In this document: positions 1 to 64,000 of the stretch, piece after piece
Numbering within the stretch: the first letter of the stretch is position 1
How the letters are laid out: each line of letters starts with the position of its first letter
Source of the DNA: Xenophilus sp. AP218F
Lineage (GTDB): Bacteria > Pseudomonadota > Gammaproteobacteria > Burkholderiales > Chromobacteriaceae
NCBI GenBank assembly: GCA_002213445.1
Contig: NJIE01000006.1
Coordinates: 459 to 64,458 of the forward strand
Direction of reading: 5' to 3'
DNA: 64,000 nucleotides
Translations under genes and position numbers: made by a program
Notes under the pieces: generated by a model
What the model was told of the DNA's origin: nothing
The model's database searches: none
The model's input: only the letters and a program-made list of their open reading frames with translations

Positions 1-10
1 AACATACGAA

Positions 11-46
11 AAAGGTGAACGAAACTCAGCGTTCACCTTTTTTTTT
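11..46 (+). terminator. Intrinsic terminator of the gene upstream of the window
   Basis: A perfect 10-bp stem (positions 11-20 with 31-40) with a 10-nt loop is followed by a run of T residues through 46. It must end a plus-strand gene that lies just left of the window; in related genomes hup (HU protein) usually precedes ppiD, but that gene is not visible here. Confidence 0.85.
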
Positions 47-72
47 AACAAGGGTGGCTTTAGCCGATCGCC

Positions 73-1905
73 ATGTTCGAGTTTGTCCAGAACAATAAAG
101 TCTTCATTCAAGTCGTACTAGGTGCCGTAGCGTTGACCTTTGTCGGTTTCGGCGTGGGAAGTTACGAAGCCATGGACGATCCTTACATCGTCAAGGTGGG
201 CGACACCAAGATCTACAAACGCGACCTGGATCGCGTGCTCGAAGGTCAGCCCAGCGACCCGGCAACCCGCCAGGCCGCCCTGGAGAATCTGATCCGTCAG
301 GAACTGTTGCTGGCCGACGCCCGCGCCAACGGCGCAACCGTGACCCCGGAGCAGCTGCGCAAGGTGATCGGTTCGGTTCCCGCCTTTCAGGAAAACGGCC
401 AATTCAATCAGGCTCGCTATAGCGCCTTCCTGCAAGAACGCCATCTGAGCGCCGAAGCTTTCGAAGCGCAAATCAGCCGCGACATCCTGCTGCAAAGCCA
501 GCTGACCAGCCTGGCGGGCAGCGAATTCGTCGCCAATGCCGTGGTCACGCGCGTCGCCGCCTTGCTGGGCGAAGCGCGCGAAGTGCAGCCGCTGGTGCTG
601 AAGCCGGCCGATTTCGCCGCCGAAGTCAAAACCGATCCCGCCGCGATCAAGGCGTACTACGACGCCAACGCCAAGCGCTTCTCCAAGCCGGAGATGGTCA
701 AGCTCGATTACGTGGTGCTGTCGCAAGACGCGGTGGCGCAGGGCATCAAGATCAGCGACGAAGAGGCGCAGCAGTATTACGAAAAGCACAAGGCCGAGCT
801 GTCCAACGAACAGCGCCGCGCCTCGCACATCCTGCTGGCCGTCTCCAAAGACGCCAAACCCGATCAGCGCGCCAAGGTGAAAGCCGAAGCCGACGCGCTG
901 CTCAAGGAAGTGCGCGCCAATCCGGCCAAGTTCGCGGAAATCGCGAAGCAGAAGTCCCAGGACCCGGGCTCCGCGGCCAATGGCGGCGATCTGGGCTTCT
1001 TCGACCGCGGCATGATGGTCAAGCCTTTCGATGACGTGGTTTTCCGCATGAAGCCCGGCCAGATCAGCGAGGTGGTGCAAACCGAATACGGCTATCACAT
1101 CATCCGCCTTGACGAGATCAAGGCTCCGGACTTTGCCGCAGTCAAGGCGGCGGTGGTAGAAAAGCTGAAAAACCAGAAGGCCGGCGCCCAGTTCCGCGCC
1201 CAGGTGGAAAAGCTCAATGAAATCGCTTATCAGCAAGGCGACTCGCTGAAAGGCATCGTCGATGCGCTGAAGCTGGAGGTCAAACGCTCCGACTGGCTGT
1301 CCCGCAACGCGCCGGCAGCCGACCCGCTGCTGAACGCCAAGGTGCTGGAAGCCGCCTTCAGCGACGATGTGCTGAAGAAAAAGCACAACAGCGAACCCGT
1401 GGACGCTGGCAACGGCGCCATGGTGGTGGCGCGCATCGCTGAACATCAGCCTTCCCGCCAGCAGCCGCTGACCGAGGTGAGCGAGCAGATCAAGAGCGAA
1501 CTGGTGGCTCGCGACGGCGCGAAACTGGCCGAGAAGAAGGGCCAGAGCCTGCTGCTGGAACTGAAGGCCGGCAAGGGACTCGAGGCGCAAAGCTGGGGCG
1601 CGGCCAAGACCGTTTCCCGCCGCAACGCCGACGGCTTGCCGTCCGGAGACGTCCGCGCCGTATTCGCGGCCTCCGCCAACAAGTTGCCGGCTTTTGCCGG
1701 CAGCAAGCGCGACAATGGCGAGTACGCGATCTATCGCATCGAGAAGGTCATCGCCGCGCCGGCGGCCAGCGACGCCGACCGCGCGCAGCTGGGCGGCCTG
1801 CTCGGCGAGATGTCCGCCAACTCGCAGCTGGCGAGCTATCTGGAGGCCTTGCGCCAGAAGTACAAGGTCGTCAGCGGCAAGCAGTCGATCAACGACGCGC
1901 AATAA
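73..1905 (+). CDS. ppiD: PpiD-type periplasmic folding chaperone / peptidyl-prolyl isomerase
   Basis: The 610-residue protein is an inner-membrane-anchored periplasmic chaperone that assists newly translocated proteins near the SecYEG exit. An N-terminal hydrophobic segment at about residues 11-30 is the membrane anchor and is followed by a SurA_N-like chaperone region. A parvulin domain lies at about residues 245-350, with the family motifs RRASHILL, GGDLGFF and GYHIIRL. The length is close to the usual 600-640 residues of PpiD. The start at 73 lacks a strong Shine-Dalgarno sequence, but the cytoplasmic MFEFVQ beginning is typical of PpiD, which supports it. The gene stands alone between two terminators. 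Whether the parvulin domain is enzymatically active cannot be judged; in E. coli PpiD it has little activity. Confidence 0.95.
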   Translation: MFEFVQNNKVFIQVVLGAVALTFVGFGVGSYEAMDDPYIVKVGDTKIYKRDLDRVLEGQPSDPATRQAALENLIRQELLLADARANGATVTPEQLRKVIGSVPAFQENGQFNQARYSAFLQERHLSAEAFEAQISRDILLQSQLTSLAGSEFVANAVVTRVAALLGEAREVQPLVLKPADFAAEVKTDPAAIKAYYDANAKRFSKPEMVKLDYVVLSQDAVAQGIKISDEEAQQYYEKHKAELSNEQRRASHILLAVSKDAKPDQRAKVKAEADALLKEVRANPAKFAEIAKQKSQDPGSAANGGDLGFFDRGMMVKPFDDVVFRMKPGQISEVVQTEYGYHIIRLDEIKAPDFAAVKAAVVEKLKNQKAGAQFRAQVEKLNEIAYQQGDSLKGIVDALKLEVKRSDWLSRNAPAADPLLNAKVLEAAFSDDVLKKKHNSEPVDAGNGAMVVARIAEHQPSRQQPLTEVSEQIKSELVARDGAKLAEKKGQSLLLELKAGKGLEAQSWGAAKTVSRRNADGLPSGDVRAVFAASANKLPAFAGSKRDNGEYAIYRIEKVIAAPAASDADRAQLGGLLGEMSANSQLASYLEALRQKYKVVSGKQSINDAQ

Positions 1906-1921
1906 GCATTCGGCAACGTGA

Positions 1922-1949
1922 AAACCGGCCTTCCCAGGCCGGTTTTTTT
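1922..1949 (+). terminator. Intrinsic terminator of ppiD
   Basis: A GC-rich stem (AACCGGCCT paired with AGGCCGGTT) with a 4-nt loop runs directly into seven T residues, 17 bp after the ppiD stop codon. Confidence 0.9.
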
Positions 1950-1999
1950 CATGCCGTTTTCCAAGACGACCGACACAGCCGGCTGGCGCCAAACATGCG

Positions 2000-2026
2000 A
2001 AAACGGAAGCCCGGGGCTTCCGTTTT
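2000..2026 (-). terminator. Terminator of cdd (bidirectional hairpin)
   Basis: AAAACGGAAGCC pairs with GGCTTCCGTTTT, giving A residues on one side and T residues on the other, so it can act on both strands. It lies 20 bp beyond the cdd stop codon. Confidence 0.8.
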
Positions 2027-2046
2027 GGGTTGGCTTCAGGCCAGGC

Positions 2047-2487
2047 TTAACCTTGCTGGGCGTCGGCCAGGTTTTTGGGACCGAAAGCGCCCGGCAGCAA
2101 CACGTCGAGCGTAGTGTCTATCGTCTCCTGGCCGTCGCAGATGGCGCGCACCCGCATGCTCGGTCCGAACTCGTTGAGCACCTGGCGGCATGCGCCGCAG
2201 GGGGAGGTGGGTTTGGCGGTGGGAGTGTAGATGCATACCGCCAGCACTTCCTGCAGGCCGTGATTGGCGCGGGCGGAAAAGAGGGCGGTGCGCTCGGCGC
2301 AGTTGGTCAGGCCGTAAGAGGCGTTTTCCACGTTGCAGCCGATGTGGATCTTGCCCTTGTTGTCGAGGATGGCTGCGCCGACGGTGAAATGGCTGTACGG
2401 GGCATAGGCCTGGCGCGCGGCGAGGCGGGCCGCCATTTCCAGTTCGGCCCATTGTTCGTTGCTTGGAATCTGGATGCTGCTGCTCAT
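2047..2487 (-). CDS. cdd: Cytidine deaminase
   Basis: The 146-residue enzyme hydrolytically deaminates cytidine and deoxycytidine to uridine and deoxyuridine in pyrimidine salvage. The zinc-site motifs are complete: CNVENASYG, the catalytic CAERTA (zinc Cys and proton-shuttle Glu) and PCGACRQVL, whose two Cys residues complete the zinc site. The length matches the homotetrameric short form found in Bacillus rather than the 294-residue E. coli dimer type. It lies downstream of argP in the same direction with 119 bp between them, so read-through is possible but nothing suggests a functional link. Confidence 0.96.
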   Translation of the reverse strand: MSSSIQIPSNEQWAELEMAARLAARQAYAPYSHFTVGAAILDNKGKIHIGCNVENASYGLTNCAERTALFSARANHGLQEVLAVCIYTPTAKPTSPCGACRQVLNEFGPSMRVRAICDGQETIDTTLDVLLPGAFGPKNLADAQQG

Positions 2488-2606
2488 GTTTTGGCTCCAA
2501 AAGACCAGATGGGCGCTGGATATTGCGCCAGGGTAGATGGCCTGTCAATCCGCATTCCGGCAATTATTTGACATGAAGTAAACTTGTGCGACTGGTGCTT
2601 TTACCA

Positions 2607-3503
2607 TCAGCGCTGCTGGCGCAGCTTTTGCCGGCAGTAGTCGGTCATCGCGGCGGTCATCGCGGCGGCCAGCGCCGATTCCACCCGCCAGTGGTGCCAG
2701 TAGAGCGGGATATCCATGTGCCGGCCGGGGAACAGGTCGATCAGCCGGCCGCTGGCGATGTCGTCGTCCAGCATCAGCTCGGGCAGCAGGCTGTAAGCCA
2801 GACCCAGCCGGGTGGCTTCGACGAAGCCTTGCGGCGTGGGGATGGTGAGGTAGGGGTAGGGCGCGTGGTAGTCGGCAACCTCCTGCAGGAACTGGCTGTG
2901 CACGGTGTCCTTGCGGCTGAAGATGATGGCCGGCGCTTGCGCCAGCGCCGCGGCGTTCGCGCCGTCGGGAAAGTGGCGGGCGGCGAATGCCGGCGTGGCC
3001 AGGCATTGGTAGCGCATCGCGCCCAGGTAATGGATTTCTCCGCCCTGGATCGGCGCGCTGCGAGTGCTGACGCAGCCGATGACGTGGCCGGTGCGCATCA
3101 GCTCGTGGGTGTGGTCCTGGTCGTCAAGGTGGATATCCAGCAGCACCGGCTGGCTGTCCAGAACCGGCTTGACGGCGGGCAGAAACCAGGTGGCGACGCT
3201 GTCGTTGTTGGCGCCGACCGCCAGCGTGGTGTATTCGCGGTTCTGCTCTGACGGCCGCAGGGTTTGCAGCAGCTGGTTTTCCATCAGGCGCAGCTGCTGG
3301 AAGTGCCGCAACAGCTGGCGGCCGGTTTCGGTGGCTTCTGCCGGCGTGGTGCGGGTGAGCACGGGCTGGCCCAGTTGCTCTTCCAGCTGGCGAATGCGTT
3401 GCGACACCGCCGATTGCGTCAGGTGCAGCTTCCTGGCCGCCTTATCGAAGCCGCCGGTTTCGGCCACCGCGGCCAGCGTTTGGAGTTGTCGGGGATCAAG
3501 CAC
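2607..3503 (-). CDS. argP: LysR-type regulator ArgP (IciA)
   Basis: The 298-residue protein is a LysR-family activator that responds to lysine and arginine and classically controls the arginine exporter gene argO. An N-terminal winged helix-turn-helix is clear (TQSAVSQRIRQLEEQLGQ at about residues 29-46), followed by the effector domain. The C-terminus carries the ArgP pattern SGRLIDLFPG...YWH, close to the E. coli protein, and the length is the same. In many proteobacteria argP and argO are adjacent. Here argO is 2.6 kb away on the other strand, with a c-di-GMP signalling gene inserted between them, so control of argO is inferred. Confidence 0.88.
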   Translation of the reverse strand: MLDPRQLQTLAAVAETGGFDKAARKLHLTQSAVSQRIRQLEEQLGQPVLTRTTPAEATETGRQLLRHFQQLRLMENQLLQTLRPSEQNREYTTLAVGANNDSVATWFLPAVKPVLDSQPVLLDIHLDDQDHTHELMRTGHVIGCVSTRSAPIQGGEIHYLGAMRYQCLATPAFAARHFPDGANAAALAQAPAIIFSRKDTVHSQFLQEVADYHAPYPYLTIPTPQGFVEATRLGLAYSLLPELMLDDDIASGRLIDLFPGRHMDIPLYWHHWRVESALAAAMTAAMTDYCRQKLRQQR

Positions 3504-3672
3504 GGCGTTCTCTTTGTTTTACGGCAATCAATAAAGTGTTGGTTAATAATGCCTCGGCGCTTGCTTTAAGACGGCCGGCGTGGCATGTTGCCGGCTGGGG
3601 TGTAATCATAACCGTTCACATTATAAAAAGGCTCGCAGCCGCGAGGATGAACCAGAACGCCGACGCCGTAAC

Positions 3673-3681
3673 GGGGGGGGG
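3673..3681. repeat. Nine-G homopolymer upstream of the globin-EAL gene
   Basis: Nine consecutive G residues lie 32 nt before the preferred ATG at 3713. The reading frame is also open upstream, with ATGs at 3647 and 3536. The tract is therefore either in the 5' untranslated leader or, if an upstream ATG is used, inside codons near the N-terminus. Poly-G runs of this length are prone to slipped-strand changes in Neisseriales. Confidence 0.9.
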
Positions 3682-3712
3682 CGCCTCTGGTCGATACAGG
3701 CTCAATGACAAG

Positions 3713-6082
3713 ATGCAAGCGGATAATAAGGCACTATTGGACGGAGTGTGCCGATTCATAGGAATCCGGGCGGAACACCTGGCGCAACTGCCGCAGCATG
3801 CGCCGGCCTTGCTGGCGCGGCGCGAGCTGCTGGGCAAGGAGTTGTACTGGTATTTGCTGAAAACGCCGGACGCGGCGCAAGCCTGGCTGAGCGGCTTTCC
3901 GGACGCCGACGCGCTGGTGGCGTCGTTGTTGCGTTATCTGCGGCTGATGCTGACGACGCCTACGGACGGGGCCGCGGCGAGGCGCGCGGTGGAGCAGGGC
4001 CGCAGCCACGCGAGGCTGGGCGTGGATATGGCCTGGCTGGCCGGCGCTTACGAACGCTGCCTTGCCCACTGGCTGGCCCGGCTGGCGGAGCAGGACATGG
4101 AGCCGGCCCGGCGCGATGCGCTTGGCCACAGCCTGCGCAAGCGGGTGCTGCTGGATCAGATGCTGCAATGGCATGGCTGCCAGCAAGCGCTGCAAACCCA
4201 GGTTAGCCAGAGCGGCCGGCAGAGCGAGGCCATGGCTGATTTGTACGCCACGCTCAGCAGCGTCAGCCTGGCGCTGGCGGAGTGCACCGACAGGCGCACG
4301 CTGCTGCAATCCATTTGCGACGTGTGCGTTCGCGACGGCAAGTTCGGCATGGCCTGGATCGGGACGCTGGACAGCGCCGCCGAGCGCCTGTCGGTATCGG
4401 CCGTCGCCTCCGAAGGGCGTTGCGCCCAGCTGGAAAAAGTGCAGTTGTCGGCCTGCAATGAAAGCCTCAAGGGCCATCTGCCCATCGCGCGCGCGGTGCG
4501 CAACCGCGTGTTGCAGGTGGTGGGCGACGTGGAGACGGACGCCAGCCTGCAGGATTGCCGCGCAGAGCTGCGCCGCCACGGCATCCGCAGCATGCTGGTG
4601 GCGCCGCTGATGCTGCGCAACCAGGTGTTCGGCACCCTGTCGCTATACGCCACCCAGGCCGGCGGTTTCGATCCGGCCAAAGTGTCGCTGGTGAATGTCA
4701 TGGCCCGGGAGATCGGCCGCGCGCTGGAGCGCCACGATGCGCTGGAACGCAGCCGCAAGGCCGAGGCCGAGCTCGCCTTCCTGTCTCATCACGACGTGCT
4801 CACCGGCCTGCCCAACCGTCTGCAGATCAAGGACCACATCGCCCGCCTGTTGCATGCCCGCAGCGCCGGACGGGAGGTGGCGGTGCTGGCGGTGTCCCTG
4901 CACGGATTTCACGATATCAACGCCCGCTTCGGCCACGACGGCGGTGACGCCGTGCTGTGCGAAGCGGCGCGCCGGCTGCGCCGCTGCATCTACCCCTTTG
5001 GCCAGGTCGGACGGGTGGGCGCGTCGCGCTTCATCGCCTGCACCGAGCGCACCGATCTGCTGGACAAACTGCTGGGGGAGCTGTCGCATCGCCTGCAAGC
5101 GCCGCTGGAAATCATGGGCGCGCAGCTGGAAATTCATTGCAACATCGGCGTGGCGGTATCGGGCCAGGCTGCGGTGGACGCCGCCACCATGCTGCGCCGC
5201 GCCGATCTGGCGCTGGGCCAGGCCAAGGATGCCGGACGCGGCCAGTGCCGGCATTACGACGCGGCGATGGACGAGGAAATCCAGCGCCTGCACGCAATAC
5301 GCAGCGCGTTCGCCCAGGCCATCCCGCGCGGCGAGCTGGCGCTCTACTACCAGCCCAAGATCAATCTGCTGAACAACCGCATCGAAGGCGTGGAGGCCTT
5401 GGTGCGCTGGGTGCGCAACGGCCGCACCGTGCCGCCGGGCGAGTTTTTCCCGGCAGTGGAGAACACCGAGCTGATGCGCGAGCTGGATTGGTGGGTGGTG
5501 CGCGAAGCGGTGCGCCAGGCTTGCGAATGGCGCGAGCAGGGCAAGTCGATTCCGGTGAGCGTCAACCTGTCGGCCATTACCCTCAAGCACGAGAGCTTTC
5601 TGCCCAATATGGAGTCGCTGCTGGAAGCCAATCCGCTGCCGATAGGCTATCTGGAGCTGGAGGTGCTGGAGAGCGTCACCCAGCAGGAGGCCGAGCAGAT
5701 CACCGCCAAGCTGGAGCGCTGCCGCGACCTTGGCCTGTCCATCGCGTTGGACGACTTCGGCACCGGCGCATCCTCGCTGGTGCATTTGCAGCAGCTGCCT
5801 TTCGACACCATCAAGATGGACCAGCGTTTCGTGCGCCTGTTGCTGGAAACCCCGGGCAACGAGGCCATCATCCGCAGCATGGTGGCGTTTGCCCATTACA
5901 CCGGGCGCAAGCTGGTGGTGGAGGGCGTGGAGAGCCGGGCGATCTGGAACCGCTTGCTGGAGATAGGCTGCCTGGACGGCCAGGGCTACGAGATATCGCC
6001 GCCGGTGGCGGCGGCGGAGCTGCCGGCGTGGATTACGCGCTGGCACGGGCGGCGCGAGGTGCTGGATTATGAAATTAATTAA
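3713..6082 (+). CDS. Globin-coupled sensor with GAF, degenerate GGDEF and EAL domains
   Basis: This 789-residue protein is a probable haem-regulated c-di-GMP phosphodiesterase. Residues 1-155 resemble the globin-coupled sensors: the proximal-His motif is SHARLGV, with His at residue 99, compared with His98 in E. coli DosC. That match is why the ATG at 3713 was chosen over 3536 or 3647. A GAF domain follows (about 174-350). In the GGDEF domain (about 353-515) the signature reads GASRF, so cyclase activity should be lost. The EAL domain (about 529-789) keeps EALVRW, NLSA, LELEVLES, DDFGTG, IKMD, EGVES and the QGY glutamine, i.e. the metal and catalytic residues, so cleavage of c-di-GMP to pGpG is expected. 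It lies between argP and argO, with which it has no known functional tie. The start codon is not certain. Confidence 0.85.
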   Translation: MQADNKALLDGVCRFIGIRAEHLAQLPQHAPALLARRELLGKELYWYLLKTPDAAQAWLSGFPDADALVASLLRYLRLMLTTPTDGAAARRAVEQGRSHARLGVDMAWLAGAYERCLAHWLARLAEQDMEPARRDALGHSLRKRVLLDQMLQWHGCQQALQTQVSQSGRQSEAMADLYATLSSVSLALAECTDRRTLLQSICDVCVRDGKFGMAWIGTLDSAAERLSVSAVASEGRCAQLEKVQLSACNESLKGHLPIARAVRNRVLQVVGDVETDASLQDCRAELRRHGIRSMLVAPLMLRNQVFGTLSLYATQAGGFDPAKVSLVNVMAREIGRALERHDALERSRKAEAELAFLSHHDVLTGLPNRLQIKDHIARLLHARSAGREVAVLAVSLHGFHDINARFGHDGGDAVLCEAARRLRRCIYPFGQVGRVGASRFIACTERTDLLDKLLGELSHRLQAPLEIMGAQLEIHCNIGVAVSGQAAVDAATMLRRADLALGQAKDAGRGQCRHYDAAMDEEIQRLHAIRSAFAQAIPRGELALYYQPKINLLNNRIEGVEALVRWVRNGRTVPPGEFFPAVENTELMRELDWWVVREAVRQACEWREQGKSIPVSVNLSAITLKHESFLPNMESLLEANPLPIGYLELEVLESVTQQEAEQITAKLERCRDLGLSIALDDFGTGASSLVHLQQLPFDTIKMDQRFVRLLLETPGNEAIIRSMVAFAHYTGRKLVVEGVESRAIWNRLLEIGCLDGQGYEISPPVAAAELPAWITRWHGRREVLDYEIN

Positions 6083-6093
6083 TATAGTATAAT
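6065..6093 (+). promoter_or_regulatory. Possible argO promoter
   Basis: A perfect TATAAT lies at 6088-6093 inside a strongly AT-rich stretch that begins within the last codons of the preceding gene. The -35 region is poor (GATTAT at 6065-6070 with 17-bp spacing), as expected for an activator-dependent promoter such as one controlled by ArgP. ArgP binding itself is inferred only. Confidence 0.4.
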
Positions 6094-6156
6094 TTTTATT
6101 AGTTTTACTTCTTTTGGCGGCTCCCTTAAGCTGACGCAAAAATCAGGAGTCGCAAC

Positions 6157-6777
6157 ATGTTCAATTTCAACGTATTTCTGGCCGCGCTCGGCATTTCCGG
6201 CGGCCAGATCATCAGCATCGGTCCGCAAAACGCTTTCGTCCTGCGCCAGGGCATCGGCCGCAGCCATGTATTGCCCATCATCGCGGTGTGCATCATCGCC
6301 GACATCTTGTTGATCACCAGCGGCGTGCTGGGCATGGGCAAGGTGATCGCCAGCGTGCCGGGCTTTCTGACCACCGTCACCTGGCTGGGCGCAGCCTTCC
6401 TGCTGTGGCTGGCGTTCAAGGCGTTCCGCTCGGCGGTTCGGCCCGGCGCCATGTCGCTGGCCGGCGGCGTGGAGCGCGACCGCAAGCGCGCCATTCGCAC
6501 CATCCTGATGGTGACGCTGCTCAATCCCTATGTGTGGCTGGATACCGTGGTGCTGATCGGCGGCGTATCCACCGTCTACGGCGAGGAGGCGATGCTGTCC
6601 TTCCTGCTGGGCAGTCTGGCCGCTTCGGTGCTGTGGTTCTGCAGCATCGGCTTTTTCGCCGGCAAGCTCGCGCCCTTGTTCCAGAAAGAAAGCAGTTGGC
6701 GGGTGCTGGACGTGGTCATCGGCGTGGTGATGCTGCTTACCGCCAGCCTGTTGGTGTGGAATTACGGTTTGCGCTGA
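6157..6777 (+). CDS. argO: LysE/ArgO-family arginine (basic amino acid) exporter
   Basis: The 206-residue integral inner-membrane protein has about six hydrophobic segments. It carries the LysE/ArgO signatures SIGPQNAFVLRQG near the N-terminus and LLNPYVWLDTVVLIGG in the middle. The family exports arginine, lysine or toxic analogues such as canavanine. An AGGAG Shine-Dalgarno lies 8 nt before the ATG. An AT-rich leader with a TATAAT box precedes it and a strong terminator follows. ArgP, encoded 2.6 kb upstream on the other strand, is the likely activator. The last 41 bp are overlapped antisense by the repeat-protein gene coming from the right. Confidence 0.92.
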   Translation: MFNFNVFLAALGISGGQIISIGPQNAFVLRQGIGRSHVLPIIAVCIIADILLITSGVLGMGKVIASVPGFLTTVTWLGAAFLLWLAFKAFRSAVRPGAMSLAGGVERDRKRAIRTILMVTLLNPYVWLDTVVLIGGVSTVYGEEAMLSFLLGSLAASVLWFCSIGFFAGKLAPLFQKESSWRVLDVVIGVVMLLTASLLVWNYGLR

Positions 6778-8686
6778 GACCCGCGCGAGGCGTGTTCGCA
6801 AACGGAGCCGACCGAATGGTCGGCTCCGTTTTTTTGGGCCGCGCGGCGGGTGGCCCCATTGCGGCCAGTCTGGCGTTGCCCGAACCGGCGACCTCCACCT
6901 GCACGCGGCTGTCGCTCATCGCCGCGCTGTCGATGATTTCATCCAGCAACCGGCCGTTTTCCAGCCTCAGGCTTCGCGCGTCGACGTTGGCGCTGCCCTG
7001 CAGCGAGACGGCGCCGCCGAGCGCGTGGATGCGGGTTTCGACGTCCAGGCACTTGTCCATCAGTTCGCCATCGCGAATCTCGGCGTCAAGTGTCGCGCCT
7101 GGCGGCGGGCCGATATTGGCCGAGCGGTCTATCACCAGGCTGATCGCGGACTGGCTGATCGACTCGGCGTCGATGATCTCGTCCACCAGCTCCCCGGAGC
7201 GAATGCTCAGGGCCTCCGCCGCGACATTGGCGCTGTCCCGCAGCGCGACGCGCATGCTGCTGCGGGCGACGGCTCGCTCCGAATCGACGATTTCGTCAAT
7301 CAGCTCGCCGCCGACGATGCTCAGCCGCCGGGCGCGGACATTGCCGCTGCCTTGCAGGCTGACGCTGAGATTGCTGAGCAGAAAAGCATTGCCGTCGAGC
7401 ACCTCGTCGATCAGCTCCCCTTCTTCGATCGAGACCTCGCGGGCGTCGGCGTTGGCGCTTTGCTCCATCTGGATGTGGATGGAGGCGCGCGTGAATCGCT
7501 CGCCGTCCACGGTTTCGTCTATCAGTTCGCCCTCCCGGATGAACAGCGCATCGCTTGCGACTTGCCCCGAACGGCTCAGCTGGATGGCCAGCGCGCTGTC
7601 GCGAACGTCCTCGGCGTCGATCAGCTCGTCTATCAGTTCGCCGTCGGCGATTCGCACGCCGCGCGCCATGCTGGCGTTGCCGGACTCGTGGAAACGCAGC
7701 CGGATCCGGCTATCGGCGATCAGGCCGCCGTCCACCGCTTCGTCCACCAGCTCCGCGTCGTCGATGTCCAGCTCTTCGCCGGCGGCATTGGCGGAATGAA
7801 GCAGCTGAATATCGATGCGATTGCGCTCCAGGCTGCGGCTGTCGATCATTTCGTCTATCAGCTCCGACTTGAATAGCCGGGTGGCGCGAGCCTGAACATT
7901 GCCTGTCCGCTCGTTTTCGATGCGAACCTCGCTGTCGGCCAGGCCGTAATCGACGATCTCGTTGATCAGCTGTCCGCTGGCGATGGTGAGCATGCCGGCG
8001 CGCGGCGAGGTCGCGCCGACGTTGCCGCTGCGTTTCAGCGCCACCTCCAGGCAGCCGTGCTCCAGCGTGCGCCATGCGTCGCCGGGGGCGTTGATCAGCT
8101 CTTCGATCAGGCTGCCGCCGCCGATGTGCAAATGGCTATCCGGCAAGGCGAGCGCCACATTGGCCGAGTCCTCGATCCGCAACCGGATATGCGCGCCGCG
8201 CTCGATCGGGCCGCGGATGAGGTTGGCGATCAGGGCGGGCTCGGCGTCGCCTTGCTGCTCGCTCAATTCGCCGGCGGCGCTGATATTGCGCTCGCCAAGC
8301 ACGAGCTGGCGGCGCACGGCGACGTTGGCGCTGTTCTGGATCAGAATGTCGACACCGGCCCCCGCGCCGACATGGCTGATCAGGTTGGGAATCAGCTCGT
8401 TCGTCTCGTCTTGCCAGTGGGCGGCGTCCAGACTCAGGTTGGCGCTGTCGCAAATCAGGATGGCCAACTGCCGGCCGCCCAGCGCCTGCAACGGGCGAGC
8501 AAAAGCGTAAGCCTGCCAGCTGCCGCCGTCGCGTGAGAAGAACATGCCTTGCAGCCGTTGCCCGCCGGCTGGCTGGCAAGTCAATGGGAGAGGCGGGCGC
8601 TGGCAGCTGGTCGGCGCGCTGCCGGCTGCGTTCATGTTGCCGGCGGACAGGCTGGCCAGCAGCGACAGGGTGAGGGCAAACCGCAT
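6737..8686 (-). CDS. Secreted repeat protein of unknown family (SAN/ELIDE repeats)
   Basis: I do not recognise a family for this 649-residue protein. It begins with a signal peptide (hydrophobic core LTLSLLASLSA, likely cut near residue 20). From residue 81 to 604 it consists of about 14 imperfect units; in the core, spacing between units is 37-38 residues. Each unit has an alternating hydrophobic/polar strand, then S-A/G-N-V/A, a second short strand, then an acidic GELIDEIID-like box. SAN/SGN/TGN triplets start at residues 81, 119, 174, 220, 261, 298, 335, 373 (SGQ), 410, 447, 485, 522, 565 and 602; ELIDE-type boxes start near 192, 239, 275, 312, 350, 387, 424, 461, 499, 541 and 579. A beta-solenoid or amyloid-like fold is inference. 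The last 39 residues are basic and low-complexity, run through the argO terminator and overlap argO, so they may reflect loss of the original stop. No clear Shine-Dalgarno precedes the ATG. Confidence 0.8.
   Translation of the reverse strand: MRFALTLSLLASLSAGNMNAAGSAPTSCQRPPLPLTCQPAGGQRLQGMFFSRDGGSWQAYAFARPLQALGGRQLAILICDSANLSLDAAHWQDETNELIPNLISHVGAGAGVDILIQNSANVAVRRQLVLGERNISAAGELSEQQGDAEPALIANLIRGPIERGAHIRLRIEDSANVALALPDSHLHIGGGSLIEELINAPGDAWRTLEHGCLEVALKRSGNVGATSPRAGMLTIASGQLINEIVDYGLADSEVRIENERTGNVQARATRLFKSELIDEMIDSRSLERNRIDIQLLHSANAAGEELDIDDAELVDEAVDGGLIADSRIRLRFHESGNASMARGVRIADGELIDELIDAEDVRDSALAIQLSRSGQVASDALFIREGELIDETVDGERFTRASIHIQMEQSANADAREVSIEEGELIDEVLDGNAFLLSNLSVSLQGSGNVRARRLSIVGGELIDEIVDSERAVARSSMRVALRDSANVAAEALSIRSGELVDEIIDAESISQSAISLVIDRSANIGPPPGATLDAEIRDGELMDKCLDVETRIHALGGAVSLQGSANVDARSLRLENGRLLDEIIDSAAMSDSRVQVEVAGSGNARLAAMGPPAARPKKTEPTIRSAPFANTPRAGLSANRNSTPTGWR
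6801..6835 (+). terminator. Intrinsic terminator of argO, embedded in the opposing repeat-protein gene
   Basis: A perfect 13-bp stem (6801-6813 with 6818-6830) with a GAAT loop is followed by a T run to 6835. On the minus strand the same bases are read as codons for the last part of the repeat protein, which is unusual for a terminator hairpin. Confidence 0.9.
6875..8446 (-). repeat. Tandem coding repeats of about 111-114 bp
   Basis: The repeat units of the secreted protein are visible in DNA as recurring TCGTCTATCAGCTC-like blocks about 111 bp apart on the plus strand. Nine consecutive intervals from the unit at residue 261 onward are 37, 37, 38, 37, 37, 38, 37, 43 and 37 residues. Outer units are more divergent (38, 55, 46 and 41 residues). 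Unit sequences differ a good deal at DNA level, so the array is old and not freshly expanded. Confidence 0.88.
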
Positions 8687-8759
8687 GGTCGAAGAGGGGA
8701 GAGTTGGCGTTGCCCCGCATTCTCTCCCCGCTCAATGCTTATGTCATTACTCTGGGGGA

Positions 8760-9599
8760 TTATTTTCCAGCGCCATTCGCCAGCGCGTAATGCAGCAGCT
8801 GTTGCAGGCCTGGCTTTTCCATGGCCTGCGCCGCGTAGCACAGGCCGACGCGGCGGCTGAGCGAAGGCCCGTCCAGCGGGCGGGAGATAACGCCGGGATA
8901 GTCTTGCGGCAGCGAGGCGGGCAGCAAGGCCACGCCCAGGCCCGCCGCCACCATGCGCAAGGCCAGGGTGAGCGAGCCGGCGTTGGCGGCGTAACCGAGC
9001 GCCTCCCCGGCGCTGCCGTACAGGGCCAGCAGGCGCTGGTGCGACGGGTGGTCCGGGCAGGTGATCCAGTCGGCCTGTCCCAGCGCGGCGAGATCGGTCG
9101 CGGCCTGCCGCTCCAGCGGATGGCCGGCCGGCATGGCCAGCACGAAGTTTTCCTCCCAGAGCGGCAAGAACAGCTCGTCTTCGCAGCGCGCGTCTTCGGA
9201 CGCCAGGCGGGCGTCGCCGGCGCAGCCATCGACCAGCGTCAACAGCAGCAGCGGGGAGGCTTGTCGCGCCAGCCGCAGGAAGGCTTCCACCTGGCCTGGC
9301 CCCAGGTCGGCCTCTATGCCTATGCACAGCGGCAGGCAGCTGTCGCGCTTGCGAAACAGCTGCCCCAGCGCTTCGGCCTGCTCGACCAGCCGTTTGGCTT
9401 GCGGGTAAAGCAAGCGGGCGTCGTCGCTGACGCTGACGCCGCGGGCCTCGCGGGTGAACAGGGTGGCGCCCAGCGCGTCTTCCAGTTGGCGGATGGTGAC
9501 CGACAAGGTAGGCTGGGTCAGAAACAGCCGCTGCGCCGCCAGCGTGATGCTGCGCTCTTCGAATACGGCGATGAAAGCCTTGAGTTGGCGAATATCCAT
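8760..9599 (-). CDS. LysR-family transcriptional regulator
   Basis: The 279-residue protein has an N-terminal LysR helix-turn-helix (MDIRQLKAFIAVFEERSIT, then TQPTLSVTIRQLEDALG) and a substrate-binding effector domain ending with the usual ALRMVAAGLGVALLP stretch. The ATG at 9599 is preferred over the upstream one at 9617 because LysR proteins begin with this MD-x-RQL motif. It is divergently placed from the short-chain dehydrogenase gene at 9708, with about 108 bp between starts, the classic layout for a LysR regulator and its target. The effector is unknown. Control of the SDR gene is inferred from position. Confidence 0.9.
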   Translation of the reverse strand: MDIRQLKAFIAVFEERSITLAAQRLFLTQPTLSVTIRQLEDALGATLFTREARGVSVSDDARLLYPQAKRLVEQAEALGQLFRKRDSCLPLCIGIEADLGPGQVEAFLRLARQASPLLLLTLVDGCAGDARLASEDARCEDELFLPLWEENFVLAMPAGHPLERQAATDLAALGQADWITCPDHPSHQRLLALYGSAGEALGYAANAGSLTLALRMVAAGLGVALLPASLPQDYPGVISRPLDGPSLSRRVGLCYAAQAMEKPGLQQLLHYALANGAGK

Positions 9600-9707
9600 A
9601 GAAAAAATCGATGCCACGTAGAGGAAATTATCATTTTTCAGCTTGTTCGGCGGTAACTATACTTGCCTTCATCGCCTGATATCTAATTTTTCTATATGGA
9701 GAACCCC

Positions 9708-10430
9708 ATGACCAAGCCTCTGATCGTGATTACCGGCGCCAGCTCCGGCATCGGCGCGGCAACCGCCCGTCTGCTGTCCTCGCAAGGCCATTCGCTGCTG
9801 CTGCTGGCTCGCCGCATCGACCGCCTGCAGGCGCTGGCGCTGCCAAACACGATGTGCCGCGCGGTGGATGTGACCGACGGCGCCGCGATGCGCGCGGCGC
9901 TGGCGGAGGCGGAAGCCGTCTTCGGTCCGGCCGACGCCATCGTCAACAACGCCGGCGTGATGCTGCTGGGCGAAATGGCCAAGCAAGATCCGGCGGAGTG
10001 GGAAAAGATGCTCGACGTCAACGTCAAGGGGCTGCTAAACGGCATTCACGCCGTGCTGGGCGGCATGGTGGAGCGCAAGCGCGGCACCATCATCAATATC
10101 AGCTCCATCGCCGGCCGCAAGACCTTCCCCAGCCACGTGGCTTACTGCGGCACCAAATTCGCCGTGCACGCCATCTCGGAAAACCTGCGCGAGGAAGTCT
10201 CGGCGCACGATGTGCGCGTGATCACCATCGCGCCGGGCGCAGTGGAGACCGAGCTGCTGAGCCACACCACCGACGACGGCATCAAGGCCGGCTACGAAGA
10301 CTGGAAGCAGGGCATGGGCGGTGTGCTGGCGGCGGAGGATGTGGCCAACGCCATCGCCTATGTCTACGGCCAACCGCAGAACGTCTGCGTGCGCGAGGTG
10401 GTGCTGGCGGCCACCCGCCAGCCGGCCTGA
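9708..10430 (+). CDS. Short-chain dehydrogenase/reductase
   Basis: This 240-residue classical SDR has the glycine-rich cofactor motif TGASSGIG, the structural NNAG motif and the catalytic Ser with YCGTK (Tyr-x3-Lys) near residue 155. A basic residue pair after the second strand (ARR) favours NADP(H). It resembles the YdfG/serine 3-dehydrogenase branch that acts on 3-hydroxy acids, but the substrate cannot be told from sequence. GGAG lies 6 nt before the ATG at 9708, which decides against the in-frame ATG at 9696. It is transcribed away from the LysR gene and closed by a terminator. Confidence 0.92.
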   Translation: MTKPLIVITGASSGIGAATARLLSSQGHSLLLLARRIDRLQALALPNTMCRAVDVTDGAAMRAALAEAEAVFGPADAIVNNAGVMLLGEMAKQDPAEWEKMLDVNVKGLLNGIHAVLGGMVERKRGTIINISSIAGRKTFPSHVAYCGTKFAVHAISENLREEVSAHDVRVITIAPGAVETELLSHTTDDGIKAGYEDWKQGMGGVLAAEDVANAIAYVYGQPQNVCVREVVLAATRQPA

Positions 10431-10455
10431 TATCCGGGCCATGCTTTTCGACGCG

Positions 10456-10480
10456 GCCGGCGGTCTCCCGCCGGCTTTTT
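10456..10480 (+). terminator. Intrinsic terminator of the SDR gene
   Basis: GCCGGCGG pairs with CCGCCGGC across a 4-nt loop and is followed by five T residues, 26 bp after the SDR stop codon. Confidence 0.85.
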
Positions 10481-10585
10481 CGCGTCCGCGCGCCAGGCGG
10501 GGCAGGCAAGCGCGCGTTGCCCTGCGGCGGGCGGGCGCGTACAATGCGCCGCTCGATAATGGACTGATTGGCAAGGAAAATCGCG

Positions 10586-10789
10586 ATGGCGAAGAAGCAG
10601 AACGAAAAGCTGGACGAAGAAACCCTGGCGTTGCTGGTATGGTGCGCCGAGGTGGAGGCGCATCTGGTGGCCGCCGGCGCGACCGAGGCCGAAGCGCAGG
10701 AACATATCGAAGAACAGGCCGAGTGGTATACCGACCAGTTCTTCGACGGCTTGACCCCGGAAGAGGCGGCCAAGGCGGCGCTGGCATGA
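10586..10789 (+). CDS. Small acidic protein of unknown function coupled to an exonuclease
   Basis: The ATG at 10586 is preceded by AAGGAAA at a good distance and opens a 67-residue acidic, helix-rich protein (lysine-rich start, then many Glu and Ala). I see no known domain and no membrane segment. Its stop codon overlaps the start of the following exonuclease gene in an ATGA arrangement, so the two are translationally coupled. Read-through of a TTG start at 10568 would add six residues but has no ribosome-binding site. Confidence 0.75.
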   Translation: MAKKQNEKLDEETLALLVWCAEVEAHLVAAGATEAEAQEHIEEQAEWYTDQFFDGLTPEEAAKAALA

Positions 10790-11397
10790 GGCAACGCGTC
10801 GCCGTCATCGACTTTGAAACCAACGGCATCACGCCGGGCCGCGATTGCCGCGCCACCGAAGTCGGCATCGTGCTGCTGGAAAACGGCGCGGTGGTGGATC
10901 GCTTTCAAAGCCTGATGAACGCCGGCGTGTGGGTGCCGCCTATGATCGAGCAACTGACCGGCATCAGCAACGCCATGCTCAAGGCCGCGCCGCCGGCGGC
11001 GCAGGTGATGGCCGACGCGGCGCGCTTCGTGGGCGCAACCCCGCTGGCGGCGCACAACGCCAGCTTCGACCGCAAGTTCTGGGATTTCGAGCTGGCGCAA
11101 CTTGGCCTTGCCCGACAGCAGGACTTCGCCTGCACGCTGTTGTTGTCCCGCCGGTTGCTGCCGCAAGCGCCTGACCACAAACTGGGCACGCTGACCCGCT
11201 GGGCCAAGCTGCCGGCCACCGGCCGCGCCCACCGCGCGCTGGCCGACGCCGAGATGGCGGCCAATCTGCTGCTGCATCTGGGCGCGACCCTGCAAAAGCA
11301 ATTCCATCTGCCGGAGGTGGAGCATGGCTTGCTGTGCAAGCTGCAGAAGGTGACCGCCGCCAAGGTCAAGCAGTATTTGCTGGAGTTGCCTCGCTAA
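10786..11397 (+). CDS. DEDDh 3'-5' exonuclease (DnaQ-like)
   Basis: The 203-residue protein is a stand-alone exonuclease of the DnaQ/RNase T fold. All DEDDh motifs are present: DFETNG (Exo I), HNASFDRKFW (Exo II) and HRALADAEMA (Exo III, His and Asp). There is no polymerase, BRCT or UvrC-like domain, so it is not the main proofreading subunit DnaQ (about 240 residues). It may trim RNA or DNA ends or act in repair. Translation is coupled to the small upstream gene through the ATGA overlap at 10786-10789. The start is fixed by this overlap. Confidence 0.88.
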   Translation: MRQRVAVIDFETNGITPGRDCRATEVGIVLLENGAVVDRFQSLMNAGVWVPPMIEQLTGISNAMLKAAPPAAQVMADAARFVGATPLAAHNASFDRKFWDFELAQLGLARQQDFACTLLLSRRLLPQAPDHKLGTLTRWAKLPATGRAHRALADAEMAANLLLHLGATLQKQFHLPEVEHGLLCKLQKVTAAKVKQYLLELPR

Positions 11398-11781
11398 CCC
11401 GCCCTCGGAGTGTGCAACGACGACAAAACCCAGCCGCGGGCATAGCCGGCGCGCCGGGTTTTGTTCCATCACCCGCAGGGCCAGGCTAGCGTCCGCCGCC
11501 CGTGCGTCTTGCTGCAGTTGCCGGATCAGGCGGGCGCCGAGGCCCTGGCGGTGCCAGACCGGCAAGCGCTGAATCTGGATCAGCTTCCATTCCTCGCCTT
11601 GCCGTTCCGCCTTCAACAGGCCGATGTCCTCCCTGTCGATTGGCGCGATTCCGGCGCAGCCAAAACGGTAATGGATGCGTGCCATCGCTGACCAGCATGC
11701 CTGCAGATGCGCTGTCATGCTTTCTCGCCGCAAGTTCAGCAGAAAGGGATAGTCGGCGGCGGTGGCCGGGCGCAGCGTCAA
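11395..11781 (-). pseudogene. Degenerate GNAT-family acetyltransferase
   Basis: A TTG at 11779-11781 opens a frame with GNAT features: MTLRPATAADYPFLLNLRR at the start and RQGLGARLIRQL (acetyl-CoA loop, here Q/R-x-x-G-x-G/A) in the middle, then RRLCPRLGFVVVAHSE near the usual C-terminus. Instead of ending there, the frame continues for more than 370 codons antisense to the exonuclease gene. A +1 shift after AHSE would end it at the TAG overlapping the exonuclease stop. The segment after residue 28 also looks shorter than in complete family members. I read it as a recently damaged gene. A shortened but functional protein is possible. Confidence 0.55.
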
Positions 11782-11845
11782 TGGCTTCTTTTGTATTCGC
11801 CGCGCCGCGACAAACCCGCCGGGCGGCGGGTCGGGAGGGCTTGAC

Positions 11846-13309
11846 TCAGGCGTCCAGCCCCTGCTGGGCCAGCTCCGCTGCGCGGATCACCGCCCGCGCC
11901 TTGTTCTGCGTTTCCTGCCACTCCATCTGCGGCACCGAGTCGGCGACGATGCCGGCGCCGGATTGCACGTACAGCATCTGATTTTTCAGCACCGCGGTGC
12001 GGATGGCGATGCACAGGTCCATGTCGCCGTTGAAGCCCAGATAGCCGACCGCGCCGCCGTAGATGCCGCGCTTGGAGGGCTCGAACTCGTCGATGATCTG
12101 CATGGCGCGCACCTTGGGCGCGCCGGACAGCGTGCCGGCCGGAAAGGTGGCCTTGAGGATGTCGATGTTGCTGATGTCGTCGCCCACCTTGCCTTCCACG
12201 CTGGAGACGATGTGCATCACGTGCGAGTAACGCTCGATGGCCATATTGTCGGTGATGCGCACCGAGCCGGTGTCGGCCACGCGGCCGATGTCGTTGCGGC
12301 CCAGATCCATCAGCATCACGTGTTCGGCGATTTCCTTGGGGTCGGCCAGCAGCTCGGCGGCGAGCGCCTCGTCCTGTTCGCGGCTTTGCCCGCGCGGGCG
12401 GGTTCCGGCGATGGGGCGCACGGTGACGGTATCGTGCTCGCGGCGCACCAGGATTTCGGGTGACGCGCCCACCACGTGGAAGTCGTCGAAATGGTAGAGG
12501 AACATGTAGGGCGAGGGGTTGAGGCTGCGCAGCGCCCGGTACAGGGCCAGCGGCGAGGCGTTGTAGGGCATCTGCATCCGCTGCGACAGCACCACCTGCA
12601 TGATGTCGCCGTCGACGATGTAGCGCTTGCTGGCCTCCACCGCCTGCTGGAACGCCTCCTCGCCGATTTCCGATACCGCCTTGCCGCCGGCTTCCGGCAG
12701 CGACAGCGGCACTTCCAGCGGCTGGCGCAACTGGGCGCGCAGCTGGCCCAGGCGCGCCTCCGCCTTGCGCAAGGCGTTGGGCACTGCCGGGTCGGCGTAG
12801 ACGATCAGGTAGAGCTTGCCGGACAGATTGTCCACCACCGCCAACTCTTCGGACACCATGAGCAGCATGTCGGGCGTGCCGATGGCATCCGGCTTGCGGC
12901 AGTCGGCCAGCCGTTTTTCGATGTGTCGGATGGTATCGTAGCCGAAGTAGCCGACCAGGCCGCCGGTGAAGCGCGGCAGGTGCGGCAGCGGCGGCGAGCG
13001 GAAGCGCTGCTGGTAAGCCTCGATGAAGGTCAGCGGGTTGCCCTGGTAGCGCTCGATGACGCGATCGCCGCTTTCCACCTGCACGCTGTCGCCGTCCACC
13101 CGCAGCCGGGTGTGCGAGGGCAGGCCGATGAAGGAGTAGCGGCCGAAGCGTTCGCCGCCGACAACCGATTCCAGCAGATAGGAGTAGGGCTGGTTGGCCA
13201 GCTTCAGGTAGACCGACATGGCGGTGTCCAGGTCGGCGAACAGCTCCAGGGTGACGGGGATGCGGTTGTAGCCTGCGGCGGCGAGTTGCTGGAATTCTTG
13301 ATGAGTCAT
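11846..13309 (-). CDS. trpE: Anthranilate synthase component I
   Basis: The 487-residue enzyme converts chorismate, with ammonia from the TrpG glutaminase, to anthranilate, the first committed step of tryptophan synthesis. The LLES motif and following GRYS (residues about 45-60) form the tryptophan feedback site. The chorismate-binding domain carries [22 protein letters not shown] and [11 protein letters not shown]. Length is typical. It is the last gene of the minus-strand group rpe-SDR-gph-trpE. An AGGAAG ribosome-binding site precedes the ATG. A 14-codon leader with two Trp codons sits 52 nt upstream, so regulation by tryptophan availability is likely. The partner gene trpG is not in this window. 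Confidence 0.97.
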
Positions 13310-13325
13310 GGTTTCTTCCTGTTGA

Positions 13326-13384
13326 CCGGTTGGGGAGGAGGTGGGTGCTGCCGGGTGGTGCTTAATGCCGCCATCGCCAACGGG
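13326..13384 (-). promoter_or_regulatory. Possible trpE leader regulatory fold
   Basis: On the minus-strand RNA, CCCGUUGG at the leader's Trp codons (complement of 13377-13384) can pair with CCAACCGG (complement of 13326-13333), which lies just before the trpE ribosome-binding site, with one bulged base. A ribosome stalled on the Trp codons would block this pairing. I do not see a T-run after the second arm, so control at translation start is as plausible as transcription attenuation. The exact mutually exclusive structures were not resolved by eye. Confidence 0.4.
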
Positions 13385-13406
13385 TCGGAGCAGGAAGAAA
13401 TCGCAT
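13362..13406 (-). CDS. trpL: Putative trp leader peptide with Trp-Arg-Trp
   Basis: An ATG at 13404-13406 opens a 14-residue frame reading [14 protein letters not shown], followed by TAA. Two of its last five codons are TGG, whereas Trp is about 1% of normal codons. Its position between gph and trpE, in the same direction, is that of a classical ribosome-mediated attenuator leader. The ribosome-binding site before it is weak (GGCAT region), so the call rests on composition and place. Confidence 0.6.
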
Positions 13407-13441
13407 GGTGCCGCTATGCCTTGTGAAGAATGAAAACGGGG

Positions 13442-14110
13442 TTAGCTATTCTTCATTAAATCGTAGAGTTCGGCAATGCTGTCGACGACCAGATCCGCGC
13501 CCAGATTGGCGGCATCCGCGTAGCCGTAGCTGACGGCGATGGCCGGGCTGCCCGCCGCGCGCGAGGACAGGATGTCGTTGATCGAGTCGCCCACCATGGC
13601 GATGTCGGCCGTTTGCAGCTCCAGCACTTGCGCCACGTGTCGCAGCGGCAGCGCCGAGGGTTTTTTCTCGGCCAGCGTGTCGCCGCCGATCACCAGGCTG
13701 AAGTAGTCGCGCAGACCCAGTTGCTCCAGCAGCGGCACCGCCAGTCTTTCCGACTTGTTGGTGATGACGACCAGCGGCAGCTTCAGCGCGCGCAACAGGC
13801 CCAGGCCGTCGTTGACGCTGGGGTAGACGGTGGTGAGGTCGGACAGGTGTTCGCGATAGTACTGGATGAAGAAGCGGTAACCTTGTTCCCAGACGGCGTG
13901 CTCGGCCAGGCTGTCGCGCTGGTCGGTGATGGCGCGGTGCACCAGGCTGGCGACGCCATCGCCAACGTGCTCCTGGATGCGCATATCGCTCAGCGGGGCC
14001 ATGCCCAGATGTTCGCGCATGGCGTTGGCGGCGGCGGCGAGGTCGGGGATGGAGTCTACCAGGGTGCCGTCCAGGTCGAAGGCGACGGCCTTGATGTGTT
14101 TGAGGTCCAT
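13442..14110 (-). CDS. gph: Phosphoglycolate phosphatase (HAD family)
   Basis: The 222-residue HAD hydrolase dephosphorylates 2-phosphoglycolate, which arises mainly during DNA repair of 3'-phosphoglycolate ends. Motif I is DLDGTLVDS at the N-terminus (nucleophile Asp), motif II is VITNKS, and motifs III/IV are the Lys in EKKPSALPL and GDSINDI. A four-helix cap lies between motifs I and II. The rpe-gph-trpE order is a recurring arrangement in beta- and gammaproteobacteria, which strengthens the specific assignment over a generic HAD phosphatase. Confidence 0.93.
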   Translation of the reverse strand: MDLKHIKAVAFDLDGTLVDSIPDLAAAANAMREHLGMAPLSDMRIQEHVGDGVASLVHRAITDQRDSLAEHAVWEQGYRFFIQYYREHLSDLTTVYPSVNDGLGLLRALKLPLVVITNKSERLAVPLLEQLGLRDYFSLVIGGDTLAEKKPSALPLRHVAQVLELQTADIAMVGDSINDILSSRAAGSPAIAVSYGYADAANLGADLVVDSIAELYDLMKNS

Positions 14111-14167
14111 AGGGTTTCGTTCTGAAAATGCAAGGCCCGGCGCAAGCGCCGGGCGGGGTGAAGGGAA

Positions 14168-14920
14168 TTACAGTTCGCGGATGTCGACTACGGTTTCGCG
14201 GCCGAAATCCGGTGAAACCAGATAGTCGACGATATGGCGCGCGGCGACGGCGGGGCTGCTGAGCGCGCCGTCGGACTTGAGCGCGTCGAAACGCGGCTTT
14301 TGCGGAAACTGGGCTTCGTCGCTGTCCCGGATCTTGTCCTGCATCTCGGTGTCCACCACGCCGGGATAGAGCGCCACGATCTGCGCCGGATTGGACTTGC
14401 CCTGCTGTTCGGCGGCCGCCGCGCGGCTGAAGTGGTCGAGGCCGGCCTTGGCCGCGCAGTACACGCTCCAGCCCGGATAGGCCTTGATCGCCGCGCCGGA
14501 GGAAATGTTGAGGATGCGGCGGCGGGCCGGCAGGCTGGCGGTGGCCGACAGCAGCGCGTCGCTGGCCAGCATCGGCGCGGTCAGGTTGATCGCGATCGCC
14601 TGTCGCAACTGATCGGCCGGGTAGTGGCCGGCCTGGGCGATGGGGGTCACCACCCCGGCGTTGTTGATCAGCGTGATGCTGGCGCAGTCGGGCAGCGGCA
14701 GCTGTTGCAGCGCGGCGTGGATCGCGCCGGCGGCCTGCTGGCCGTCGGCCAGGTCGGCGTCTATCGCCAGCAGGTTGTCCGGGTAACGGGCGGCCAGCTC
14801 GGCCAGCCCTTTGCTGGCGCGGCGGGCGATGCCCACCACGAAATAGCGGTCGCCGAGCAGAGCTTCGCACAGGGCATGGCCCAGGCCGCGCGAAGCGCCG
14901 GTGACGATGAAAGCGTGCAT
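14168..14920 (-). CDS. Short-chain dehydrogenase/reductase in the rpe-trpE operon
   Basis: This 250-residue SDR has TGASRGLG at the N-terminus, NNAG, and the catalytic Ser with YCAAK (Tyr-x3-Lys). The ARRA segment after the second strand suggests NADPH preference. Its general shape resembles the sepiapterin/benzil-reductase-like SDRs, but the substrate is unknown. It starts 2 bp after the rpe stop codon and 57 bp before gph, so it is expected to be co-transcribed with rpe and gph. This SDR is an insertion into the more usual rpe-gph order. Confidence 0.88.
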   Translation of the reverse strand: MHAFIVTGASRGLGHALCEALLGDRYFVVGIARRASKGLAELAARYPDNLLAIDADLADGQQAAGAIHAALQQLPLPDCASITLINNAGVVTPIAQAGHYPADQLRQAIAINLTAPMLASDALLSATASLPARRRILNISSGAAIKAYPGWSVYCAAKAGLDHFSRAAAAEQQGKSNPAQIVALYPGVVDTEMQDKIRDSDEAQFPQKPRFDALKSDGALSSPAVAARHIVDYLVSPDFGRETVVDIREL

Positions 14921-14922
14921 GT

Positions 14923-15603
14923 CTATTCTACCTTGGCAAGTTCGGCGCGCATGGCGTCGATGACGGTCTTGTAACAGGGCTGGCCGTAGACGGCGGAGCC
15001 GGCGACGAAGGTGTCGGCCCCGGCGGCGGCGATCGCCGCGATATTGTCCACCTTCACGCCGCCGTCCACTTCCAGCCAGATCTCGCCGCCGTGCCTGGCG
15101 GTGTATTCATCGATGCGCCGGCGGGCGGCGCGAATCTTCTCCAGCGCGTGCGGGATGAAGGACTGACCGCCGAAGCCGGGGTTGACCGACATGATCAGGA
15201 TCATGTCGAGCTTGTCCATCACGTGGTCAAGGTAGGAAAGCGGCGTGGCCGGGTTGAATACTAAGCCTGCCTTGCAGCCGGCGTCCTTGATCAGGCCCAA
15301 GGTGCGGTCGATATGCTCGGAGCCTTCCGGATGGAAGGTGATGATGTCGGCGCCGGCCTTGGCGAAGGCGGCGGCCAGCGCGTCCACCGGTTTGACCATC
15401 AGGTGCACGTCGATGGGCGCGGCGGCATGCGGGCGGATGGCTTGGCAGAACATCGGCCCCATGGTCAGGTTGGGGACGTAGTGATTGTCCATCACGTCGA
15501 AGTGGATGATGTCGGCGCCGGCGGCGACGACGTCGCTCACTTCCTGGCCAAGGCGGGCGAAATCGGCGGAGAGAATGCTGGGGGCGATACGGAATGTGCG
15601 CAT
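14923..15603 (-). CDS. rpe: Ribulose-phosphate 3-epimerase
   Basis: The 226-residue TIM-barrel enzyme interconverts D-ribulose 5-phosphate and D-xylulose 5-phosphate in the pentose phosphate pathway. Family motifs are [14 protein letters not shown] at the start, [17 protein letters not shown] (metal-binding His and catalytic Asp), [14 protein letters not shown] and EVDGGV (second catalytic Asp). The ATG at 15603 is chosen because the conserved [11 protein letters not shown] begins directly after it; the frame stays open upstream but that part has no similarity to the family. It is the first gene of the minus-strand operon and is divergent from apaG. Confidence 0.96.
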
Positions 15604-15709
15604 GACAGTACAGTTGCTGTATGAGGAAACCGGAATGGCTGGCATTCTACCGCGCCAAAAGCGGCTTGGCGGGATAAAATGAAGATCGACAGGAGCCAGG
15701 AGAGCCAAT

Positions 15710-16090
15710 ATGGCCGAAAAAACTTACCGGATGGAAGTGGAGGCGGAGCCTCGCTACATCGAGGAACAATCCAATATCGCCAACGACATTTACGTATTCG
15801 GCTACCGCATCCGCATCACCAACACCGGCACCGAACCGGCCCAGCTGGTCAGCCGCCACTGGATCATCGCCGACGCCAACCAGCAGGTGCAGGAAGTGCG
15901 CGGCATGGGCGTGGTGGGCGAGCAACCGCATCTGGAGCCGGGCGAATCGTTCGAATATACCAGCGCCACGCATCTGAAAACGCCGTACGGCTCCATGAAA
16001 GGCTGCTATCACCTGCAGGCCGACGACGGCAAGCGCTTCGAGGCGGAAATTCCCGAAATGACGCTGGTGGCCCCCCGCGTGCTGCACTGA
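15710..16090 (+). CDS. apaG: ApaG-domain protein
   Basis: The 126-residue protein is a single immunoglobulin-like ApaG domain. It carries [10 protein letters not shown] and [18 protein letters not shown], which are diagnostic of the family, followed by GSMKGCYHL. ApaG has been linked to metal (Co2+/Mg2+) and phosphate-related phenotypes, but its biochemical role remains unsettled. In many proteobacteria it lies beside ksgA/apaH; here it is divergent from rpe, an arrangement seen in beta-proteobacteria. Length is standard. Confidence 0.95.
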
Positions 16091-16233
16091 GCCTTCCCGG
16101 CCGGGCCTTCTTTCCCGCCTCGAGCGCGGCCGCCCCGCCGCCGCGCATCCGGCGATACCACCCCTAGGCGGTTGCCCGCGGCGGCGAAGCCATTTCGCCG
16201 CCTGGCAGCTTGCCGCAACAGGCAAACCCGAAT

Positions 16234-18021
16234 ATGCGATTTTCCCACAGCGGCCCCGCGCCGACTGACCGACACGACCTGCAAACCATCCAGACCCTGC
16301 TGCCGTATCTATGGAGCTTCAAGTGGCGCGTGCTGCTGGCGCTGGGCTGCATGGTGCTGGCCAAGGTGGCGGCGGTCACCGTGCCGCTTTACCTGAAAGA
16401 CATCGTCGATCAACTGTCGATGCCGGCCACCTTGCTCGCGGTGCCGGTGATGGCGCTGGTGGGCTATGGCTGCGCCCGGTTGCTCTCCGGCGTGCTGGGC
16501 GAGTTGCGCGACGCGATTTTCGCCCGCGTCATCCAGGGCGCGGTGCGCAGCGTGGCGCGCAATGTCTTCCAGCACCTGTTCAAGCTATCGCTGCGCTTCC
16601 ATCTGGAGCGCCACACCGGAGGCATGAGCCGCGACATCGAGCGCGGCACCAAAGGCATAGGCTTCCTGCTCAACTTCACCGTCTTCAACATCCTGCCCAC
16701 GCTGCTGGAAATCGGCATGGTGACGGCGATACTGCTGCATCGCTACTCCTGGCAGTTCGCGGTGGTGACGCTGACCACCATCCTGCTGTACATCGCCTTC
16801 ACGCTGATCGTCACCGAGTGGCGCACCGTCTACCGGCGCAGCATGAACGACCTGGACTCCAAGGCCAACTCCAAGGCTATCGACGCCTTGATCAATTACG
16901 AGACGGTGAAGTACTTCAACAACGAAGGCTACGAGTCGCGCCGCTACGACCAGAACCTGGCAGCCTGGGAAGCCTCCGCGATCAAGAACCAGGTCTCGCT
17001 GTCGCTGCTCAACGCCGGGCAGGCCGTCATCATCGCCAGCGGCGTCACGCTGGTGATGGTGCTGGCCGCGCGCGACGTGACGCGGCACCAGATGACGGTG
17101 GGCGACGTGGTGCTGGTGGCCACCTTCATCACCCAGCTGTACGCGCCGCTCAACTTCCTGGGCTTCGTCTATCGCGAAATCAAGCATTCGCTGGCCGACA
17201 TCGAGCGCATGTTCAAGCTGCTCAACATTCATCAGGAAGTGGCAGACCAGCCGGACGCCAGGCCGCTGGACAGCCGTCGCGCGGCGGTGCGCTTCGAGGA
17301 CGTGGAGTTCGGCTACGACGCCAATCGCGGCATCCTCAAGCGCGTCAGCTTCGAGATTCCCGCCGGGCACACACTGGCGGTGGTGGGCGCCAGCGGCGCG
17401 GGCAAGTCGACCCTGGCTCGCTTGTTGTTCCGTTTCTACGACGTGAATCAGGGCCGAATCAGCATCAACGGGCAGGATATCCGCGAGTTGAGCCAGGATT
17501 CGCTGCGCGCCCACATCGGCATCGTGCCGCAGGACACGGTGCTGTTCAACGACAGCATCTACTACAACATCGCCTATGGCAGCCCCGGGGCGAGCCGCGA
17601 GGAAGTGATGGACGCGGCGCGCTCCGCCCACATCCATGACTTCGTGATGAGCCTCCCGGACGGTTACGACACCCAGGTGGGCGAGCGCGGCCTCAAGCTG
17701 TCTGGCGGGGAGAAGCAACGGGTGGCGATTGCGCGCACCATCCTGAAAAACCCGCCGATCCTGATTTTCGACGAGGCGACCAGCGCGCTGGACTCGCGCA
17801 CCGAAAAGGCCATCCAGCGCGAGCTGGCGGCCATCGCCGCCGATCGCACCACGCTGATCATCGCCCACCGCCTGTCGACGGTGGTCGACGCGCACCAGAT
17901 CGCGGTGATGGAGCAGGGGCGGGTGATCGAGCAAGGCACGCATCAGCAATTGCTGGCCCTGGGCGGCCGCTATGCCGAGATGTGGCGCTTGCAGCAAGAG
18001 GGCGAGGCGCTGGCGGAGTAA
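16234..18021 (+). CDS. ATM1/HMT1-type ABC exporter (membrane and ATPase domains fused)
   Basis: The 595-residue half-transporter has an N-terminal six-helix membrane domain (about 20-320) and a C-terminal ATPase. The membrane domain contains KANSKAIDALINYETVKYFN, the hallmark of the ABCB7/ATM1/HMT1 group that exports glutathione-linked or Fe-S related thiol compounds and heavy metals. ATPase motifs are complete: Walker A GASGAGKST, signature LSGGEKQRVAIAR, Walker B ILIFDEATSALD and switch His IIAHRLST. It should work as a homodimer in the inner membrane. Neither the ATG at 16234 nor an upstream TTG at 16210 has a good Shine-Dalgarno, so the start is uncertain by eight residues. Confidence 0.9.
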   Translation: MRFSHSGPAPTDRHDLQTIQTLLPYLWSFKWRVLLALGCMVLAKVAAVTVPLYLKDIVDQLSMPATLLAVPVMALVGYGCARLLSGVLGELRDAIFARVIQGAVRSVARNVFQHLFKLSLRFHLERHTGGMSRDIERGTKGIGFLLNFTVFNILPTLLEIGMVTAILLHRYSWQFAVVTLTTILLYIAFTLIVTEWRTVYRRSMNDLDSKANSKAIDALINYETVKYFNNEGYESRRYDQNLAAWEASAIKNQVSLSLLNAGQAVIIASGVTLVMVLAARDVTRHQMTVGDVVLVATFITQLYAPLNFLGFVYREIKHSLADIERMFKLLNIHQEVADQPDARPLDSRRAAVRFEDVEFGYDANRGILKRVSFEIPAGHTLAVVGASGAGKSTLARLLFRFYDVNQGRISINGQDIRELSQDSLRAHIGIVPQDTVLFNDSIYYNIAYGSPGASREEVMDAARSAHIHDFVMSLPDGYDTQVGERGLKLSGGEKQRVAIARTILKNPPILIFDEATSALDSRTEKAIQRELAAIAADRTTLIIAHRLSTVVDAHQIAVMEQGRVIEQGTHQQLLALGGRYAEMWRLQQEGEALAE

Positions 18022-18041
18022 ACCGGGGGCGATCGATGCGC

Positions 18042-18071
18042 AAAACGGCAACGCCCAGACGTTGCCGTTTT
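18042..18071. terminator. Bidirectional terminator between convergent genes
   Basis: AAAACGGCAACG (18042-18053) pairs exactly with CGTTGCCGTTTT (18060-18071) around a 6-nt loop. A and T runs at the two ends let it stop both the ABC exporter transcript and the opposing hypothetical gene. Confidence 0.88.
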
Positions 18072-18091
18072 GATTGCTTGCCGCAGGCGGC

Positions 18092-18496
18092 TCAGGCGGT
18101 TTTGCCGCCGCGCTTGATTTCCTGGAAGGCGGCGATCGCGGCGTCGCCGGCGGCCAGCGCCGCGCGCAGCGCTTCGGCGGAGGCAAGGTCAGCAAAGGCC
18201 AGCTCCGGGTCCAGCGCTTGCAAGGCGCGCCGGGCGCTCTGGCAGACGTCGGCTGCGGCGGTGAAGTCCGCCGGGCTTAATACCTTGCCGTTGCGCAAGC
18301 GGCGGAAATAGGCGCGGGTGGTGTTGGCGTACTGGCTGGCGCGCTCGCTGGCGGCCAATTGACCCGCGTCTTCCAGCTGCGTCAGGCACTCCATCAGCAC
18401 GCGGCTGGCGGCCTCGGCTTGCTGGTAGCGTTGTTCCTGCGCGCGTTTGGCTTGCTGGCCGGGTTTGCTGCTGCTTTTCTTTTTGTGGTCGGCCAT
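18092..18496 (-). CDS. Hypothetical lysine-rich-headed helical protein
   Basis: I do not recognise this 134-residue protein. The first 20 residues are lysine/serine/glutamine-rich (MADHKKKSSSKPGQQAKRAQ), suggesting nucleic-acid binding or a flexible tail. The rest is predicted helical, with many Ala, Leu and Glu. No signal peptide or membrane segment is visible. It is followed by a bidirectional terminator and lies 44 bp downstream of the phosphatase gene in the same direction, so the two may be co-transcribed. Confidence 0.72.
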   Translation of the reverse strand: MADHKKKSSSKPGQQAKRAQEQRYQQAEAASRVLMECLTQLEDAGQLAASERASQYANTTRAYFRRLRNGKVLSPADFTAAADVCQSARRALQALDPELAFADLASAEALRAALAAGDAAIAAFQEIKRGGKTA

Positions 18497-18539
18497 GGGC
18501 GATTCCTCAAGGTGGGGGGGGCGAATTCTAGCGGCAATG

Positions 18540-19262
18540 TCAGTGCAATTGGAAGTGGGCGAGGGGGGCTGCCGCTGACGGCAGCGAGACTTCGACGAAA
18601 TCGTTCAGGCAAAACAGGGTGAGTTTGTCGCCGTAAACCGCGCCGGTATCCAGATACATCACGTTGTCTATCAACCGCGCCGCGGTTTGCGGCGTATGGC
18701 CAACCAGCAGCAAATCCACGCCGCGCACCACGCCCGCGCCGCCGTGATGGGCGCGTTCGCGCGACCACAGCACGAAGCGGCGCTCCTCGTCGCTCAGCGC
18801 GCCGCTCTCCAGTTTGGCCGCCAGCGCGTCCCAGTCGTTATCCGGGCAGTCGCCATGCACGATGCCGGCGCGGCCGCATTCCAGTTCGATCTGGATGGCC
18901 AGGGGCAGGGCGTCGAAGGCGGCGTCGATGGCGGCCCGATTGGCCGGCGTTTGTTCTGTCAGCCACGCGCCGCCGTTGCGCAGGTGCCGTTCCAGCGATT
19001 CCTGCGGCTGGCGCAACGCGTCCAGCGCCATCTGCTCGTGGTTGCCGCGCACGGCGAAGAACCAGGGTTCGGATAACCAGTTCAGCGCGGCGGGGCTGTC
19101 TTCGCCGCGGTCCACCAGATCGCCAACCGAAAACAGCCGGTCGCAGTCCGGATCGAAGGCGATGATCTCCAGCAGGCGGCTCATTTGCTTGAAGCAGCCG
19201 TGGACATCGCCGACCACCCAGTCGCGGCCGGCAAGATTGCGCTCCAGTTTCCTGATCATCAT
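18540..19262 (-). CDS. Serine/threonine phosphatase-like metallophosphoesterase (PrpA/PrpB type)
   Basis: The 240-residue protein has every metallophosphoesterase motif in order: GDVHG, GDLVDRG, GNHE, VHGDCP and GHTP, which bind a dinuclear metal centre. The size and the WVVGDVHGCFKQM opening place it with the bacterial PrpA/PrpB (lambda phosphatase-like) group, which can dephosphorylate phosphoproteins or small phosphate esters. The substrate is unknown. Methionines at residues 1 and 2 are both possible starts. It precedes the lysine-rich hypothetical gene in the same direction. Confidence 0.88.
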   Translation of the reverse strand: MMIRKLERNLAGRDWVVGDVHGCFKQMSRLLEIIAFDPDCDRLFSVGDLVDRGEDSPAALNWLSEPWFFAVRGNHEQMALDALRQPQESLERHLRNGGAWLTEQTPANRAAIDAAFDALPLAIQIELECGRAGIVHGDCPDNDWDALAAKLESGALSDEERRFVLWSRERAHHGGAGVVRGVDLLLVGHTPQTAARLIDNVMYLDTGAVYGDKLTLFCLNDFVEVSLPSAAAPLAHFQLH

Positions 19263-19340
19263 GGCGGGAGGAGAAAGAGTGGGCGAGAGCCTGCGCGGCC
19301 TCGCGATCCTCTCATCATAACGCGGCGCGCGGGCGGACGG

Positions 19341-19994
19341 TTAGCCGGCCAGCCACTCCTGGCAGAATGTGTCGCGGAACTGGCGCAGCCATGCCACGCG
19401 CTGTTCAGCCAGGACGCGGCCGGCTTCGGTTTGCATCATCGCCGGCAGCTTGGCCAGCTTGACTTCGATGTGGTCCAGCGACCAGGCCCGGTCGTCCAGA
19501 TCGCGAGCCAGCCCCAGCGGGTCTAGCGGATGCGCCAGGCCCGATCCCATGCGGCCGGCGGTGTAGAACATGCGCGCCAGGCCGATGGCCCCCAGGGCAT
19601 CCATGCGATCGGCGTCCTGCACGATCCGAGCTTCCAGCGTTTGCGGCGGAATGGCTGCGGAAAAGCTGTGCGCCTCGATGGCGTGGGCCAGATTGTCCAG
19701 CCTGTCGGCGGGGAAGTCCGTCGCGCTCAAGAGCCGGCGCGCCAGTTGCGCAGCCTGGCGCGAGGCCAGGTGGCGGTCAGGGTGGTTCTTGGGCAGGTTG
19801 ACCAGGTCGTGCAGATAGCAGCCGGCCATCACCACCAGCGCGTCGGCTTGCGGGTAATGAACCAGCAACTGGCGGGCGCTGGCCCAGACGCGGTTCAGGT
19901 GGCTGAGGTCGTGCGCGCCGTCGTCGCAGGCGGGCTGCCTCTCCAGAAGTTCGATCAGTTGTTGTTGCCAGTGTTGCAGTTCTTGGGTGTTCAT
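19341..19994 (-). CDS. HD-domain phosphohydrolase
   Basis: The 217-residue protein carries the HD superfamily metal-binding set: HDLSHLNRVW (first His), GCYLHDLV (HD pair) and IVQDADRMDALG (final Asp). This pattern matches the YedJ-like stand-alone HD hydrolases, thought to act on nucleotides or other phosphate esters. The ATG at 19994 is selected because it precedes the first helix of the HD fold (MNTQELQHW); the open frame upstream is non-homologous. It is separated from neighbours by 78 bp and 242 bp and looks monocistronic. Confidence 0.87.
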   Translation of the reverse strand: MNTQELQHWQQQLIELLERQPACDDGAHDLSHLNRVWASARQLLVHYPQADALVVMAGCYLHDLVNLPKNHPDRHLASRQAAQLARRLLSATDFPADRLDNLAHAIEAHSFSAAIPPQTLEARIVQDADRMDALGAIGLARMFYTAGRMGSGLAHPLDPLGLARDLDDRAWSLDHIEVKLAKLPAMMQTEAGRVLAEQRVAWLRQFRDTFCQEWLAG

Positions 19995-20192
19995 ATTGCG
20001 GCTGATTTGAGCGGGGCTCGCCGTTGGGCGGGCGGGGTGGTTGGCGGAGAGCGCGTATCGACAGCAAGAGCCGAGCGAGCGGCGGGCGCGCGTTGGCGGA
20101 GCAGCCGGCGCGGCTGCGGGAATTGTACCAGCAGGCAGTCCAAACCCGCAGCATTTCCCATCGCGACAACACGCGCCGCGCGCCGTAACAAT

Positions 20193-20218
20193 AAAAAAAA
20201 TCGCCCCGAAGGGCGATT
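20193..20218 (-). terminator. Terminator of the Bax-inhibitor-1 gene
   Basis: Read on the minus strand, AATCGCCC-TTCG-GGGCGATT forms a short stem with a stable UUCG tetraloop, followed by a long T run. It lies about 18 bp after the stop codon of the gene at 20237. Confidence 0.9.
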
Positions 20219-20236
20219 GGATTGGAGCGCAAAGCC

Positions 20237-20926
20237 TTAGTCGCGGTTGCCGCCAAAGGCCAGCAGCAGTTGCAACAAGCTGGTGAACAGGTTGTAGATG
20301 CTGATGTAGATCGACAGCGCCGCCGAGATGTAGCTGGTTTCGCCGCCGTCCACCACCACCTTGACCTGCCACAGGATCATCAGCGAGCTGAACAGGGCGA
20401 TAGCCGCGGACAGCATCAGCTGGAAGGCCGGCAGTTGCAGGAAGATGTTGGCGATGATGGCCACGATCAGCACGATGGCGCCAACCGACAGGAAATTGCC
20501 AAGGCCGGTCATGTCGCGCTTGGTGGTGGTGGCGATGCCTGCCATCACGAAGAACACAACCGAAGTCGCCGCGCCTGCGGCCATGATCAGCTGGCCGCCG
20601 TTGGAAAACTTGAGCGCGAATTGCAGCAAGGGCCCCAGCAGCACGCCCATCAGGAAGGTAAAGCCCAGCATCAGGAAGACGCCGGCCGAGCTGTAGCGGT
20701 TTTTCTCGATGGCGAAAACCAGACCGTAAAACACGGCCATGATGGCCAGCATGCCGACAATCGGGCTGGCGGCCAGGAAAGCGAAGCTCATATTGGTGCC
20801 GACGAGCGCTCCCATGACGGTCGGGATCATCGACAAGCCCAAGAGGCCATAAGTGTTGCGTAGAACCTTATGGCGTACGTCGGCCATCGTGGTCGATTGA
20901 TAGGCCGTTTGAAGGTTCGGGTGCAT
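20237..20926 (-). CDS. Bax inhibitor-1 / YccA family membrane protein
   Basis: The 229-residue protein has seven hydrophobic segments and an overall layout typical of the BI-1 (UPF0005) family, including VLRNTYGLLGLSM after the first polar stretch and SYISAALSIYISIYNLFTSLLQLL near the C-terminus. E. coli YccA interacts with the FtsH protease, and BI-1 homologues conduct Ca2+ in a pH-dependent manner. The ATG at 20926 has an AGGAG sequence 9 nt upstream, which rules out the longer in-frame start at 21040. The gene is monocistronic with a strong terminator. Confidence 0.92.
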   Translation of the reverse strand: MHPNLQTAYQSTTMADVRHKVLRNTYGLLGLSMIPTVMGALVGTNMSFAFLAASPIVGMLAIMAVFYGLVFAIEKNRYSSAGVFLMLGFTFLMGVLLGPLLQFALKFSNGGQLIMAAGAATSVVFFVMAGIATTTKRDMTGLGNFLSVGAIVLIVAIIANIFLQLPAFQLMLSAAIALFSSLMILWQVKVVVDGGETSYISAALSIYISIYNLFTSLLQLLLAFGGNRD

Positions 20927-21040
20927 AACGTGCTTCTCCTTAATCTTATGTTGGGTGTTCTGGAACGGGTGCGGCTTCGGGATGGAATTGTAAGCACAGA
21001 GACCATGCCCAGGGAAATAAGTTTCCGGGAGGAAACACAC

Positions 21041-21069
21041 TTGTCTTGCTAGTTTCCTTAGGTTATTAT
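21041..21069 (+). promoter_or_regulatory. Sigma-70 promoter of tRNA-Leu
   Basis: TTGTCT (21041-21046) and TATTAT (21064-21069) are separated by exactly 17 bp. The GC-rich discriminator CGCGCC that follows is typical of growth-rate-controlled stable-RNA promoters. The tRNA begins 53 bp downstream. Confidence 0.65.
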
Positions 21070-21122
21070 TCGCGCCTCTTCAAGAAATGCGGGCGCCTGG
21101 CGGCGTTTGCAAGTCCCGAAGC

Positions 21123-21207
21123 GCGAGAGTGGCGGAATTGGTAGACGCACTGGATTTAGGTTCCAGCGCCGCAAGGCGTGAGAGTTCGAGTCTCTCCTTT
21201 CGCACCA
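21123..21207 (+). tRNA. tRNA-Leu (anticodon UAG)
   Basis: An 85-nt class II tRNA with an encoded CCA end. The acceptor stem GCGAGAG pairs with CTTTCGC, the D-loop region contains GGTAGACGC, the anticodon stem is CTGGA/TCCAG around TTTAGGT (anticodon TAG), a long variable arm follows, and the T-arm is GAGAGTTCGAGTCTCTC. It reads CUN leucine codons. Its 3' end is followed by remnants of integrative DNA, so it is a probable former attachment site. Confidence 0.96.
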
Positions 21208-21364
21208 TCTAGATTTTTCTCAGTAGTCCTCAAATACCAGCAAACTCATACGCAGCCAGGGTTTCAGGCTCACTAGCACGGCTCTGGCAACGTCACTTCA
21301 AACACCAGAAAACACCGTTATACGCTATCATTTACCCCATCAGTGTCCCACTAACTGTCCCACG

Positions 21365-21454
21365 ATGGCCACATTTGAAAAGCGCGAACAGGGTTAGTGC
21401 GTAAAGGTTCGCAAGTCCGATGTCTCCAAGAGTGCAACCTTCAGAACCAAAGCT
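21365..21454 (+). pseudogene. N-terminal remnant of a tyrosine-recombinase integrase
   Basis: An ATG at 21365 reads MATFEKREQG, then a TAG stop, then continues in frame as VKVRKSDVSKSATFRTKA. This resembles the arm-type DNA-binding start of phage/ICE integrases (a MATIxKR... opening with ...KTFxTKAEA further on). The frame carries an internal stop and loses similarity after about 30 codons, where it meets the toxin-like stub. Its position 158 bp after the 3' end of tRNA-Leu is where an integrase gene would sit after tRNA-targeted insertion. No catalytic domain remains. Confidence 0.6.
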
Positions 21455-21533
21455 CAGCGGCAAAGGCTCCCCGCACAAGGGCGGCCACTACAAGAACAAG
21501 GCGACGAACGACCATTACCGCAAGCATCATTGA
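21420..21533 (+). pseudogene. C-terminal stub resembling a polymorphic toxin tail
   Basis: A short frame from ATG 21420 to TGA 21531-21533 ends with GKGSPHKGGHYKNKATNDHY and then RKHH. The His/Lys/Gly-rich PHKGGHYK pattern is like the extreme C-termini of secreted polymorphic (CdiA/Rhs-type) toxins, which are often displaced as orphan C-terminal modules. The first residues come from the overlapping integrase remnant, so the junction (about 21450-21465) looks like a recombination point. There is no full toxin domain, so no activity is expected. The toxin reading is inference from the motif and from the gene that follows. Confidence 0.4.
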
Positions 21534-21583
21534 GTGGCGCAGCCGGTAAGTCACAGCGCGGCAATCGACGGAGGAACGGCCCG

Positions 21584-22057
21584 GTGGGAAAGAAAACGCA
21601 CCACTTCAGTTTGGTTCGAGTGGAGGCGAAGGGCTCTGCAAGCGGGGCTTGCCATGCCTTGCGGCTTCGGGGGCGAAATACGGGTTTCTTGGGCGAATAC
21701 GAAGCAATCAGGGCGCAGTATTGGCTAGATAATTGCCGCCGGTATCTTGTCGTTTTGGAAAACGCCCCTTGGGAAGGCGTGAACTACAAATTCCTCTTGC
21801 TGGATGCGGGCGGCGAGGTTGTTGACTCTATGCACCTTTACTACGCTAGCGATGAGAAGTTTTCATTCATGATGAATGAGAGGTTCTGTGATGGTGCATT
21901 CCATTTTAGGAAGGACGGGAGGCGATACCTGCTAAGAATCGACCCAAAAGGACGACTGCGGTATGCCGTGCAAGACCTACGACGTAGGAACTTGATCGAC
22001 TTCATGAAGCCGCGGAAATTTCTATCGCTTTCCGTTCTGCGAGAGAGTATCGCTTAG
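21584..22057 (+). CDS. Possible orphan immunity protein (no recognised family)
   Basis: I do not recognise a family. A GTG at 21584 with GGAGG 8 nt upstream opens a 157-residue frame; the frame is also open back to a TTG at 21530 that overlaps the toxin-like stub's stop. The protein looks beta-rich, with alternating strands (RYLVVLENAP, NYKFLLLDAGGEVVDSM, RYLLRIDPKGRLRYAV), no signal peptide and no membrane segment. Its size and place directly after the toxin-like tail fit a cognate immunity gene. Its GC content is visibly lower than that of neighbours, which supports acquisition. The N-terminal 30-40 residues look low-complexity and may have been rebuilt by recombination. Confidence 0.5.
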   Translation: MGKKTHHFSLVRVEAKGSASGACHALRLRGRNTGFLGEYEAIRAQYWLDNCRRYLVVLENAPWEGVNYKFLLLDAGGEVVDSMHLYYASDEKFSFMMNERFCDGAFHFRKDGRRYLLRIDPKGRLRYAVQDLRRRNLIDFMKPRKFLSLSVLRESIA

Positions 22058-22774
22058 TGATGCAGCAAATACTTGAAGCCCTGCAGAGGAGGCCACAGCA
22101 GCGCCGCGTATGCCAATCTTCGAATCCAAGATTTGACATAATATAGATTATGCGAACTTATGGAATGGCTGCGCGCCTGCTCAATGCCCCACGCTGTTGG
22201 TCAATTGCATCACGGCCCCGCCGCGCGCTTGTACTTTGGTACAGGTGGATATCGACCTCAAGGCTTCCCGCGCAAGGCGCGCCGGCGCGGTTGGACCTGC
22301 GTTTCCCTGAGAGTGTGACTGGCAATGACTGTTCAAGACAGTTTGCACTTTTTAAAGCGCAGGCGAGTTATCAGTATCGATTTTGGAAAGATTCGCCAAT
22401 CGGGCGAAATCGCGCGCTTGCAGAACATGGAATCTAGCTCCAGGCGCCAGCGCGCAGGCGCTTTTCAAATGCAGGCCACAGGATGCAGATGATCTCGCGC
22501 GCGTCGCTCCTGACGCGCCGGCGCTAGCGCAAGCGGCCTATACATTCTGTTTACATTTTGTGATCGCGCTGTGCTGGGCCGGCTTTGCTGTTCTCGCACA
22601 TCAAAGCCGATTGTCATGTCATGGCATTGGCTTTAATCATGATTCATCGCTTACCTGCGATAGCGCTCCCGCACCGGGGCGCGGATCCGGATGAAGGCTG
22701 CCGCCAGAGCCAGCCCGTCCGTCGAGGCCGTCATCCACGCGGCTTCATTTTCTTGTTCTCAAAGGAGAGGTTGA
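22058..22774. other. Long gene-poor stretch of mixed composition
   Basis: About 717 bp without a convincing gene. It alternates AT-rich blocks (22120-22165, 22320-22400, 22545-22660) with GC-rich ones and has no coding-like codon use on either strand. A consensus TTGACA at 22133-22138 has only a weak -10 (ACTTAT at 22156-22161). The final 30 bp hold the AAGGAGAG ribosome-binding site of the S53 peptidase. It is probably residual foreign DNA from the tRNA-Leu insertion plus the peptidase promoter region. Confidence 0.6.
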
Positions 22775-24412
22775 ATGTTTGCAAAGCAACATGCAGCAAC
22801 ACTGGCCGTCGCAGCCCTGTTCGCCGCCGGCGCCCACGCGTCTTCCTCCTGGGTAGCCACTCGCACGCTGGCCCAGCCGGTGCAGGAAAGCGGCTTGAGC
22901 ATTCAGGCACAGGATGCGGGCGAAGTGGCCGCTGGCCAGACCATCCGCGTAGCGGTCAGCTTGAAAGTGCGCAACAAGGCGCAACTGGATGCTTTGACCG
23001 ACAGCATCTTGCAAGGCGCGACAACACGTTATCTGACTCGCGAGCAGTTCTTGAGCCGGCACGCGCCCACCGCGGCGCAGGCGCAGGCGGTGGTCAAGCA
23101 TTTGCAGGACAGCGGTTTTCGCAATATCCAGGTAGCCGCCAACCGCTTGCTGATCACGGCGGACGGTTCGGCCGCGACGGTCAAAACCGCCTTCCAGACC
23201 AGTTTGCACCACTACAACCTGAACGGTCGCCAGGCCTTCGCCAATACCTCCGGCGCGATGGTCCCGGCCGCGCTTGCGGATATCGTGCTGGCCGTGCATG
23301 GCTTGCAGAACGTGCATCAGTTCCGCACCCATCTGAGCCACGTCGCGCCGCAAGCGGCGCGGACCAGCGCCAGCAGCGTGGTCGGCCACAAGCCCACGGA
23401 CTTCCCTGCCCTCTATAACGCTTCCAGCCTGCCCGCAGCCGGCACAACCACGGTAGGCATCATCGCCGAGGGAGATCTGACGCAGACCCTGAGCGATCTG
23501 CAAAGCTTCGCCAAGAGCGCGGGTTACGCCGCGGTGGCCACCAGCGTCATCAACTCCGGCACGCCCACCTCGGACACTTCCGGCACCGAAGAATGGAATC
23601 TGGACAGCCAGGACATTCTGGCCGCGGCAGGCGGCGCGGTGAAAAAGATGAACTTCTACGTGGCGCCTTCGATGACCAACGCCGACATCACGGCGGCGTT
23701 CAATTCGGCGGTAAGCGACGGCAGCGCCAAGGTGGTGAACGTTTCGCTTGGCGAGTGCGAAACCGCCGCCCAAAGCGACGGCATGACCGCCAGCGCGGAC
23801 CAGATTTTCCAGAGCGCGGTGGCGCAAGGGCAGATTTTCTCGGTATCCACCGGCGATTCCGGTTCTTACGAATGCGGCGGCTCGACGGCTCGTCAAAGCT
23901 ATCCGGCGGTTTCGCCTTACGTGATCGCGGTGGGCGGCACCACCCTGTCCACCAGCGGCGCGACCACTTACAGTTCGGAAAGCGCGTGGAACGGCGGCGG
24001 CGGCGGCCCCAGCTACACCGAAAAAGCGCCGACGTGGCAAACCAGCGCGGGGGTGTTGACCATCTCCAAAACCCAGCGCGGCGTGCCGGACGTGTCGTTT
24101 GACGCCGATCCGAACAGCGGCGCGCTGGTACTGGTCAGCGGCAGCCAGCAGCAGATCGGCGGCACCAGCTTGGCCGCGCCGCTGTTCACCGGCTTCTGGG
24201 CGCGCATCGAATCGGCCAACGGCAACGCCATCGGCTTCCCGGCCGCGTCCATCTACAAGTACCTCAAGAGCAATGCCATCCTGTACCGAGATGTCGTCAG
24301 CGGCAGCAACGGCGCGTACAAGTCGGCCAAAGGGTGGGATTACACTACCGGTTGGGGCAGCCTGAACATCGCCAACCTCAACGCCTTCATCAAGCAGACG
24401 CCGGGCTTCTGA
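22775..24412 (+). CDS. Secreted S53 (sedolisin/kumamolisin-type) serine peptidase
   Basis: The 545-residue preproenzyme starts with a signal peptide cut after about AGAHA (residue 22). A pro-kumamolisin activation domain follows (about 40-185), then the peptidase domain. The sedolisin catalytic set is complete: Glu273 and Asp277 in EEWNLD, oxyanion Asp361 in STGDSGS and Ser465 in GGTSLAAP. A C-terminal calcium site is indicated by YRDVVSG...GWDYTTGWGS. These enzymes are active at acid pH and self-process on export. An AGGAG precedes the ATG. It lies alone downstream of the mobile-DNA scar and is closed by a long hairpin terminator, so it may be co-acquired cargo, though its GC content is ordinary. 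Confidence 0.95.
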   Translation: MFAKQHAATLAVAALFAAGAHASSSWVATRTLAQPVQESGLSIQAQDAGEVAAGQTIRVAVSLKVRNKAQLDALTDSILQGATTRYLTREQFLSRHAPTAAQAQAVVKHLQDSGFRNIQVAANRLLITADGSAATVKTAFQTSLHHYNLNGRQAFANTSGAMVPAALADIVLAVHGLQNVHQFRTHLSHVAPQAARTSASSVVGHKPTDFPALYNASSLPAAGTTTVGIIAEGDLTQTLSDLQSFAKSAGYAAVATSVINSGTPTSDTSGTEEWNLDSQDILAAAGGAVKKMNFYVAPSMTNADITAAFNSAVSDGSAKVVNVSLGECETAAQSDGMTASADQIFQSAVAQGQIFSVSTGDSGSYECGGSTARQSYPAVSPYVIAVGGTTLSTSGATTYSSESAWNGGGGGPSYTEKAPTWQTSAGVLTISKTQRGVPDVSFDADPNSGALVLVSGSQQQIGGTSLAAPLFTGFWARIESANGNAIGFPAASIYKYLKSNAILYRDVVSGSNGAYKSAKGWDYTTGWGSLNIANLNAFIKQTPGF

Positions 24413-24425
24413 TCGCGCGGCGCGA

Positions 24426-24465
24426 AACAGAGCCGGCCATGGATTCCATGGCCGGCTCTGTTTTG
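24426..24465. terminator. Bidirectional terminator between S53 peptidase and cysN
   Basis: A very long stem (AACAGAGCCGGCCATGG with its complement) with a 3-5-nt loop, flanked by A residues on the left and TTTTG on the right, serves both convergent genes. Confidence 0.9.
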
Positions 24466-24480
24466 TGGACTGCCTGGCGG

Positions 24481-25923
24481 CTATGGCTTGCCGCGCAGCA
24501 ACTGGCTGATGTCGCGGGCCTCCCAGTGCGGGAAATACTTCCTCACCAGCTGGTTCAGCTCCAGCTCGAAATGGCGCAGGCGGGTCAGCTCGTCATCCTC
24601 CTCCGATCGGGAGGCGTGGACGCCGGCGACGATCATGCCGGCGGCGACGGTGCCGTTGCCCAGGCGGTCGATCATGATGAAGCTGCCGCTGCCGCGGCAT
24701 TGGCGGTAAGCGTCAAACGCAGCCGGCGCGTTCAATTGCACGCGGCACAGCGCGATTTCGTTCAGCGCCAGCTCGTCGGCGGCGCTTTCCTGCTGCGAGT
24801 TGACGTCGATGCGGCGCAGGATGGCGCTGACGCGGCCGGTCACGGATTTGCCGGCCAGCTTGAAGCCGTACTCCTTGCCCGGCTGCAGCGGCGCTTCGCC
24901 CATCCATACCAGGTGCGCGTCCAGCTCTTGCGATACCGTCGGCGGCGTCTGTTCCGAGCGCACGATCATGTCGCCGCGCGAGATGTCGATTTCGTCCTCC
25001 AGGGTAAGGGTGACGGCCTCCCCTGCTCCGGCGCGCGGCAGCGCGCCCTCGTAACAGACGATCTCCTTGACGCGGCTTTGCTTGCCGGACGGCAACACGG
25101 TGACGGCGTCGCCGGGGTGGATTTCGCCGGCGACGATGCTGCCGCAAAAACCGCGAAAATCCAGATTGGGACGGTTGACGTACTGCACCGGCAGACGGAA
25201 GGCGTTCAGCGCCACGTCGCGGCTGACTTCCACGGTTTCCAAAAGCTCCATCAAGGTGGGGCCCGCGTACCAGCCGCAGTCCGCGCCGTGGCTGACCACG
25301 TTGTCGCCTCGCAGCGCGGAAATCGGCACGAAGCGGACGTCGGGCAGGTCCAACTGGCTGGCGAAGGCCAGGTACTCGTCGCGGATGCGGTTGAACACGG
25401 CCTCGTCGTAGCCCACCAGGTCCATCTTGTTGACGGCGACGATGACGTGGCGGATGCCCAGCAGGCTGACGATATGGCTGTGGCGGCGGGTTTGGGTCTG
25501 CACGCCGCGCCTGGCGTCGATCAGGATGATGGCCAGATTGCTGGTGGATGCGCCGGTGGCCATGTTGCGGGTGTACTGCTCGTGGCCCGGGCAATCGGCG
25601 ATGATGAATTTGCGCTTGTCGGTGCTGAAGTAGCGATACGCCACGTCGATGGTGATGCCCTGCTCCCGCTCCGCCTGTAGGCCGTCCACCAGAAGCGCCA
25701 GGTCGATGTTCTGATCGGTGGTGTTGTACTTCCTGGAGTCGCGCTCTATCGCCGCCAGCTGGTCTTCGAAGATCAGCTTGGAGTCGTGCAGCAGGCGGCC
25801 GATCAGCGTGGATTTGCCGTCGTCCACGCTGCCGCAGGTGATGAACCGCAGCAAGTCCTTGTTTTCGTGCTGGCGCAGGTATTCCAGGATGTCGCCGGAG
25901 ATGAGTTCGGATTGGTGTGCCAT
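24481..25923 (-). CDS. cysN: Sulfate adenylyltransferase subunit 1 (GTPase)
   Basis: The 480-residue regulatory GTPase of ATP sulfurylase couples GTP hydrolysis to the formation of adenosine 5'-phosphosulfate by CysD. EF-Tu-like G motifs are present: GSVDDGKST (G1), [12 protein letters not shown] (G3), NKMD (G4) and SALRGDN (G5), followed by the beta-barrel domains. There is no C-terminal CysC (APS kinase) extension, which NodQ-type fusions have. Its start overlaps the cysD stop by one base (25923), so the two are translationally coupled. The cysteine regulator CysB is a likely activator, but no site could be confirmed. Confidence 0.97.
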
Positions 25924-26849
25924 CAGAAATACCCTTCCATTTTCTTTTTTTCCATCGAGCCGGCGCTGTCGTGATCTATCACCCGCCCCTGGCGCTCCGA
26001 GGTTTTGGTCAGCAGCATTTCCTGGATGATGTCCGGCAAGGTGCGCGCCGACGACTCCACCGCCCCGGTCAGCGGATAACAGCCCAGGGTGCGGAAGCGC
26101 ACCTGGCGGGTTTCGATGCGCGCTTTTTCCTGCGGCGTCAGGTATTGGAGGATGCGCTCGTCGTCGATCATGATCAGCGCGCCGTCGCGCTCTATCACCG
26201 GGCGCTCGGCGGCGAAGTACAGCGGCACGATTTCGATGTTTTCCAGATAGATGTATTGCCAGATGTCCAGCTCGGTCCAGTTGGAGAGCGGAAAGACGCG
26301 GATGCTTTCGCCCTTGTCTATCTTGCTGTTGTAAATGTTCCAGAGCTCGGGCCGCTGGTTTTTCGGATCCCAGCGGTGGTTCTTGTCGCGGAAGGAGTAG
26401 ACGCGCTCCTTGGCGCGGCTTTTTTCCTCGTCGCGGCGCGCGCCGCCAAAGGCGGCGTCGAAGCCGTATTTGTTCAGGGCCTGTTTCAGCCCTTCGGTTT
26501 TCATCACGTCGGTGTGTTTGGCGCTGCCGGCGGTGAACGGGTTGATGCCGGCGTCCACGCCGTCCTGGTTGACGTGGACGATCAGATCCCAGCCGTATTC
26601 GCGCGCCTGTTTGTCGCGCAGCGCGATCATTTCCCGGAATTTCCAGGTGGTGTCGACGTGCATCAGCGGAAACGGCGGCTTGCCCGGCGCGAAGGCCTTG
26701 CGCGCCAGGTGCAGCATCACCGCCGAATCCTTGCCGATGGAATACAGCATGACCGGATTTTCAAACTCCGCCGCCACTTCGCGGATGATGTGGATGGACT
26801 CGGCCTCCAGCTGCTTGAGATGGGTGAGTCGGTGTGGGTCGATCTTCAT
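25923..26849 (-). CDS. cysD: Sulfate adenylyltransferase subunit 2
   Basis: The 308-residue catalytic subunit makes APS from ATP and sulfate in assimilatory sulfate reduction. The PP-loop ATP-binding motif is [17 protein letters not shown] at about residues 38-54. The family sequences [21 protein letters not shown] are at the C-terminus. Length and C-terminus match CysD of other proteobacteria. It is the first gene of the cysDN pair, transcribed from a 323-bp AT-rich intergenic region shared with fliD. Confidence 0.97.
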
Positions 26850-27172
26850 GATGTCAGCCTATCGCCTGGATGCGCCCAATCTACCGGAAAGGCGGCGCAG
26901 GCTTCAAAACCGATTGGATATATCAATATAAGATTAGAAAATCGGTATTTATGCGTTAGAGGCATATTGAAAGCGCGCCGCGCGCCGCTGGCAGGCAATC
27001 GTTAAGCAGATCACAACCCTTAACAGTTGAGCGCTCGCCGGGCTGTCAAGCCGCGACCTATGCTGCCGATAGCAGAGGCATGGGCCGCGCAGGCCGCGCC
27101 CCTTGATCCGCCGTTTTGAAACACGCAACACGCTGCAGCCCGGGCAGACGGCCGCAGTCAGGAGATGCCACC
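26850..27172. promoter_or_regulatory. Divergent cysD / fliD intergenic region with an inverted repeat
   Basis: The 323-bp gap holds the divergent promoters. Nearest cysD is an AT-rich block with a perfect 7-bp inverted repeat, ACCGATT at 26909-26915 and AATCGGT at 26940-26946, which could be an operator, for instance for CysB, although it does not match a motif I can name with confidence. The fliD side carries a sigma-28 promoter at 27046-27072. No gene is seen in it. Confidence 0.45.
27046..27072 (+). promoter_or_regulatory. Sigma-28 (FliA) promoter of fliD
   Basis: TCAA (27046-27049), exactly 15 bp, then GCCGATAG (27065-27072) matches the FliA consensus TAAA-N15-GCCGATAA at 10 of 12 positions. 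It lies about 100 bp before the fliD start, in the right direction, as expected for a late flagellar gene. Confidence 0.75.
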
Positions 27173-28570
27173 ATGTCCGCCTCCTCCATCAGCAGCAGCG
27201 TCGGCCCGCTCGACGTGCAAAGCATCGTCAGCCAACTGGTGGCCGCCGATTCGCAACCGTTGACGCAAAGCCAGCAGCGCGCCGCGGGCTACCAGTCGGA
27301 GCTCAGCACCCTGGGCCAGGTCAGCTCGGCGCTGTCCAGCTTGCAGACAGCCGCCTCCACGCTGTCCTCCGGCAGCTTCCTGCAACAGTTTTCGGCCACC
27401 TCTTCGGACAGCACCATCGCCACCACCTCCACCACGTCGGGCGGCATCGCCGGCACCTATCAGCTGAACGTGAGCCAGCTGGCCAAGCCGCGCCAGCTGG
27501 TATTCGATCAGACAGCCGGCGGCGCGGCGATCACCGATCAGAACGCGGCTCTCGCCGGCGCGCCCTCCTCGCTCAGCTTCAACGTCGGCGGAACCGCCAG
27601 CACCGTGCAGCTTGGTGCCAACGGCGGCACGATTTCGCTGTCTTCCATGGCGGATAGCATCAACAGCGCCGGCATCGGCGTATCGGCGTCGGTGGTGCAG
27701 TACAACAACAATTATTCGCTGGTGCTCAGCTCCACCCAGGCCGGGCCAAGCAACGCCTTTTCCATCAGCGCGGGCGGAACCGACAGCGGCGGCGTCTCCG
27801 GCAACACCCTCGCCGGCCTGACGCAAAGCGCCACCGCGGCCGGCGAGTCCGCCAACGCCCAAAACGCGCAACTGACCGTCAACGGCGTGAACGTTTCTTC
27901 CAGCAGCAACACGGTGAGCGACGTCATCACCGGCGCCACCATCAATCTGGAAAAGCCCGGACAGGTCACGATCAACATGAGCCAGAACACCGCCAATATC
28001 ACCTCGACGCTGCAGAGCTTCATTTCGGCCTACAACCAGGTGGTGAGCACCGCCAACTCGGCCATTTCCAGCAGCACGACGGTGGGCAGCGCGCCGGACA
28101 ATACCGACATCTCCGGCAACATGATCGGGCTGCAGGAGCAGTTGGCCAATATTCTCGGCACGCCGGTTTCCGGCGCCAACCCGCTCAATTCCTATGCCTA
28201 CCTGGCGCAAATCGGCATTACCCAGAAATCCGACGGGACGCTGACCCTGGACACGACGGCGTTCAACTCCGCGCTGACATCCAATCCGTCCGCGGTGGCC
28301 AACCTGTTCGGCAATTCCAGCGGCACCGGCTACGGCAATGTATTCAATACCGCGATCAACAGCCTGCTCGGGCCGGGCGGAATGATCCTGACCAGCCAGG
28401 ACGACCTCAACGCCAAGGTGAAGACGGAAACGGACCTGCAATCCCAGATCAACAGCCGCCTCGACAACGAGCGCAGCAGCCTGCTCAACCAGTACACCTT
28501 GCTGAACAGCTCGCTGGCGCAAATGGAACAGGCCTCCTCCAGCCTGGCCAACATGATCGCCGCGGCCTGA
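27173..28570 (+). CDS. fliD: Flagellar filament cap protein (HAP2)
   Basis: The 465-residue FliD forms the cap at the tip of the flagellar filament and helps flagellin subunits fold into place. The N-terminal FliD_N signature GPLDVQSIVSQLVAADSQPL and the C-terminal heptad-rich region (KTETDLQSQINSRLDNERSS...) form the conserved coiled-coil ends. The middle is Ser/Thr/Gly-rich and variable, as in flagellar surface proteins. AGGAG lies 8 nt before the ATG at 27173. It is isolated from any other flagellar gene in this window, yet has its own sigma-28 promoter and terminator. It may be one of several fliD copies in the genome. Confidence 0.92.
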   Translation: MSASSISSSVGPLDVQSIVSQLVAADSQPLTQSQQRAAGYQSELSTLGQVSSALSSLQTAASTLSSGSFLQQFSATSSDSTIATTSTTSGGIAGTYQLNVSQLAKPRQLVFDQTAGGAAITDQNAALAGAPSSLSFNVGGTASTVQLGANGGTISLSSMADSINSAGIGVSASVVQYNNNYSLVLSSTQAGPSNAFSISAGGTDSGGVSGNTLAGLTQSATAAGESANAQNAQLTVNGVNVSSSSNTVSDVITGATINLEKPGQVTINMSQNTANITSTLQSFISAYNQVVSTANSAISSSTTVGSAPDNTDISGNMIGLQEQLANILGTPVSGANPLNSYAYLAQIGITQKSDGTLTLDTTAFNSALTSNPSAVANLFGNSSGTGYGNVFNTAINSLLGPGGMILTSQDDLNAKVKTETDLQSQINSRLDNERSSLLNQYTLLNSSLAQMEQASSSLANMIAAA

Positions 28571-28585
28571 TCCTTGCCCCCGTCC

Positions 28586-28619
28586 GGCGGCCTTCGCGAT
28601 GGAGGCCGCCTTTTCTTTT
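28586..28619 (+). terminator. Intrinsic terminator of fliD
   Basis: GGCGGCCT pairs with AGGCCGCC around a 9-nt loop and is followed by TTTTCTTTT, ending 49 bp after the fliD stop codon. Confidence 0.88.
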
Positions 28620-28699
28620 GGCGTATACTGGCCGAACGTTTTTTTACCGGACGAGTCTGTCCCAAGCCACGCATCGCCGTTTTCAGCCGTCCCGCCGCC

Positions 28700-29827
28700 A
28701 TGACATCGAATACATCGTTTTCCCGCCGCCAGGTTCTGCAATGGAGCGCCATTGCCGCCGGGGCCGGCATTTTACAAGGGTGCAGCACCATGTCGGATCA
28801 CGCCACGCCAGGCACGCCATCGTCCAGCCACGCCAACCGCCTGTACCTGACGGCCTGCTCGGGCGTCGTGCCGCTCAAGTCCAGGCAGCTTGGCCTGCAA
28901 CGTCTGAGCCAGGCCGGCTTTCTGCTGGAGAACCAGGATTGCGTCGCGCGCAGCTATCAGCGTTTCGCCGGCAGCGACAGCCAGCGGCTGGCCGACCTCA
29001 ACCTGCTGGCGACGATGGCCGAGCCGCCCAAGCTCATCCTCGCCGGCCGCGGCGGCTACGGCGCGATGCGCCTCTTGCCGCATATCGATTACGCGCGACT
29101 GGGCGCGCAGCTCAAGGCCAGCGAGAGCCTGCTGATCGGCTACAGCGATTTTTCCGCCATCCAGCTGGCCTTGCTGGCCCGCTGCGGGCTCGGCGGTTTC
29201 GCCGGGCCCATGCTCACCGATTTCGGCGCGCAGCACCCCAGCGGCTACGCCGTTCGCGAATTCGCCCACGCCATCGCCGCGCCGCGGCGCACGCTGCAAG
29301 CGCTGGTCCCGCAGCAGCAAAGCGGCAAGGGCGAAGGCGTGTTCTGGGGCGGCAACCTGAGCGTGCTCAGCAGCCTGGCGGGCACCCCTTACCTGCCCGA
29401 CATCCGCGGCGGCCTGCTGTTCCTGGAGGACGTGGGCGAGCAGCCGTACCGGGTGGAGCGCATGTTGCAGCAACTTCATCTGGCTGGCGTACTGAGCCGC
29501 CAGCGCGCCATTTTCCTGGGCGACTTCAGCATGCAGCGCCAGATCGACGCCTACGATCCGAGCTACAACTTCGAGGCCGTCGTCGCCGAACTGCGCCGCA
29601 TCAGCGGCGTGCCGGTCTTCACCGGGGTGCCATTCGGCCACATCCACGACAAAACCACGCTGCCGCTGGGCTATCACGCCAGCTATCAGGCCGACGCCAG
29701 CGGCTGGAGCCTGAGTTTCGACGGCTACCCGACGGTGGCGGAAGGCAGCTTCCAGGCCGATGCGCTGCTGGCCCCGCCGCTGGAAAGCGCCGACGGCGCG
29801 CAGCCCGGCCTCATGCCAAGCGCTTGA
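28700..29827 (+). CDS. Exported LD-carboxypeptidase (S66 family) with Tat/lipobox signal
   Basis: The 375-residue protein is an LdcA-like muramoyltetrapeptide carboxypeptidase, which removes the terminal D-Ala from tetrapeptides in peptidoglycan recycling. The family triad is visible: Ser in GYSDFSA, Glu in FLEDVGE and His in GHIHDKTTLPLG. Unlike cytoplasmic LdcA, it starts with a twin-arginine-like SRRQVLQ, a hydrophobic run and a lipobox LQGC. It should therefore be a Tat-exported lipoprotein acting on the periplasmic side. The ATG at 28700 is chosen because it begins this signal; no clear Shine-Dalgarno is seen. It lies 70 bp upstream of the S9 peptidase in the same direction, so they may share a transcript. 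Confidence 0.88.
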   Translation: MTSNTSFSRRQVLQWSAIAAGAGILQGCSTMSDHATPGTPSSSHANRLYLTACSGVVPLKSRQLGLQRLSQAGFLLENQDCVARSYQRFAGSDSQRLADLNLLATMAEPPKLILAGRGGYGAMRLLPHIDYARLGAQLKASESLLIGYSDFSAIQLALLARCGLGGFAGPMLTDFGAQHPSGYAVREFAHAIAAPRRTLQALVPQQQSGKGEGVFWGGNLSVLSSLAGTPYLPDIRGGLLFLEDVGEQPYRVERMLQQLHLAGVLSRQRAIFLGDFSMQRQIDAYDPSYNFEAVVAELRRISGVPVFTGVPFGHIHDKTTLPLGYHASYQADASGWSLSFDGYPTVAEGSFQADALLAPPLESADGAQPGLMPSA

Positions 29828-29897
29828 CGAATGCCCTCCGGTCAGGCAGCTTCGATGGCCTGTCCGCTCCCGCCGGAGCGCCTCTTCCGGAGTCAGC

Positions 29898-32327
29898 ATG
29901 ATCAATACCCCCAGCATGGCGGCGCTCGCCGCCTGCCTGCTCAGCCCGCTGGCCGTCCAGGCCGGCGGCTATCAAACCCCGCCGCCGGAATTGCAAGCGC
30001 TGGTGGACGCGCCGCGTCCGCCGCTGCAAAGCCTGAGCCCGACGCGCCAGCTTGTCGCCCAGATCCACCGCCCGGGTTTGCCCGGCATCGCCGACGTGGC
30101 ACAGCCGGAGCTGCGCCTGGCCGGGCTGCGCCTGAATCCGGCCATGCGTGCCGCTTCGCGTTTTGATTTCGGCAATGCCATCACCTTGCTGGACGTGAAC
30201 AGCGGCGAGAGCCGCCCGGCGCGGGGCTTGCCCGCCGCCGCCCGCATCGCCGACATCGCCTGGTCGGCCGACGGCCGCCGTCTGGCCTTCAGCCTGTGGG
30301 GGCCGCGCGGCGTGGAGCTATGGCTGCTGGACGCCGACAGCGCCCGGGCGCGCCGGCTGGGCGATTTCCATCTGAATGCCGTCAGCGGCCGCGGTTTCGC
30401 CTGGATGGGCGACCGCTTGCTGGTCAAGCTGGTTCCCGCCGGCCAGGGTCCCGCGCCGGCGCCCTCTTTCACGCCGGCGGGGCCCAATATCCAGGAAAGC
30501 GCGGGCGGCCAGGTTTCGCAAACCCGCACCTACCCCGACCTGCTGAAAACGCCGTACGACGCAGATCTGCTGGATTACCACCTGAGCAGCCAGCTGGCGC
30601 TTGCCAGCCTGGACGGCAAGCTTGGCCTCGTCGGCAAGCCAGACCGCTTTCTTGGCGTCGCGCCCTCGCCGGACGGACGCTATCTGCTGGTCACCCGCCT
30701 GCAGCGCCCCTACTCCACGCTGGTGCCGATCAGCCGCTTCCCGCAACGCGTGGAAGTGATGGACCTGCGCGGCCGCAGCGCGCATCTGGTCAATCAGCGC
30801 CCCTTGCTCGAACGCATGCCGTCCGGCAACGACGCGGTGGAAACCGGCCCGCGCGACGTCGAGTGGCGCGCCGACGCCCCGGCCACCCTGTTCTGGGCCG
30901 AGGCTCAGGACGGCGGCGACCCGGCGCGGGACAGCAAGGTCCGCGATGCGCTCTTCCTGCAGGCCGCCCCCTTCCAGCAGCCGCCATTCAAGCTGCAGGA
31001 GCTGGCCAGCCGCTTCGCCGACATCAAGTGGGGACGCGACGATCTGGCCTTGGTCAGCGAGTACTGGTGGAAGACGCGCGAGCTGAAAACATGGCGCGCT
31101 CGGCCGGGCCAGCCGCAAAGCCAGCCGGAACTGATCAACAGCCGCAGCTCGGAAGACCGCTACGCGGACCCGGGCGCGCCGGTCACCAAACTGGGCCGTT
31201 ACGGCCAGCCGGTGCTGGACGCCGGCGCGGATGGCAAGCAGCTGTATCTGTTCGGCGAAGGCGCCAGCCCGGAAGGCGACCGTCCCTTCATCGACCGCTA
31301 CGATCTGGACAGCAAGCAAACGACGCGGCTGTGGCGCTCGCAAGCGCCATGGTACGAACAGCCGTTGGCCCTGATCGACCCGCAAGCCGGCCTCGCCCTG
31401 GTCAGCCGCGAGAAAACCGACGAGCCGGCCAATCTATATCGGCTCAAGCTGGACCAACCCGCTTCGCTGCGGCAGCTGACGCGCTTTACCCACCCCACGC
31501 CGCAGCTGAAGGCGGTGAGCAAGCGGCAGTTGCGCTACCAGCGCGCCGACGGGGTGGCGCTGACCGCCACGCTCTACCTGCCGCCCGGCTACGACGCCAG
31601 GCGCGACGGCCCGCTGCCGCTGCTGATGTGGGCCTACCCCACCGAATACAAGAGCGCCAGCGCCGCCAGCCAGGTCAGCGACTCGCCCTACCGCTTCAAC
31701 CGCATCGGCTACTGGGGCCCGGAAGCGATGCTGGCGCGCGGCTACGCGGTGCTGGATGACCCGTCCATGCCCATCGTCGGCGAGGGCGACAAGGAACCCA
31801 ACGACAGCTACCTGCCGCAGTTGAAGGCCAGCGCAGAGGCGGCGGTGAACGAGGTGGTACGCCTGGGCGTGGCCGACCGCGAGCGCATCGCCGTGGGCGG
31901 CCATTCCTACGGCGCGTTCATGACCGCCAACCTGCTGGCGCATACCCGCCTGTTCCGCGCCGGCATCGCCCGCTCCGGCGCGTACAACCGCACGCTGACG
32001 CCGTTCGGCTTTCAGTCGGAAGAGCGCAATTTCTGGCAGGCCAAAAACGTCTACCAGACCATGTCGCCGTTCAACTACGCCGAGCAGATCAAGGACGCGC
32101 TGCTGCTGATTCACGGCGAGGCGGACAACAACCCTGGCACCTTCCCCATCCAGAGCGAGCGCCTGTATCAGGCGCTGCAGGGCCTGGGCGGCGCGGCGCG
32201 GCTGGTGATGCTGCCGGCGGAGAGCCACGGCTACCGGGCGCGCGAATCCATCTTGCACATGCTGTGGGAGGAGGACCGCTGGCTGGATCGCTACGTCAAG
32301 CACGCCAAGCCTCGCGCCGCCGACTGA
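29898..32327 (+). CDS. Exported S9-family (prolyl oligopeptidase-type) peptidase
   Basis: The 809-residue protein has a signal peptide (cut near AVQAGG, residue 24), a long beta-propeller region (about 60-570) and a C-terminal alpha/beta-hydrolase domain. The nucleophile is in GGHSYGAFM (Ser about residue 671), the acid in GEADNNPGTFP (Asp about 741) and the His in AESHGYRAR (about 777). The architecture matches the S9 family, close to glutamyl endopeptidase-like S9 members of proteobacteria. It is probably periplasmic and cleaves peptides rather than proteins. GGAG precedes the ATG at 29898. It follows the LD-carboxypeptidase by 70 bp and ends at a terminator. Confidence 0.9.
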   Translation: MINTPSMAALAACLLSPLAVQAGGYQTPPPELQALVDAPRPPLQSLSPTRQLVAQIHRPGLPGIADVAQPELRLAGLRLNPAMRAASRFDFGNAITLLDVNSGESRPARGLPAAARIADIAWSADGRRLAFSLWGPRGVELWLLDADSARARRLGDFHLNAVSGRGFAWMGDRLLVKLVPAGQGPAPAPSFTPAGPNIQESAGGQVSQTRTYPDLLKTPYDADLLDYHLSSQLALASLDGKLGLVGKPDRFLGVAPSPDGRYLLVTRLQRPYSTLVPISRFPQRVEVMDLRGRSAHLVNQRPLLERMPSGNDAVETGPRDVEWRADAPATLFWAEAQDGGDPARDSKVRDALFLQAAPFQQPPFKLQELASRFADIKWGRDDLALVSEYWWKTRELKTWRARPGQPQSQPELINSRSSEDRYADPGAPVTKLGRYGQPVLDAGADGKQLYLFGEGASPEGDRPFIDRYDLDSKQTTRLWRSQAPWYEQPLALIDPQAGLALVSREKTDEPANLYRLKLDQPASLRQLTRFTHPTPQLKAVSKRQLRYQRADGVALTATLYLPPGYDARRDGPLPLLMWAYPTEYKSASAASQVSDSPYRFNRIGYWGPEAMLARGYAVLDDPSMPIVGEGDKEPNDSYLPQLKASAEAAVNEVVRLGVADRERIAVGGHSYGAFMTANLLAHTRLFRAGIARSGAYNRTLTPFGFQSEERNFWQAKNVYQTMSPFNYAEQIKDALLLIHGEADNNPGTFPIQSERLYQALQGLGGAARLVMLPAESHGYRARESILHMLWEEDRWLDRYVKHAKPRAAD

Positions 32328-32340
32328 GCGCGCGCATGGG

Positions 32341-32375
32341 AAATCCCCGCCAGGCTTGGCCTGGCGGGGATTTTT
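32341..32375. terminator. Bidirectional terminator between S9 peptidase and rmuC
   Basis: AAATCCCCGCCAGGC pairs with GCCTGGCGGGGATTT around a 3-nt loop, with T residues to the right and A residues to the left. The flanking genes converge on it. Confidence 0.88.
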
Positions 32376-32393
32376 GTTGGCGGGCGGCGGCGA

Positions 32394-33953
32394 TCAGCCC
32401 TCGTCGTCTTCGCTTTGTCCTTCCAGCCTCAGGGTGCCGGCCAGCTGTTTGTTGTTGCGTATCCCCAGCTTGCGCAGTTTTTCGGCGCTGACCACCAGAT
32501 TGCCGCGTCCGGCGGTGAGCTGCTTCATGGCATCCCCGAAGATGTCGCGCGAGGCGTCCAGCTGCTTGCCCAGCTTCTCCATATTGGCGACGAAACCGAC
32601 GAATTTGTCGTACATCGCCCCGCCCTGGCGCGCGATTTCCTGCGCGTTCTGGTTCTGGTACTCGTAGCGCCAGATGCTGGCCACCGTGCGCAGCGTGGCC
32701 AGCAGCGTGCTGGGGCCGACGATCATGATGCGGCGCTCGAAGGCTTCGTTGAACAGGCTCATGTCGTGCTGCACGGCCAGCAGGTAGGCCGGCTCCACCG
32801 GGATGAACATGAATACGAAGTCTAGCGTGTTGAGCCGGTACAAGTCCTGGTAGCGTTTTTCAGACAGCGCGCGGATGTGGGCGCGGATGGCGGCGATATG
32901 CGCCTTCAGCTCGGCCTCGCGCGCCGCATCGTTGTCGGCGGCGGTGTAGCGCACGTAGGCGTTGAGCGACACCTTGGAATCCACCACCAGCTGCTTGCCT
33001 TCCGGCAGATCGATCACCACGTCCGGCTGGTAGCGCTTGGCGCCGTCCTCGGTCTCGACGATGTCGGACACCTGCACCCGGTACTCGCGGTCCTTGGCGA
33101 GGCCGGAGGTTTCCAGCACCTTCTCCAGCACCATTTCGCCCCAGGTGCCCTGCGCCTTGCTGCTGGCGCCGGTGAGGGCGTTGGTCAGCGCGATGGCGTC
33201 GTCGCCCAGGCGGCTGTTCAGTTCCTGCAGGCGCTTGAGCTCGGTCTCCAGCGTCAGCCGTTCCTTGCTGTCCTTGTCGTAAGTGTCCTGCACCAGTTTG
33301 CCGAAGCCCTGGATGCGCTCGTGCAGCGGGCCGAGCAAAGCGCCCAGATTCTGCTGGTTCTGCTCGGTGAAGCGCTTGGATTTTTCCTCCAGAATGTCGC
33401 CGGCCAGCGCCTTGAACTGCGCGGACAGCGATGCGCGCGCCTCGTTCAGCAGCGCGATCTTCTCCTGGCTCTGCAGCCGCTCCTGCTCCAGCAAGGTCAG
33501 CAGTTCCTGTTCGCGCGCCGTCAGCCGGGTGACCTCATGCCCCTGCTGCTGGCTGCGGACTTCCAGCGCCTCCAGCACCCGCCCCTGCTCTTCGCGCGCC
33601 GCCAGCTGGCTGGATAGCTCGCGCAGCTCGCGCTGCAGCTGGCCCAGCGCCTGCTCGCGGTCCTGCAGCTGCTTTTCCAGTTCCGGCACGCGCTGGGCGC
33701 GGGCGATGTAAGCGCCCAGCTGGGTCTGGCTGTCGGCCAGTTGCTGGTTCTGCGCCTGCAGGCTTTGCGCGGCGGCCTGCTCGCGGCTGCGGGCCTCGGC
33801 CGCCTGCTGTTGGGCGGCCTGGCACTGCGCCTGCAGATTGGCCAATTCCTGCTGCAAAGCCGCCTGTTCGCGCAGGCTCCTGCCGCGGCCGAGCAGCCAT
33901 GCGCCGCCGCCGGCCAACAAGCCTAGCAGCAGGCCGATGATCAACATTTCCAT
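32394..33953 (-). CDS. rmuC: RmuC family DNA recombination protein
   Basis: The 519-residue protein has a single N-terminal membrane segment (MLIIGLLLGLLAGGGAWLLG), a coiled coil of about 170 residues very rich in Gln and Glu, then the RmuC domain with DNTYDKDSKERL-like and GTWGEMVLEKVLETSGL motifs. RmuC-type proteins limit inversion at short inverted repeats and carry a putative PD-(D/E)XK nuclease core (here QPDVVIDLPEGKQLVVDSKVS). The size is typical. It starts 15 bp after recJ ends in the same direction, so a recJ-rmuC transcript is likely. Confidence 0.95.
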   Translation of the reverse strand: MEMLIIGLLLGLLAGGGAWLLGRGRSLREQAALQQELANLQAQCQAAQQQAAEARSREQAAAQSLQAQNQQLADSQTQLGAYIARAQRVPELEKQLQDREQALGQLQRELRELSSQLAAREEQGRVLEALEVRSQQQGHEVTRLTAREQELLTLLEQERLQSQEKIALLNEARASLSAQFKALAGDILEEKSKRFTEQNQQNLGALLGPLHERIQGFGKLVQDTYDKDSKERLTLETELKRLQELNSRLGDDAIALTNALTGASSKAQGTWGEMVLEKVLETSGLAKDREYRVQVSDIVETEDGAKRYQPDVVIDLPEGKQLVVDSKVSLNAYVRYTAADNDAAREAELKAHIAAIRAHIRALSEKRYQDLYRLNTLDFVFMFIPVEPAYLLAVQHDMSLFNEAFERRIMIVGPSTLLATLRTVASIWRYEYQNQNAQEIARQGGAMYDKFVGFVANMEKLGKQLDASRDIFGDAMKQLTAGRGNLVVSAEKLRKLGIRNNKQLAGTLRLEGQSEDDEG

Positions 33954-33968
33954 GATGTGTCCCGATGC

Positions 33969-35657
33969 TTACGCCGCCGCCCAGTGCTGCAGATATACCT
34001 GCAGCTCCTTGCGGCCTTGCCATTCGTTGGCGATCAACTGATATACGGCCTCGATCCGCTCCGGCAGCCAGTCGACGTGATTGAACAGCATCGCGTCGAA
34101 CTCGTAGCCGTCGCGCTCCAGGCGCAGCTTGAGGTGCTTGGTGCCGACCAGCTTCTGGCCGACCACGGCGAAGCGGTCGTGAAAATACGGCACCGGAAAG
34201 CCTTGCCCCCACACTTCGGACGCCAGCTCCTCGGCCAGCGGCAGGCCGATTTCGGCGGCGGACAGGCTGCCGTCGGTTTCGATGGTGCGGGTCAGCTGCT
34301 TCTCGTCCAGCAGTTCGCGCGCCACCGCCTCGAAAGCCTGCTGAAACTCGGCGAAGCGCGCCTCGGCCAGGCTCAGACCGGCCGCCATCGCGTGGCCGCC
34401 GAACTTCAGGATCAACCCCGGATGGCGCTTGAACACCAGGTCCAGCGCGTCGCGCAGGTGAAAGCCGGGAATCGAGCGGCCTGAGCCCTTGATCTCGCCC
34501 TCGTCGCCGGGCGCGAACACGATGGCCGGGCGGTGGAAACGCTCTTTCAGCCGCGAGGCGACGATGCCCACCACGCCCTGGTGCCAGTCGTCGCGGTACA
34601 GCGTCAGCGTGTAGCGGTTGTCGGCGTCGATGCCGGACAGCGCCGCCAGCGCCTCGTCCTGCATATCGTGCTCGATGCTGCGCCGCTCGCGGTTGAGGCG
34701 ATCCAGTTCCTGCGCCAGCCGCAGCGCCTGCTCCTCGCTGGCGGACAGCAGACAGGCGATGCCCAGGCTCATGTCGTCCAGCCGGCCGGCGGCGTTGAGG
34801 CGCGGGCCAAGGGTGAAACCCAAGTCGAAGGTGTTGGCCTTGTAGTGGGCGCGGCCCGCTACCCGGAACAAGGCGGCGATGCCCGGCGCCATCCGTCCGG
34901 CGCGCATGCGTTTGAGGCCGTTTTCCACCAGCGTGCGGTTGTTCTGATCCAGCCGCACCACGTCGGCCACCGTCCCCAGCGCCACGTAATCCAGCAGCTC
35001 GCCCAGGTTGGGACCGCCGCCGTCGCCGAACACGCCGCGGGCGCGCATCTCGGCGCGCAGCGCCAGCAGCACGTAGAACATGACGCCGACTCCGGCCAGA
35101 TGCTTGGACGGGAACGCGCAGCCCGGCTGGTTGGGGTTGACGATCAGCGCCTCCGGCAGGGTGTCGCCGGGCAGGTGGTGGTCGGTCACCAGCACCTCGA
35201 TGCCGCGGGCGCGCGCCGCCTCCACGCCGGCGACGCTGGCGATGCCGTTGTCCACGGTGACGATGATGTCTGGGCTTTGCCGGGCGGCCAGTTCGACGAT
35301 TTCCGGCGTCAGGCCGTAGCCGTACTCGAAACGGTTGGGCACGATGAAGTCCACCGCGCCGCCCAGCGCCGACAACCCCTTCACCGCCACCGCGCAGGCG
35401 GTGGCGCCGTCTGCGTCGTAGTCGGCCACCACCAGCATTCTTTCACCGGCGGCGATGGCGTCGGCCAGGCGCTTGGCCATGAGCTGGATGTTTTTCAGGC
35501 TGTGATAAGGCAGCAGCGCCTTGAGCGAGTAATCCAGCTCTCTGCTATCGGCGATGCCGCGCGCGGCGTACAGGCGGGCGCGCAGCGGCGTCAGCCCCTG
35601 GCTGAGCAGGGTTTGCCGACTGTGGACGGGAACTTCGCGGGTAAGAATCTGGGACAT
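33969..35657 (-). CDS. recJ: Single-stranded-DNA-specific 5'-3' exonuclease RecJ
   Basis: The 562-residue nuclease acts in RecF-pathway recombination, mismatch repair and base-excision repair. DHH-family motifs are present: VVADYDADGATA (motif I), TVDNGIA (motif II), VTDHHLPGD (DHH, motif III) and later GGHAMAAGLSL in the DHHA1 domain, followed by an OB-like C-terminal region. The length is normal. It lies between the RpfE-type gene (3 bp upstream) and rmuC (15 bp downstream), so all three probably form one operon. The recJ/rpfE pairing is also known in Xanthomonas. Confidence 0.97.
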   Translation of the reverse strand: MSQILTREVPVHSRQTLLSQGLTPLRARLYAARGIADSRELDYSLKALLPYHSLKNIQLMAKRLADAIAAGERMLVVADYDADGATACAVAVKGLSALGGAVDFIVPNRFEYGYGLTPEIVELAARQSPDIIVTVDNGIASVAGVEAARARGIEVLVTDHHLPGDTLPEALIVNPNQPGCAFPSKHLAGVGVMFYVLLALRAEMRARGVFGDGGGPNLGELLDYVALGTVADVVRLDQNNRTLVENGLKRMRAGRMAPGIAALFRVAGRAHYKANTFDLGFTLGPRLNAAGRLDDMSLGIACLLSASEEQALRLAQELDRLNRERRSIEHDMQDEALAALSGIDADNRYTLTLYRDDWHQGVVGIVASRLKERFHRPAIVFAPGDEGEIKGSGRSIPGFHLRDALDLVFKRHPGLILKFGGHAMAAGLSLAEARFAEFQQAFEAVARELLDEKQLTRTIETDGSLSAAEIGLPLAEELASEVWGQGFPVPYFHDRFAVVGQKLVGTKHLKLRLERDGYEFDAMLFNHVDWLPERIEAVYQLIANEWQGRKELQVYLQHWAAA

Positions 35658-35660
35658 GCC

Positions 35661-36659
35661 TCAATACAGCGCCGCCAGCGCGAGCGGTCGCTTCCAGAAT
35701 TTCCACAGATCGCCAGGCTTGAGCCGCAGTTCGAAGCCGGCCGTGCCGTGCGCGATCAGGGTGAGTTGTTCGATTTGGCCGGCCTTGAGGGCCGACAGCA
35801 AGGGCTGGAACCAGTCACGCTCCAGACGCGGCAGCGTTTCGCGCCAGCCCCAGGCGTCGCGATATTGCGCCGCGGCCTGCAGGCTGTCCAGCACGATCAG
35901 GCAATCCTCGCCTGGCGCGAGGCCGTCAAATGCGTAAGGGGCGGCGTCGCAGGCCATGCCGCTGCGGCGCGCCAGCCAGCTCAGCGCCTCGTCGTCGGCC
36001 AGCAGCCGCGCAGCAGGAGCCTGCCAGTCGGCGGGCTCGCCCTCGCCCCACAGCCAGAGGCTGTTGACCGCCAGCTCGCCGCGCGCTTCGCGCTGGTCGT
36101 TGAGCGGCGACGCGTACAGCAGCATCTGCATTTCGTTCAGCAGCCGATCCCAATCCAGCCCCCTGCCGCCTTGCGGCCGATGCGTGTGCGCGTCGTCGCC
36201 CACCGCGTCCCACAGCGGGCTGAAGCGCGCGTCGGGCTCGGTTTCGGTTTGCAGCAGCCAGCGCCCTGGCCAGGCCGGGTGAAAGCGCAGGCCGTCGGCG
36301 GCGAAATGGCGGTTGAGCGTCAGGCAGAAGGCGTCGGCCTCCTCCTGGCCGAGCGTCATCACGCCGACGTCGGCGAGCAAGGCGCGATCCCGCTCCACCC
36401 GCAGATGCGCCGGATCGGCCAGCAGCCAGTGGCCGTCATCGGCCGGCAAGCCGGCCTCGCTCGCCGCCAGTCTGGCAAGGCCGGAAGGCGGCGCTTGCCA
36501 CAGGTCGGTGAGGCAGGCGCCCAGGGCGGCTTCGCGGCGGATCAGGCGGCCGCGGCCCAGCAATGTTTGCAGGGCCGGCAGGGCAAGACCCTTGCATACA
36601 TCTGCTCCGTCGTAAGCGTCCAGCCAGGCAAGGCCGGGAAGAATCAAGGTCAACTTCAT
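35661..36659 (-). CDS. RpfE-type conserved protein (phosphoglycerate-mutase-like)
   Basis: The 332-residue protein matches what is annotated in betaproteobacteria as regulatory protein RpfE type, located next to recJ as here. It begins with MKLTLILPGLAWLDAYDG and contains ADVGVMTLGQEEADAFCLTLNRHF and the C-terminal FELRLKPGDLWKFWKRP. The fold has been related to alkaline-phosphatase/phosphoglycerate-mutase proteins, but metal-binding residues are not evident and enzymatic activity is doubtful. The ATG at 36659 is chosen at the conserved MKLTL start. Its stop lies 3 bp from the recJ start. The function is unknown; in Xanthomonas an rpfE mutation mildly alters virulence-factor output. Confidence 0.75.
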   Translation of the reverse strand: MKLTLILPGLAWLDAYDGADVCKGLALPALQTLLGRGRLIRREAALGACLTDLWQAPPSGLARLAASEAGLPADDGHWLLADPAHLRVERDRALLADVGVMTLGQEEADAFCLTLNRHFAADGLRFHPAWPGRWLLQTETEPDARFSPLWDAVGDDAHTHRPQGGRGLDWDRLLNEMQMLLYASPLNDQREARGELAVNSLWLWGEGEPADWQAPAARLLADDEALSWLARRSGMACDAAPYAFDGLAPGEDCLIVLDSLQAAAQYRDAWGWRETLPRLERDWFQPLLSALKAGQIEQLTLIAHGTAGFELRLKPGDLWKFWKRPLALAALY

Positions 36660-36854
36660 GAAAAGTATCGGATTTTGCGGTAGAGTGTGGCGGTTTGATT
36701 GCGCGGCGTCGGCAGCTTTGCGACGCCGCGGGCGCGGCGAAATGTGATTTTCGCAAGCCATGCCCCGCTGGCCGGAACTTATGCCAGGCAGCGCTTACCA
36801 ACTTGCTTTTGAACCTGAATCAGGCCGGCCTGACGCCTGTCATCCCGAGAATTG

Positions 36855-38186
36855 ATGGATTATCGCAAACTGCTGCACATCCCGCAAAACTGCGTCGGCA
36901 AACTGATCAACCACCACTGGAGCTGGCTGGGCATCGCCGCCGCGCTTCCCCTGTTCGGCATGGCCACGGCGGCCGCGGTCGCCAGCAATGCGCAAACCGA
37001 GCCTGAGCCGCCGGAAGTCCAGCAAGTGGTGGAGCGGCTGGCGCTGCCGGCATTCGAATTCCAGCAAAGCAGCACCCGCTACTGGCGCGACGAGCCGATC
37101 AAGCGCGGCGACACCATCGCCCGCGTCCTGAACCGCCTGGGCATCCGCGACAGCGACGCCAACCGCTTTCTCTACTCCAGCCCCCTGTCCAGGGATTTGC
37201 TGAAGCTCAAGGCCGGGGCCACGCTCAGCGTGCAGACCAACGACGCCGGCGAACTTTACGGCCTGCGTTTCCTGAACGACGACGAAAACGGCGAGCAGGT
37301 GCTGGTGGCGCTGGAAAACAAGAACGGCGTCTGGCAGGCCAGCGCCGACCCCATCGTCGCCCAAAGCGTGGAGACGATGCGCGGCCTGACCGTAAAGCGC
37401 AACGCGGTGGCGGAGCTGAACCAGCTCAAGGTGCCGGCCGACATCCGCAACCAGCTGGAGGAAATCTTCGCCGACCAGTTCTCGCTGGCCTCGCTCAAGG
37501 CGGGAGACCGCATCAACCTGGTGTACGAGACCCTGCTGCACGGCGGCAGTCCGGTGGGCAGCGGCAATCTGCTGGCGGCGTCCATCCGGCGCGACGGCCG
37601 CGATTACCAGGCGTTTTACTTCGCCCACGACAGCGAATCCGGCGCGTATTACGACGCGGCGGGCAAGCCGGTGAAACAGGGCTTCAGCCGCCAGCCGGTG
37701 GCCGCCACCCGCATCAGCTCCGGTTTTGGCTGGCGCAAGCACCCCATCTTGCGCACCATGCGCCTGCATTCCGGCATCGATTACGCCGCCAGCAGCGGCA
37801 CGCCCATCGTCGCGCCGGCCGACGGCACCCTGGCCAAGGCGGAGCGGCAAAACGGCTACGGCAACATGATCGAGATTCGCCACAATGCCAAAACCACCAC
37901 GCTGTACGCGCACATGAGCGCTTTCGCCAAGGGCATGAAGGCCGGCAAGGCGGTGAAGGCCGGCGAAGTGATCGGCTACGTGGGCAGCACCGGCCGCTCT
38001 ACCGGCCCGCATCTGCATTTCGAAGTCAAGATCAACGGCCAGGCGGTGGACCCGGCCACCAACGCCTTGCCGACGCCGGGGCTGAGCAGCACGCAGCTGG
38101 CGCAGTTCCAGACCAAGAGTTCGGCGCTGACCGCCCGTCTCAATCTGCTGGGCAGCATTCCGACCAACGTCGCGATGCTGGATTAG
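36855..38186 (+). CDS. M23-family murein DD-endopeptidase
   Basis: The 443-residue protein has a cytoplasmic N-terminus and one membrane/signal segment (WLGIAAALPLFGMATAAAVAS). A LysM/OapA-like region (about 75-125) and a beta-rich middle domain follow, then a LytM/M23 peptidase domain. The zinc site is complete: RLHSGIDYA (HxxxD) and GPHLHFEV (HxH). It resembles the Neisseria DD-endopeptidase and E. coli MepM and should cut D-Ala-mDAP cross-links to allow wall growth. The ATG at 36855 directly follows a TTG, so one of the two initiates. It is divergent from the RpfE-type gene by 195 bp. Confidence 0.93.
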   Translation: MDYRKLLHIPQNCVGKLINHHWSWLGIAAALPLFGMATAAAVASNAQTEPEPPEVQQVVERLALPAFEFQQSSTRYWRDEPIKRGDTIARVLNRLGIRDSDANRFLYSSPLSRDLLKLKAGATLSVQTNDAGELYGLRFLNDDENGEQVLVALENKNGVWQASADPIVAQSVETMRGLTVKRNAVAELNQLKVPADIRNQLEEIFADQFSLASLKAGDRINLVYETLLHGGSPVGSGNLLAASIRRDGRDYQAFYFAHDSESGAYYDAAGKPVKQGFSRQPVAATRISSGFGWRKHPILRTMRLHSGIDYAASSGTPIVAPADGTLAKAERQNGYGNMIEIRHNAKTTTLYAHMSAFAKGMKAGKAVKAGEVIGYVGSTGRSTGPHLHFEVKINGQAVDPATNALPTPGLSSTQLAQFQTKSSALTARLNLLGSIPTNVAMLD

Positions 38187-38210
38187 CGCCGAGAGGCCAA
38201 AGACGAAGCG

Positions 38211-38246
38211 AGGCCGCCGGGTTTGCGCCCGGCGGCCTGTTTTTTT
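38211..38246. terminator. Bidirectional terminator between M23 peptidase and fds operon
   Basis: AGGCCGCCGGG pairs with CCCGGCGGCCT around a 6-nt loop and ends with seven T residues. The fdsA stop codon begins 4 bp to its right. Confidence 0.9.
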
Positions 38247-38249
38247 GTG

Positions 38250-41246
38250 CTATTCCGTTTCCAGCGCCTGCCGCGCCGCGGCGTCCAGCTTCGCCCTCCC
38301 CGCCCGCGCCGCTTCGGCCAGCTCCCGGCGCATGGCCGCGCTCCAGAAACGCCGCAGATGATTGGCCACGTCGCGGGCAAGGTCCGCCTCCGGTTGGCCG
38401 ACCGAGAGGCTGCGCGCGATCTGGTTGGCCATCCTCTCCAGGCGCGCCAGGCCGTCCGCGCCGGCTTCGGCGCGGAGCGCGGCGGGTTCGTCGCCCGCCC
38501 GCCACGCCTCGATCGCCGTCAATTTGTATTCCGGGCAGCCGGTGGCCCAGTCGGACTCCTCCGAGGTGAGGCGATTGGTGCCGCTTTCCGGAAAATGGAA
38601 GGTGGCGTGCGCCACGCCCGGCGGCACCGCGTCGCTGACGCAGGCCTGCAAGCGGATGCGGCCGCGGCGGCTGGCCAGCGTGATCCAGTCCCCGTCGGCG
38701 ATGCCGCGGCGGGCGGCGTCTTGCGGGTGCAGGACGACGCTGTCGCGCGCCAGCCAGAGGCCGTTGTCGCTGCGACGGGTTTGCGCGCCGACATTGTATT
38801 GCGCCAGGGCGCGGCCGGTGGTGAGCAGCAGGGGGAAGTCGGCGTCGGCGCGCTCGCCGGAGGGCACGCTTGGCGTCAGGACGAAGCGCCCCTTGCCGCG
38901 GCTGAAGCCATCCTGATGCAGGATGGGGGTGCCGAGCGGCGCATGCCCATCGCATGGCCATTGCACGCTGCCCCGCTCGTCCAGCAAGGCGTAGCTGACG
39001 CCGGCGAAGGCGGGCGTCAGACCGGCGATTTCATCCATGATCCGCGCCGGATGCGCGTAAGACTGCGGGTAGCCCAGCGCGGCGCTCAAGGCCTGGGTGA
39101 TTTCCCAGTCCTGCTTGCCGGCGAGCGGCGGCAATGCCTGGCGGACGCGCGAGATGCGCCGCTCGGCGTTGGTGAAGGTGCCGTCCTTTTCCAAAAAGGA
39201 GCTGCCGGGCAGAAAAACGTGGGCGTAGCGGCTGGTCTCGTTAAGAAACAGGTCCTGCACCACCACGCACTCCATCGCGCGCAAGGCGGCGATCACCCGT
39301 TCGCTGTCCGGGTCGCTCTGCGCGATGTCTTCGCCCTGGCAATACAGGCCCTTGAAACGCCCATCGCGCGCGGCTTGCAGCATGTCCGGCAGCCGCATGC
39401 CCGGCTCGGCGCTCAGCGTCACGCCCCAGGCGCGTTCGAATGCGGCGCGAACCTCGGGGTCGGAGACGTGGCGGTAGCCGGGAAATTCGTGCGGGAACGA
39501 GCCCATGTCGCACGCGCCTTGCACATTGTTCTGGCCGCGCAAGGGGTTGACGCCGACGCCCGGGCGTCCGATCTGGCCGCAGGCCATGGCCAGGTTGGCG
39601 ATGGCCATCACGCCGGTGCTGCCCTGGCTGTGCTCGGTGACGCCCAGGCCATAATAGATGGCGGCGTTGCCGGCCTCGGCGTATTGACGGGCGGCGGCGC
39701 GGATGTCGGCCGCCGCCACGCCGCACGCCTCCGCCACCGCTTCCGGCGACCAGGCGGCATCGACGACGAAATCGCGCCAGCGCCGGAAAGCCTCGTCATC
39801 GCAACGCTCGGCGATGAAGGCGTAATCCAGCAGCCCCTCGCTGGCCATCACGTTAGCCATGGCGTTCAGCAGCAGGACATTGCGCCCGGGCCGCACCGCC
39901 AGATGCAGCGTCGGCCCAAGATGCGGCGCGGCGAGCAAACCGCTGCGCCTGGGATCGATCACGATCAGCCGCGCGCCCTGCCGCAGTCGCCGCAATAGCC
40001 GCGAGGCGAAGACCGGGTGCGCGTCCATCGGGTTGGCCCCTATCACCATCACCAGATCGGCGTGGTCGACGGAGTCGAAATCCTGGGTGCCGGCCGATTC
40101 GCCCAGCGTCTGCTTCAGGCCGAAGCCGGTAGGCGCATGGCAGACCCGGGCGCAGGTGTCGACATTGTTGGTGCCGAGCGCGGCGCGCATCATCTTCTGC
40201 ACCAGCCAGGCCTCTTCGTTGCTGCAGCGGCTGGAGGCGATGCCGCCCACCGCGTTGACGCCGTGCTCGGCCTGGATGCGGCGGAAGGCGTCCGCTGCAT
40301 GCCGCAGCGCCTCGTCCCAGCTGGCCGGCCGCCAGGGATCGTCGATGCTGGCGCGCAACAGCGGTTGCCGCACGCGGTCCGGATGCGTGGCGTAAGCCCA
40401 GGCGAAGCGGCCCTTGACGCAGGCGTGGCCGTGATTGGCCCCGCCGTTCTCGTCCGGCGTCAACCGGATCAGCCTGTCGCCGCGCAATTCGACGTTGAGC
40501 GAACAGCCGACACCGCAATAGGCGCAGGTGGTGGTCACGCTGCGGTCTGGCGGCCCCTGTTCTATCACGCCGCGCTCCATCAGCGCGGCGGTGGGGCAGG
40601 CGGCGACGCAAGCGCCGCAGGATACGCATTCCGACGCCAGAAAATTTTCTCCGCCGGCGGGGGCGACGCGGGAATCGAACCCGCGCCCCAGCAGCGTCAG
40701 CGCGAAGCTGCCCTGCGTTTCGGCGCAGGCGCGCACGCAGCGGCTGCAGGCGATGCAGCGCGCCGGGTCAAAACGGAAATACGGGTTGGAGTCGTCTATC
40801 TCGGCGCTCAGGTGGCTGGCGCCGGCGGCCCCGTAACGCGCTTGGCGCATGCCCAGACCCGCGGCCACGGTCTGCAGCTCGCAATCGCCGCTGGCCGCGC
40901 AGGTGAGGCAGTCGTCGGGATGGTCCGACAGGTACAGCTCCATCACCCCGCGGCGCAGCGTCAGCAAGGCCGGGCTTTGGGTGCGCACCCGCATGCCGGC
41001 CGCGACCGGCGTCGAGCAGGCCGCCGGATAGCCGGCCCGCCCTTCTATTTCCACCAGGCACAACCGGCAGGAGCCGAAGGCGGCCAGCGAGGGCTGGGCG
41101 CACAGGGTGGGGATGTCGATTCCGGCCTGGCGCGCCGCGCCGAGTATCGACGCGCCGGGCGGAGCGTTCAGCTCGCGGCCGTCGATATTCAGGGCGATGC
41201 TCTGCGCGTCGGCATCCGGCGCGGGACAAGCGGCGTGGCGGTTCAT
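38250..41246 (-). CDS. fdsA: NAD-dependent formate dehydrogenase alpha subunit with fused delta domain
   Basis: The 998-residue molybdenum (bis-MGD) subunit oxidises formate to CO2. Domains in order: [2Fe-2S] ferredoxin (Cys49, 60, 63, 77), a His/Cys NuoG-type cluster (HPDDCLTCAASGDC), two 4Fe-4S ferredoxin motifs (CIACSRCVRAC, CVSCGACVAAC), a 4Fe-4S site before the cofactor domain (CAYCGVGC...C), and the catalytic domain. The active-site ligand is Cys369 in TCARVCH (not selenocysteine). From about residue 930 the C-terminus reads RMANQIARS...VANHLRRFW..MRREL, the pattern of FdsD, which is normally a separate 70-residue protein. The start overlaps fdsB by 4 bp (ATGA). No fdsC/fdhD sulfurtransferase follows, so it must be encoded elsewhere. 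Confidence 0.93.
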   Translation of the reverse strand: MNRHAACPAPDADAQSIALNIDGRELNAPPGASILGAARQAGIDIPTLCAQPSLAAFGSCRLCLVEIEGRAGYPAACSTPVAAGMRVRTQSPALLTLRRGVMELYLSDHPDDCLTCAASGDCELQTVAAGLGMRQARYGAAGASHLSAEIDDSNPYFRFDPARCIACSRCVRACAETQGSFALTLLGRGFDSRVAPAGGENFLASECVSCGACVAACPTAALMERGVIEQGPPDRSVTTTCAYCGVGCSLNVELRGDRLIRLTPDENGGANHGHACVKGRFAWAYATHPDRVRQPLLRASIDDPWRPASWDEALRHAADAFRRIQAEHGVNAVGGIASSRCSNEEAWLVQKMMRAALGTNNVDTCARVCHAPTGFGLKQTLGESAGTQDFDSVDHADLVMVIGANPMDAHPVFASRLLRRLRQGARLIVIDPRRSGLLAAPHLGPTLHLAVRPGRNVLLLNAMANVMASEGLLDYAFIAERCDDEAFRRWRDFVVDAAWSPEAVAEACGVAAADIRAAARQYAEAGNAAIYYGLGVTEHSQGSTGVMAIANLAMACGQIGRPGVGVNPLRGQNNVQGACDMGSFPHEFPGYRHVSDPEVRAAFERAWGVTLSAEPGMRLPDMLQAARDGRFKGLYCQGEDIAQSDPDSERVIAALRAMECVVVQDLFLNETSRYAHVFLPGSSFLEKDGTFTNAERRISRVRQALPPLAGKQDWEITQALSAALGYPQSYAHPARIMDEIAGLTPAFAGVSYALLDERGSVQWPCDGHAPLGTPILHQDGFSRGKGRFVLTPSVPSGERADADFPLLLTTGRALAQYNVGAQTRRSDNGLWLARDSVVLHPQDAARRGIADGDWITLASRRGRIRLQACVSDAVPPGVAHATFHFPESGTNRLTSEESDWATGCPEYKLTAIEAWRAGDEPAALRAEAGADGLARLERMANQIARSLSVGQPEADLARDVANHLRRFWSAAMRRELAEAARAGRAKLDAAARQALETE

Positions 41247-42793
41247 GAGCGCGCCTCCTCGGCGGGAAGGCCGAAATCCTGGGGAAAATGGCGCAGCGCG
41301 CTTTGCAGCGGCTGCGGCGCCAGGCTGCCCAGCGCGCACAGCGAGGCATGCCGCAGCGTGGCGCACAGCTCGGACAGCAGCTGCGCGTCCTGCGCCTGCC
41401 CCGCGCCGCCCTGACGCAGGCGGCGGACGATTTCCAGCGCCCGGACCGTGCCGATGCGGCACGGCGCGCACTTGCCGCAGGACTCTTCCGCGCAAAAACG
41501 CATCGCCGCCTCGGCCATGTCGGCCATATCGGCGCGCTGGTCGCAGACCACCACGCCGCAATGCCCCAGCATGCCGCCGGCGGCGGCGACGTCTTCGTAA
41601 TCCAGCCGGGTGTCGAAGCGCTCGGGCGGCAGCCACGCGCCCAGCGGGCCGCCCAGTTGCGCCGCCTTGACCGGCAGGCCGCTGGCGCAACCGCCGCCGT
41701 AGTCGTAGATCAGCTCCGCCAGCGACAGGCCGAAGGCGCGCTCCACGATCCCGCCGCGGCGGATGTTGCCGCCAAGCTGAAACGCCATCGTGCCTTGCGA
41801 ATCCTTGCAGCCGAAGTTGCGATAGGCCTCCGCGCCGTCGGCCAGGATGGACGGAACCGAAGCCAGCGTCAGCACGTTGTGAACCAGGGTCGGGCGGCCG
41901 AACAGCCCGCTCTGGGCCGGCCGCGGCGGCTTGGCTCTCACCATGCCGCGCCGTCCTTCCATCGACTCCAGCATCGCGGTTTCCTCCCCGCAGATGTAGG
42001 CCCCCGCGCCCTGGCGCAGCTCGATGTCGAAGGCGCGCCCGCTGCCGGCGGCGTTGTCGCCAAGGCAGCCCGCTTCGCGCGCGATGGCCAGCGCCTGGCG
42101 CAGCACGGCGACGCAGGCCGGGTATTCGGAACGGATGTAGATGTAGCCGCGGTGCGCGTCCACCGCCAAGGCGGCGATCAGCATGCCCTCGATCAGCAGG
42201 AAAGGGTCGCCCTCCAGCAGCATGCGGTCGGCGAAGCTGCCAGAATCGCCCTCGTCCGCGTTGCAGACCACGTACTTCTCGCCCGGCATCGCCCGCGTCG
42301 CCTGCCATTTGACGCCGGCCGGGAACGCCGCGCCGCCCCGCCCTCGCAGACCGGAGCCCAGCACCGACGACACGGTGGCGTCGGGGCCGCGGCGCAACGC
42401 CCACTCCAGCCCGCGAAAGCCGCCGTGGGCGCGATAGTCGTCCAGGGACAGCGGTCGGGTCACGCCGGCGCGGGCAAACAGCAGGCGCTGTTGCGAGGCG
42501 AGGTAAGGCAGCGCTTCCACCTCGCCCAGCGCCAGCGGATGGTTTTCCAGTTGGCCTGTTGCCGCGTCCAGCAGCGACGGCGCGGCCTCGGGGCCGACGT
42601 TGCGGTAGCCGAAGCGCCCGTCCGGCCCATCCGTTTCCAGCAAGGGCTCCAGCCAGATCAGGCCGCGCGAACTGGTGCGGGCCAGTTGCAAGGGCAGCCG
42701 GCGGCGGGCGGCTTCCTGCAGCAAGGCCTGGGCCGCCGCGTCCGCGCCCAGCGCTCGCGCGACGGAGTCCTGCGGCAGATAAAATGTCAGCAT
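41243..42793 (-). CDS. fdsB: NAD-dependent formate dehydrogenase beta subunit (NuoF-like)
   Basis: The 516-residue subunit carries the FMN and NAD(H) sites and passes electrons from FdsA to NAD+. An N-terminal thioredoxin-like region is followed by the NuoF core: GRGGAAFPAGVKW (FMN/NAD glycine loop), CNADEGDSGSF, GAGAYICGEETAMLESMEG and a C-terminal 4Fe-4S motif ESCGKCAPCRIGT with a further Cys in ASLCALG. The ATG at 42793 is chosen because it opens MLTFYLPQD and overlaps the fdsG end by 7 bp. The frame is open further upstream, but only as a shadow of fdsG. Confidence 0.94.
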   Translation of the reverse strand: MLTFYLPQDSVARALGADAAAQALLQEAARRRLPLQLARTSSRGLIWLEPLLETDGPDGRFGYRNVGPEAAPSLLDAATGQLENHPLALGEVEALPYLASQQRLLFARAGVTRPLSLDDYRAHGGFRGLEWALRRGPDATVSSVLGSGLRGRGGAAFPAGVKWQATRAMPGEKYVVCNADEGDSGSFADRMLLEGDPFLLIEGMLIAALAVDAHRGYIYIRSEYPACVAVLRQALAIAREAGCLGDNAAGSGRAFDIELRQGAGAYICGEETAMLESMEGRRGMVRAKPPRPAQSGLFGRPTLVHNVLTLASVPSILADGAEAYRNFGCKDSQGTMAFQLGGNIRRGGIVERAFGLSLAELIYDYGGGCASGLPVKAAQLGGPLGAWLPPERFDTRLDYEDVAAAGGMLGHCGVVVCDQRADMADMAEAAMRFCAEESCGKCAPCRIGTVRALEIVRRLRQGGAGQAQDAQLLSELCATLRHASLCALGSLAPQPLQSALRHFPQDFGLPAEEARS

Positions 42794-43260
42794 GGCTCGT
42801 CCTCGTCGTCCAGCAGCCGCTGCAACTGCTCGGGGCCGACTCTGGCGTGCAGTTCGCCGTCCAGCTGCAAGGCCGGCGCGCAGGCGCAAGCGCCAAGGCA
42901 ATACGCGCCCTCCAGCTGCCATCGCCCGTCGGCGCTGCGCGCGCCGATCTCCGCGCCCAGCCGGGCGCGGGCACGGCCGGCCAGCGTCGCCGCGCCCATG
43001 CTCAGGCACGCTTCGGCCAGGCACAGCCGCAGGCAATGCCTGGCCGGCGGCTCGCTGCGGAAGTCGCGGTAAAAGCTGATCACGCCCTGCACCTCGGCGC
43101 GGCTGACCCCGAAAGCGCGGGCGATATCGGCGACGCAGGCGGGAGGAATGTAGCCGACCTCACGCTGCAGGGCTTGCAACAATGGCAGCAAGCCGCCCTT
43201 CTGCGCGGCGAAGGCCGGCAGCAACGCGGCCAGGCGGGCCTGGTGATGGTCTTGGGACAT
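42787..43260 (-). CDS. fdsG: NAD-dependent formate dehydrogenase gamma subunit (NuoE-like)
   Basis: The 157-residue subunit holds one [2Fe-2S] cluster and takes part in electron transfer from formate to NAD+. The four ligands lie in CLAEACLSMG and YCLGACACAPA, the usual NuoE/FdsG spacing. The N-terminal helical bundle (QREVGYIPPACVADIARAFGV) is also typical. It is the first gene of fdsG-fdsB-fdsA, with overlaps between all genes. A 137-bp divergent region separates it from anmK. No FdsR regulator gene lies beside it. Confidence 0.94.
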   Translation of the reverse strand: MSQDHHQARLAALLPAFAAQKGGLLPLLQALQREVGYIPPACVADIARAFGVSRAEVQGVISFYRDFRSEPPARHCLRLCLAEACLSMGAATLAGRARARLGAEIGARSADGRWQLEGAYCLGACACAPALQLDGELHARVGPEQLQRLLDDEDEPC

Positions 43261-43396
43261 GCCGGACTCCGGTCAGGCTATGCTTTCGTTTTAGTCCTTG
43301 TCAGGCCATCTTCCTATGGATCATGCTCGCGCAGCGAAGGGCGGGTATGGTGTAAAATCGCGCCACTTACGCCGTCATGACAAGAATTCGACCACT

Positions 43397-44506
43397 ATGC
43401 AAACAGACAGCCGCTATATCGGGATGATGTCCGGCACCAGCCTGGACGGCGTGGACGCCGTGCTGGCGCGTTTTGACGCCCAGGGCGCGTTGCGGGTGGA
43501 GGCCGATCATTTCGTGGCCTACCCGCCGGAGGTGCGCGCGCAAGTCCTGGCCTTGCAGCCGGCCGGCGAAAACGAGCTCGATCGGGCGGCGCGGCTCGCC
43601 AACGACCTGGCGCGCCTGTACGCGCAAGCAGCAGCGGGCTTGCTGGCAAAAAACCGGCGCGCCGCGGCGGATATCACCGCCATCGCCTGCCACGGGCAAA
43701 CCATACGTCACGCGCCGCAAGCGGGCTACACGCTGCAATTGGGCAATATGGCGCTGCTGGCCGAGCTGTCGGGCATCGACGTGATCGCCGACTTTCGCAG
43801 CCGCGACGTGGCCGCCGGCGGGCAAGGCGCGCCATTGGTGCCGGCGTTTCATCACAACGTGTTCGCCAGCCCGCAGGAAAAGCGGGTGGTATTGAATATC
43901 GGCGGCATCGCCAACCTCAGCCGGCTGCATGCCGATAGCGAAGTGATCGGTTTCGACAGCGGCCCCGGCAATATGCTGATGGATGCCTGGTGCCTGCGCC
44001 ACACCGGCCAGGCTTACGATGCGGACGGCGACTGGGCGGGCCAGGGGCAACCCGTGGTTCCCCTGCTGCAAGCCATGTTGTCCGAACCCTATTTGCGCTT
44101 GTCGCCGCCCAAAAGCACCGGACGCGACCTGTTCGACCTGCCCTGGCTGGAGCGCAAGCTCGCCGAGCAGAGCGGCGCGCTGCGGCCGCAGGACGTGCAG
44201 GCCACGCTGCTGGAATTCACCGCCCGCAGCATCGCCGACGCCATCTTGCTGCACTGCCCCGGCAATCAGGCGGTATTCGTCTGCGGCGGCGGCGCGTTCA
44301 ACCGCCGGCTGCTTCGCCGGCTGGGCCGCCTGTTGCCCGGCCAGCGTCTGGCCTTGACCGACGAATTGGGCCTGCCCGCCCAGCAAACGGAGGCCGCCGC
44401 CTTCGCCTGGCTGGGCTGGCGCTTCGGCCGCCGGCTGGCCGGCAATCTGCCCGCCGTGACCGGAGCCGCCGGTCCGCGCGTGCTGGGCGTCTTGCATCCA
44501 CATTAA
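43397..44506 (+). CDS. anmK: Anhydro-N-acetylmuramic acid kinase
   Basis: The 369-residue sugar kinase (ASKHA fold) opens and phosphorylates 1,6-anhydro-MurNAc to MurNAc-6-phosphate in cell-wall recycling. Family motifs are YIGMMSGTSLDGVDAVL (start, phosphate-binding), DFRSRDVAAGGQGAPLVP, NIGGIANLS, GFDSGPGNMLMDAW (catalytic Asp region) and VCGGGAFN near the C-terminus. The ATG at 43397 is used because the conserved motif starts at residue 7; the open frame upstream is non-homologous. It lies 103 bp before ftsK copy 1 in the same direction. Confidence 0.97.
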   Translation: MQTDSRYIGMMSGTSLDGVDAVLARFDAQGALRVEADHFVAYPPEVRAQVLALQPAGENELDRAARLANDLARLYAQAAAGLLAKNRRAAADITAIACHGQTIRHAPQAGYTLQLGNMALLAELSGIDVIADFRSRDVAAGGQGAPLVPAFHHNVFASPQEKRVVLNIGGIANLSRLHADSEVIGFDSGPGNMLMDAWCLRHTGQAYDADGDWAGQGQPVVPLLQAMLSEPYLRLSPPKSTGRDLFDLPWLERKLAEQSGALRPQDVQATLLEFTARSIADAILLHCPGNQAVFVCGGGAFNRRLLRRLGRLLPGQRLALTDELGLPAQQTEAAAFAWLGWRFGRRLAGNLPAVTGAAGPRVLGVLHPH

Positions 44507-44608
44507 CCCCGCGATCGGCCCGCCCGCATCTGGGCGGCCTTCAGCCTGCGGCGCAAAGGGCCATATGCCGACACATCACGCTATAATCAGCGCCTGCCAT
44601 AGCCAAAT

Positions 44609-46918
44609 ATGAGAAAAATGCGATTTTTCAAGCGCAAAGCCGTCGTCAAGAACAACCAGACCCCGCTGCCGCCGCAGCTGGCCGCCCTGCTGCGCGAAGC
44701 GTGGTGGCTGCTGATGGCGGTGGCGGCGGTTTATCTGGTGCTGGTGCTGGCCAGCTATTCCCCGCTCGATCCTTCCTGGTCGCACAGTTCGTCCGATCCG
44801 TCGATCCGCAATTACGGCGGGGCCTTCGGCGCCTGGCTGTCGGACCTGCTGCTTTATATCTTCGGTTTGTCGGCCTGGTGGCTGGTGGTGTTCTGCCTGG
44901 TGGCCATCGCCTGGGGCTATCGCCGCATGGAAACCATGGGTTTCAAGCTCAACCCCATCACCCTGGCCGCAGTCGGCGGTTTCGCCCTCCTGTTGTTGTC
45001 CAGCGCCAGCTTCGAAGCCATCGTGCTGGAAGGCAAAGCCTTGACCTTGCCGCTGGAGGCGGGCGGCATGCTTGGCCATTGGCTGGGCACCGCCATCAGC
45101 CATGGCCTGGGCATCTCCGGGGCGTATCTGCTGCTGGGCGTCGCCGGCGCCATCGGTTTTTCCCTGTTTACCGGCGTGTCCTGGCTGGACCTGATGGAGC
45201 GCGTCGGCGGCAAGCTGGAGGATGGCGTGGTCGGGCTGTGGCGCGGCTGGCAGGCGAAGAAGGACAGGGAAATCGGCAAGGAGATCGCGCAAAAACGCGA
45301 AGAGAAGGTCTCCGTCGCCAAGAAGAAGATTGAAGAAACCACGCCGGTGCGCATCGAGCCGCCGGTGTTGGAGGTGCCGGTGTCGCCCAAGGCGCAAAAG
45401 CCGGTGCAGCAGTCGCTGTTCGCCGACCCCAAGGACGGCGCCCTGCCCGGCCTGACGTTGCTGGACGCCGCCAAGGAGGCCCAGGAGCCGGTGTCGCAGG
45501 ATACCGTCGAGTACACTTCGCGCCTGATCGAACGCAAGCTGGCTGACTTCGGCGTGGAGGTGAAGGTGATCGCCGCCTATCCCGGCCCGGTGATCACCCG
45601 CTATGAAATCGAACCGGCCGTCGGCGTCAAGGGCGCGCAGATCGTCAACCTGATGAAGGACCTGGCGCGCGCGCTGTCGCTGGTATCGATCCGGGTGGTG
45701 GAAACCATTCCCGGCAAGACATACATGGGCCTGGAGCTGCCCAACCCCAAGCGCCAGATCGTGCGGCTGACCGAAATCATCGGCTCCGACGGCTACCAGA
45801 ACATGGCGTCCCGCCTGACCATCGCGCTGGGCAAGGACATCGCCGGCCAGCCGGTTTCGGCCGACCTGGCCAAGATGCCGCACGTGCTGGTGGCGGGCAC
45901 CACCGGCTCGGGCAAATCGGTGGCGATCAACGCGATGATTCTGTCGCTGCTGTACAAGTCCACCGCCAAGGACGTGCGGCTGATCATGGTCGATCCGAAA
46001 ATGCTGGAACTGTCGGTGTACGAAGGCATTCCGCACCTGTTGGCGCCGGTAGTCACCGACATGAAGCAGGCCGCCAACGCGCTCAACTGGTGCGTGGCGG
46101 AGATGGAGCGCCGCTACAAGCTGATGTCCAAGCTTGGCGTGCGCAATCTGGCCGGTTTCAATCAGAAGATTCGCGACGCGGACAAGGCCGGCGAGAAGAT
46201 CCCCAATCCCTTCAGCCTGACGCCGGAAACGCCGGAGCCGCTGGATACTCTGCCGCTGATCGTGGTGGTGATCGACGAGCTGGCCGACCTGATGATGGTG
46301 GCGGGCAAGAAGATCGAAGAGCTGATCGCCCGCTTGGCGCAAAAGGCGCGGGCGGCGGGCATTCATTTGATTCTGGCCACGCAGCGGCCATCGGTGGACG
46401 TCATCACCGGCCTGATCAAGGCCAACATTCCGACGCGGATCGCCTTCCAGGTGTCGAGCAAGATAGACAGCCGGACGATTCTCGACCAGATGGGCGCGGA
46501 AACGCTGCTGGGCCAGGGCGACATGCTGTTCCTGCCGCCGGGCACCGGCTATCCCAACCGCGTCCACGGCGCCTTCGTCTCCGACGAGGAAGTCCATCAC
46601 GTGGTGGAGTTCCTGAAAACCACCGGCGAGCCCAATTACATCGAGGGCATCCTCACCGGGCAGGCCGACGGCGACGACAGCTCGGCCGGCATCGACGGCG
46701 AAGGCAGCGGCGGCGGCGAGTCCGACCCGCTGTACGACGAGGCCGTCGCCATCGTGGTCAAAACCCGCAAGGCTTCCATTTCCTCGGTGCAGCGCCATTT
46801 GCGCATCGGCTATAACCGCGCCGCGCGGCTGATCGAGCAAATGGAGGCCGCCGGCCTCGTATCCGGCATGGAAAGCAACGGCAACCGCACGGTGCTGGCC
46901 CCGGCCAGAGAAGATTAA
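44609..46918 (+). CDS. ftsK: DNA translocase FtsK, copy 1 (four-helix membrane form)
   Basis: The 769-residue translocase moves DNA at the division septum and activates XerCD at dif. Four hydrophobic segments at about residues 28-190 form the division-site anchor. A fairly short linker (about 210-300) is followed by the RecA-like motor with Walker [13 protein letters not shown], Walker [15 protein letters not shown] and the C-terminal gamma winged helix ([22 protein letters not shown]) that reads KOPS. Bases 46289-46548 are identical to the second ftsK at 59389-59648. The gene has the better claim to be the main FtsK because of its full membrane domain. Confidence 0.95.
46289..46548 (+). repeat. 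260-bp segment identical to the other ftsK copy
   Basis: Base-by-base reading shows no difference between this stretch and the reverse complement of 59389-59648. Mismatches occur at the very next base on both sides (46288 C/T and 46549 C/T), and flanking homology is clearly lower. It covers the motor from just after the Walker B DLM to GTG in the PPGTGYP loop. Confidence 0.97.
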
Positions 46919-46988
46919 GGCAAACGCCACGCAGCGCCCGGCCGCCCGGGCGCTCTCCCACTCCGGAAACCATGAAGAAGGACACGCC

Positions 46989-48077
46989 ATGTCCCGCTAC
47001 GCGCCAGAACCCGACTTTCGTCATGACTATCGCCCCAAAACCGGGGTGCTGCTGATCAACCTTGGCACGCCGGAAGCGCCCACCGCCAAAGCGCTGCGGC
47101 CGTATCTCAAGGAGTTCCTGTCCGACTCCCGCGTCATCGAGATTCCGCGCGCCATCTGGTGGCTGATTCTCAATGGCGTCATTCTCAACACCCGGCCGGC
47201 TCAGTCCGCCAAGAAATACGCCGCGATCTGGGACAAGGATGGTTCGCCGCTGCTGATCCATACCCGCAACCAGGCCAAGCTGCTCAAGGGCCAGCTGGGC
47301 GAGATGGGCTTGAACGATCTGGTGGTAGATTTCGCCATGCGCTACGGCCAGCCCTCGCTGGAAACCGTCATCGGCCGGATGCGCGGCCAGGGCGTGGAAC
47401 GGTTGTTGCTGCTGCCGCTGTACCCCCAGTACGCGGCCTCCTCTTCCGCCACCGCGCTGGATCAGGCGTTTCGCGCGCTGATGAAGCTGCGCAACATGCC
47501 GGAAGTGCGCGCCGTCAAACATTTTCACGACGACCCCGGCTATATCGCCGCTCTGGCCGCCCGGATTCGCGAGGCCTGGCAGTACGGCCAGCGTCCCGAC
47601 AAGCTGGTGATGAGCTTTCACGGAGTGCCGCGATTTACCCGCGACAAGGGCGACCCTTACTACTGCGAATGCCAGAAAACCGGGCGCTTGCTGGCCGAAG
47701 CGCTGGGCTTGGGCAAGGACGAGTATCTGATTACCTTCCAGAGCCGCTTCGGCCGCACCGAGTGGCTCAAGCCCTACACCAGCGAAACGCTGGCCGAGCT
47801 TGGCAAGGCGCGCACCGCCAGGGTCGACGTGGTGTGTCCCGGCTTTGTCGGCGATTGCCTGGAGACGCTGGAGGAGATCGCGATGGAAGGCAAGGAAACC
47901 TTCCTCAGCCACGGCGGCGGCGAGTACCGCTACCTGCCCTGCCTCAACGAGAGCCCGGAGTGGATCGCCGCATTGAGCGAAATTGTAAAAAAACATCTCG
48001 CCGGCTGGGAGGCCGCGGCGGGCGAAGACCCCGCCTTGCGTCGACCGCGCGCGATGGAGAGAGGCGCCAAGCAGTAA
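46989..48077 (+). CDS. hemH: Ferrochelatase
   Basis: The 362-residue enzyme inserts Fe2+ into protoporphyrin IX, the last step of haem b synthesis, at the inner membrane face. Family motifs include [38 protein letters not shown] (metal-binding His), [14 protein letters not shown] and the catalytic Glu region [22 protein letters not shown] Shine-Dalgarno precedes the ATG. It follows ftsK by 70 bp, where a GC-rich hairpin without T run is present, so read-through from ftsK is possible. Confidence 0.97.
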
Positions 48078-48124
48078 TCCTTCGGCATGGACGTCTTGAA
48101 AATCCATTCAAAATCAAATGACTG

Positions 48125-48170
48125 AAAAAAGGCCGCCGCCAGCGGGCATCGCCGGCGACGGCCTTTTTTT
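48125..48170 (+). terminator. Terminator of hemH
   Basis: AAAAAAGGCCG(C)CGCC pairs with GGCG(A)CGGCCTTTTTTT across an inner hairpin, ending in a seven-T run, 48 bp past the hemH stop. One internal mismatch interrupts the stem. Confidence 0.82.
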
Positions 48171-48230
48171 CTGGCGGAAAGGGGCGCGAGGAAGGGTGAA
48201 AAATAATCCTGAGGACATATGCTGAGCACA

Positions 48231-48260
48231 TTGACACTGGCGTATGGTGCTTACCATAAT
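48231..48260 (+). promoter_or_regulatory. Sigma-70 promoter of the LivK-type gene
   Basis: TTGACA (48231-48236, perfect) and CATAAT (48255-48260) are 18 bp apart and lie 83 bp before the start codon. The long AT-rich leader between promoter and gene may hold further control sites. Confidence 0.65.
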
Positions 48261-48342
48261 CAGCGCACCGGGTGTGAATATTACCGGTCAACAAAGAGAC
48301 CACCGCAAGTCTACGCAGATAAGATTCAGGGGATATACAACT

Positions 48343-49554
48343 ATGAACAAATACGCTCGCCTCAGCCTGATCGCCACCGCGACCCTGGCCATGGTTGCCT
48401 GCAGCAAACAGGAGCAGCCCGCGGAAAACCAGCCGGCCTCGGCCCCCAAGGCCGCCGCAGCCGACAGCGCCGTCGTCAAAATCGGCCAGGTATCGCCGAT
48501 GTCCGGCCCCATCTCCCATCTGGGCAAGGACAACGAGTACGGCGCCAAGCTCGCCATCGAGGACCTGAACGCGCAAGGCGTGGAAATCGGCGGCAAGAAA
48601 GTCAAGTTCGAGCTGGTGTCCGAAGACGACCAGGGCGACCCGAAAATCGGCACCCAGGTCGCGCAGCGCCTGGTTGACGCCGGCGTGGCGGGCGTAATCG
48701 GCCACCTCAATTCCGGTACCACCATCCCGGCCTCCAAGATCTACTCCGATGCCGGCATTCCGCAGATTTCGCCGTCCGCCACCAATCCGGACTACACCAA
48801 ACAAGGCTTCAAGACCGCCTTCCGCGTCATCGCCAACGACGTGCAGCAAGGCCGCGCGCTGGGCGAATTCGCCGCAGGCACGCTGAAGGCCAAGAAAATC
48901 GCCATCATCGACGACCGCACCGCTTATGGCCAGGGCCTTGCCGACCAGTTCGAAGGCGCGGTGAAGGCCAAGGGCGCGGAAGTGGTGAAGCGCGAATTCA
49001 CCAACAACACCGCTACCGACTTCAATGCCATCCTGACCTCCATCAAATCCTCCAAGCCCGACCTGATCTTCTACGGCGGCATGGACGCGCAAGCCGGCCC
49101 GCTGGCCAAGCAAATGCAGCGCCTCGGCATCAAGGCCAAGCTGATGGGCGGCGACGGCTGGCAAACGCCGGAGTTCATCAAACTGGCGGGCGAAGCCTCC
49201 GATGGCCAGTTCGCTTCCAGCTGCGGCGTTTCCCGCGAAAAAATGCCGGGCTTCCAGGCCTTCAACGACAAGTTCAAGAAGCAGTTCAACACCGAGGTGC
49301 AGATCTACGCCCCGTTTGAGTACGACGCGGTGATGGTGCTGGTCGACGCGATGAAGCGCGCCAAGTCCACCGATCCCAAGGCCTATCTGCCGGAGGTGGG
49401 CAAAACCGACTACACCGGCGTGACCGGCAAGATCGCCTTTGACGAGAAGGGCGACATCAAGAACGGCGCGGTTACCGTGTACCAGGTGAAGAACGGCAAG
49501 TGGGAAGTGGTTTCCACCGTTGGCGGCGGCGCGGACGCCAGCGCGGCCAAGTAA
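48343..49554 (+). CDS. Branched-chain amino-acid-type ABC transporter substrate-binding lipoprotein
   Basis: The 403-residue protein is a type I periplasmic binding protein of the LivJ/LivK family. The start at 48343 opens a lipoprotein signal with lipobox MVAC (Cys at about residue 19), then an Ala/Pro/Gln-rich spacer that sets the domain off the membrane. The binding domain shows IGQVSPMSGPISHLGKDNEYGA, GVIGHLNSGTTIPAS (the Ser/Thr-rich amino-acid pocket) and FEYDAVMVLVDA. No permease or ATPase gene lies next to it, so it must join a transporter encoded elsewhere. It has its own promoter and terminator, consistent with an orphan receptor. Confidence 0.9.
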   Translation: MNKYARLSLIATATLAMVACSKQEQPAENQPASAPKAAAADSAVVKIGQVSPMSGPISHLGKDNEYGAKLAIEDLNAQGVEIGGKKVKFELVSEDDQGDPKIGTQVAQRLVDAGVAGVIGHLNSGTTIPASKIYSDAGIPQISPSATNPDYTKQGFKTAFRVIANDVQQGRALGEFAAGTLKAKKIAIIDDRTAYGQGLADQFEGAVKAKGAEVVKREFTNNTATDFNAILTSIKSSKPDLIFYGGMDAQAGPLAKQMQRLGIKAKLMGGDGWQTPEFIKLAGEASDGQFASSCGVSREKMPGFQAFNDKFKKQFNTEVQIYAPFEYDAVMVLVDAMKRAKSTDPKAYLPEVGKTDYTGVTGKIAFDEKGDIKNGAVTVYQVKNGKWEVVSTVGGGADASAAK

Positions 49555-49573
49555 GCTTTAGCCGCAAACGCGA

Positions 49574-49599
49574 AGAGGCGCCGCGCGGCGCCTCTTTTT
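49574..49599. terminator. Terminator of the LivK-type gene
   Basis: AGAGGCGCCGCG overlaps its own complement CGCGGCGCCTCT to form a hairpin, followed by five T residues. It lies between convergent genes. Confidence 0.85.
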
Positions 49600-49620
49600 C
49601 ATTGCCTGTTCCGGAGGATG

Positions 49621-50436
49621 TCAATCCCGGAACGTCACCTGCTGCTTGAGCATGGCGGCCATGCCGGCTTTCTGGATATCTTCCGAGATCAGCATCGCCG
49701 CGTTCCAGCCGGCGACGTATTCCAGGCTGTCCGCCACGCTGTGATCGCGGCTGTAGTTGAGCACCTGCTTGGTGCCGCGCACCGCCAGCGGCGATTTGGA
49801 GGCGATCAGCGCCGCGCTGGCCTGCGCGCCGGCCAGCAGCGCGTCCTGATTGTCGAAGATGCGATTGATCAGGCCGATTTCCAGCGCTTCGGTCGCCACC
49901 ACGTCGCGGCCGGTGAGCGCCAGCTCGCGGGCGATGCCCTGCCCGACCACCCCCGGCAAGCGCTGCAGGCTGCCCACGTCGGCCACCATGCCGATATCCA
50001 CCTCGCGCACGCCGAACACCGCGTCCGGCGCGGCAAAGCGGAAATCCGCCGCCAGGGCGATATCCAGCCCGCCGCCGAGGCAGGCCCCGTGGATGGCGGC
50101 GATCACCGGTTTGACGCAGCGCTCCAGGCTGCTGACGCAATCCTGCAGGTCCAGGATGACGCGGCGCAGTTTCTCCCGCTTGCGGCCTTCGCAATCGTCC
50201 TGGATCGCTTGTTGCAACCCCAGCAGCATGGTCAAGTCGATGCCGGAACAGAAATGCTTGCCGCTGCCGGCCAGCACGACGGCGCGCACCGCGCTGTCGC
50301 CATCGGCCCATTCGAAGGCCGCGCGCAGATCCTGCCACATCTGCTGGTTGAGCGCGTTGGCCTTGTCGGCGCGATTGAAGCAGATCAACGCCACCTTGTC
50401 GTCGAGCGTCGCGCTCAGGGTTTCCAGCTCTATCAT
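49621..50436 (-). CDS. Crotonase-family enzyme, delta3,5-delta2,4-dienoyl-CoA isomerase-like
   Basis: The 271-residue protein has the crotonase fold with the oxyanion-hole segments GKHFCSGIDL and HGACLGGGLDIALAADFRF. The residues that set eukaryotic ECH1 dienoyl-CoA isomerase apart are all here: Asp in GGGLD, Glu in VREVDIG and Asp in MVADVGSLQRLP. It should therefore shift the double bonds of 3,5-dienoyl-CoA during breakdown of odd-position unsaturated fatty acids, rather than hydrate enoyl-CoA. GGAGG precedes the ATG at 50436, which overlaps the end of the DUF4442 gene by 4 bp. Confidence 0.88.
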   Translation of the reverse strand: MIELETLSATLDDKVALICFNRADKANALNQQMWQDLRAAFEWADGDSAVRAVVLAGSGKHFCSGIDLTMLLGLQQAIQDDCEGRKREKLRRVILDLQDCVSSLERCVKPVIAAIHGACLGGGLDIALAADFRFAAPDAVFGVREVDIGMVADVGSLQRLPGVVGQGIARELALTGRDVVATEALEIGLINRIFDNQDALLAGAQASAALIASKSPLAVRGTKQVLNYSRDHSVADSLEYVAGWNAAMLISEDIQKAGMAAMLKQQVTFRD

Positions 50437-50942
50437 GCCTTCGCCTCCGGACGTTTTTTGGGAATCCAGGCCCATACCATTTCACAGACGATCGGCGATT
50501 CGCCGGACTCGTCCGTGACATGCACCGACACCAGCGCCTCGCCCTTTTCGACATCGTGCATGGCTTGAATCTGCTCCGCCGTCAGCGTCGCCACCGCGCG
50601 CATGTCGCCTTGCGAGCGCTTGACGTAATTCACCTTCATCGACTTGAGCAGCATCAGCTTGTCGTCGGGCACATTCATGCCCACCACGAAGCCGGTGGCG
50701 GTTTCCGCCAGCAGCGCCATCGCCGCGGCGTGCACGCCGCGAATATGGTTCTGCACCTTCTTGCGGTTGCGGATGGACACCACCAGCCGCTCGTGGCCCA
50801 CCTCTTCAAAACGCAGCCCCGCCGTAGACAGGAACGGCACGATCTTGCCGAACAGCAAGGACAGCACCGGACTGCGCAAGCCTTCGGGCAAACGCCCGAC
50901 TTTGTCGGCGATGCGGCTCATGTTGTTTTTTTGATACCCCAT
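50433..50942 (-). CDS. DUF4442 hot-dog-fold protein (probable thioesterase-like)
   Basis: The 169-residue protein belongs to the DUF4442 branch of the hot-dog superfamily, related to acyl-CoA thioesterases. The central helix is HIRGVHAAAMALLAETATGFVVG, followed by strands LMLLKSMKVNYVKRSQGDM and ALVSVHVTDESGES. The catalytic residues are not well defined in this family. The start at 50942 has GGGAG upstream. It is translationally coupled to the dienoyl-CoA isomerase-like gene by an ATGA overlap, so both probably act on acyl-CoA compounds. Confidence 0.85.
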   Translation of the reverse strand: MGYQKNNMSRIADKVGRLPEGLRSPVLSLLFGKIVPFLSTAGLRFEEVGHERLVVSIRNRKKVQNHIRGVHAAAMALLAETATGFVVGMNVPDDKLMLLKSMKVNYVKRSQGDMRAVATLTAEQIQAMHDVEKGEALVSVHVTDESGESPIVCEMVWAWIPKKRPEAKA

Positions 50943-51032
50943 AGTCTCCCCTCGTGATTATCGTTGCTTCCGTCCGCCGCGCCGGCGCGCCGCGTCTTTC
51001 CCCTCAGTCGACCCGGCAGGCGCGGACGAGCG

Positions 51033-51614
51033 TCATGGTTCCAATCCCAGCGACGCGCGGATTTGCCGCTTGATGACATCCAGCGCGCGCTCGTCGATGC
51101 GGGCCAGCTGCAATCCGCCTTGCAGCGCGGAAAACAGCATCATGCCGATGGCTTCCGGCGTGCCGGCGTAGCGCAGCGCGCCCTGCTCGCGGCCGCGTCT
51201 GGCGATGCTTACCGCCCAGGCCAGCATCTCGTCGATGAACCCGGCCGCTTCTTGCTGCATTTCTTCCGGCAGGGTCAGAAACTCAGTGCTGAGCACACCG
51301 CTGGGACAAATCTGCTTGTGCCGCAGGTAATAGCTGTCTGATAGACCGAAGTAGTTTTCCAGTTGCGCCGCCGGCGACAGATCGCCTTGTTGCTCGACGA
51401 AGCGCTGAAAGCGGCGGCGATAACGCTGGATCAGCGCCACCCCCAGGTCCGTCTTGCGCGGAAAGTGATAATGAATGGCGGCATTGCGCACGCCCAGCGC
51501 CGAGCTGATGTGCTGGTAGCTGAACGCGTTGAAGCCGCGGCTGAGCAGCAGTTCCTCGGCCAGGTCGAGGATGCGCTTGCGGGTATCGTTTTTGGAGTCG
51601 GAACCTTCGGTCAT
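51033..51614 (-). CDS. TetR-family repressor
   Basis: The 193-residue protein has a TetR N-terminal helix-turn-helix (TRKRILDLAEELLLSRGFNAFSYQHISSALGVRNAAIHYHF split over residues 11-52) and a variable ligand domain. The IHYHFPRKTDLGVALIQRY motif follows the recognition helix. It lies upstream of and co-directional with the DUF4442 and dienoyl-CoA isomerase-like genes, with 90 bp between. A clear palindrome 13 bp upstream of its own start suggests autoregulation and control of the divergent Gcr-type gene or the downstream acyl-CoA genes. A fatty acyl-CoA ligand would fit but is inference. Confidence 0.9.
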   Translation of the reverse strand: MTEGSDSKNDTRKRILDLAEELLLSRGFNAFSYQHISSALGVRNAAIHYHFPRKTDLGVALIQRYRRRFQRFVEQQGDLSPAAQLENYFGLSDSYYLRHKQICPSGVLSTEFLTLPEEMQQEAAGFIDEMLAWAVSIARRGREQGALRYAGTPEAIGMMLFSALQGGLQLARIDERALDVIKRQIRASLGLEP

Positions 51615-51626
51615 GGAATCACTCTA

Positions 51627-51642
51627 CTTACTGGTTAGTAAG
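51627..51642. promoter_or_regulatory. Palindromic operator of the TetR regulator
   Basis: CTTACTGGTTAGTAAG is an inverted repeat with perfect 6-bp arms around GGTT. Its place 13 bp before the tetR start codon, and 114 bp before the divergent gene, is that of a TetR operator. Confidence 0.7.
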
Positions 51643-51755
51643 GTGTCAATCATCGCGCCTTGCCTTATCATTCATCGAATTCGCAAGCTGTTTTCATCGA
51701 AAATTCAAAACTGCCATCTGGCGCGCACCCCGCCGGGCGGCTCGCTCCCAAGGTC

Positions 51756-53807
51756 ATGAAAAACACATCCTCCGCCAGCCTGAATCAGGCTTTAGAGCAG
51801 TTGGCGGCCGCGCCGGCTTCTTTGCCGGCGCTGGCCGCAGTCATCGCCCATCTGCGTCCGCAAGACCGCGACAAACCGGAACTGGCCGTGGTCAATCTCC
51901 AGGCGCTGTCCTTCCTGCTTGAACATCATTTCGATTACCGCTTCGCCCTGCGCACTGCCCTGCTTCACCTGCTGGGCGAAACCAGGCAAATCCCGCTGTA
52001 TACCGAATCCGGCATTCTCGCCAACGATGGCTTCGCCAGCACGCTGGCGCACCGCCTGGGCGAGCGCATGCTGCCGATGCCGCCCAATCCCGACTCGCTG
52101 CGCGATCGTTTCGGCCAGCTTTTCAGCTGGCAGGAAGATCATGTCTGGCTGGCCGCCGTCCCGGACGCCACTTGGCAGGCGCTGTGGCGGGCCATGGCCT
52201 GGCAGGAGAACGAGCAGCATGAAAGCTGGCGGCAAACCCGGCTGCAGTTGCTCGAGTCGGTACAGGTCCTGTCTGCGCGGGTCACCGCCATCGGGCTGGA
52301 ACCGGAGCTGGTGCGGATATGTCCGGAAGTGGAGCGCTTCGCCTCGCCTTTCCTGCATCTGAACGCCGAAGTGCAGCGTTATGCCGACAGCTACCGCCAG
52401 GCGCTGGTGGACAAAGCCTTGCCGCCTGAAGATGAAAAACAGGTGCTAGTGCTGCTGGACCAGTGCGAGGCCATTCTGGCCAAAGTGCGCAAGAACGCCT
52501 CGCGCTACGGCATTTCGGTCAATCTGACCTACCACGGTTTGCGCCTGGCGCAGAGCATAGAGCGTATGCGAGCCTTGCTGGAGCTGCTGTCGCCTGAACA
52601 CAACCCCGCCGAGCAGAATCAGCTGTTCCGGCTGATCGTGGCTTTCGCCCGCGCCGAGAACCGCAAGTACAGCGTGCGCGACCTGTTCAAGTCCAATACC
52701 GAGCTGCTGGCCTTGCAGGTGACCGAACACGCCGGTCGCCATGGCGAGCATTACATCGCGGAAGACCGCCGCGACTGGAGCAAGATGGCCAAGGCGGCGA
52801 TGGGCGCGGGGCTGATCGTCGGCTTCATGGCGCTGATCAAGCTCATGCTGGCCAGCGCCCACCTGCCCCTGCTGTGGGAAGGCATCGCCTTCGGCCTCAA
52901 TTACGCCATCGGCTTCATCATCGTGCAGATTCTGCACTTCACCATCGCCACCAAGCAGCCGGCGATGACTGCGGCGCGCATCGCCGCCGCGCTGCACGAG
53001 CAGCACGGCCGCAAGAAGCAGCTGGAGCAATTGGCCGACCTGGTGGTCAAGGTGGTGCGCACCCAGTTCGTCGCCATCCTCGGCAACGTGATGCTGGCGA
53101 TTCCGACCGCGGCGCTGATCGCCTTCGCCTGGAGCGGGTTGTTCGGCGGGCCGGTGGTGCCGGCGGCCAAGGCGCAAACCCTGCTGCACGATATCGACCC
53201 GATACACAGCCTGGCCTTGCCCCACGCCGCCATCGCCGGAGTGTTCCTGTTCCTGTCCGGGCTGATCGCCGGCTATTACGACAACAAGGCGGTGTATCGG
53301 CGCATTCCGGAGCGGATCGCCGGCCACCCGCTGCTGCAGAAACTGCTGGGCGAGAACCGAGCCTGGCGGCTGGGGCATTACGTCGAGCACAACCTCGGCG
53401 CGTTGGCGGGCAATTTCTATTTCGGCATGTTCCTGGGCCTGACCGGCACGGTAGGCATCATCCTGGGCCTGCCGCTGGATATCCGCCATATCACCTTCTC
53501 GTCGGCCAATCTGGCTTTCGCCGCCGTCGCCCTCGATTTTCAGGTGCCGGCCAGCGCGCTCTGGCTGGGCGCCGCCGGGGTGGCCTTGATCGGTCTGATC
53601 AACCTGGGCGTCAGCTTCTTTCTGGCGCTGTGGGTGGCGCTGCGCTCGCGGCGCTTGTCCGGCAGCCTGTTGCTGCCCTTGCTGCCGATTCTGGCGCGGC
53701 GTTTCCTGAGCCAGCCGCTGGCCTTTTTCCTGCCGCCGAAGACAGACAAGCCGGAAGAAGATGGCGCGGCGGCCGCCGCCGACGGCGGCGACGCGCCGGG
53801 CAAGTGA
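51756..53807 (+). CDS. Gcr-type multipass membrane protein (named site-specific recombinase in databases)
   Basis: The 683-residue protein matches proteins named site-specific recombinase Gcr in Neisseria. The first 340 residues are soluble and helical. Then five to seven hydrophobic segments follow (AAMGAGLIVGFMALIKLML, LNYAIGFIIVQILHF, ILGNVMLAIPTAALIAFAW, IAGVFLFLSGLIAGYY, NFYFGMFLGLTGTVGIILG, ALWLGAAGVALIGLINLGV). I see no Ser- or Tyr-recombinase motif. A membrane role is far more likely than recombination. Middle segments such as RRIPERIAGHPLLQKLLG are well conserved in relatives. The ATG at 51756 has AAGG 5 nt upstream; the longer frame from 51660 has none. It ends one base before the convergent GMC gene. 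Confidence 0.85.
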   Translation: MKNTSSASLNQALEQLAAAPASLPALAAVIAHLRPQDRDKPELAVVNLQALSFLLEHHFDYRFALRTALLHLLGETRQIPLYTESGILANDGFASTLAHRLGERMLPMPPNPDSLRDRFGQLFSWQEDHVWLAAVPDATWQALWRAMAWQENEQHESWRQTRLQLLESVQVLSARVTAIGLEPELVRICPEVERFASPFLHLNAEVQRYADSYRQALVDKALPPEDEKQVLVLLDQCEAILAKVRKNASRYGISVNLTYHGLRLAQSIERMRALLELLSPEHNPAEQNQLFRLIVAFARAENRKYSVRDLFKSNTELLALQVTEHAGRHGEHYIAEDRRDWSKMAKAAMGAGLIVGFMALIKLMLASAHLPLLWEGIAFGLNYAIGFIIVQILHFTIATKQPAMTAARIAAALHEQHGRKKQLEQLADLVVKVVRTQFVAILGNVMLAIPTAALIAFAWSGLFGGPVVPAAKAQTLLHDIDPIHSLALPHAAIAGVFLFLSGLIAGYYDNKAVYRRIPERIAGHPLLQKLLGENRAWRLGHYVEHNLGALAGNFYFGMFLGLTGTVGIILGLPLDIRHITFSSANLAFAAVALDFQVPASALWLGAAGVALIGLINLGVSFFLALWVALRSRRLSGSLLLPLLPILARRFLSQPLAFFLPPKTDKPEEDGAAAAADGGDAPGK

Positions 53808-55409
53808 TTACGCCATGCGCTCGCGCAGCAGGCTTGCGGCGCGCAGCGCGAAGGCGTAAATGGAGAGTTGCGGGTTGGCGCCCACGCTGGTGGGAAAGGC
53901 CGACCCGTCCGCCACGGTCAGGTTGCGCCATTGCCAGTGGCGGCCATTTTCATCCACCACGCCGCGCTCCGGCGCGTCGCTCATCGCCATGCCGCCCATG
54001 ACGTGAGCGCTGACGATCCTGGCCAGCAGCGGTTTGAGCGGCAAGGCGGCGATCTGCTCCCGGGCCGCCGCCCAGCTGTTCGCCAGCCGGGCGTTCTCGT
54101 GCAAGACCATCACTTGGCGCGCGCCGGCGGCGAATTGCAGCTCGGCCATGGTCAGCCAGCTGCGGCGCACGCCGTCCCACTCCGCCTCCCCCAGGGGATA
54201 GTCCAGCACCGGCGAACCGTCGCCGCGCAGCTTGACCGTCCCTCCCCGGCTTTCCGGATGAAAACCGTCCCGCAGCAAGGCCAGCGTGGCGTGCAGGTGC
54301 GGCAGCTGCGCCATCAGCGCGGCCTGTTCGCGGCCAAAACCGGGGAAGGTGGCGCTGGCCAGCAAGGGGTGGATGGGCGGCACTTCCAGCTTGTAGCCCA
54401 GAGGGCCATCCAGCGGCTGGGTGTGCATGAAGTGGTCCGAATACACGGTTTGCGGCGCGCCGTTGAAGGGTTCGACCCGCTCCGGCATCAGGGCCGCGCT
54501 CAAGGCCACCGGGTGCAGGAAAGTGCGTTTGCCGGTGTGGCCGGCGCGGTCGGCCAGATCGCTGCGCAGCATGATGGCCGGGCTGCCGATGGCGCCGGCG
54601 GCCAGCACCACCTGGCGGGCGCGGATGCGGAAGCGATAACCGCTGGGATAGACGCCGTCGGACATCAGCAGCCTGCCGCCGACCGCGGCGATGCGGTCGC
54701 CCTCGGTTTCCAGCCGCTCGACTCTGGCTCGCGTCAGCAGCCTGGCCCCTTTCTCCAGCGCCGCCGGGATGGTGGTGACCAGCATCGACTGCTTGGCGTT
54801 GGTGGGGCAGCCCATGCCGCAATAGCCCAGGTTCCAGCAGCCTTTGACGTTGCGGCGGATGCGGGCGTGACGCAGGCCCAGCGTCTGGCAGCCGCGCTCC
54901 AGCACCGCGTTGTTGGGGTTGGGGGGCGCGGTCCAGTCGCCGATGCCGAGTCGGGCCTCGGCCTGTTCGAACCAAGGCTGCATTTGCGCCTCGCCCAGCC
55001 CGGCCAGCCCGTGTTTCTGCTGCCACCAGCGCAGCGTCTCCGGCGGAGTGCGGAAGCTGCTGGTCCAGTTCACCACCGTGCTGCCGCCCACCGCGCGCCC
55101 TTGCAGGATGCTGATCGCCTTGTCGGCGGTTTTGCGGCTGGCGCATTCCTGATACAGCTCGGCGTAGGCCTTGGATTCCAGCAGGCGAAAATCGCTGGAC
55201 GAGAACAGGCCGCCCTCTTCGACGATCACCACTTTCAGGCCGGCCTTGGCCAGCAGCTCGGCGGCCATGCCGCCGCCCGCGCCGCTGCCGATGACGGCCA
55301 CGTCGCAGTCCCAGGCGATATCCGCCTTCTGCGCCGCCCCGCTCACCACCTGCCAGCCCTGGGCCAGCCCGGCGCGCACCGGATCGGGGATGGTTTGCCG
55401 CGCGCTCAT
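53808..55409 (-). CDS. GMC-family FAD-dependent alcohol oxidoreductase
   Basis: The 533-residue flavoprotein has the FAD-binding loop VIGSGAGGGMAAELLAKAG (residues about 38-56), the GMC motif GRAVGGSTVVNW and the C-terminal active-site region VSAHVMGGMAMS (His). A Cys-rich segment GCWNLGYCGMGCPTNAKQS matches the long-chain/fatty alcohol oxidase branch. It overlaps the upstream Tat-signal gene by 4 bp and is preceded by an aldehyde dehydrogenase gene. Together they suggest oxidation of an alcohol to the aldehyde and then to the acid. The protein has no signal of its own and could be carried across by the Tat partner. The substrate is unknown. Confidence 0.9.
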   Translation of the reverse strand: MSARQTIPDPVRAGLAQGWQVVSGAAQKADIAWDCDVAVIGSGAGGGMAAELLAKAGLKVVIVEEGGLFSSSDFRLLESKAYAELYQECASRKTADKAISILQGRAVGGSTVVNWTSSFRTPPETLRWWQQKHGLAGLGEAQMQPWFEQAEARLGIGDWTAPPNPNNAVLERGCQTLGLRHARIRRNVKGCWNLGYCGMGCPTNAKQSMLVTTIPAALEKGARLLTRARVERLETEGDRIAAVGGRLLMSDGVYPSGYRFRIRARQVVLAAGAIGSPAIMLRSDLADRAGHTGKRTFLHPVALSAALMPERVEPFNGAPQTVYSDHFMHTQPLDGPLGYKLEVPPIHPLLASATFPGFGREQAALMAQLPHLHATLALLRDGFHPESRGGTVKLRGDGSPVLDYPLGEAEWDGVRRSWLTMAELQFAAGARQVMVLHENARLANSWAAAREQIAALPLKPLLARIVSAHVMGGMAMSDAPERGVVDENGRHWQWRNLTVADGSAFPTSVGANPQLSIYAFALRAASLLRERMA

Positions 55410-55921
55410 GGCAGCATCTCCATCACCTTGTCCGGCTGGCGGTAGCCGATGCCGGCCCAGCTGCCCGGATAACCGTACCAGGCGGTCGAGATCAATTGCT
55501 GCAAGCCCTGGTAGCCGCCGCGCAGCAAGGAAAACCGGCTGTCCCGCCAGCCGGCCAGGAAGCGCTCCAGTTCCTCAGGACTGGCCTTGGCCCAAGGGGA
55601 GCGCACGCCGGCGACGTAGCGGCGTCCCCAGCGGCTGGCCAGCAGATCGAACAGTTGCTTGATTTCCTGTTGCGCCGCCGGCGGCAGCGCGGCGATGGTG
55701 CGATCGACGCGGTCCACCACCGGCGCGAGCGAAGCGGCGGGAAGCCCCAGCAGCGCCGGGGCCAGCGCCGCCACGATGGCCGCGTCGCCAGCCCGCAGCC
55801 TTTGCCGCACCGCGCCGTCGCGCGCCGGCTGTTCCGCTTCCGGCACGGCGAAATAGGCTGCCGCGGCCAGCGCCGCGCCGCCCAGCAGGCCGGTTTTGAT
55901 GAATTGTCTGCGGCTGGCCAT
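55406..55921 (-). CDS. Tat-signal small subunit paired with the GMC oxidoreductase
   Basis: The 171-residue protein begins with SRRQFIKTGLLGGAALAAAAYF, split between a twin-arginine motif and a hydrophobic core, so it should be exported folded. The mature part is helical, with RSPWAKASPEELERFLAGWRDS and a C-terminal WYGYPGSWAGIGYR. It is comparable to gluconate 2-dehydrogenase subunit 3-type partners of GMC dehydrogenases. It overlaps the GMC gene (55406-55409) and starts 2 bp after the aldehyde dehydrogenase stop codon. It is best viewed as the exporter/assembly subunit of the flavoprotein. Confidence 0.8.
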   Translation of the reverse strand: MASRRQFIKTGLLGGAALAAAAYFAVPEAEQPARDGAVRQRLRAGDAAIVAALAPALLGLPAASLAPVVDRVDRTIAALPPAAQQEIKQLFDLLASRWGRRYVAGVRSPWAKASPEELERFLAGWRDSRFSLLRGGYQGLQQLISTAWYGYPGSWAGIGYRQPDKVMEMLP

Positions 55922-55922
55922 G

Positions 55923-57353
55923 TCAACCCTTCAGCATGAAAGACAGCAGGCGCTCGACCAGCCGGCCATAAGGAGCGCGGGTCAGCCGGCTGCCCGACAG
56001 CCGGCTTTGATGCAGCACCGGCTTGAGCTTGGAGAAGGTCATGAAACCTTCCCTCGCGTGGTAGTGGCCCATGCCGGAGGGGCCGACGCCGCCAAAGGGC
56101 AGATCGTCCTGCACCACGTGCAACAGCGTGTCGTTGATGGTGACGCCGCCGGAAATGGTGCCTTCCAGCGCCTGATCGATGCGCAGCGGATCATTGCAGA
56201 ACAGATACAGCGCCAGCGGCCTGGGGCGGGCGTTGATATAGGCCAGCGCCTGTTCGAAGGTGTCGTAAGTGACGATGGGCAGGATGGGGCCGAAGATTTC
56301 CTCGCGCATCAGCGTCGCATCCTCCGGGCAGTCTTGCACCAGCGTCAGCGGGAACTTGCGCCCGGCTTCCAGCGCTTCTCCGGCCGGATTGATGGCCTCG
56401 ATGCGGGCGCCCGCCTGGCGCGCGGCCTCCAGCCATTGGCTCAGGCGCTGATAATGGCGGGCGTTGATGATGGCGCTGTAGTCCGGATTGTCGGCCAGCG
56501 TCGGATAGGCCCGGCGCGCCGCCTCGCGTATCGCCTCCAGCAGCGCGGCGCAGTCCTTCTCGTTGACCAGCACGTAATCCGGGGCGACGCAGGTCTGGCC
56601 GGCGTTGAGCATCTTGCCGGCGACGATGGCCTCGGCCGCCTGGCGGATGTGGGCGCTGCGCGTCACCCAGGCTGGCGATTTGCCGCCCAGCTCCAGCGTC
56701 ACCGGCGTGAGGTTGTCGGCGGCGGCGCGCATCACGTGGCGGCCGACCTCGGTCGAGCCGGTGAACAGCAAATGGTCGAACGGCAAGCGGGTGAAGGCGG
56801 CGGCCAGCTCGGCGTCGCCGTTTGCCACCCGCACCAGATCGTCGCCCAGATAGCGGCCGCACAAGGTTTGCAGCAAGGCGCCGGTGGCCGGCGTGTATTC
56901 CGACATCTTGATCATGACCCGGTTGCCGGCGGCGAGCGCGGCGAGCAAGGGACCGAAGGCCAGAAACAGCGGGTAATTCCACGGCACCACGATGCCGACC
57001 ACGCCCAGGGGCTGCGCCAGCAGGCGCGCCCGCGCCGGCTGGAACCAGAACGATACCCGGCGGCGCCGCGGCCGCATCCAGCTTTTCAGGTGGCGACGGG
57101 CGTGGCGTATGCCTTCCAGACTAGGGAAGATTTCGGCCAGCCGGGTTTCCACCGCGCTGCGGTGGCCGAAATCCCGGCTGACCGCCTCGATCAGCGCCGG
57201 CATGTTGTCGCGGATCAGCCGCGTCAGGGCGTCCAGCCATGCCTGGCGCTGCGCGAGAGAGGGAAAAGGCGTCGTCCCGCTGGCGGCCTTGAGGCGATTG
57301 AAATCGGCCTGCAGCGTGTCGGCGACGGCCTCTGGCATCTTGGGCGTGTTCAT
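55923..57353 (-). CDS. Coniferyl-aldehyde-type NAD(P)-dependent aldehyde dehydrogenase
   Basis: The 476-residue enzyme has the ALDH core with the active-site Glu in LELGGKSPA and the nucleophilic Cys in AGQTCVAPDYV. The cofactor pocket is PWNYPLFLAFGPLLAALAAGN. The AGQTCVAPDY form and the C-terminal hydrophobic helix (GYxxxRAPYGRLVERLLSFML-like) are characteristic of coniferyl aldehyde and long-chain fatty aldehyde dehydrogenases, which bind membranes through that tail. As the first gene of ALDH-Tat subunit-GMC oxidoreductase it probably handles the aldehyde made by the latter. It is divergent from the VWA gene by 101 bp. Confidence 0.9.
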   Translation of the reverse strand: MNTPKMPEAVADTLQADFNRLKAASGTTPFPSLAQRQAWLDALTRLIRDNMPALIEAVSRDFGHRSAVETRLAEIFPSLEGIRHARRHLKSWMRPRRRRVSFWFQPARARLLAQPLGVVGIVVPWNYPLFLAFGPLLAALAAGNRVMIKMSEYTPATGALLQTLCGRYLGDDLVRVANGDAELAAAFTRLPFDHLLFTGSTEVGRHVMRAAADNLTPVTLELGGKSPAWVTRSAHIRQAAEAIVAGKMLNAGQTCVAPDYVLVNEKDCAALLEAIREAARRAYPTLADNPDYSAIINARHYQRLSQWLEAARQAGARIEAINPAGEALEAGRKFPLTLVQDCPEDATLMREEIFGPILPIVTYDTFEQALAYINARPRPLALYLFCNDPLRIDQALEGTISGGVTINDTLLHVVQDDLPFGGVGPSGMGHYHAREGFMTFSKLKPVLHQSRLSGSRLTRAPYGRLVERLLSFMLKG

Positions 57354-57454
57354 TGTGTTATCCTTTTCACTGTACCCGAACGTCCGTTTAGAGCCTGGAC
57401 TCTAGCGCGGATTATCACTCCTAATCAGCTCCGCTGTCATCACCCGGATAAACC

Positions 57455-58639
57455 ATGTTTATCGATTTCTTCTACGCGCTGCGCCAAGCCGGCGTGCCGG
57501 TCACCCTGAAAGAGTTTCTGACCTTGCTGGAAGGCCTGCAGCGGCAGGTGGCGTTCGGCAGCATGGACGCGTTCTACTACCTCGCGCGCGCCGCGCTGGT
57601 GAAGGACGAAAAACATTTCGACCGCTTCGACCAGACCTTCGGCCAGCACTTCCAGGGGCTGCAAGCCGCGCTGGACGATCTGCAAACCGCCATCCCCGAG
57701 GAGTGGCTGCGCAAGCAGGCGGAAAAGTATCTGAGCGAGGAAGAAAAACAACGGCTGCAGGCGCTGGGCTGGGACAAGCTGATGGAAACGCTGCGTCAGC
57801 GGCTGGAGGAGCAAAAGGAGCGCCATCAGGGCGGCAACAAGTGGATAGGCACCGGCGGCACCAGCCCCTTCGGCGCCTGGGGTTACAACCCTGAAGGCAT
57901 CCGCATCGGCCAGAATGAGTCGCGCCACCGCCGCGCGGTCAAGGTGTGGGACCAGCGCGAATTCCGCAACTTCGACGACAAGGTCGAGCTGGGCACGCGC
58001 AACATCAAGGTGGCGCTGCGGCGCCTGCGCGAGTTCGCCCGCGACGGGGCCGAGGAAGTGCTGGACCTGGAGGCCACCATCTCCGCCACCGCCCGCAACG
58101 GCGGCATGCTGGACGTGCGCATGCAGCGCGAGCTGCGCAACAACGTCAAGGTGCTGGTGCTGTTCGACGTCGGCGGCTCGATGGACGACCACATCCGCGC
58201 CTGCGAGGAGCTGTTCTCGGCGGTCAAGGCCGAGTTCAAGCACCTGGAGTATTTCTACTTTCACAACTGCGTCTACGAGTCGGTGTGGAAAGACAACACC
58301 CGCCGCCAGGCGCACCTGTTGCCGACCTGGGACCTGATCCACACCTTCGGCAGCGACTACAAATTGATCTTCGTCGGCGACGCCACCATGAGCCCCTACG
58401 AGATTTCCTTCCCCGGCGGCAGCGTCGAACACATGAACGAAGAAGCCGGCGAAGTCTGGATCCGGCGTCTGCTCGCCCACTTCAAGCACGCGGTCTGGCT
58501 CAATCCGGCGGCGGAAGACAGCTGGGATTACACCCGCTCCCTGACCATGATGCGCGAACTGATGTCCGGCCGGATGCAGCCGCTCACCGTGGAAGGCATA
58601 GACCGCGCGATGCGCAGCCTGAAGCAGGCGGCGGTTTGA
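57455..58639 (+). CDS. VWA-domain protein (CoxE/YehP-like)
   Basis: The 394-residue cytoplasmic protein has a helical N-terminal part (1-200) with RQAGVPVTLKEFLTLLEGL, a charged linker rich in Glu, Lys and Gln, and a C-terminal von Willebrand factor A domain. The metal-site motif reads FDVGGSMDDH, an unusual D-x-G-G-S form instead of DxSxS. VWA proteins of this type usually act with a MoxR AAA+ ATPase as a cofactor-insertion chaperone, but no moxR gene lies nearby here. The start has no strong Shine-Dalgarno; the conserved MFIDFFYALR opening supports it. Confidence 0.87.
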   Translation: MFIDFFYALRQAGVPVTLKEFLTLLEGLQRQVAFGSMDAFYYLARAALVKDEKHFDRFDQTFGQHFQGLQAALDDLQTAIPEEWLRKQAEKYLSEEEKQRLQALGWDKLMETLRQRLEEQKERHQGGNKWIGTGGTSPFGAWGYNPEGIRIGQNESRHRRAVKVWDQREFRNFDDKVELGTRNIKVALRRLREFARDGAEEVLDLEATISATARNGGMLDVRMQRELRNNVKVLVLFDVGGSMDDHIRACEELFSAVKAEFKHLEYFYFHNCVYESVWKDNTRRQAHLLPTWDLIHTFGSDYKLIFVGDATMSPYEISFPGGSVEHMNEEAGEVWIRRLLAHFKHAVWLNPAAEDSWDYTRSLTMMRELMSGRMQPLTVEGIDRAMRSLKQAAV

Positions 58640-58812
58640 AATCGCAAGCTTCATCCATGCCCAATGGGCGGCATTTGATTGCGCGGGGGCTTGAATTTTA
58701 ACCAACGGACACAATTTCTTACTTGAGCAGCAAGCGTGTTGTAGCCCAGAATGAAATCGGAGGCTTGCAGCCCTGATCTGAACCCGCCTCATTACGTTAC
58801 GGGGAGTCAAAC

Positions 58813-58947
58813 ATGGAAATCGTTCTTTTCGCCGCGCTGATCGCCGCGGTCGTCGCTCTGGCCAGGATGCTGGCCGTCCCCGTGGAAAAACAGCCCAAGC
58901 TGGTTCCGATCCGCATCCGCCACGATGAAGGCCAGCGTCGCCGCTGA
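58813..58947 (+). CDS. Small single-pass membrane protein of 44 residues
   Basis: An ATG at 58813 follows GGGGAG with ideal 6-nt spacing and opens a 44-residue frame. Residues 3-22 are a clean hydrophobic helix (IVLFAALIAAVVALARMLAV), then a positively charged tail ends in EGQRRR. The tail should stay in the cytoplasm. It is closed by a strong terminator 20 bp after the stop, so it is a complete gene unit between VWA and ftsK2. I do not recognise a family. A 173-bp gap upstream should hold its promoter. Confidence 0.72.
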   Translation: MEIVLFAALIAAVVALARMLAVPVEKQPKLVPIRIRHDEGQRRR

Positions 58948-58966
58948 CCGTTTATCTTGTCCGCAC

Positions 58967-58998
58967 AAAAAAGCGCGCCCAATCAGGCGCGCTTTTTT
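58967..58998. terminator. Bidirectional terminator between the small membrane gene and ftsK copy 2
   Basis: AAAAGCGCGCC pairs with GGCGCGCTTTT around a 6-nt loop, with A and T runs on either side. Confidence 0.9.
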
Positions 58999-59018
58999 CA
59001 TGCCGCCGGGGCCCGCGT

Positions 59019-61880
59019 TCAGAAGTCCCGCTGCGGCACCAGCACGGTGCGGTTGCCGTTGCTTTCCATCGGGCTGACGATGCCGGCCGCCTCCATCTGC
59101 TCGATCAAGCGCGCGGCGCGGTTGTAGCCGATGCGCAAATGGCGCTGCACTCCGGAAATGGAGGGCTTGCGGGTACGCAGCACGATCTCCACCGCCTCGT
59201 CGTACAACGGGTCGGATTCGGTCGCCGCCTGCGCCTTGCCCGCGGCCGCCGCCGATTCTTCGTCGGCCTCGGCTTCGCCGGTCAGCAGACCCTCCACATA
59301 GTCCGGCTCGCCGAACTGCTTCAGATGCTCGACGATGGCGTGCACCTCGTCGTCGGTGACGAAGGCGCCATGCACGCGCTGCGGATAACCGGTGCCCGGC
59401 GGCAGGAACAGCATGTCGCCCTGGCCCAGCAGCGTTTCCGCGCCCATCTGGTCGAGAATCGTCCGGCTGTCTATCTTGCTCGACACCTGGAAGGCGATCC
59501 GCGTCGGAATGTTGGCCTTGATCAGGCCGGTGATGACGTCCACCGATGGCCGCTGCGTGGCCAGAATCAAATGAATGCCCGCCGCCCGCGCCTTTTGCGC
59601 CAAGCGGGCGATCAGCTCTTCGATCTTCTTGCCCGCCACCATCATCAGATCGGCGAACTCGTCCACCACCACCACGATGAAGGGCAGCTTGTCCAACGGC
59701 TCCGGCGTTTCCGGCGTCAGGCTGAAGGGATTCGGAATCTTCTGTCCAGCCAGCGCGGCGGCCTTTACCTTCTGGTTGTAGCCGGCCAGGTTGCGCACGC
59801 CCAGCGCGCTCATCAGCCGGTAGCGGCGCTCCATCTCGCCCACGCACCAGTTTAGGGCGTTGGCGGCCAGCTTCATGTCGGTGACCACCGGCGCCAGCAG
59901 ATGCGGAATGTCGTTGTATACCGACAATTCCAGCATCTTAGGGTCGATCATGATGAAGCGGACTTCATCCGGCGTGGCCTTGTACAGCATGGATACGATC
60001 ATGGCGTTGACGCCGACCGATTTGCCGGAACCGGTGGTGCCGGCCACCAGCAGGTGCGGCGCCTTGGCCAGGTCGGCGACGACAGGCTGGCCGGTGATGT
60101 CCTTGCCCAGCACCAGGGTCAGTCGCGACGCCGACTGCTGGAACACGTCGTCGGACAGCACTTCGGAGAGGCGTATCATCTGACGCTTGGCGTTGGGCAG
60201 CTCCAGGCCCATGCAGGTCTTGCCGGGGATGGTTTCCACCACGCGAATGCTGGCCAGACCAAGCGCGCGCGACAAGTCCTTCATCAGATTGACCACCTGA
60301 TTGCCGCGCACGCCGACAGCCGGCTCCACCTCGTAACGGGTAATCACCGGGCCGGCGTAAGCGTCCACCACGCTGACCTTGACCTTGAATTCGGCCAGTT
60401 TTTCCTCGATCAGGATGCCGCGCTCCAGCAACTCGTCCTCGCTGCAGGTGACGGTGGCGATGTCGGCCGGCCGCAGCAGGCCAAGCGGCGGCAGGATGTC
60501 CTCGCCGTACTCCGGCCGCGCGGCGCGTGGCGGTTCGCAGGCCGCTTCCGGCTGGGCGTCGTCGGGCTGCGCATTGTCCAGCAGTTGCCAGACCATGCCT
60601 GGCGCGGCCGGGGGCGGCTCCGGCGCGGCCTGCGGCGCGGCCGGCGCATCCTTCTCGATCAGCACCCAGGGCGAGGCGCTGGCGCTCAGCGCCGCCACCT
60701 TGTCGGCCAGCGTCTCGGCCGGCGCGGCCGGCTCGGCGGCCAGGACCGCCCGCTGAGCGATGGTGGCTTGATCGTCAGCCCGCACTACCACTTGCTGCAT
60801 TTGCGGCCAGCGCCACGGCATGCGTTCCGGCACCTCCAGCGCGGGTTCGACCGCTTCGCCGGCGGCGCGCTCGGCCTCTGGCGGCGTCATCGAGGCCTCG
60901 ACAGGCGTCTCGACCTCAGCCGCCGCTGGCGCGACGGAAGACTCGATGACGGGCGCGGCGATCGGCGGGGTTTCCAATGCGGCTGCCTGAGGCGCGTCCT
61001 GTTCCGCGGGCGCATCCATGCCAGGCGGCGAAGAGACCGGGGGCGTCGGCGGCGTGTCCGAGGCCGCAGCCGGCAGGGGGGCGGCGGCAGGCGGAACCGG
61101 AGGCATGATCGGCGTCGGAAGCGGCGTTGCGCTTGCGGCCGGGCGCGGCGGGTTCAGCCAACCCGAACGGGCAGCCGGCGGTTGCGGCGGACGCGGCTTG
61201 GGCGCGGGCGTCACCGGCTGCAATACTACCGGCTCCAGCGCCGGCTTGAGCGGCGGCTGGCGGCGCGGAGCGTGCAGGTTCTGCACCGTGGCGCGCACTT
61301 CACCCGGCGGGATCAGCGGCAAGGGTTTGTCCTGCGCCTCCGGCAGCGTCGCGCCGCGTTGCAGCTGGCGGCGGCGATAATCCTGGCGCAGATTGTCCTG
61401 CAGTTCGGTCAGGCCGATTACCGGCAACTCCGGGTCCTGGCGGGTGATGGGCGCGGCGCGCTGGCGGCCGCGAAACTCGCGCGACAGCTCCAGCGTAGGC
61501 AAAGGCTCGGCGCGCCGCGGCTTTTGCGGCGCGGCCGTTTTCGGCAGCACGATGGTTTCGCGCGGCGGTTCGGCGCGCGGCGCGAGCCGGACATCGATCT
61601 GTGGCTCGGCGGGGCTCGCCAGGGGCTCCCGCCGGCGCGGCGGCGCGGCGACGGGCTGCTCGGGCAAGGCTTCTTCTGGCGGCGAGCCGGCGGAGTCGGC
61701 CGGGAAGTCATAGCGGTCGATCGCGTCGCGCCTCTGTCGCCCCTCGGTGCCCAGCAGGCCATCCAATTTCCGCAACCAGATTGCGGGAGAGACCCTGCCA
61801 CTATGCACCAGCCAGCCCAACACCCCTGCCAACAGCAATACGCATACTACGAACCACACAATCAGAAACCCCGATTTCAT
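59019..61880 (-). CDS. DNA translocase FtsK, copy 2 (single-helix, long Pro-rich linker)
   Basis: The 953-residue paralogue has only one membrane segment ([21 protein letters not shown], residues 4-24) instead of four, then a very long linker (about 40-430) dominated by Pro, Ala and Glu, and the complete motor: Walker [13 protein letters not shown], Walker [15 protein letters not shown] and gamma winged helix [22 protein letters not shown]. The ATG at 61880 directly precedes the membrane helix. It should translocate DNA, but its reduced membrane domain argues against the septum-building role of classic FtsK. Bases 59389-59648 are identical to ftsK copy 1. Confidence 0.93.
59389..59648 (-). 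repeat. 260-bp segment identical to ftsK copy 1
   Basis: This is the inverted partner of 46289-46548; every base agrees. The next bases outside (59388 and 59649) differ. Confidence 0.97.
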
Positions 61881-62073
61881 GCCGGCGGCTAGCCGCCGGT
61901 TGTCGCTAATGGAATCGACCCGGCCGCGCAAGCGCGCGCCGGGCGTTGTGACCTTGGCGTCTGTCCGCCTTCAGCGCCCTGTCCTGCTCAGGCCGGAGCG
62001 CGATGGTTTTGATGAAAAGTGTTTGAACAGCGCCAAGCCGGATTGTACTGCCTGACGCCACGCCTCGCTCGGC

Positions 62074-62586
62074 TTAATGCAACGCGGCCCAGATGGCCGC
62101 TTGCGCCGCCAGCGCGAACAGCGCGGCGAGGATGTCGTCTATCATCACGCCGAAGCCGCCGGGCACGCGGGCGTCCAGCCAGCGTATCGGCCAAGGCTTG
62201 ACGATGTCGAACGCCCGGAACAGGACAAAAGCCAGCAGCCAGCCGACCGGCGTCGCCGGCGCGAAGGCCAGCACCAGCAACACGCCGACGATCTCGTCCC
62301 AAACGATGCCGCCGTAATCGTGAACGCCCAGCGCCTTGCCGGTGACGTCGCAGATCCAGACGCCGAAGACGAACAGGGGCAGGCACAACGCGGCCAGCCA
62401 CCAGCCGCCGACGCCCAACGCGTGCAAGGCGAAAAACAGCGGATAGGCCGCCACGGTTCCCCAGGTGCCGGGCGCTTTCTTCATCAACCCGCTGCCGAAA
62501 CCGAAAGCCAGGAAGTGCGCCGGGCGACGCATCAGAAAGCGCCAGTCGGGCTGCTCGCGCAGCGTTTCATCCGCTGAAGTGGTCAT
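62074..62586 (-). CDS. pgpA: Phosphatidylglycerophosphatase A
   Basis: The 170-residue inner-membrane enzyme removes phosphate from phosphatidylglycerol phosphate to make phosphatidylglycerol. PgpA-family motifs are GSGLMKKAPGTWGT, GIVWDEIVGVLL (catalytic acidic residues) and FRAFDIVKPWPIRWLDARVPGGFGVMIDD. Three to four hydrophobic segments are visible. It overlaps thiL by 20 bp (62567-62586) and follows it in the usual nusB-thiL-pgpA order. Confidence 0.96.
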   Translation of the reverse strand: MTTSADETLREQPDWRFLMRRPAHFLAFGFGSGLMKKAPGTWGTVAAYPLFFALHALGVGGWWLAALCLPLFVFGVWICDVTGKALGVHDYGGIVWDEIVGVLLVLAFAPATPVGWLLAFVLFRAFDIVKPWPIRWLDARVPGGFGVMIDDILAALFALAAQAAIWAALH

Positions 62587-63520
62587 AACCTGCCTTTTTC
62601 AATGTCAGAGGGTGGCCGTCGGCGCCCAGCAAGGACGCGCCCTGCCCGGCCACGATGCGGCCGATGCGGGTGACCCGGCAGGCGGCGGCCCGTCCTGCCG
62701 CCTCGATCGCCTGTCGGCTGGCGGCCGCCGCGGTGAAAACCAGTTCGTAGTCGTCTCCGCCCGCCGCCAGGCAATCCAGCCAGCGGCGACGGTCTGTTTC
62801 GACTGCCGGCAGCGAGGGCAGTTCATCGGCCCACACCTCGGCGCCGACGCCGGACGCTTTGAGGATGTGGCCAAGATCGGCCAGCAGCCCGTCGGACACG
62901 TCTGCGGCGGCATGCGCCAGGGACAGCAGGCGTTGTCCCAGTTCCAGCCTGGGCTGCGGATATTCCAGCTTGCGGGTAGCCTCCGCCAGCAAGGCGGCGT
63001 CGCTCACCTCGAACCAGGCCAGCCGCTGGCGCACCGCCAGCGCGCCAAGGCCCAGTTCGCCGCTGACCCAGATGTCGTCGCCTGCTTGCGCGGCGCCGCG
63101 GCGCAAAGCCTGGCCGGCCGGCGCTTCGCCGAATACGGTAACCGACAGCGTCAGCGGCCCGCGCGTGGTGTCGCCGCCGATCAGCTCGACGCCGTGGCGC
63201 GCGGCCAGCGCGTAAAAGCCGCGCGCGAAGCCGGCCACCCACGCCTCGTCCGCCTCGGGCAGGGCCAGCGACAACAGCGCCCAGCGCGCGCGCGCGCCCA
63301 TCGCCGCCATATCGGACAGATTCACCGCCAACGTCTTGTGACCCAGCGCTTCCGGGGAGACGTCGGCGAAGAAGTGGCGGCCCTCCACCAGCATGTCGAC
63401 CGACACGTGCAAATCGTGCCCCGGCGTCGGCCGGACAATGGCGGCGTCGTCGCCGACGCCCAGGAGCGCGGACGGCGTCGGGCGGCTGAAGTGGCGGGCG
63501 ATCAGTTCGAATTCGTTCAT
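62567..63520 (-). CDS. thiL: Thiamine-monophosphate kinase
   Basis: The 317-residue kinase phosphorylates thiamine monophosphate to the active cofactor thiamine diphosphate. PurM-fold motifs are LLGVGDDAAIV, VSVDMLVEGRHF, NLSDMAAMGA, GGDTTRGPL, AADVSDGLLADLGH and GGDDYELVF, all acidic residues for Mg-ATP included. AGGAAGG lies before the ATG at 63520. The conserved MNEFELIARHF follows, so the upstream start at 63541 is rejected. A hairpin with T run lies between nusB and thiL, so thiL expression may depend on partial read-through. Confidence 0.96.
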   Translation of the reverse strand: MNEFELIARHFSRPTPSALLGVGDDAAIVRPTPGHDLHVSVDMLVEGRHFFADVSPEALGHKTLAVNLSDMAAMGARARWALLSLALPEADEAWVAGFARGFYALAARHGVELIGGDTTRGPLTLSVTVFGEAPAGQALRRGAAQAGDDIWVSGELGLGALAVRQRLAWFEVSDAALLAEATRKLEYPQPRLELGQRLLSLAHAAADVSDGLLADLGHILKASGVGAEVWADELPSLPAVETDRRRWLDCLAAGGDDYELVFTAAAASRQAIEAAGRAAACRVTRIGRIVAGQGASLLGADGHPLTLKKAGYDHFSG

Positions 63521-63533
63521 GCCTTCCTCACGC

Positions 63534-63556
63534 AAAAACACCCGCCGGGGCGGGTG
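63534..63556 (-). terminator. Hairpin with T run between nusB and thiL
   Basis: On the minus strand, CACCCGCC pairs with GGCGGGTG and is followed by five T residues, 25 bp after the nusB stop and just ahead of the thiL ribosome-binding site. It is likely a partial terminator within the operon. Confidence 0.7.
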
Positions 63557-63580
63557 TGTGCGGCTGGGTGTCGCAAGCCG

Positions 63581-64000
63581 TCAGTCCTGGCGGCGACGCT
63601 GCTTTTGCGCCAGCACTTCATCGCCGCGCACGTCGGCGGCCAGCTTGTCCAGCACGCCGTTGACGAACTTGTGGCCGTCGGTGCCGCCGAAGGTCTTGGT
63701 GATCTCGATGGCTTCGTTGATGATCACCGGGTACGGCGTTTCCGGGCTTTGGGTCAATTCCAGCGCAGCCATCAGCAGCACGGCGCGTTCCACCGGGCTG
63801 ACTTCGTCCTCGGCGCGCTCGTAGTAGCGGCCCACCATGGCGGACAGCTCGGCGGCGTCCTTGATCACGCCGTACAGCACGGTGCGGAACAGCGTCTCGT
63901 CGGCCTTGACGAAGTATTCATTTTCGCGCAGGTGTTTTTCGATCATGGAAGCCGGACGATCCGGATTGAGCACCCATTCGTAAATGCCCTGGATGGCGAA
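63581..64000 (-). CDS. nusB: Transcription antitermination factor NusB (5' end outside the window)
   Basis: The visible 139 C-terminal residues start with FAIQGIYEWVLNPDRP and include VLLMAALELTQSPETPYPVIINEAIEITKTFG (read in two parts) and KFVNGVLDKLA, all NusB-specific. NusB binds boxA RNA with NusE (S10) in rRNA antitermination. The N-terminal 15-20 residues and the start codon lie beyond 64000. It heads the nusB-thiL-pgpA group. Confidence 0.95.
   Translation of the reverse strand, partial: FAIQGIYEWVLNPDRPASMIEKHLRENEYFVKADETLFRTVLYGVIKDAAELSAMVGRYYERAEDEVSPVERAVLLMAALELTQSPETPYPVIINEAIEITKTFGGTDGHKFVNGVLDKLAADVRGDEVLAQKQRRRQD

Follow-up and report, generated by a model that had tools for sequence, protein, structure and literature searches.

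Among the proteins described so far that come closest to the one reported here, curli subunits are built from strand-turn-strand units of about 22 residues, and the stacked coils of parallel beta-helices usually rise by 4.8 Å. In some beta-helix enzymes acting on carbohydrates, an aspartate is catalytic. According to one published account (PMC6891781), the stacked turns of RTX beta-rolls hold Ca2+ between them. We analyzed a 64,000-nucleotide stretch of DNA from Xenophilus sp. AP218F (termed the window herein) that encodes a protein in which an S-A/G-N turn alternates with an acidic, GELIDEIID-like box (the SAN/ELIDE protein). Overall, we consider it probable, with some reservations, that this protein is secreted and non-enzymatic, that it folds as a parallel beta-helix built from repeats of an undescribed family and serves as a rigid scaffold, and that the copy in the window was gained by horizontal transfer.

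Results

The SAN/ELIDE protein is encoded by a single open frame of 649 codons on the minus strand, running from an ATG at 8686 to 6737 (6737..8686). The preliminary description gave exactly these coordinates, to which we add the strand, and relatives at 29 to 36% identity were found in Bacilli and Xanthomonas. As that description also had it, the protein starts with a stretch resembling a signal peptide (judged by eye; approximately residues 1 to 22; 8621..8686, minus strand). Residues 1 to 26 have a pLDDT of <50, and hydrophobic leaders also begin the proteins of the relatives. An N-terminal cap with irregular units follows (residues 47 to 247; 7946..8548, minus strand), with strands from residue 47 and an alignment to the relatives, and then the regular array of ten units (residues 248 to 611; 6854..7945, minus strand), delimited by its spacings of 37, 38, or 43 residues and by the model pLDDT. 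The nonrepeat C-terminal tail (residues 612 to 649 plus stop; 6737..6853, minus strand) has a pLDDT of <50 and is predicted to be disordered.

The motif [ST][AG][NQ][VAI] occurs at thirteen sites, the first starting at residue 119 and the last at residue 602; successive starts are, in order, 55, 46, 41, 37, 37, 38, 37, 37, 38, 37, 43, and 37 residues apart. The last nine of these spacings join the ten units of the array, consistent with the number and spacing of inner units reported earlier, and an extra SAN lies N-terminal to the series, at residue 81. Both repeated motifs proved to be far above the shuffled expectation: S[AG]N was found 12 times in residues 80 to 612 (mean of 0.49 and maximum of 6 in 5,000 shuffles), and a loose full-box pattern (E/Q/R-L-I/V/L/M-D/N-E/K-x-I/V/L/M-D/N) was found 10 times in the protein (mean of 0.0011 and maximum of 1 in 10,000 shuffles). 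Identity at a lag of 37 in residues 80 to 612 was 0.151, compared to a maximum of 0.141 over lags 5 to 119 in 1,000 shuffles. We rejected an arrangement with two rungs per unit, in which the SAN half would resemble the ELIDE half, as a profile of the SAN half made no ELIDE half stand out.

Searches for known families agreed with the earlier statement that the repeat type is unrecognized. With the window protein as query, Pfam and NCBIfam returned chance-level rows only (best E value of 0.07), PHROGs and PADLOC returned none to an E value of 0.1, and the best match among PDB sequences had an E value of 1.2; none of these libraries gave a confident match to a characterized repeat family. PHROGs and PADLOC likewise gave nothing for three of the family's proteins, and a family profile had zero matches to PDB sequences up to an E value of 10. 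An NCBIfam PrpF row for the protein of the relative in Paenibacillus sp. SC116 was discarded as chance (E value of 0.0012; 17.7 bits against a cutoff of 440). A narrow search of the literature did not find the word GELIDE. Judged by narrow literature searches and by family libraries only, the repeat family appears to be undescribed.

The best AF2 model of the window protein was periodic and confident, with 10-residue blocks at a pLDDT of 92 to 99 across residues 241 to 600; two of the five models were poor (mean pLDDT of 57.7 and 56.0). The model of a relative at 36% identity was also periodic and confident. A beta-solenoid had previously been proposed from the sequence, and its counterindication, a prediction lacking periodic units, was not seen in the best model. 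The repeated strand-turn pattern of the all-beta model is that of a parallel beta-helix, as far as prediction goes, and structural alignment to solved parallel beta-helices spans most of the model. Foldseek gave zero matches at an E value of 1e-3 or better (0.015 or worse in the PDB), and the structural neighbors include alginate lyases, polygalacturonases, RbmB, and AlgE epimerases. According to the model, this undescribed repeat builds a known class of fold, the parallel beta-helix. A faint likeness to curli, suggested in the preliminary description together with an amyloid-like nature, did not hold up, with zero S-x5-QxGxxNxA repeats and no curli family among the Pfam rows.

Relatives were sought by scanning genome contigs of 84,980 species (one genome per species) with short peptide patterns, which reach close relatives only. 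Five loci were found, in Paenibacillus sp. SC116 (36% identity to the window protein), a soil isolate of the class Bacilli (PMC9670967), and in four Xanthomonas species (29 to 30%). Profile searches matched 4 of 35 genomes of the genus Xanthomonas (the same four). In the SC116 lineage they matched SC116 alone of 19 genomes at the genus level, 4 of 344 at the family level, and 3 of 398 at the class level; the genus of G784 gave 2 of 26. Among 369 genomes of the window's class, only the window's own matched. A single-protein search was convincing for the window's genome alone among 19 genomes of its genus and 399 of its order. Weak matches in six genomes of the genus (E values of 0.006 to 0.85, all with stops) and in five of the order (E values of 0.003 to 0.01, with 25 to 39% identity over short stretches) were dismissed as chance. 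In total, eleven genomes carry the gene: the window's, four of Xanthomonas, SC116, G1425, G1454, and G1476 from the SC116 family, and G784 and G713 from the SC116 class. The group counts overlap and the genomes were sampled, so this spread is a lower bound. The copy in G713 (G713:C12:107126-107908) is truncated to a 201-amino-acid ORF, and G784, of the same genus, has a full-length copy.

The five full-length Bacilli proteins have 831 to 870 residues, four of them being 70 to 83% identical to that of SC116, and the Xanthomonas relatives have about 435. Between the window and SC116 proteins there are four reciprocal-best unit pairs, of which 174/406, 373/571, and 565/763 occupy corresponding positions and 335/496 does not. 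Orthology of every unit was rejected, as the other inner units do not pick each other. The 43-residue unit at residue 522 shares its length and place with an SC116 counterpart at residue 720. dN/dS values were 0.22 to 0.43 in eight close pairs of relatives (one of them, from Xanthomonas, with very few changes), and purifying selection acts on the relatives' genes; between the window gene and its relatives, synonymous sites are saturated.

Plasmids and phages searched with the window protein, phages searched with the SC116 protein, and viral contigs searched with two alignments all gave zero matches. Three Pseudoalteromonas plasmid records matched the SC116 protein, over its N-terminal domain only. 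Lipoprotein-like Pseudoalteromonas proteins (L080:2953-3969 and L081:3019-3732) have DGSGDI repeats of approximately 18 to 19 residues that are similar to this domain. Copper chaperones and a repressor, obtained as PDB profile matches of the domain (E values of 0.005 to 0.15), have unrelated folds and were set aside.

Conservation of the acidic box was recounted in units anchored on SAN, locating the box without requiring any letter. From residue 119 on, L is present in 12 of the 13 window units, D in 9, E in 10, and the final D in 11, with D, E, and D all together in 8; the corresponding numbers for 12 SC116 units are 10, 9, 10, 10, and 8. This recount replaces a higher one (L+15, D+17, E+18, and D+21 in 7/7 window and 28/28 Bacilli units), in which a box-like pattern with the standard spacing built in, and with constraints on positions +13 to +17, had preselected the units. 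E+18 and D+21 were the only positions that this pattern left open, and both are present in all 7 window units and all 28 distinct Bacilli units of standard spacing that already fit it. Counted unit by unit, the box is less invariant than it first appeared; because the window array retains it from residue 261 on, the odds that we assign to the explanations discussed below did not change. Four distinct Xanthomonas units entered the box-pattern count, and the three that keep D, E, and D represent one unit from three species; by eye, each Xanthomonas relative keeps the box in only about three units, the remainder being largely without it. The isoelectric point is 4.7 for the window protein, 4.05 to 4.5 for the Bacilli proteins, and 8.4 to 9.0 for the four Xanthomonas relatives; as the latter are basic overall, the conserved property is not the acidity of the protein as a whole, which weighs against arguing simply from high acidity to cation binding.

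The SAN gene is flanked by a convergent gene on the plus strand (6157..6777), which we take to encode a LysE-type exporter, and, upstream and on the same minus strand, by a gene presumably encoding a LysR-type regulator (8760..9617). A terminator-like hairpin (6800..6835, plus strand; 14-bp stem followed by TTTT; −26.7 kcal/mol) lies downstream of the LysE gene and is absent from the list of a terminator scan. At the other end, an inverted repeat (8696..8729, minus strand; fold of −19.7 kcal/mol, computed on plus-strand letters) surrounds the Shine-Dalgarno-like GGGGAGAG, which precedes an out-of-frame ATG (8720) just upstream of the SAN start codon; the in-frame ATG at 8686 has no obvious Shine-Dalgarno sequence.

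The LysR gene is present in 17 of 18 congeners. At 11 of these 17 loci it adjoins LysE with no SAN gene between, and at the other 6 LysE was not seen in the fetched stretch. The segment absent from the 11 congeners corresponds to approximately 6772..8793 (edges approximate), and the gap between the aligned parts of the two genes is some 10 to 80 bases, or about 310 bases in congener G009. The latter carries, in the same gap as the SAN gene of the window, an insertion of about 270 bases whose ends form inverted repeats of about 19 bases. LysE ends with NYGL[SA][AS]PLPL and a stop in the 11 congeners, compared to NYGLR and a stop in the window, and the LysR end also differs between the window and the ten loci shown. 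An insertion of ~2.0 kb in the window would be the simplest reading, loss elsewhere being formally possible. Because of such an insertion, the last ~38 residues of the SAN protein would overprint the hairpin and the 3′ end of the LysE gene, both of which their coding sequence overlaps. GC3 is 0.832 for the SAN gene and 0.815 to 0.878 for five neighbors; the window copy probably arrived by a horizontal transfer old enough for its GC3 now to match theirs.

Read by eye from ORF lists, the neighbors of the Bacilli and Xanthomonas genes differ from group to group, so that the SAN gene apparently moves on its own, with no partner indicated. Genes of the STM4015, STM4014, STM4013, and STM4012 families follow the SC116 relative (L013:9897-14211) and were not noticed by eye beside the others (the family scan covered SC116 only). 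In two Bacilli genomes, lipoprotein-like genes of similar sequence lie upstream of the SAN gene (L039:5916-6854 and L040:5689-6558); none was seen in the other ORF lists read. The plant-inducible promoter box had 19 matches (≤2 mismatches; 24 expected) in locus L014, none of them before the SAN gene.

Discussion

One 37-residue unit would form one coil of about four strands, in which the S-A/G-N turn and the hydrophobic positions may stack inside or at a corner. The GELIDEIID box would make up strand 3 and continue through a turn into the beginning of strand 4, and its carboxylates would therefore align along one edge. With a rise of 4.8 Å, about 14 coils would give a rod of the order of 7 nm, which could act outside the inner membrane as a rigid binding scaffold or an adhesin-like spacer; a rigid, non-enzymatic binding scaffold is most likely. 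The stacked box would need counter-ions, possibly Ca2+. Several observations weigh against this explanation: the gene neighborhoods, unshared between groups, point to no function; Foldseek lacks a match at the above threshold and two of the models are poor; the Xanthomonas proteins are basic and no anchor domain appeared in the Pfam scans; and only the window's own genome among the 19 of its genus has the gene.

The non-enzymatic nature is argued only from the regularity of the protein and the missing family match. The structural neighbors would also suit a carbohydrate-active lyase, epimerase, or hydrolase, and catalysis by the conserved acids is conceivable, but neither the window protein nor P0002-P0004 has an enzyme match above the cutoff in Pfam or NCBIfam, and a five-row alignment (register uncertain in places) has 60 invariant columns without a single H, K, R, Y, or W among them and with nearly every invariant D and E inside the repeated box, which makes an enzyme improbable. 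Slightly less so is that the window gene is a nonfunctional acquired remnant. Its isolated occurrence in the genus, the truncated G713 copy, the overprinted 3′ end, and the start codon described above speak for decay; nevertheless, the 649-codon frame is intact, with ten full-box matches and a GC3 like that of its neighbors, and selection acts on the relatives' genes (a result for the relatives only). A functional amyloid subunit, curli-like or other, is highly unlikely: the tandem repetition of strand-turn-strand units and the S and N in their turns would suit it, but the units are 37 rather than ~22 residues long and rich in charge, the curli motif is missing, a single long chain is predicted to fold as one solenoid, and inspection by eye of the ORFs listed for the first 20 kb of the window showed no genes for curli export.

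An RTX-like protein, needing Ca2+ to fold after export and with the ELIDE box as a new kind of ion site, is a doubtful but more serious alternative. D, E, and D of the box are strongly conserved in the window and Bacilli proteins, and carboxylates aligned along an edge would presumably repel one another without cations. On the other hand, GGxGxD repeats number zero, a Sec-type leader seems present by eye, most Xanthomonas units lack the box by eye, and the structure prediction is silent on ions. Equally tentative is a new class of cation-stapled beta-helix, with 37-residue coils and an edge-long D/E/D ladder binding divalent ions, encoded by a lone gene carried between Gram-positive and Gram-negative bacteria. 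The conserved box permits a specific and cheap Ca2+ test, and the confident model is a start for structure work.

The favored scaffold would add a repeat family, unnamed in the libraries searched and very patchy across Gram-positive and Gram-negative bacteria, to the secreted beta-helices. Toastrack proteins (DUF4097/DUF2154/DUF2807; PDB 4OPW and 4QRK) have units of 18 to 19 residues rather than 37, and the window protein has no toastrack domain (hhalign probability of 0.1 against eight DUF4097 proteins; PF13349 missing from a Pfam scan run to an E value of 10 with filters that remove most matches above 0.1); toastrack structures are not among the 50 structural neighbors listed for its model, an absence that does not count against a likeness. 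Beta-helix passengers, tailspikes, and polysaccharide enzymes (Vag8, Sf6 tailspike, AlgE, and RbmB) are 5 to 12% identical to the window protein in the listed rows and, unlike them, it has no recognized catalytic or trimerization part. The PfbA adhesin of Streptococcus pneumoniae (3zpp and 4mr0) showed no sequence relation, and the SAN/ELIDE proteins differ from it in having no visible anchor domain. Curli repeats have no counterpart to the acidic box, and their S-x5-QxGxxNxA is missing here, but both have strand-turn-strand units with S and N. RTX beta-rolls, although their units are of 9 residues rather than 37 and carry the GGxGxD that the SAN/ELIDE proteins lack, have in common with them a regular solenoid with conserved acidic residues.
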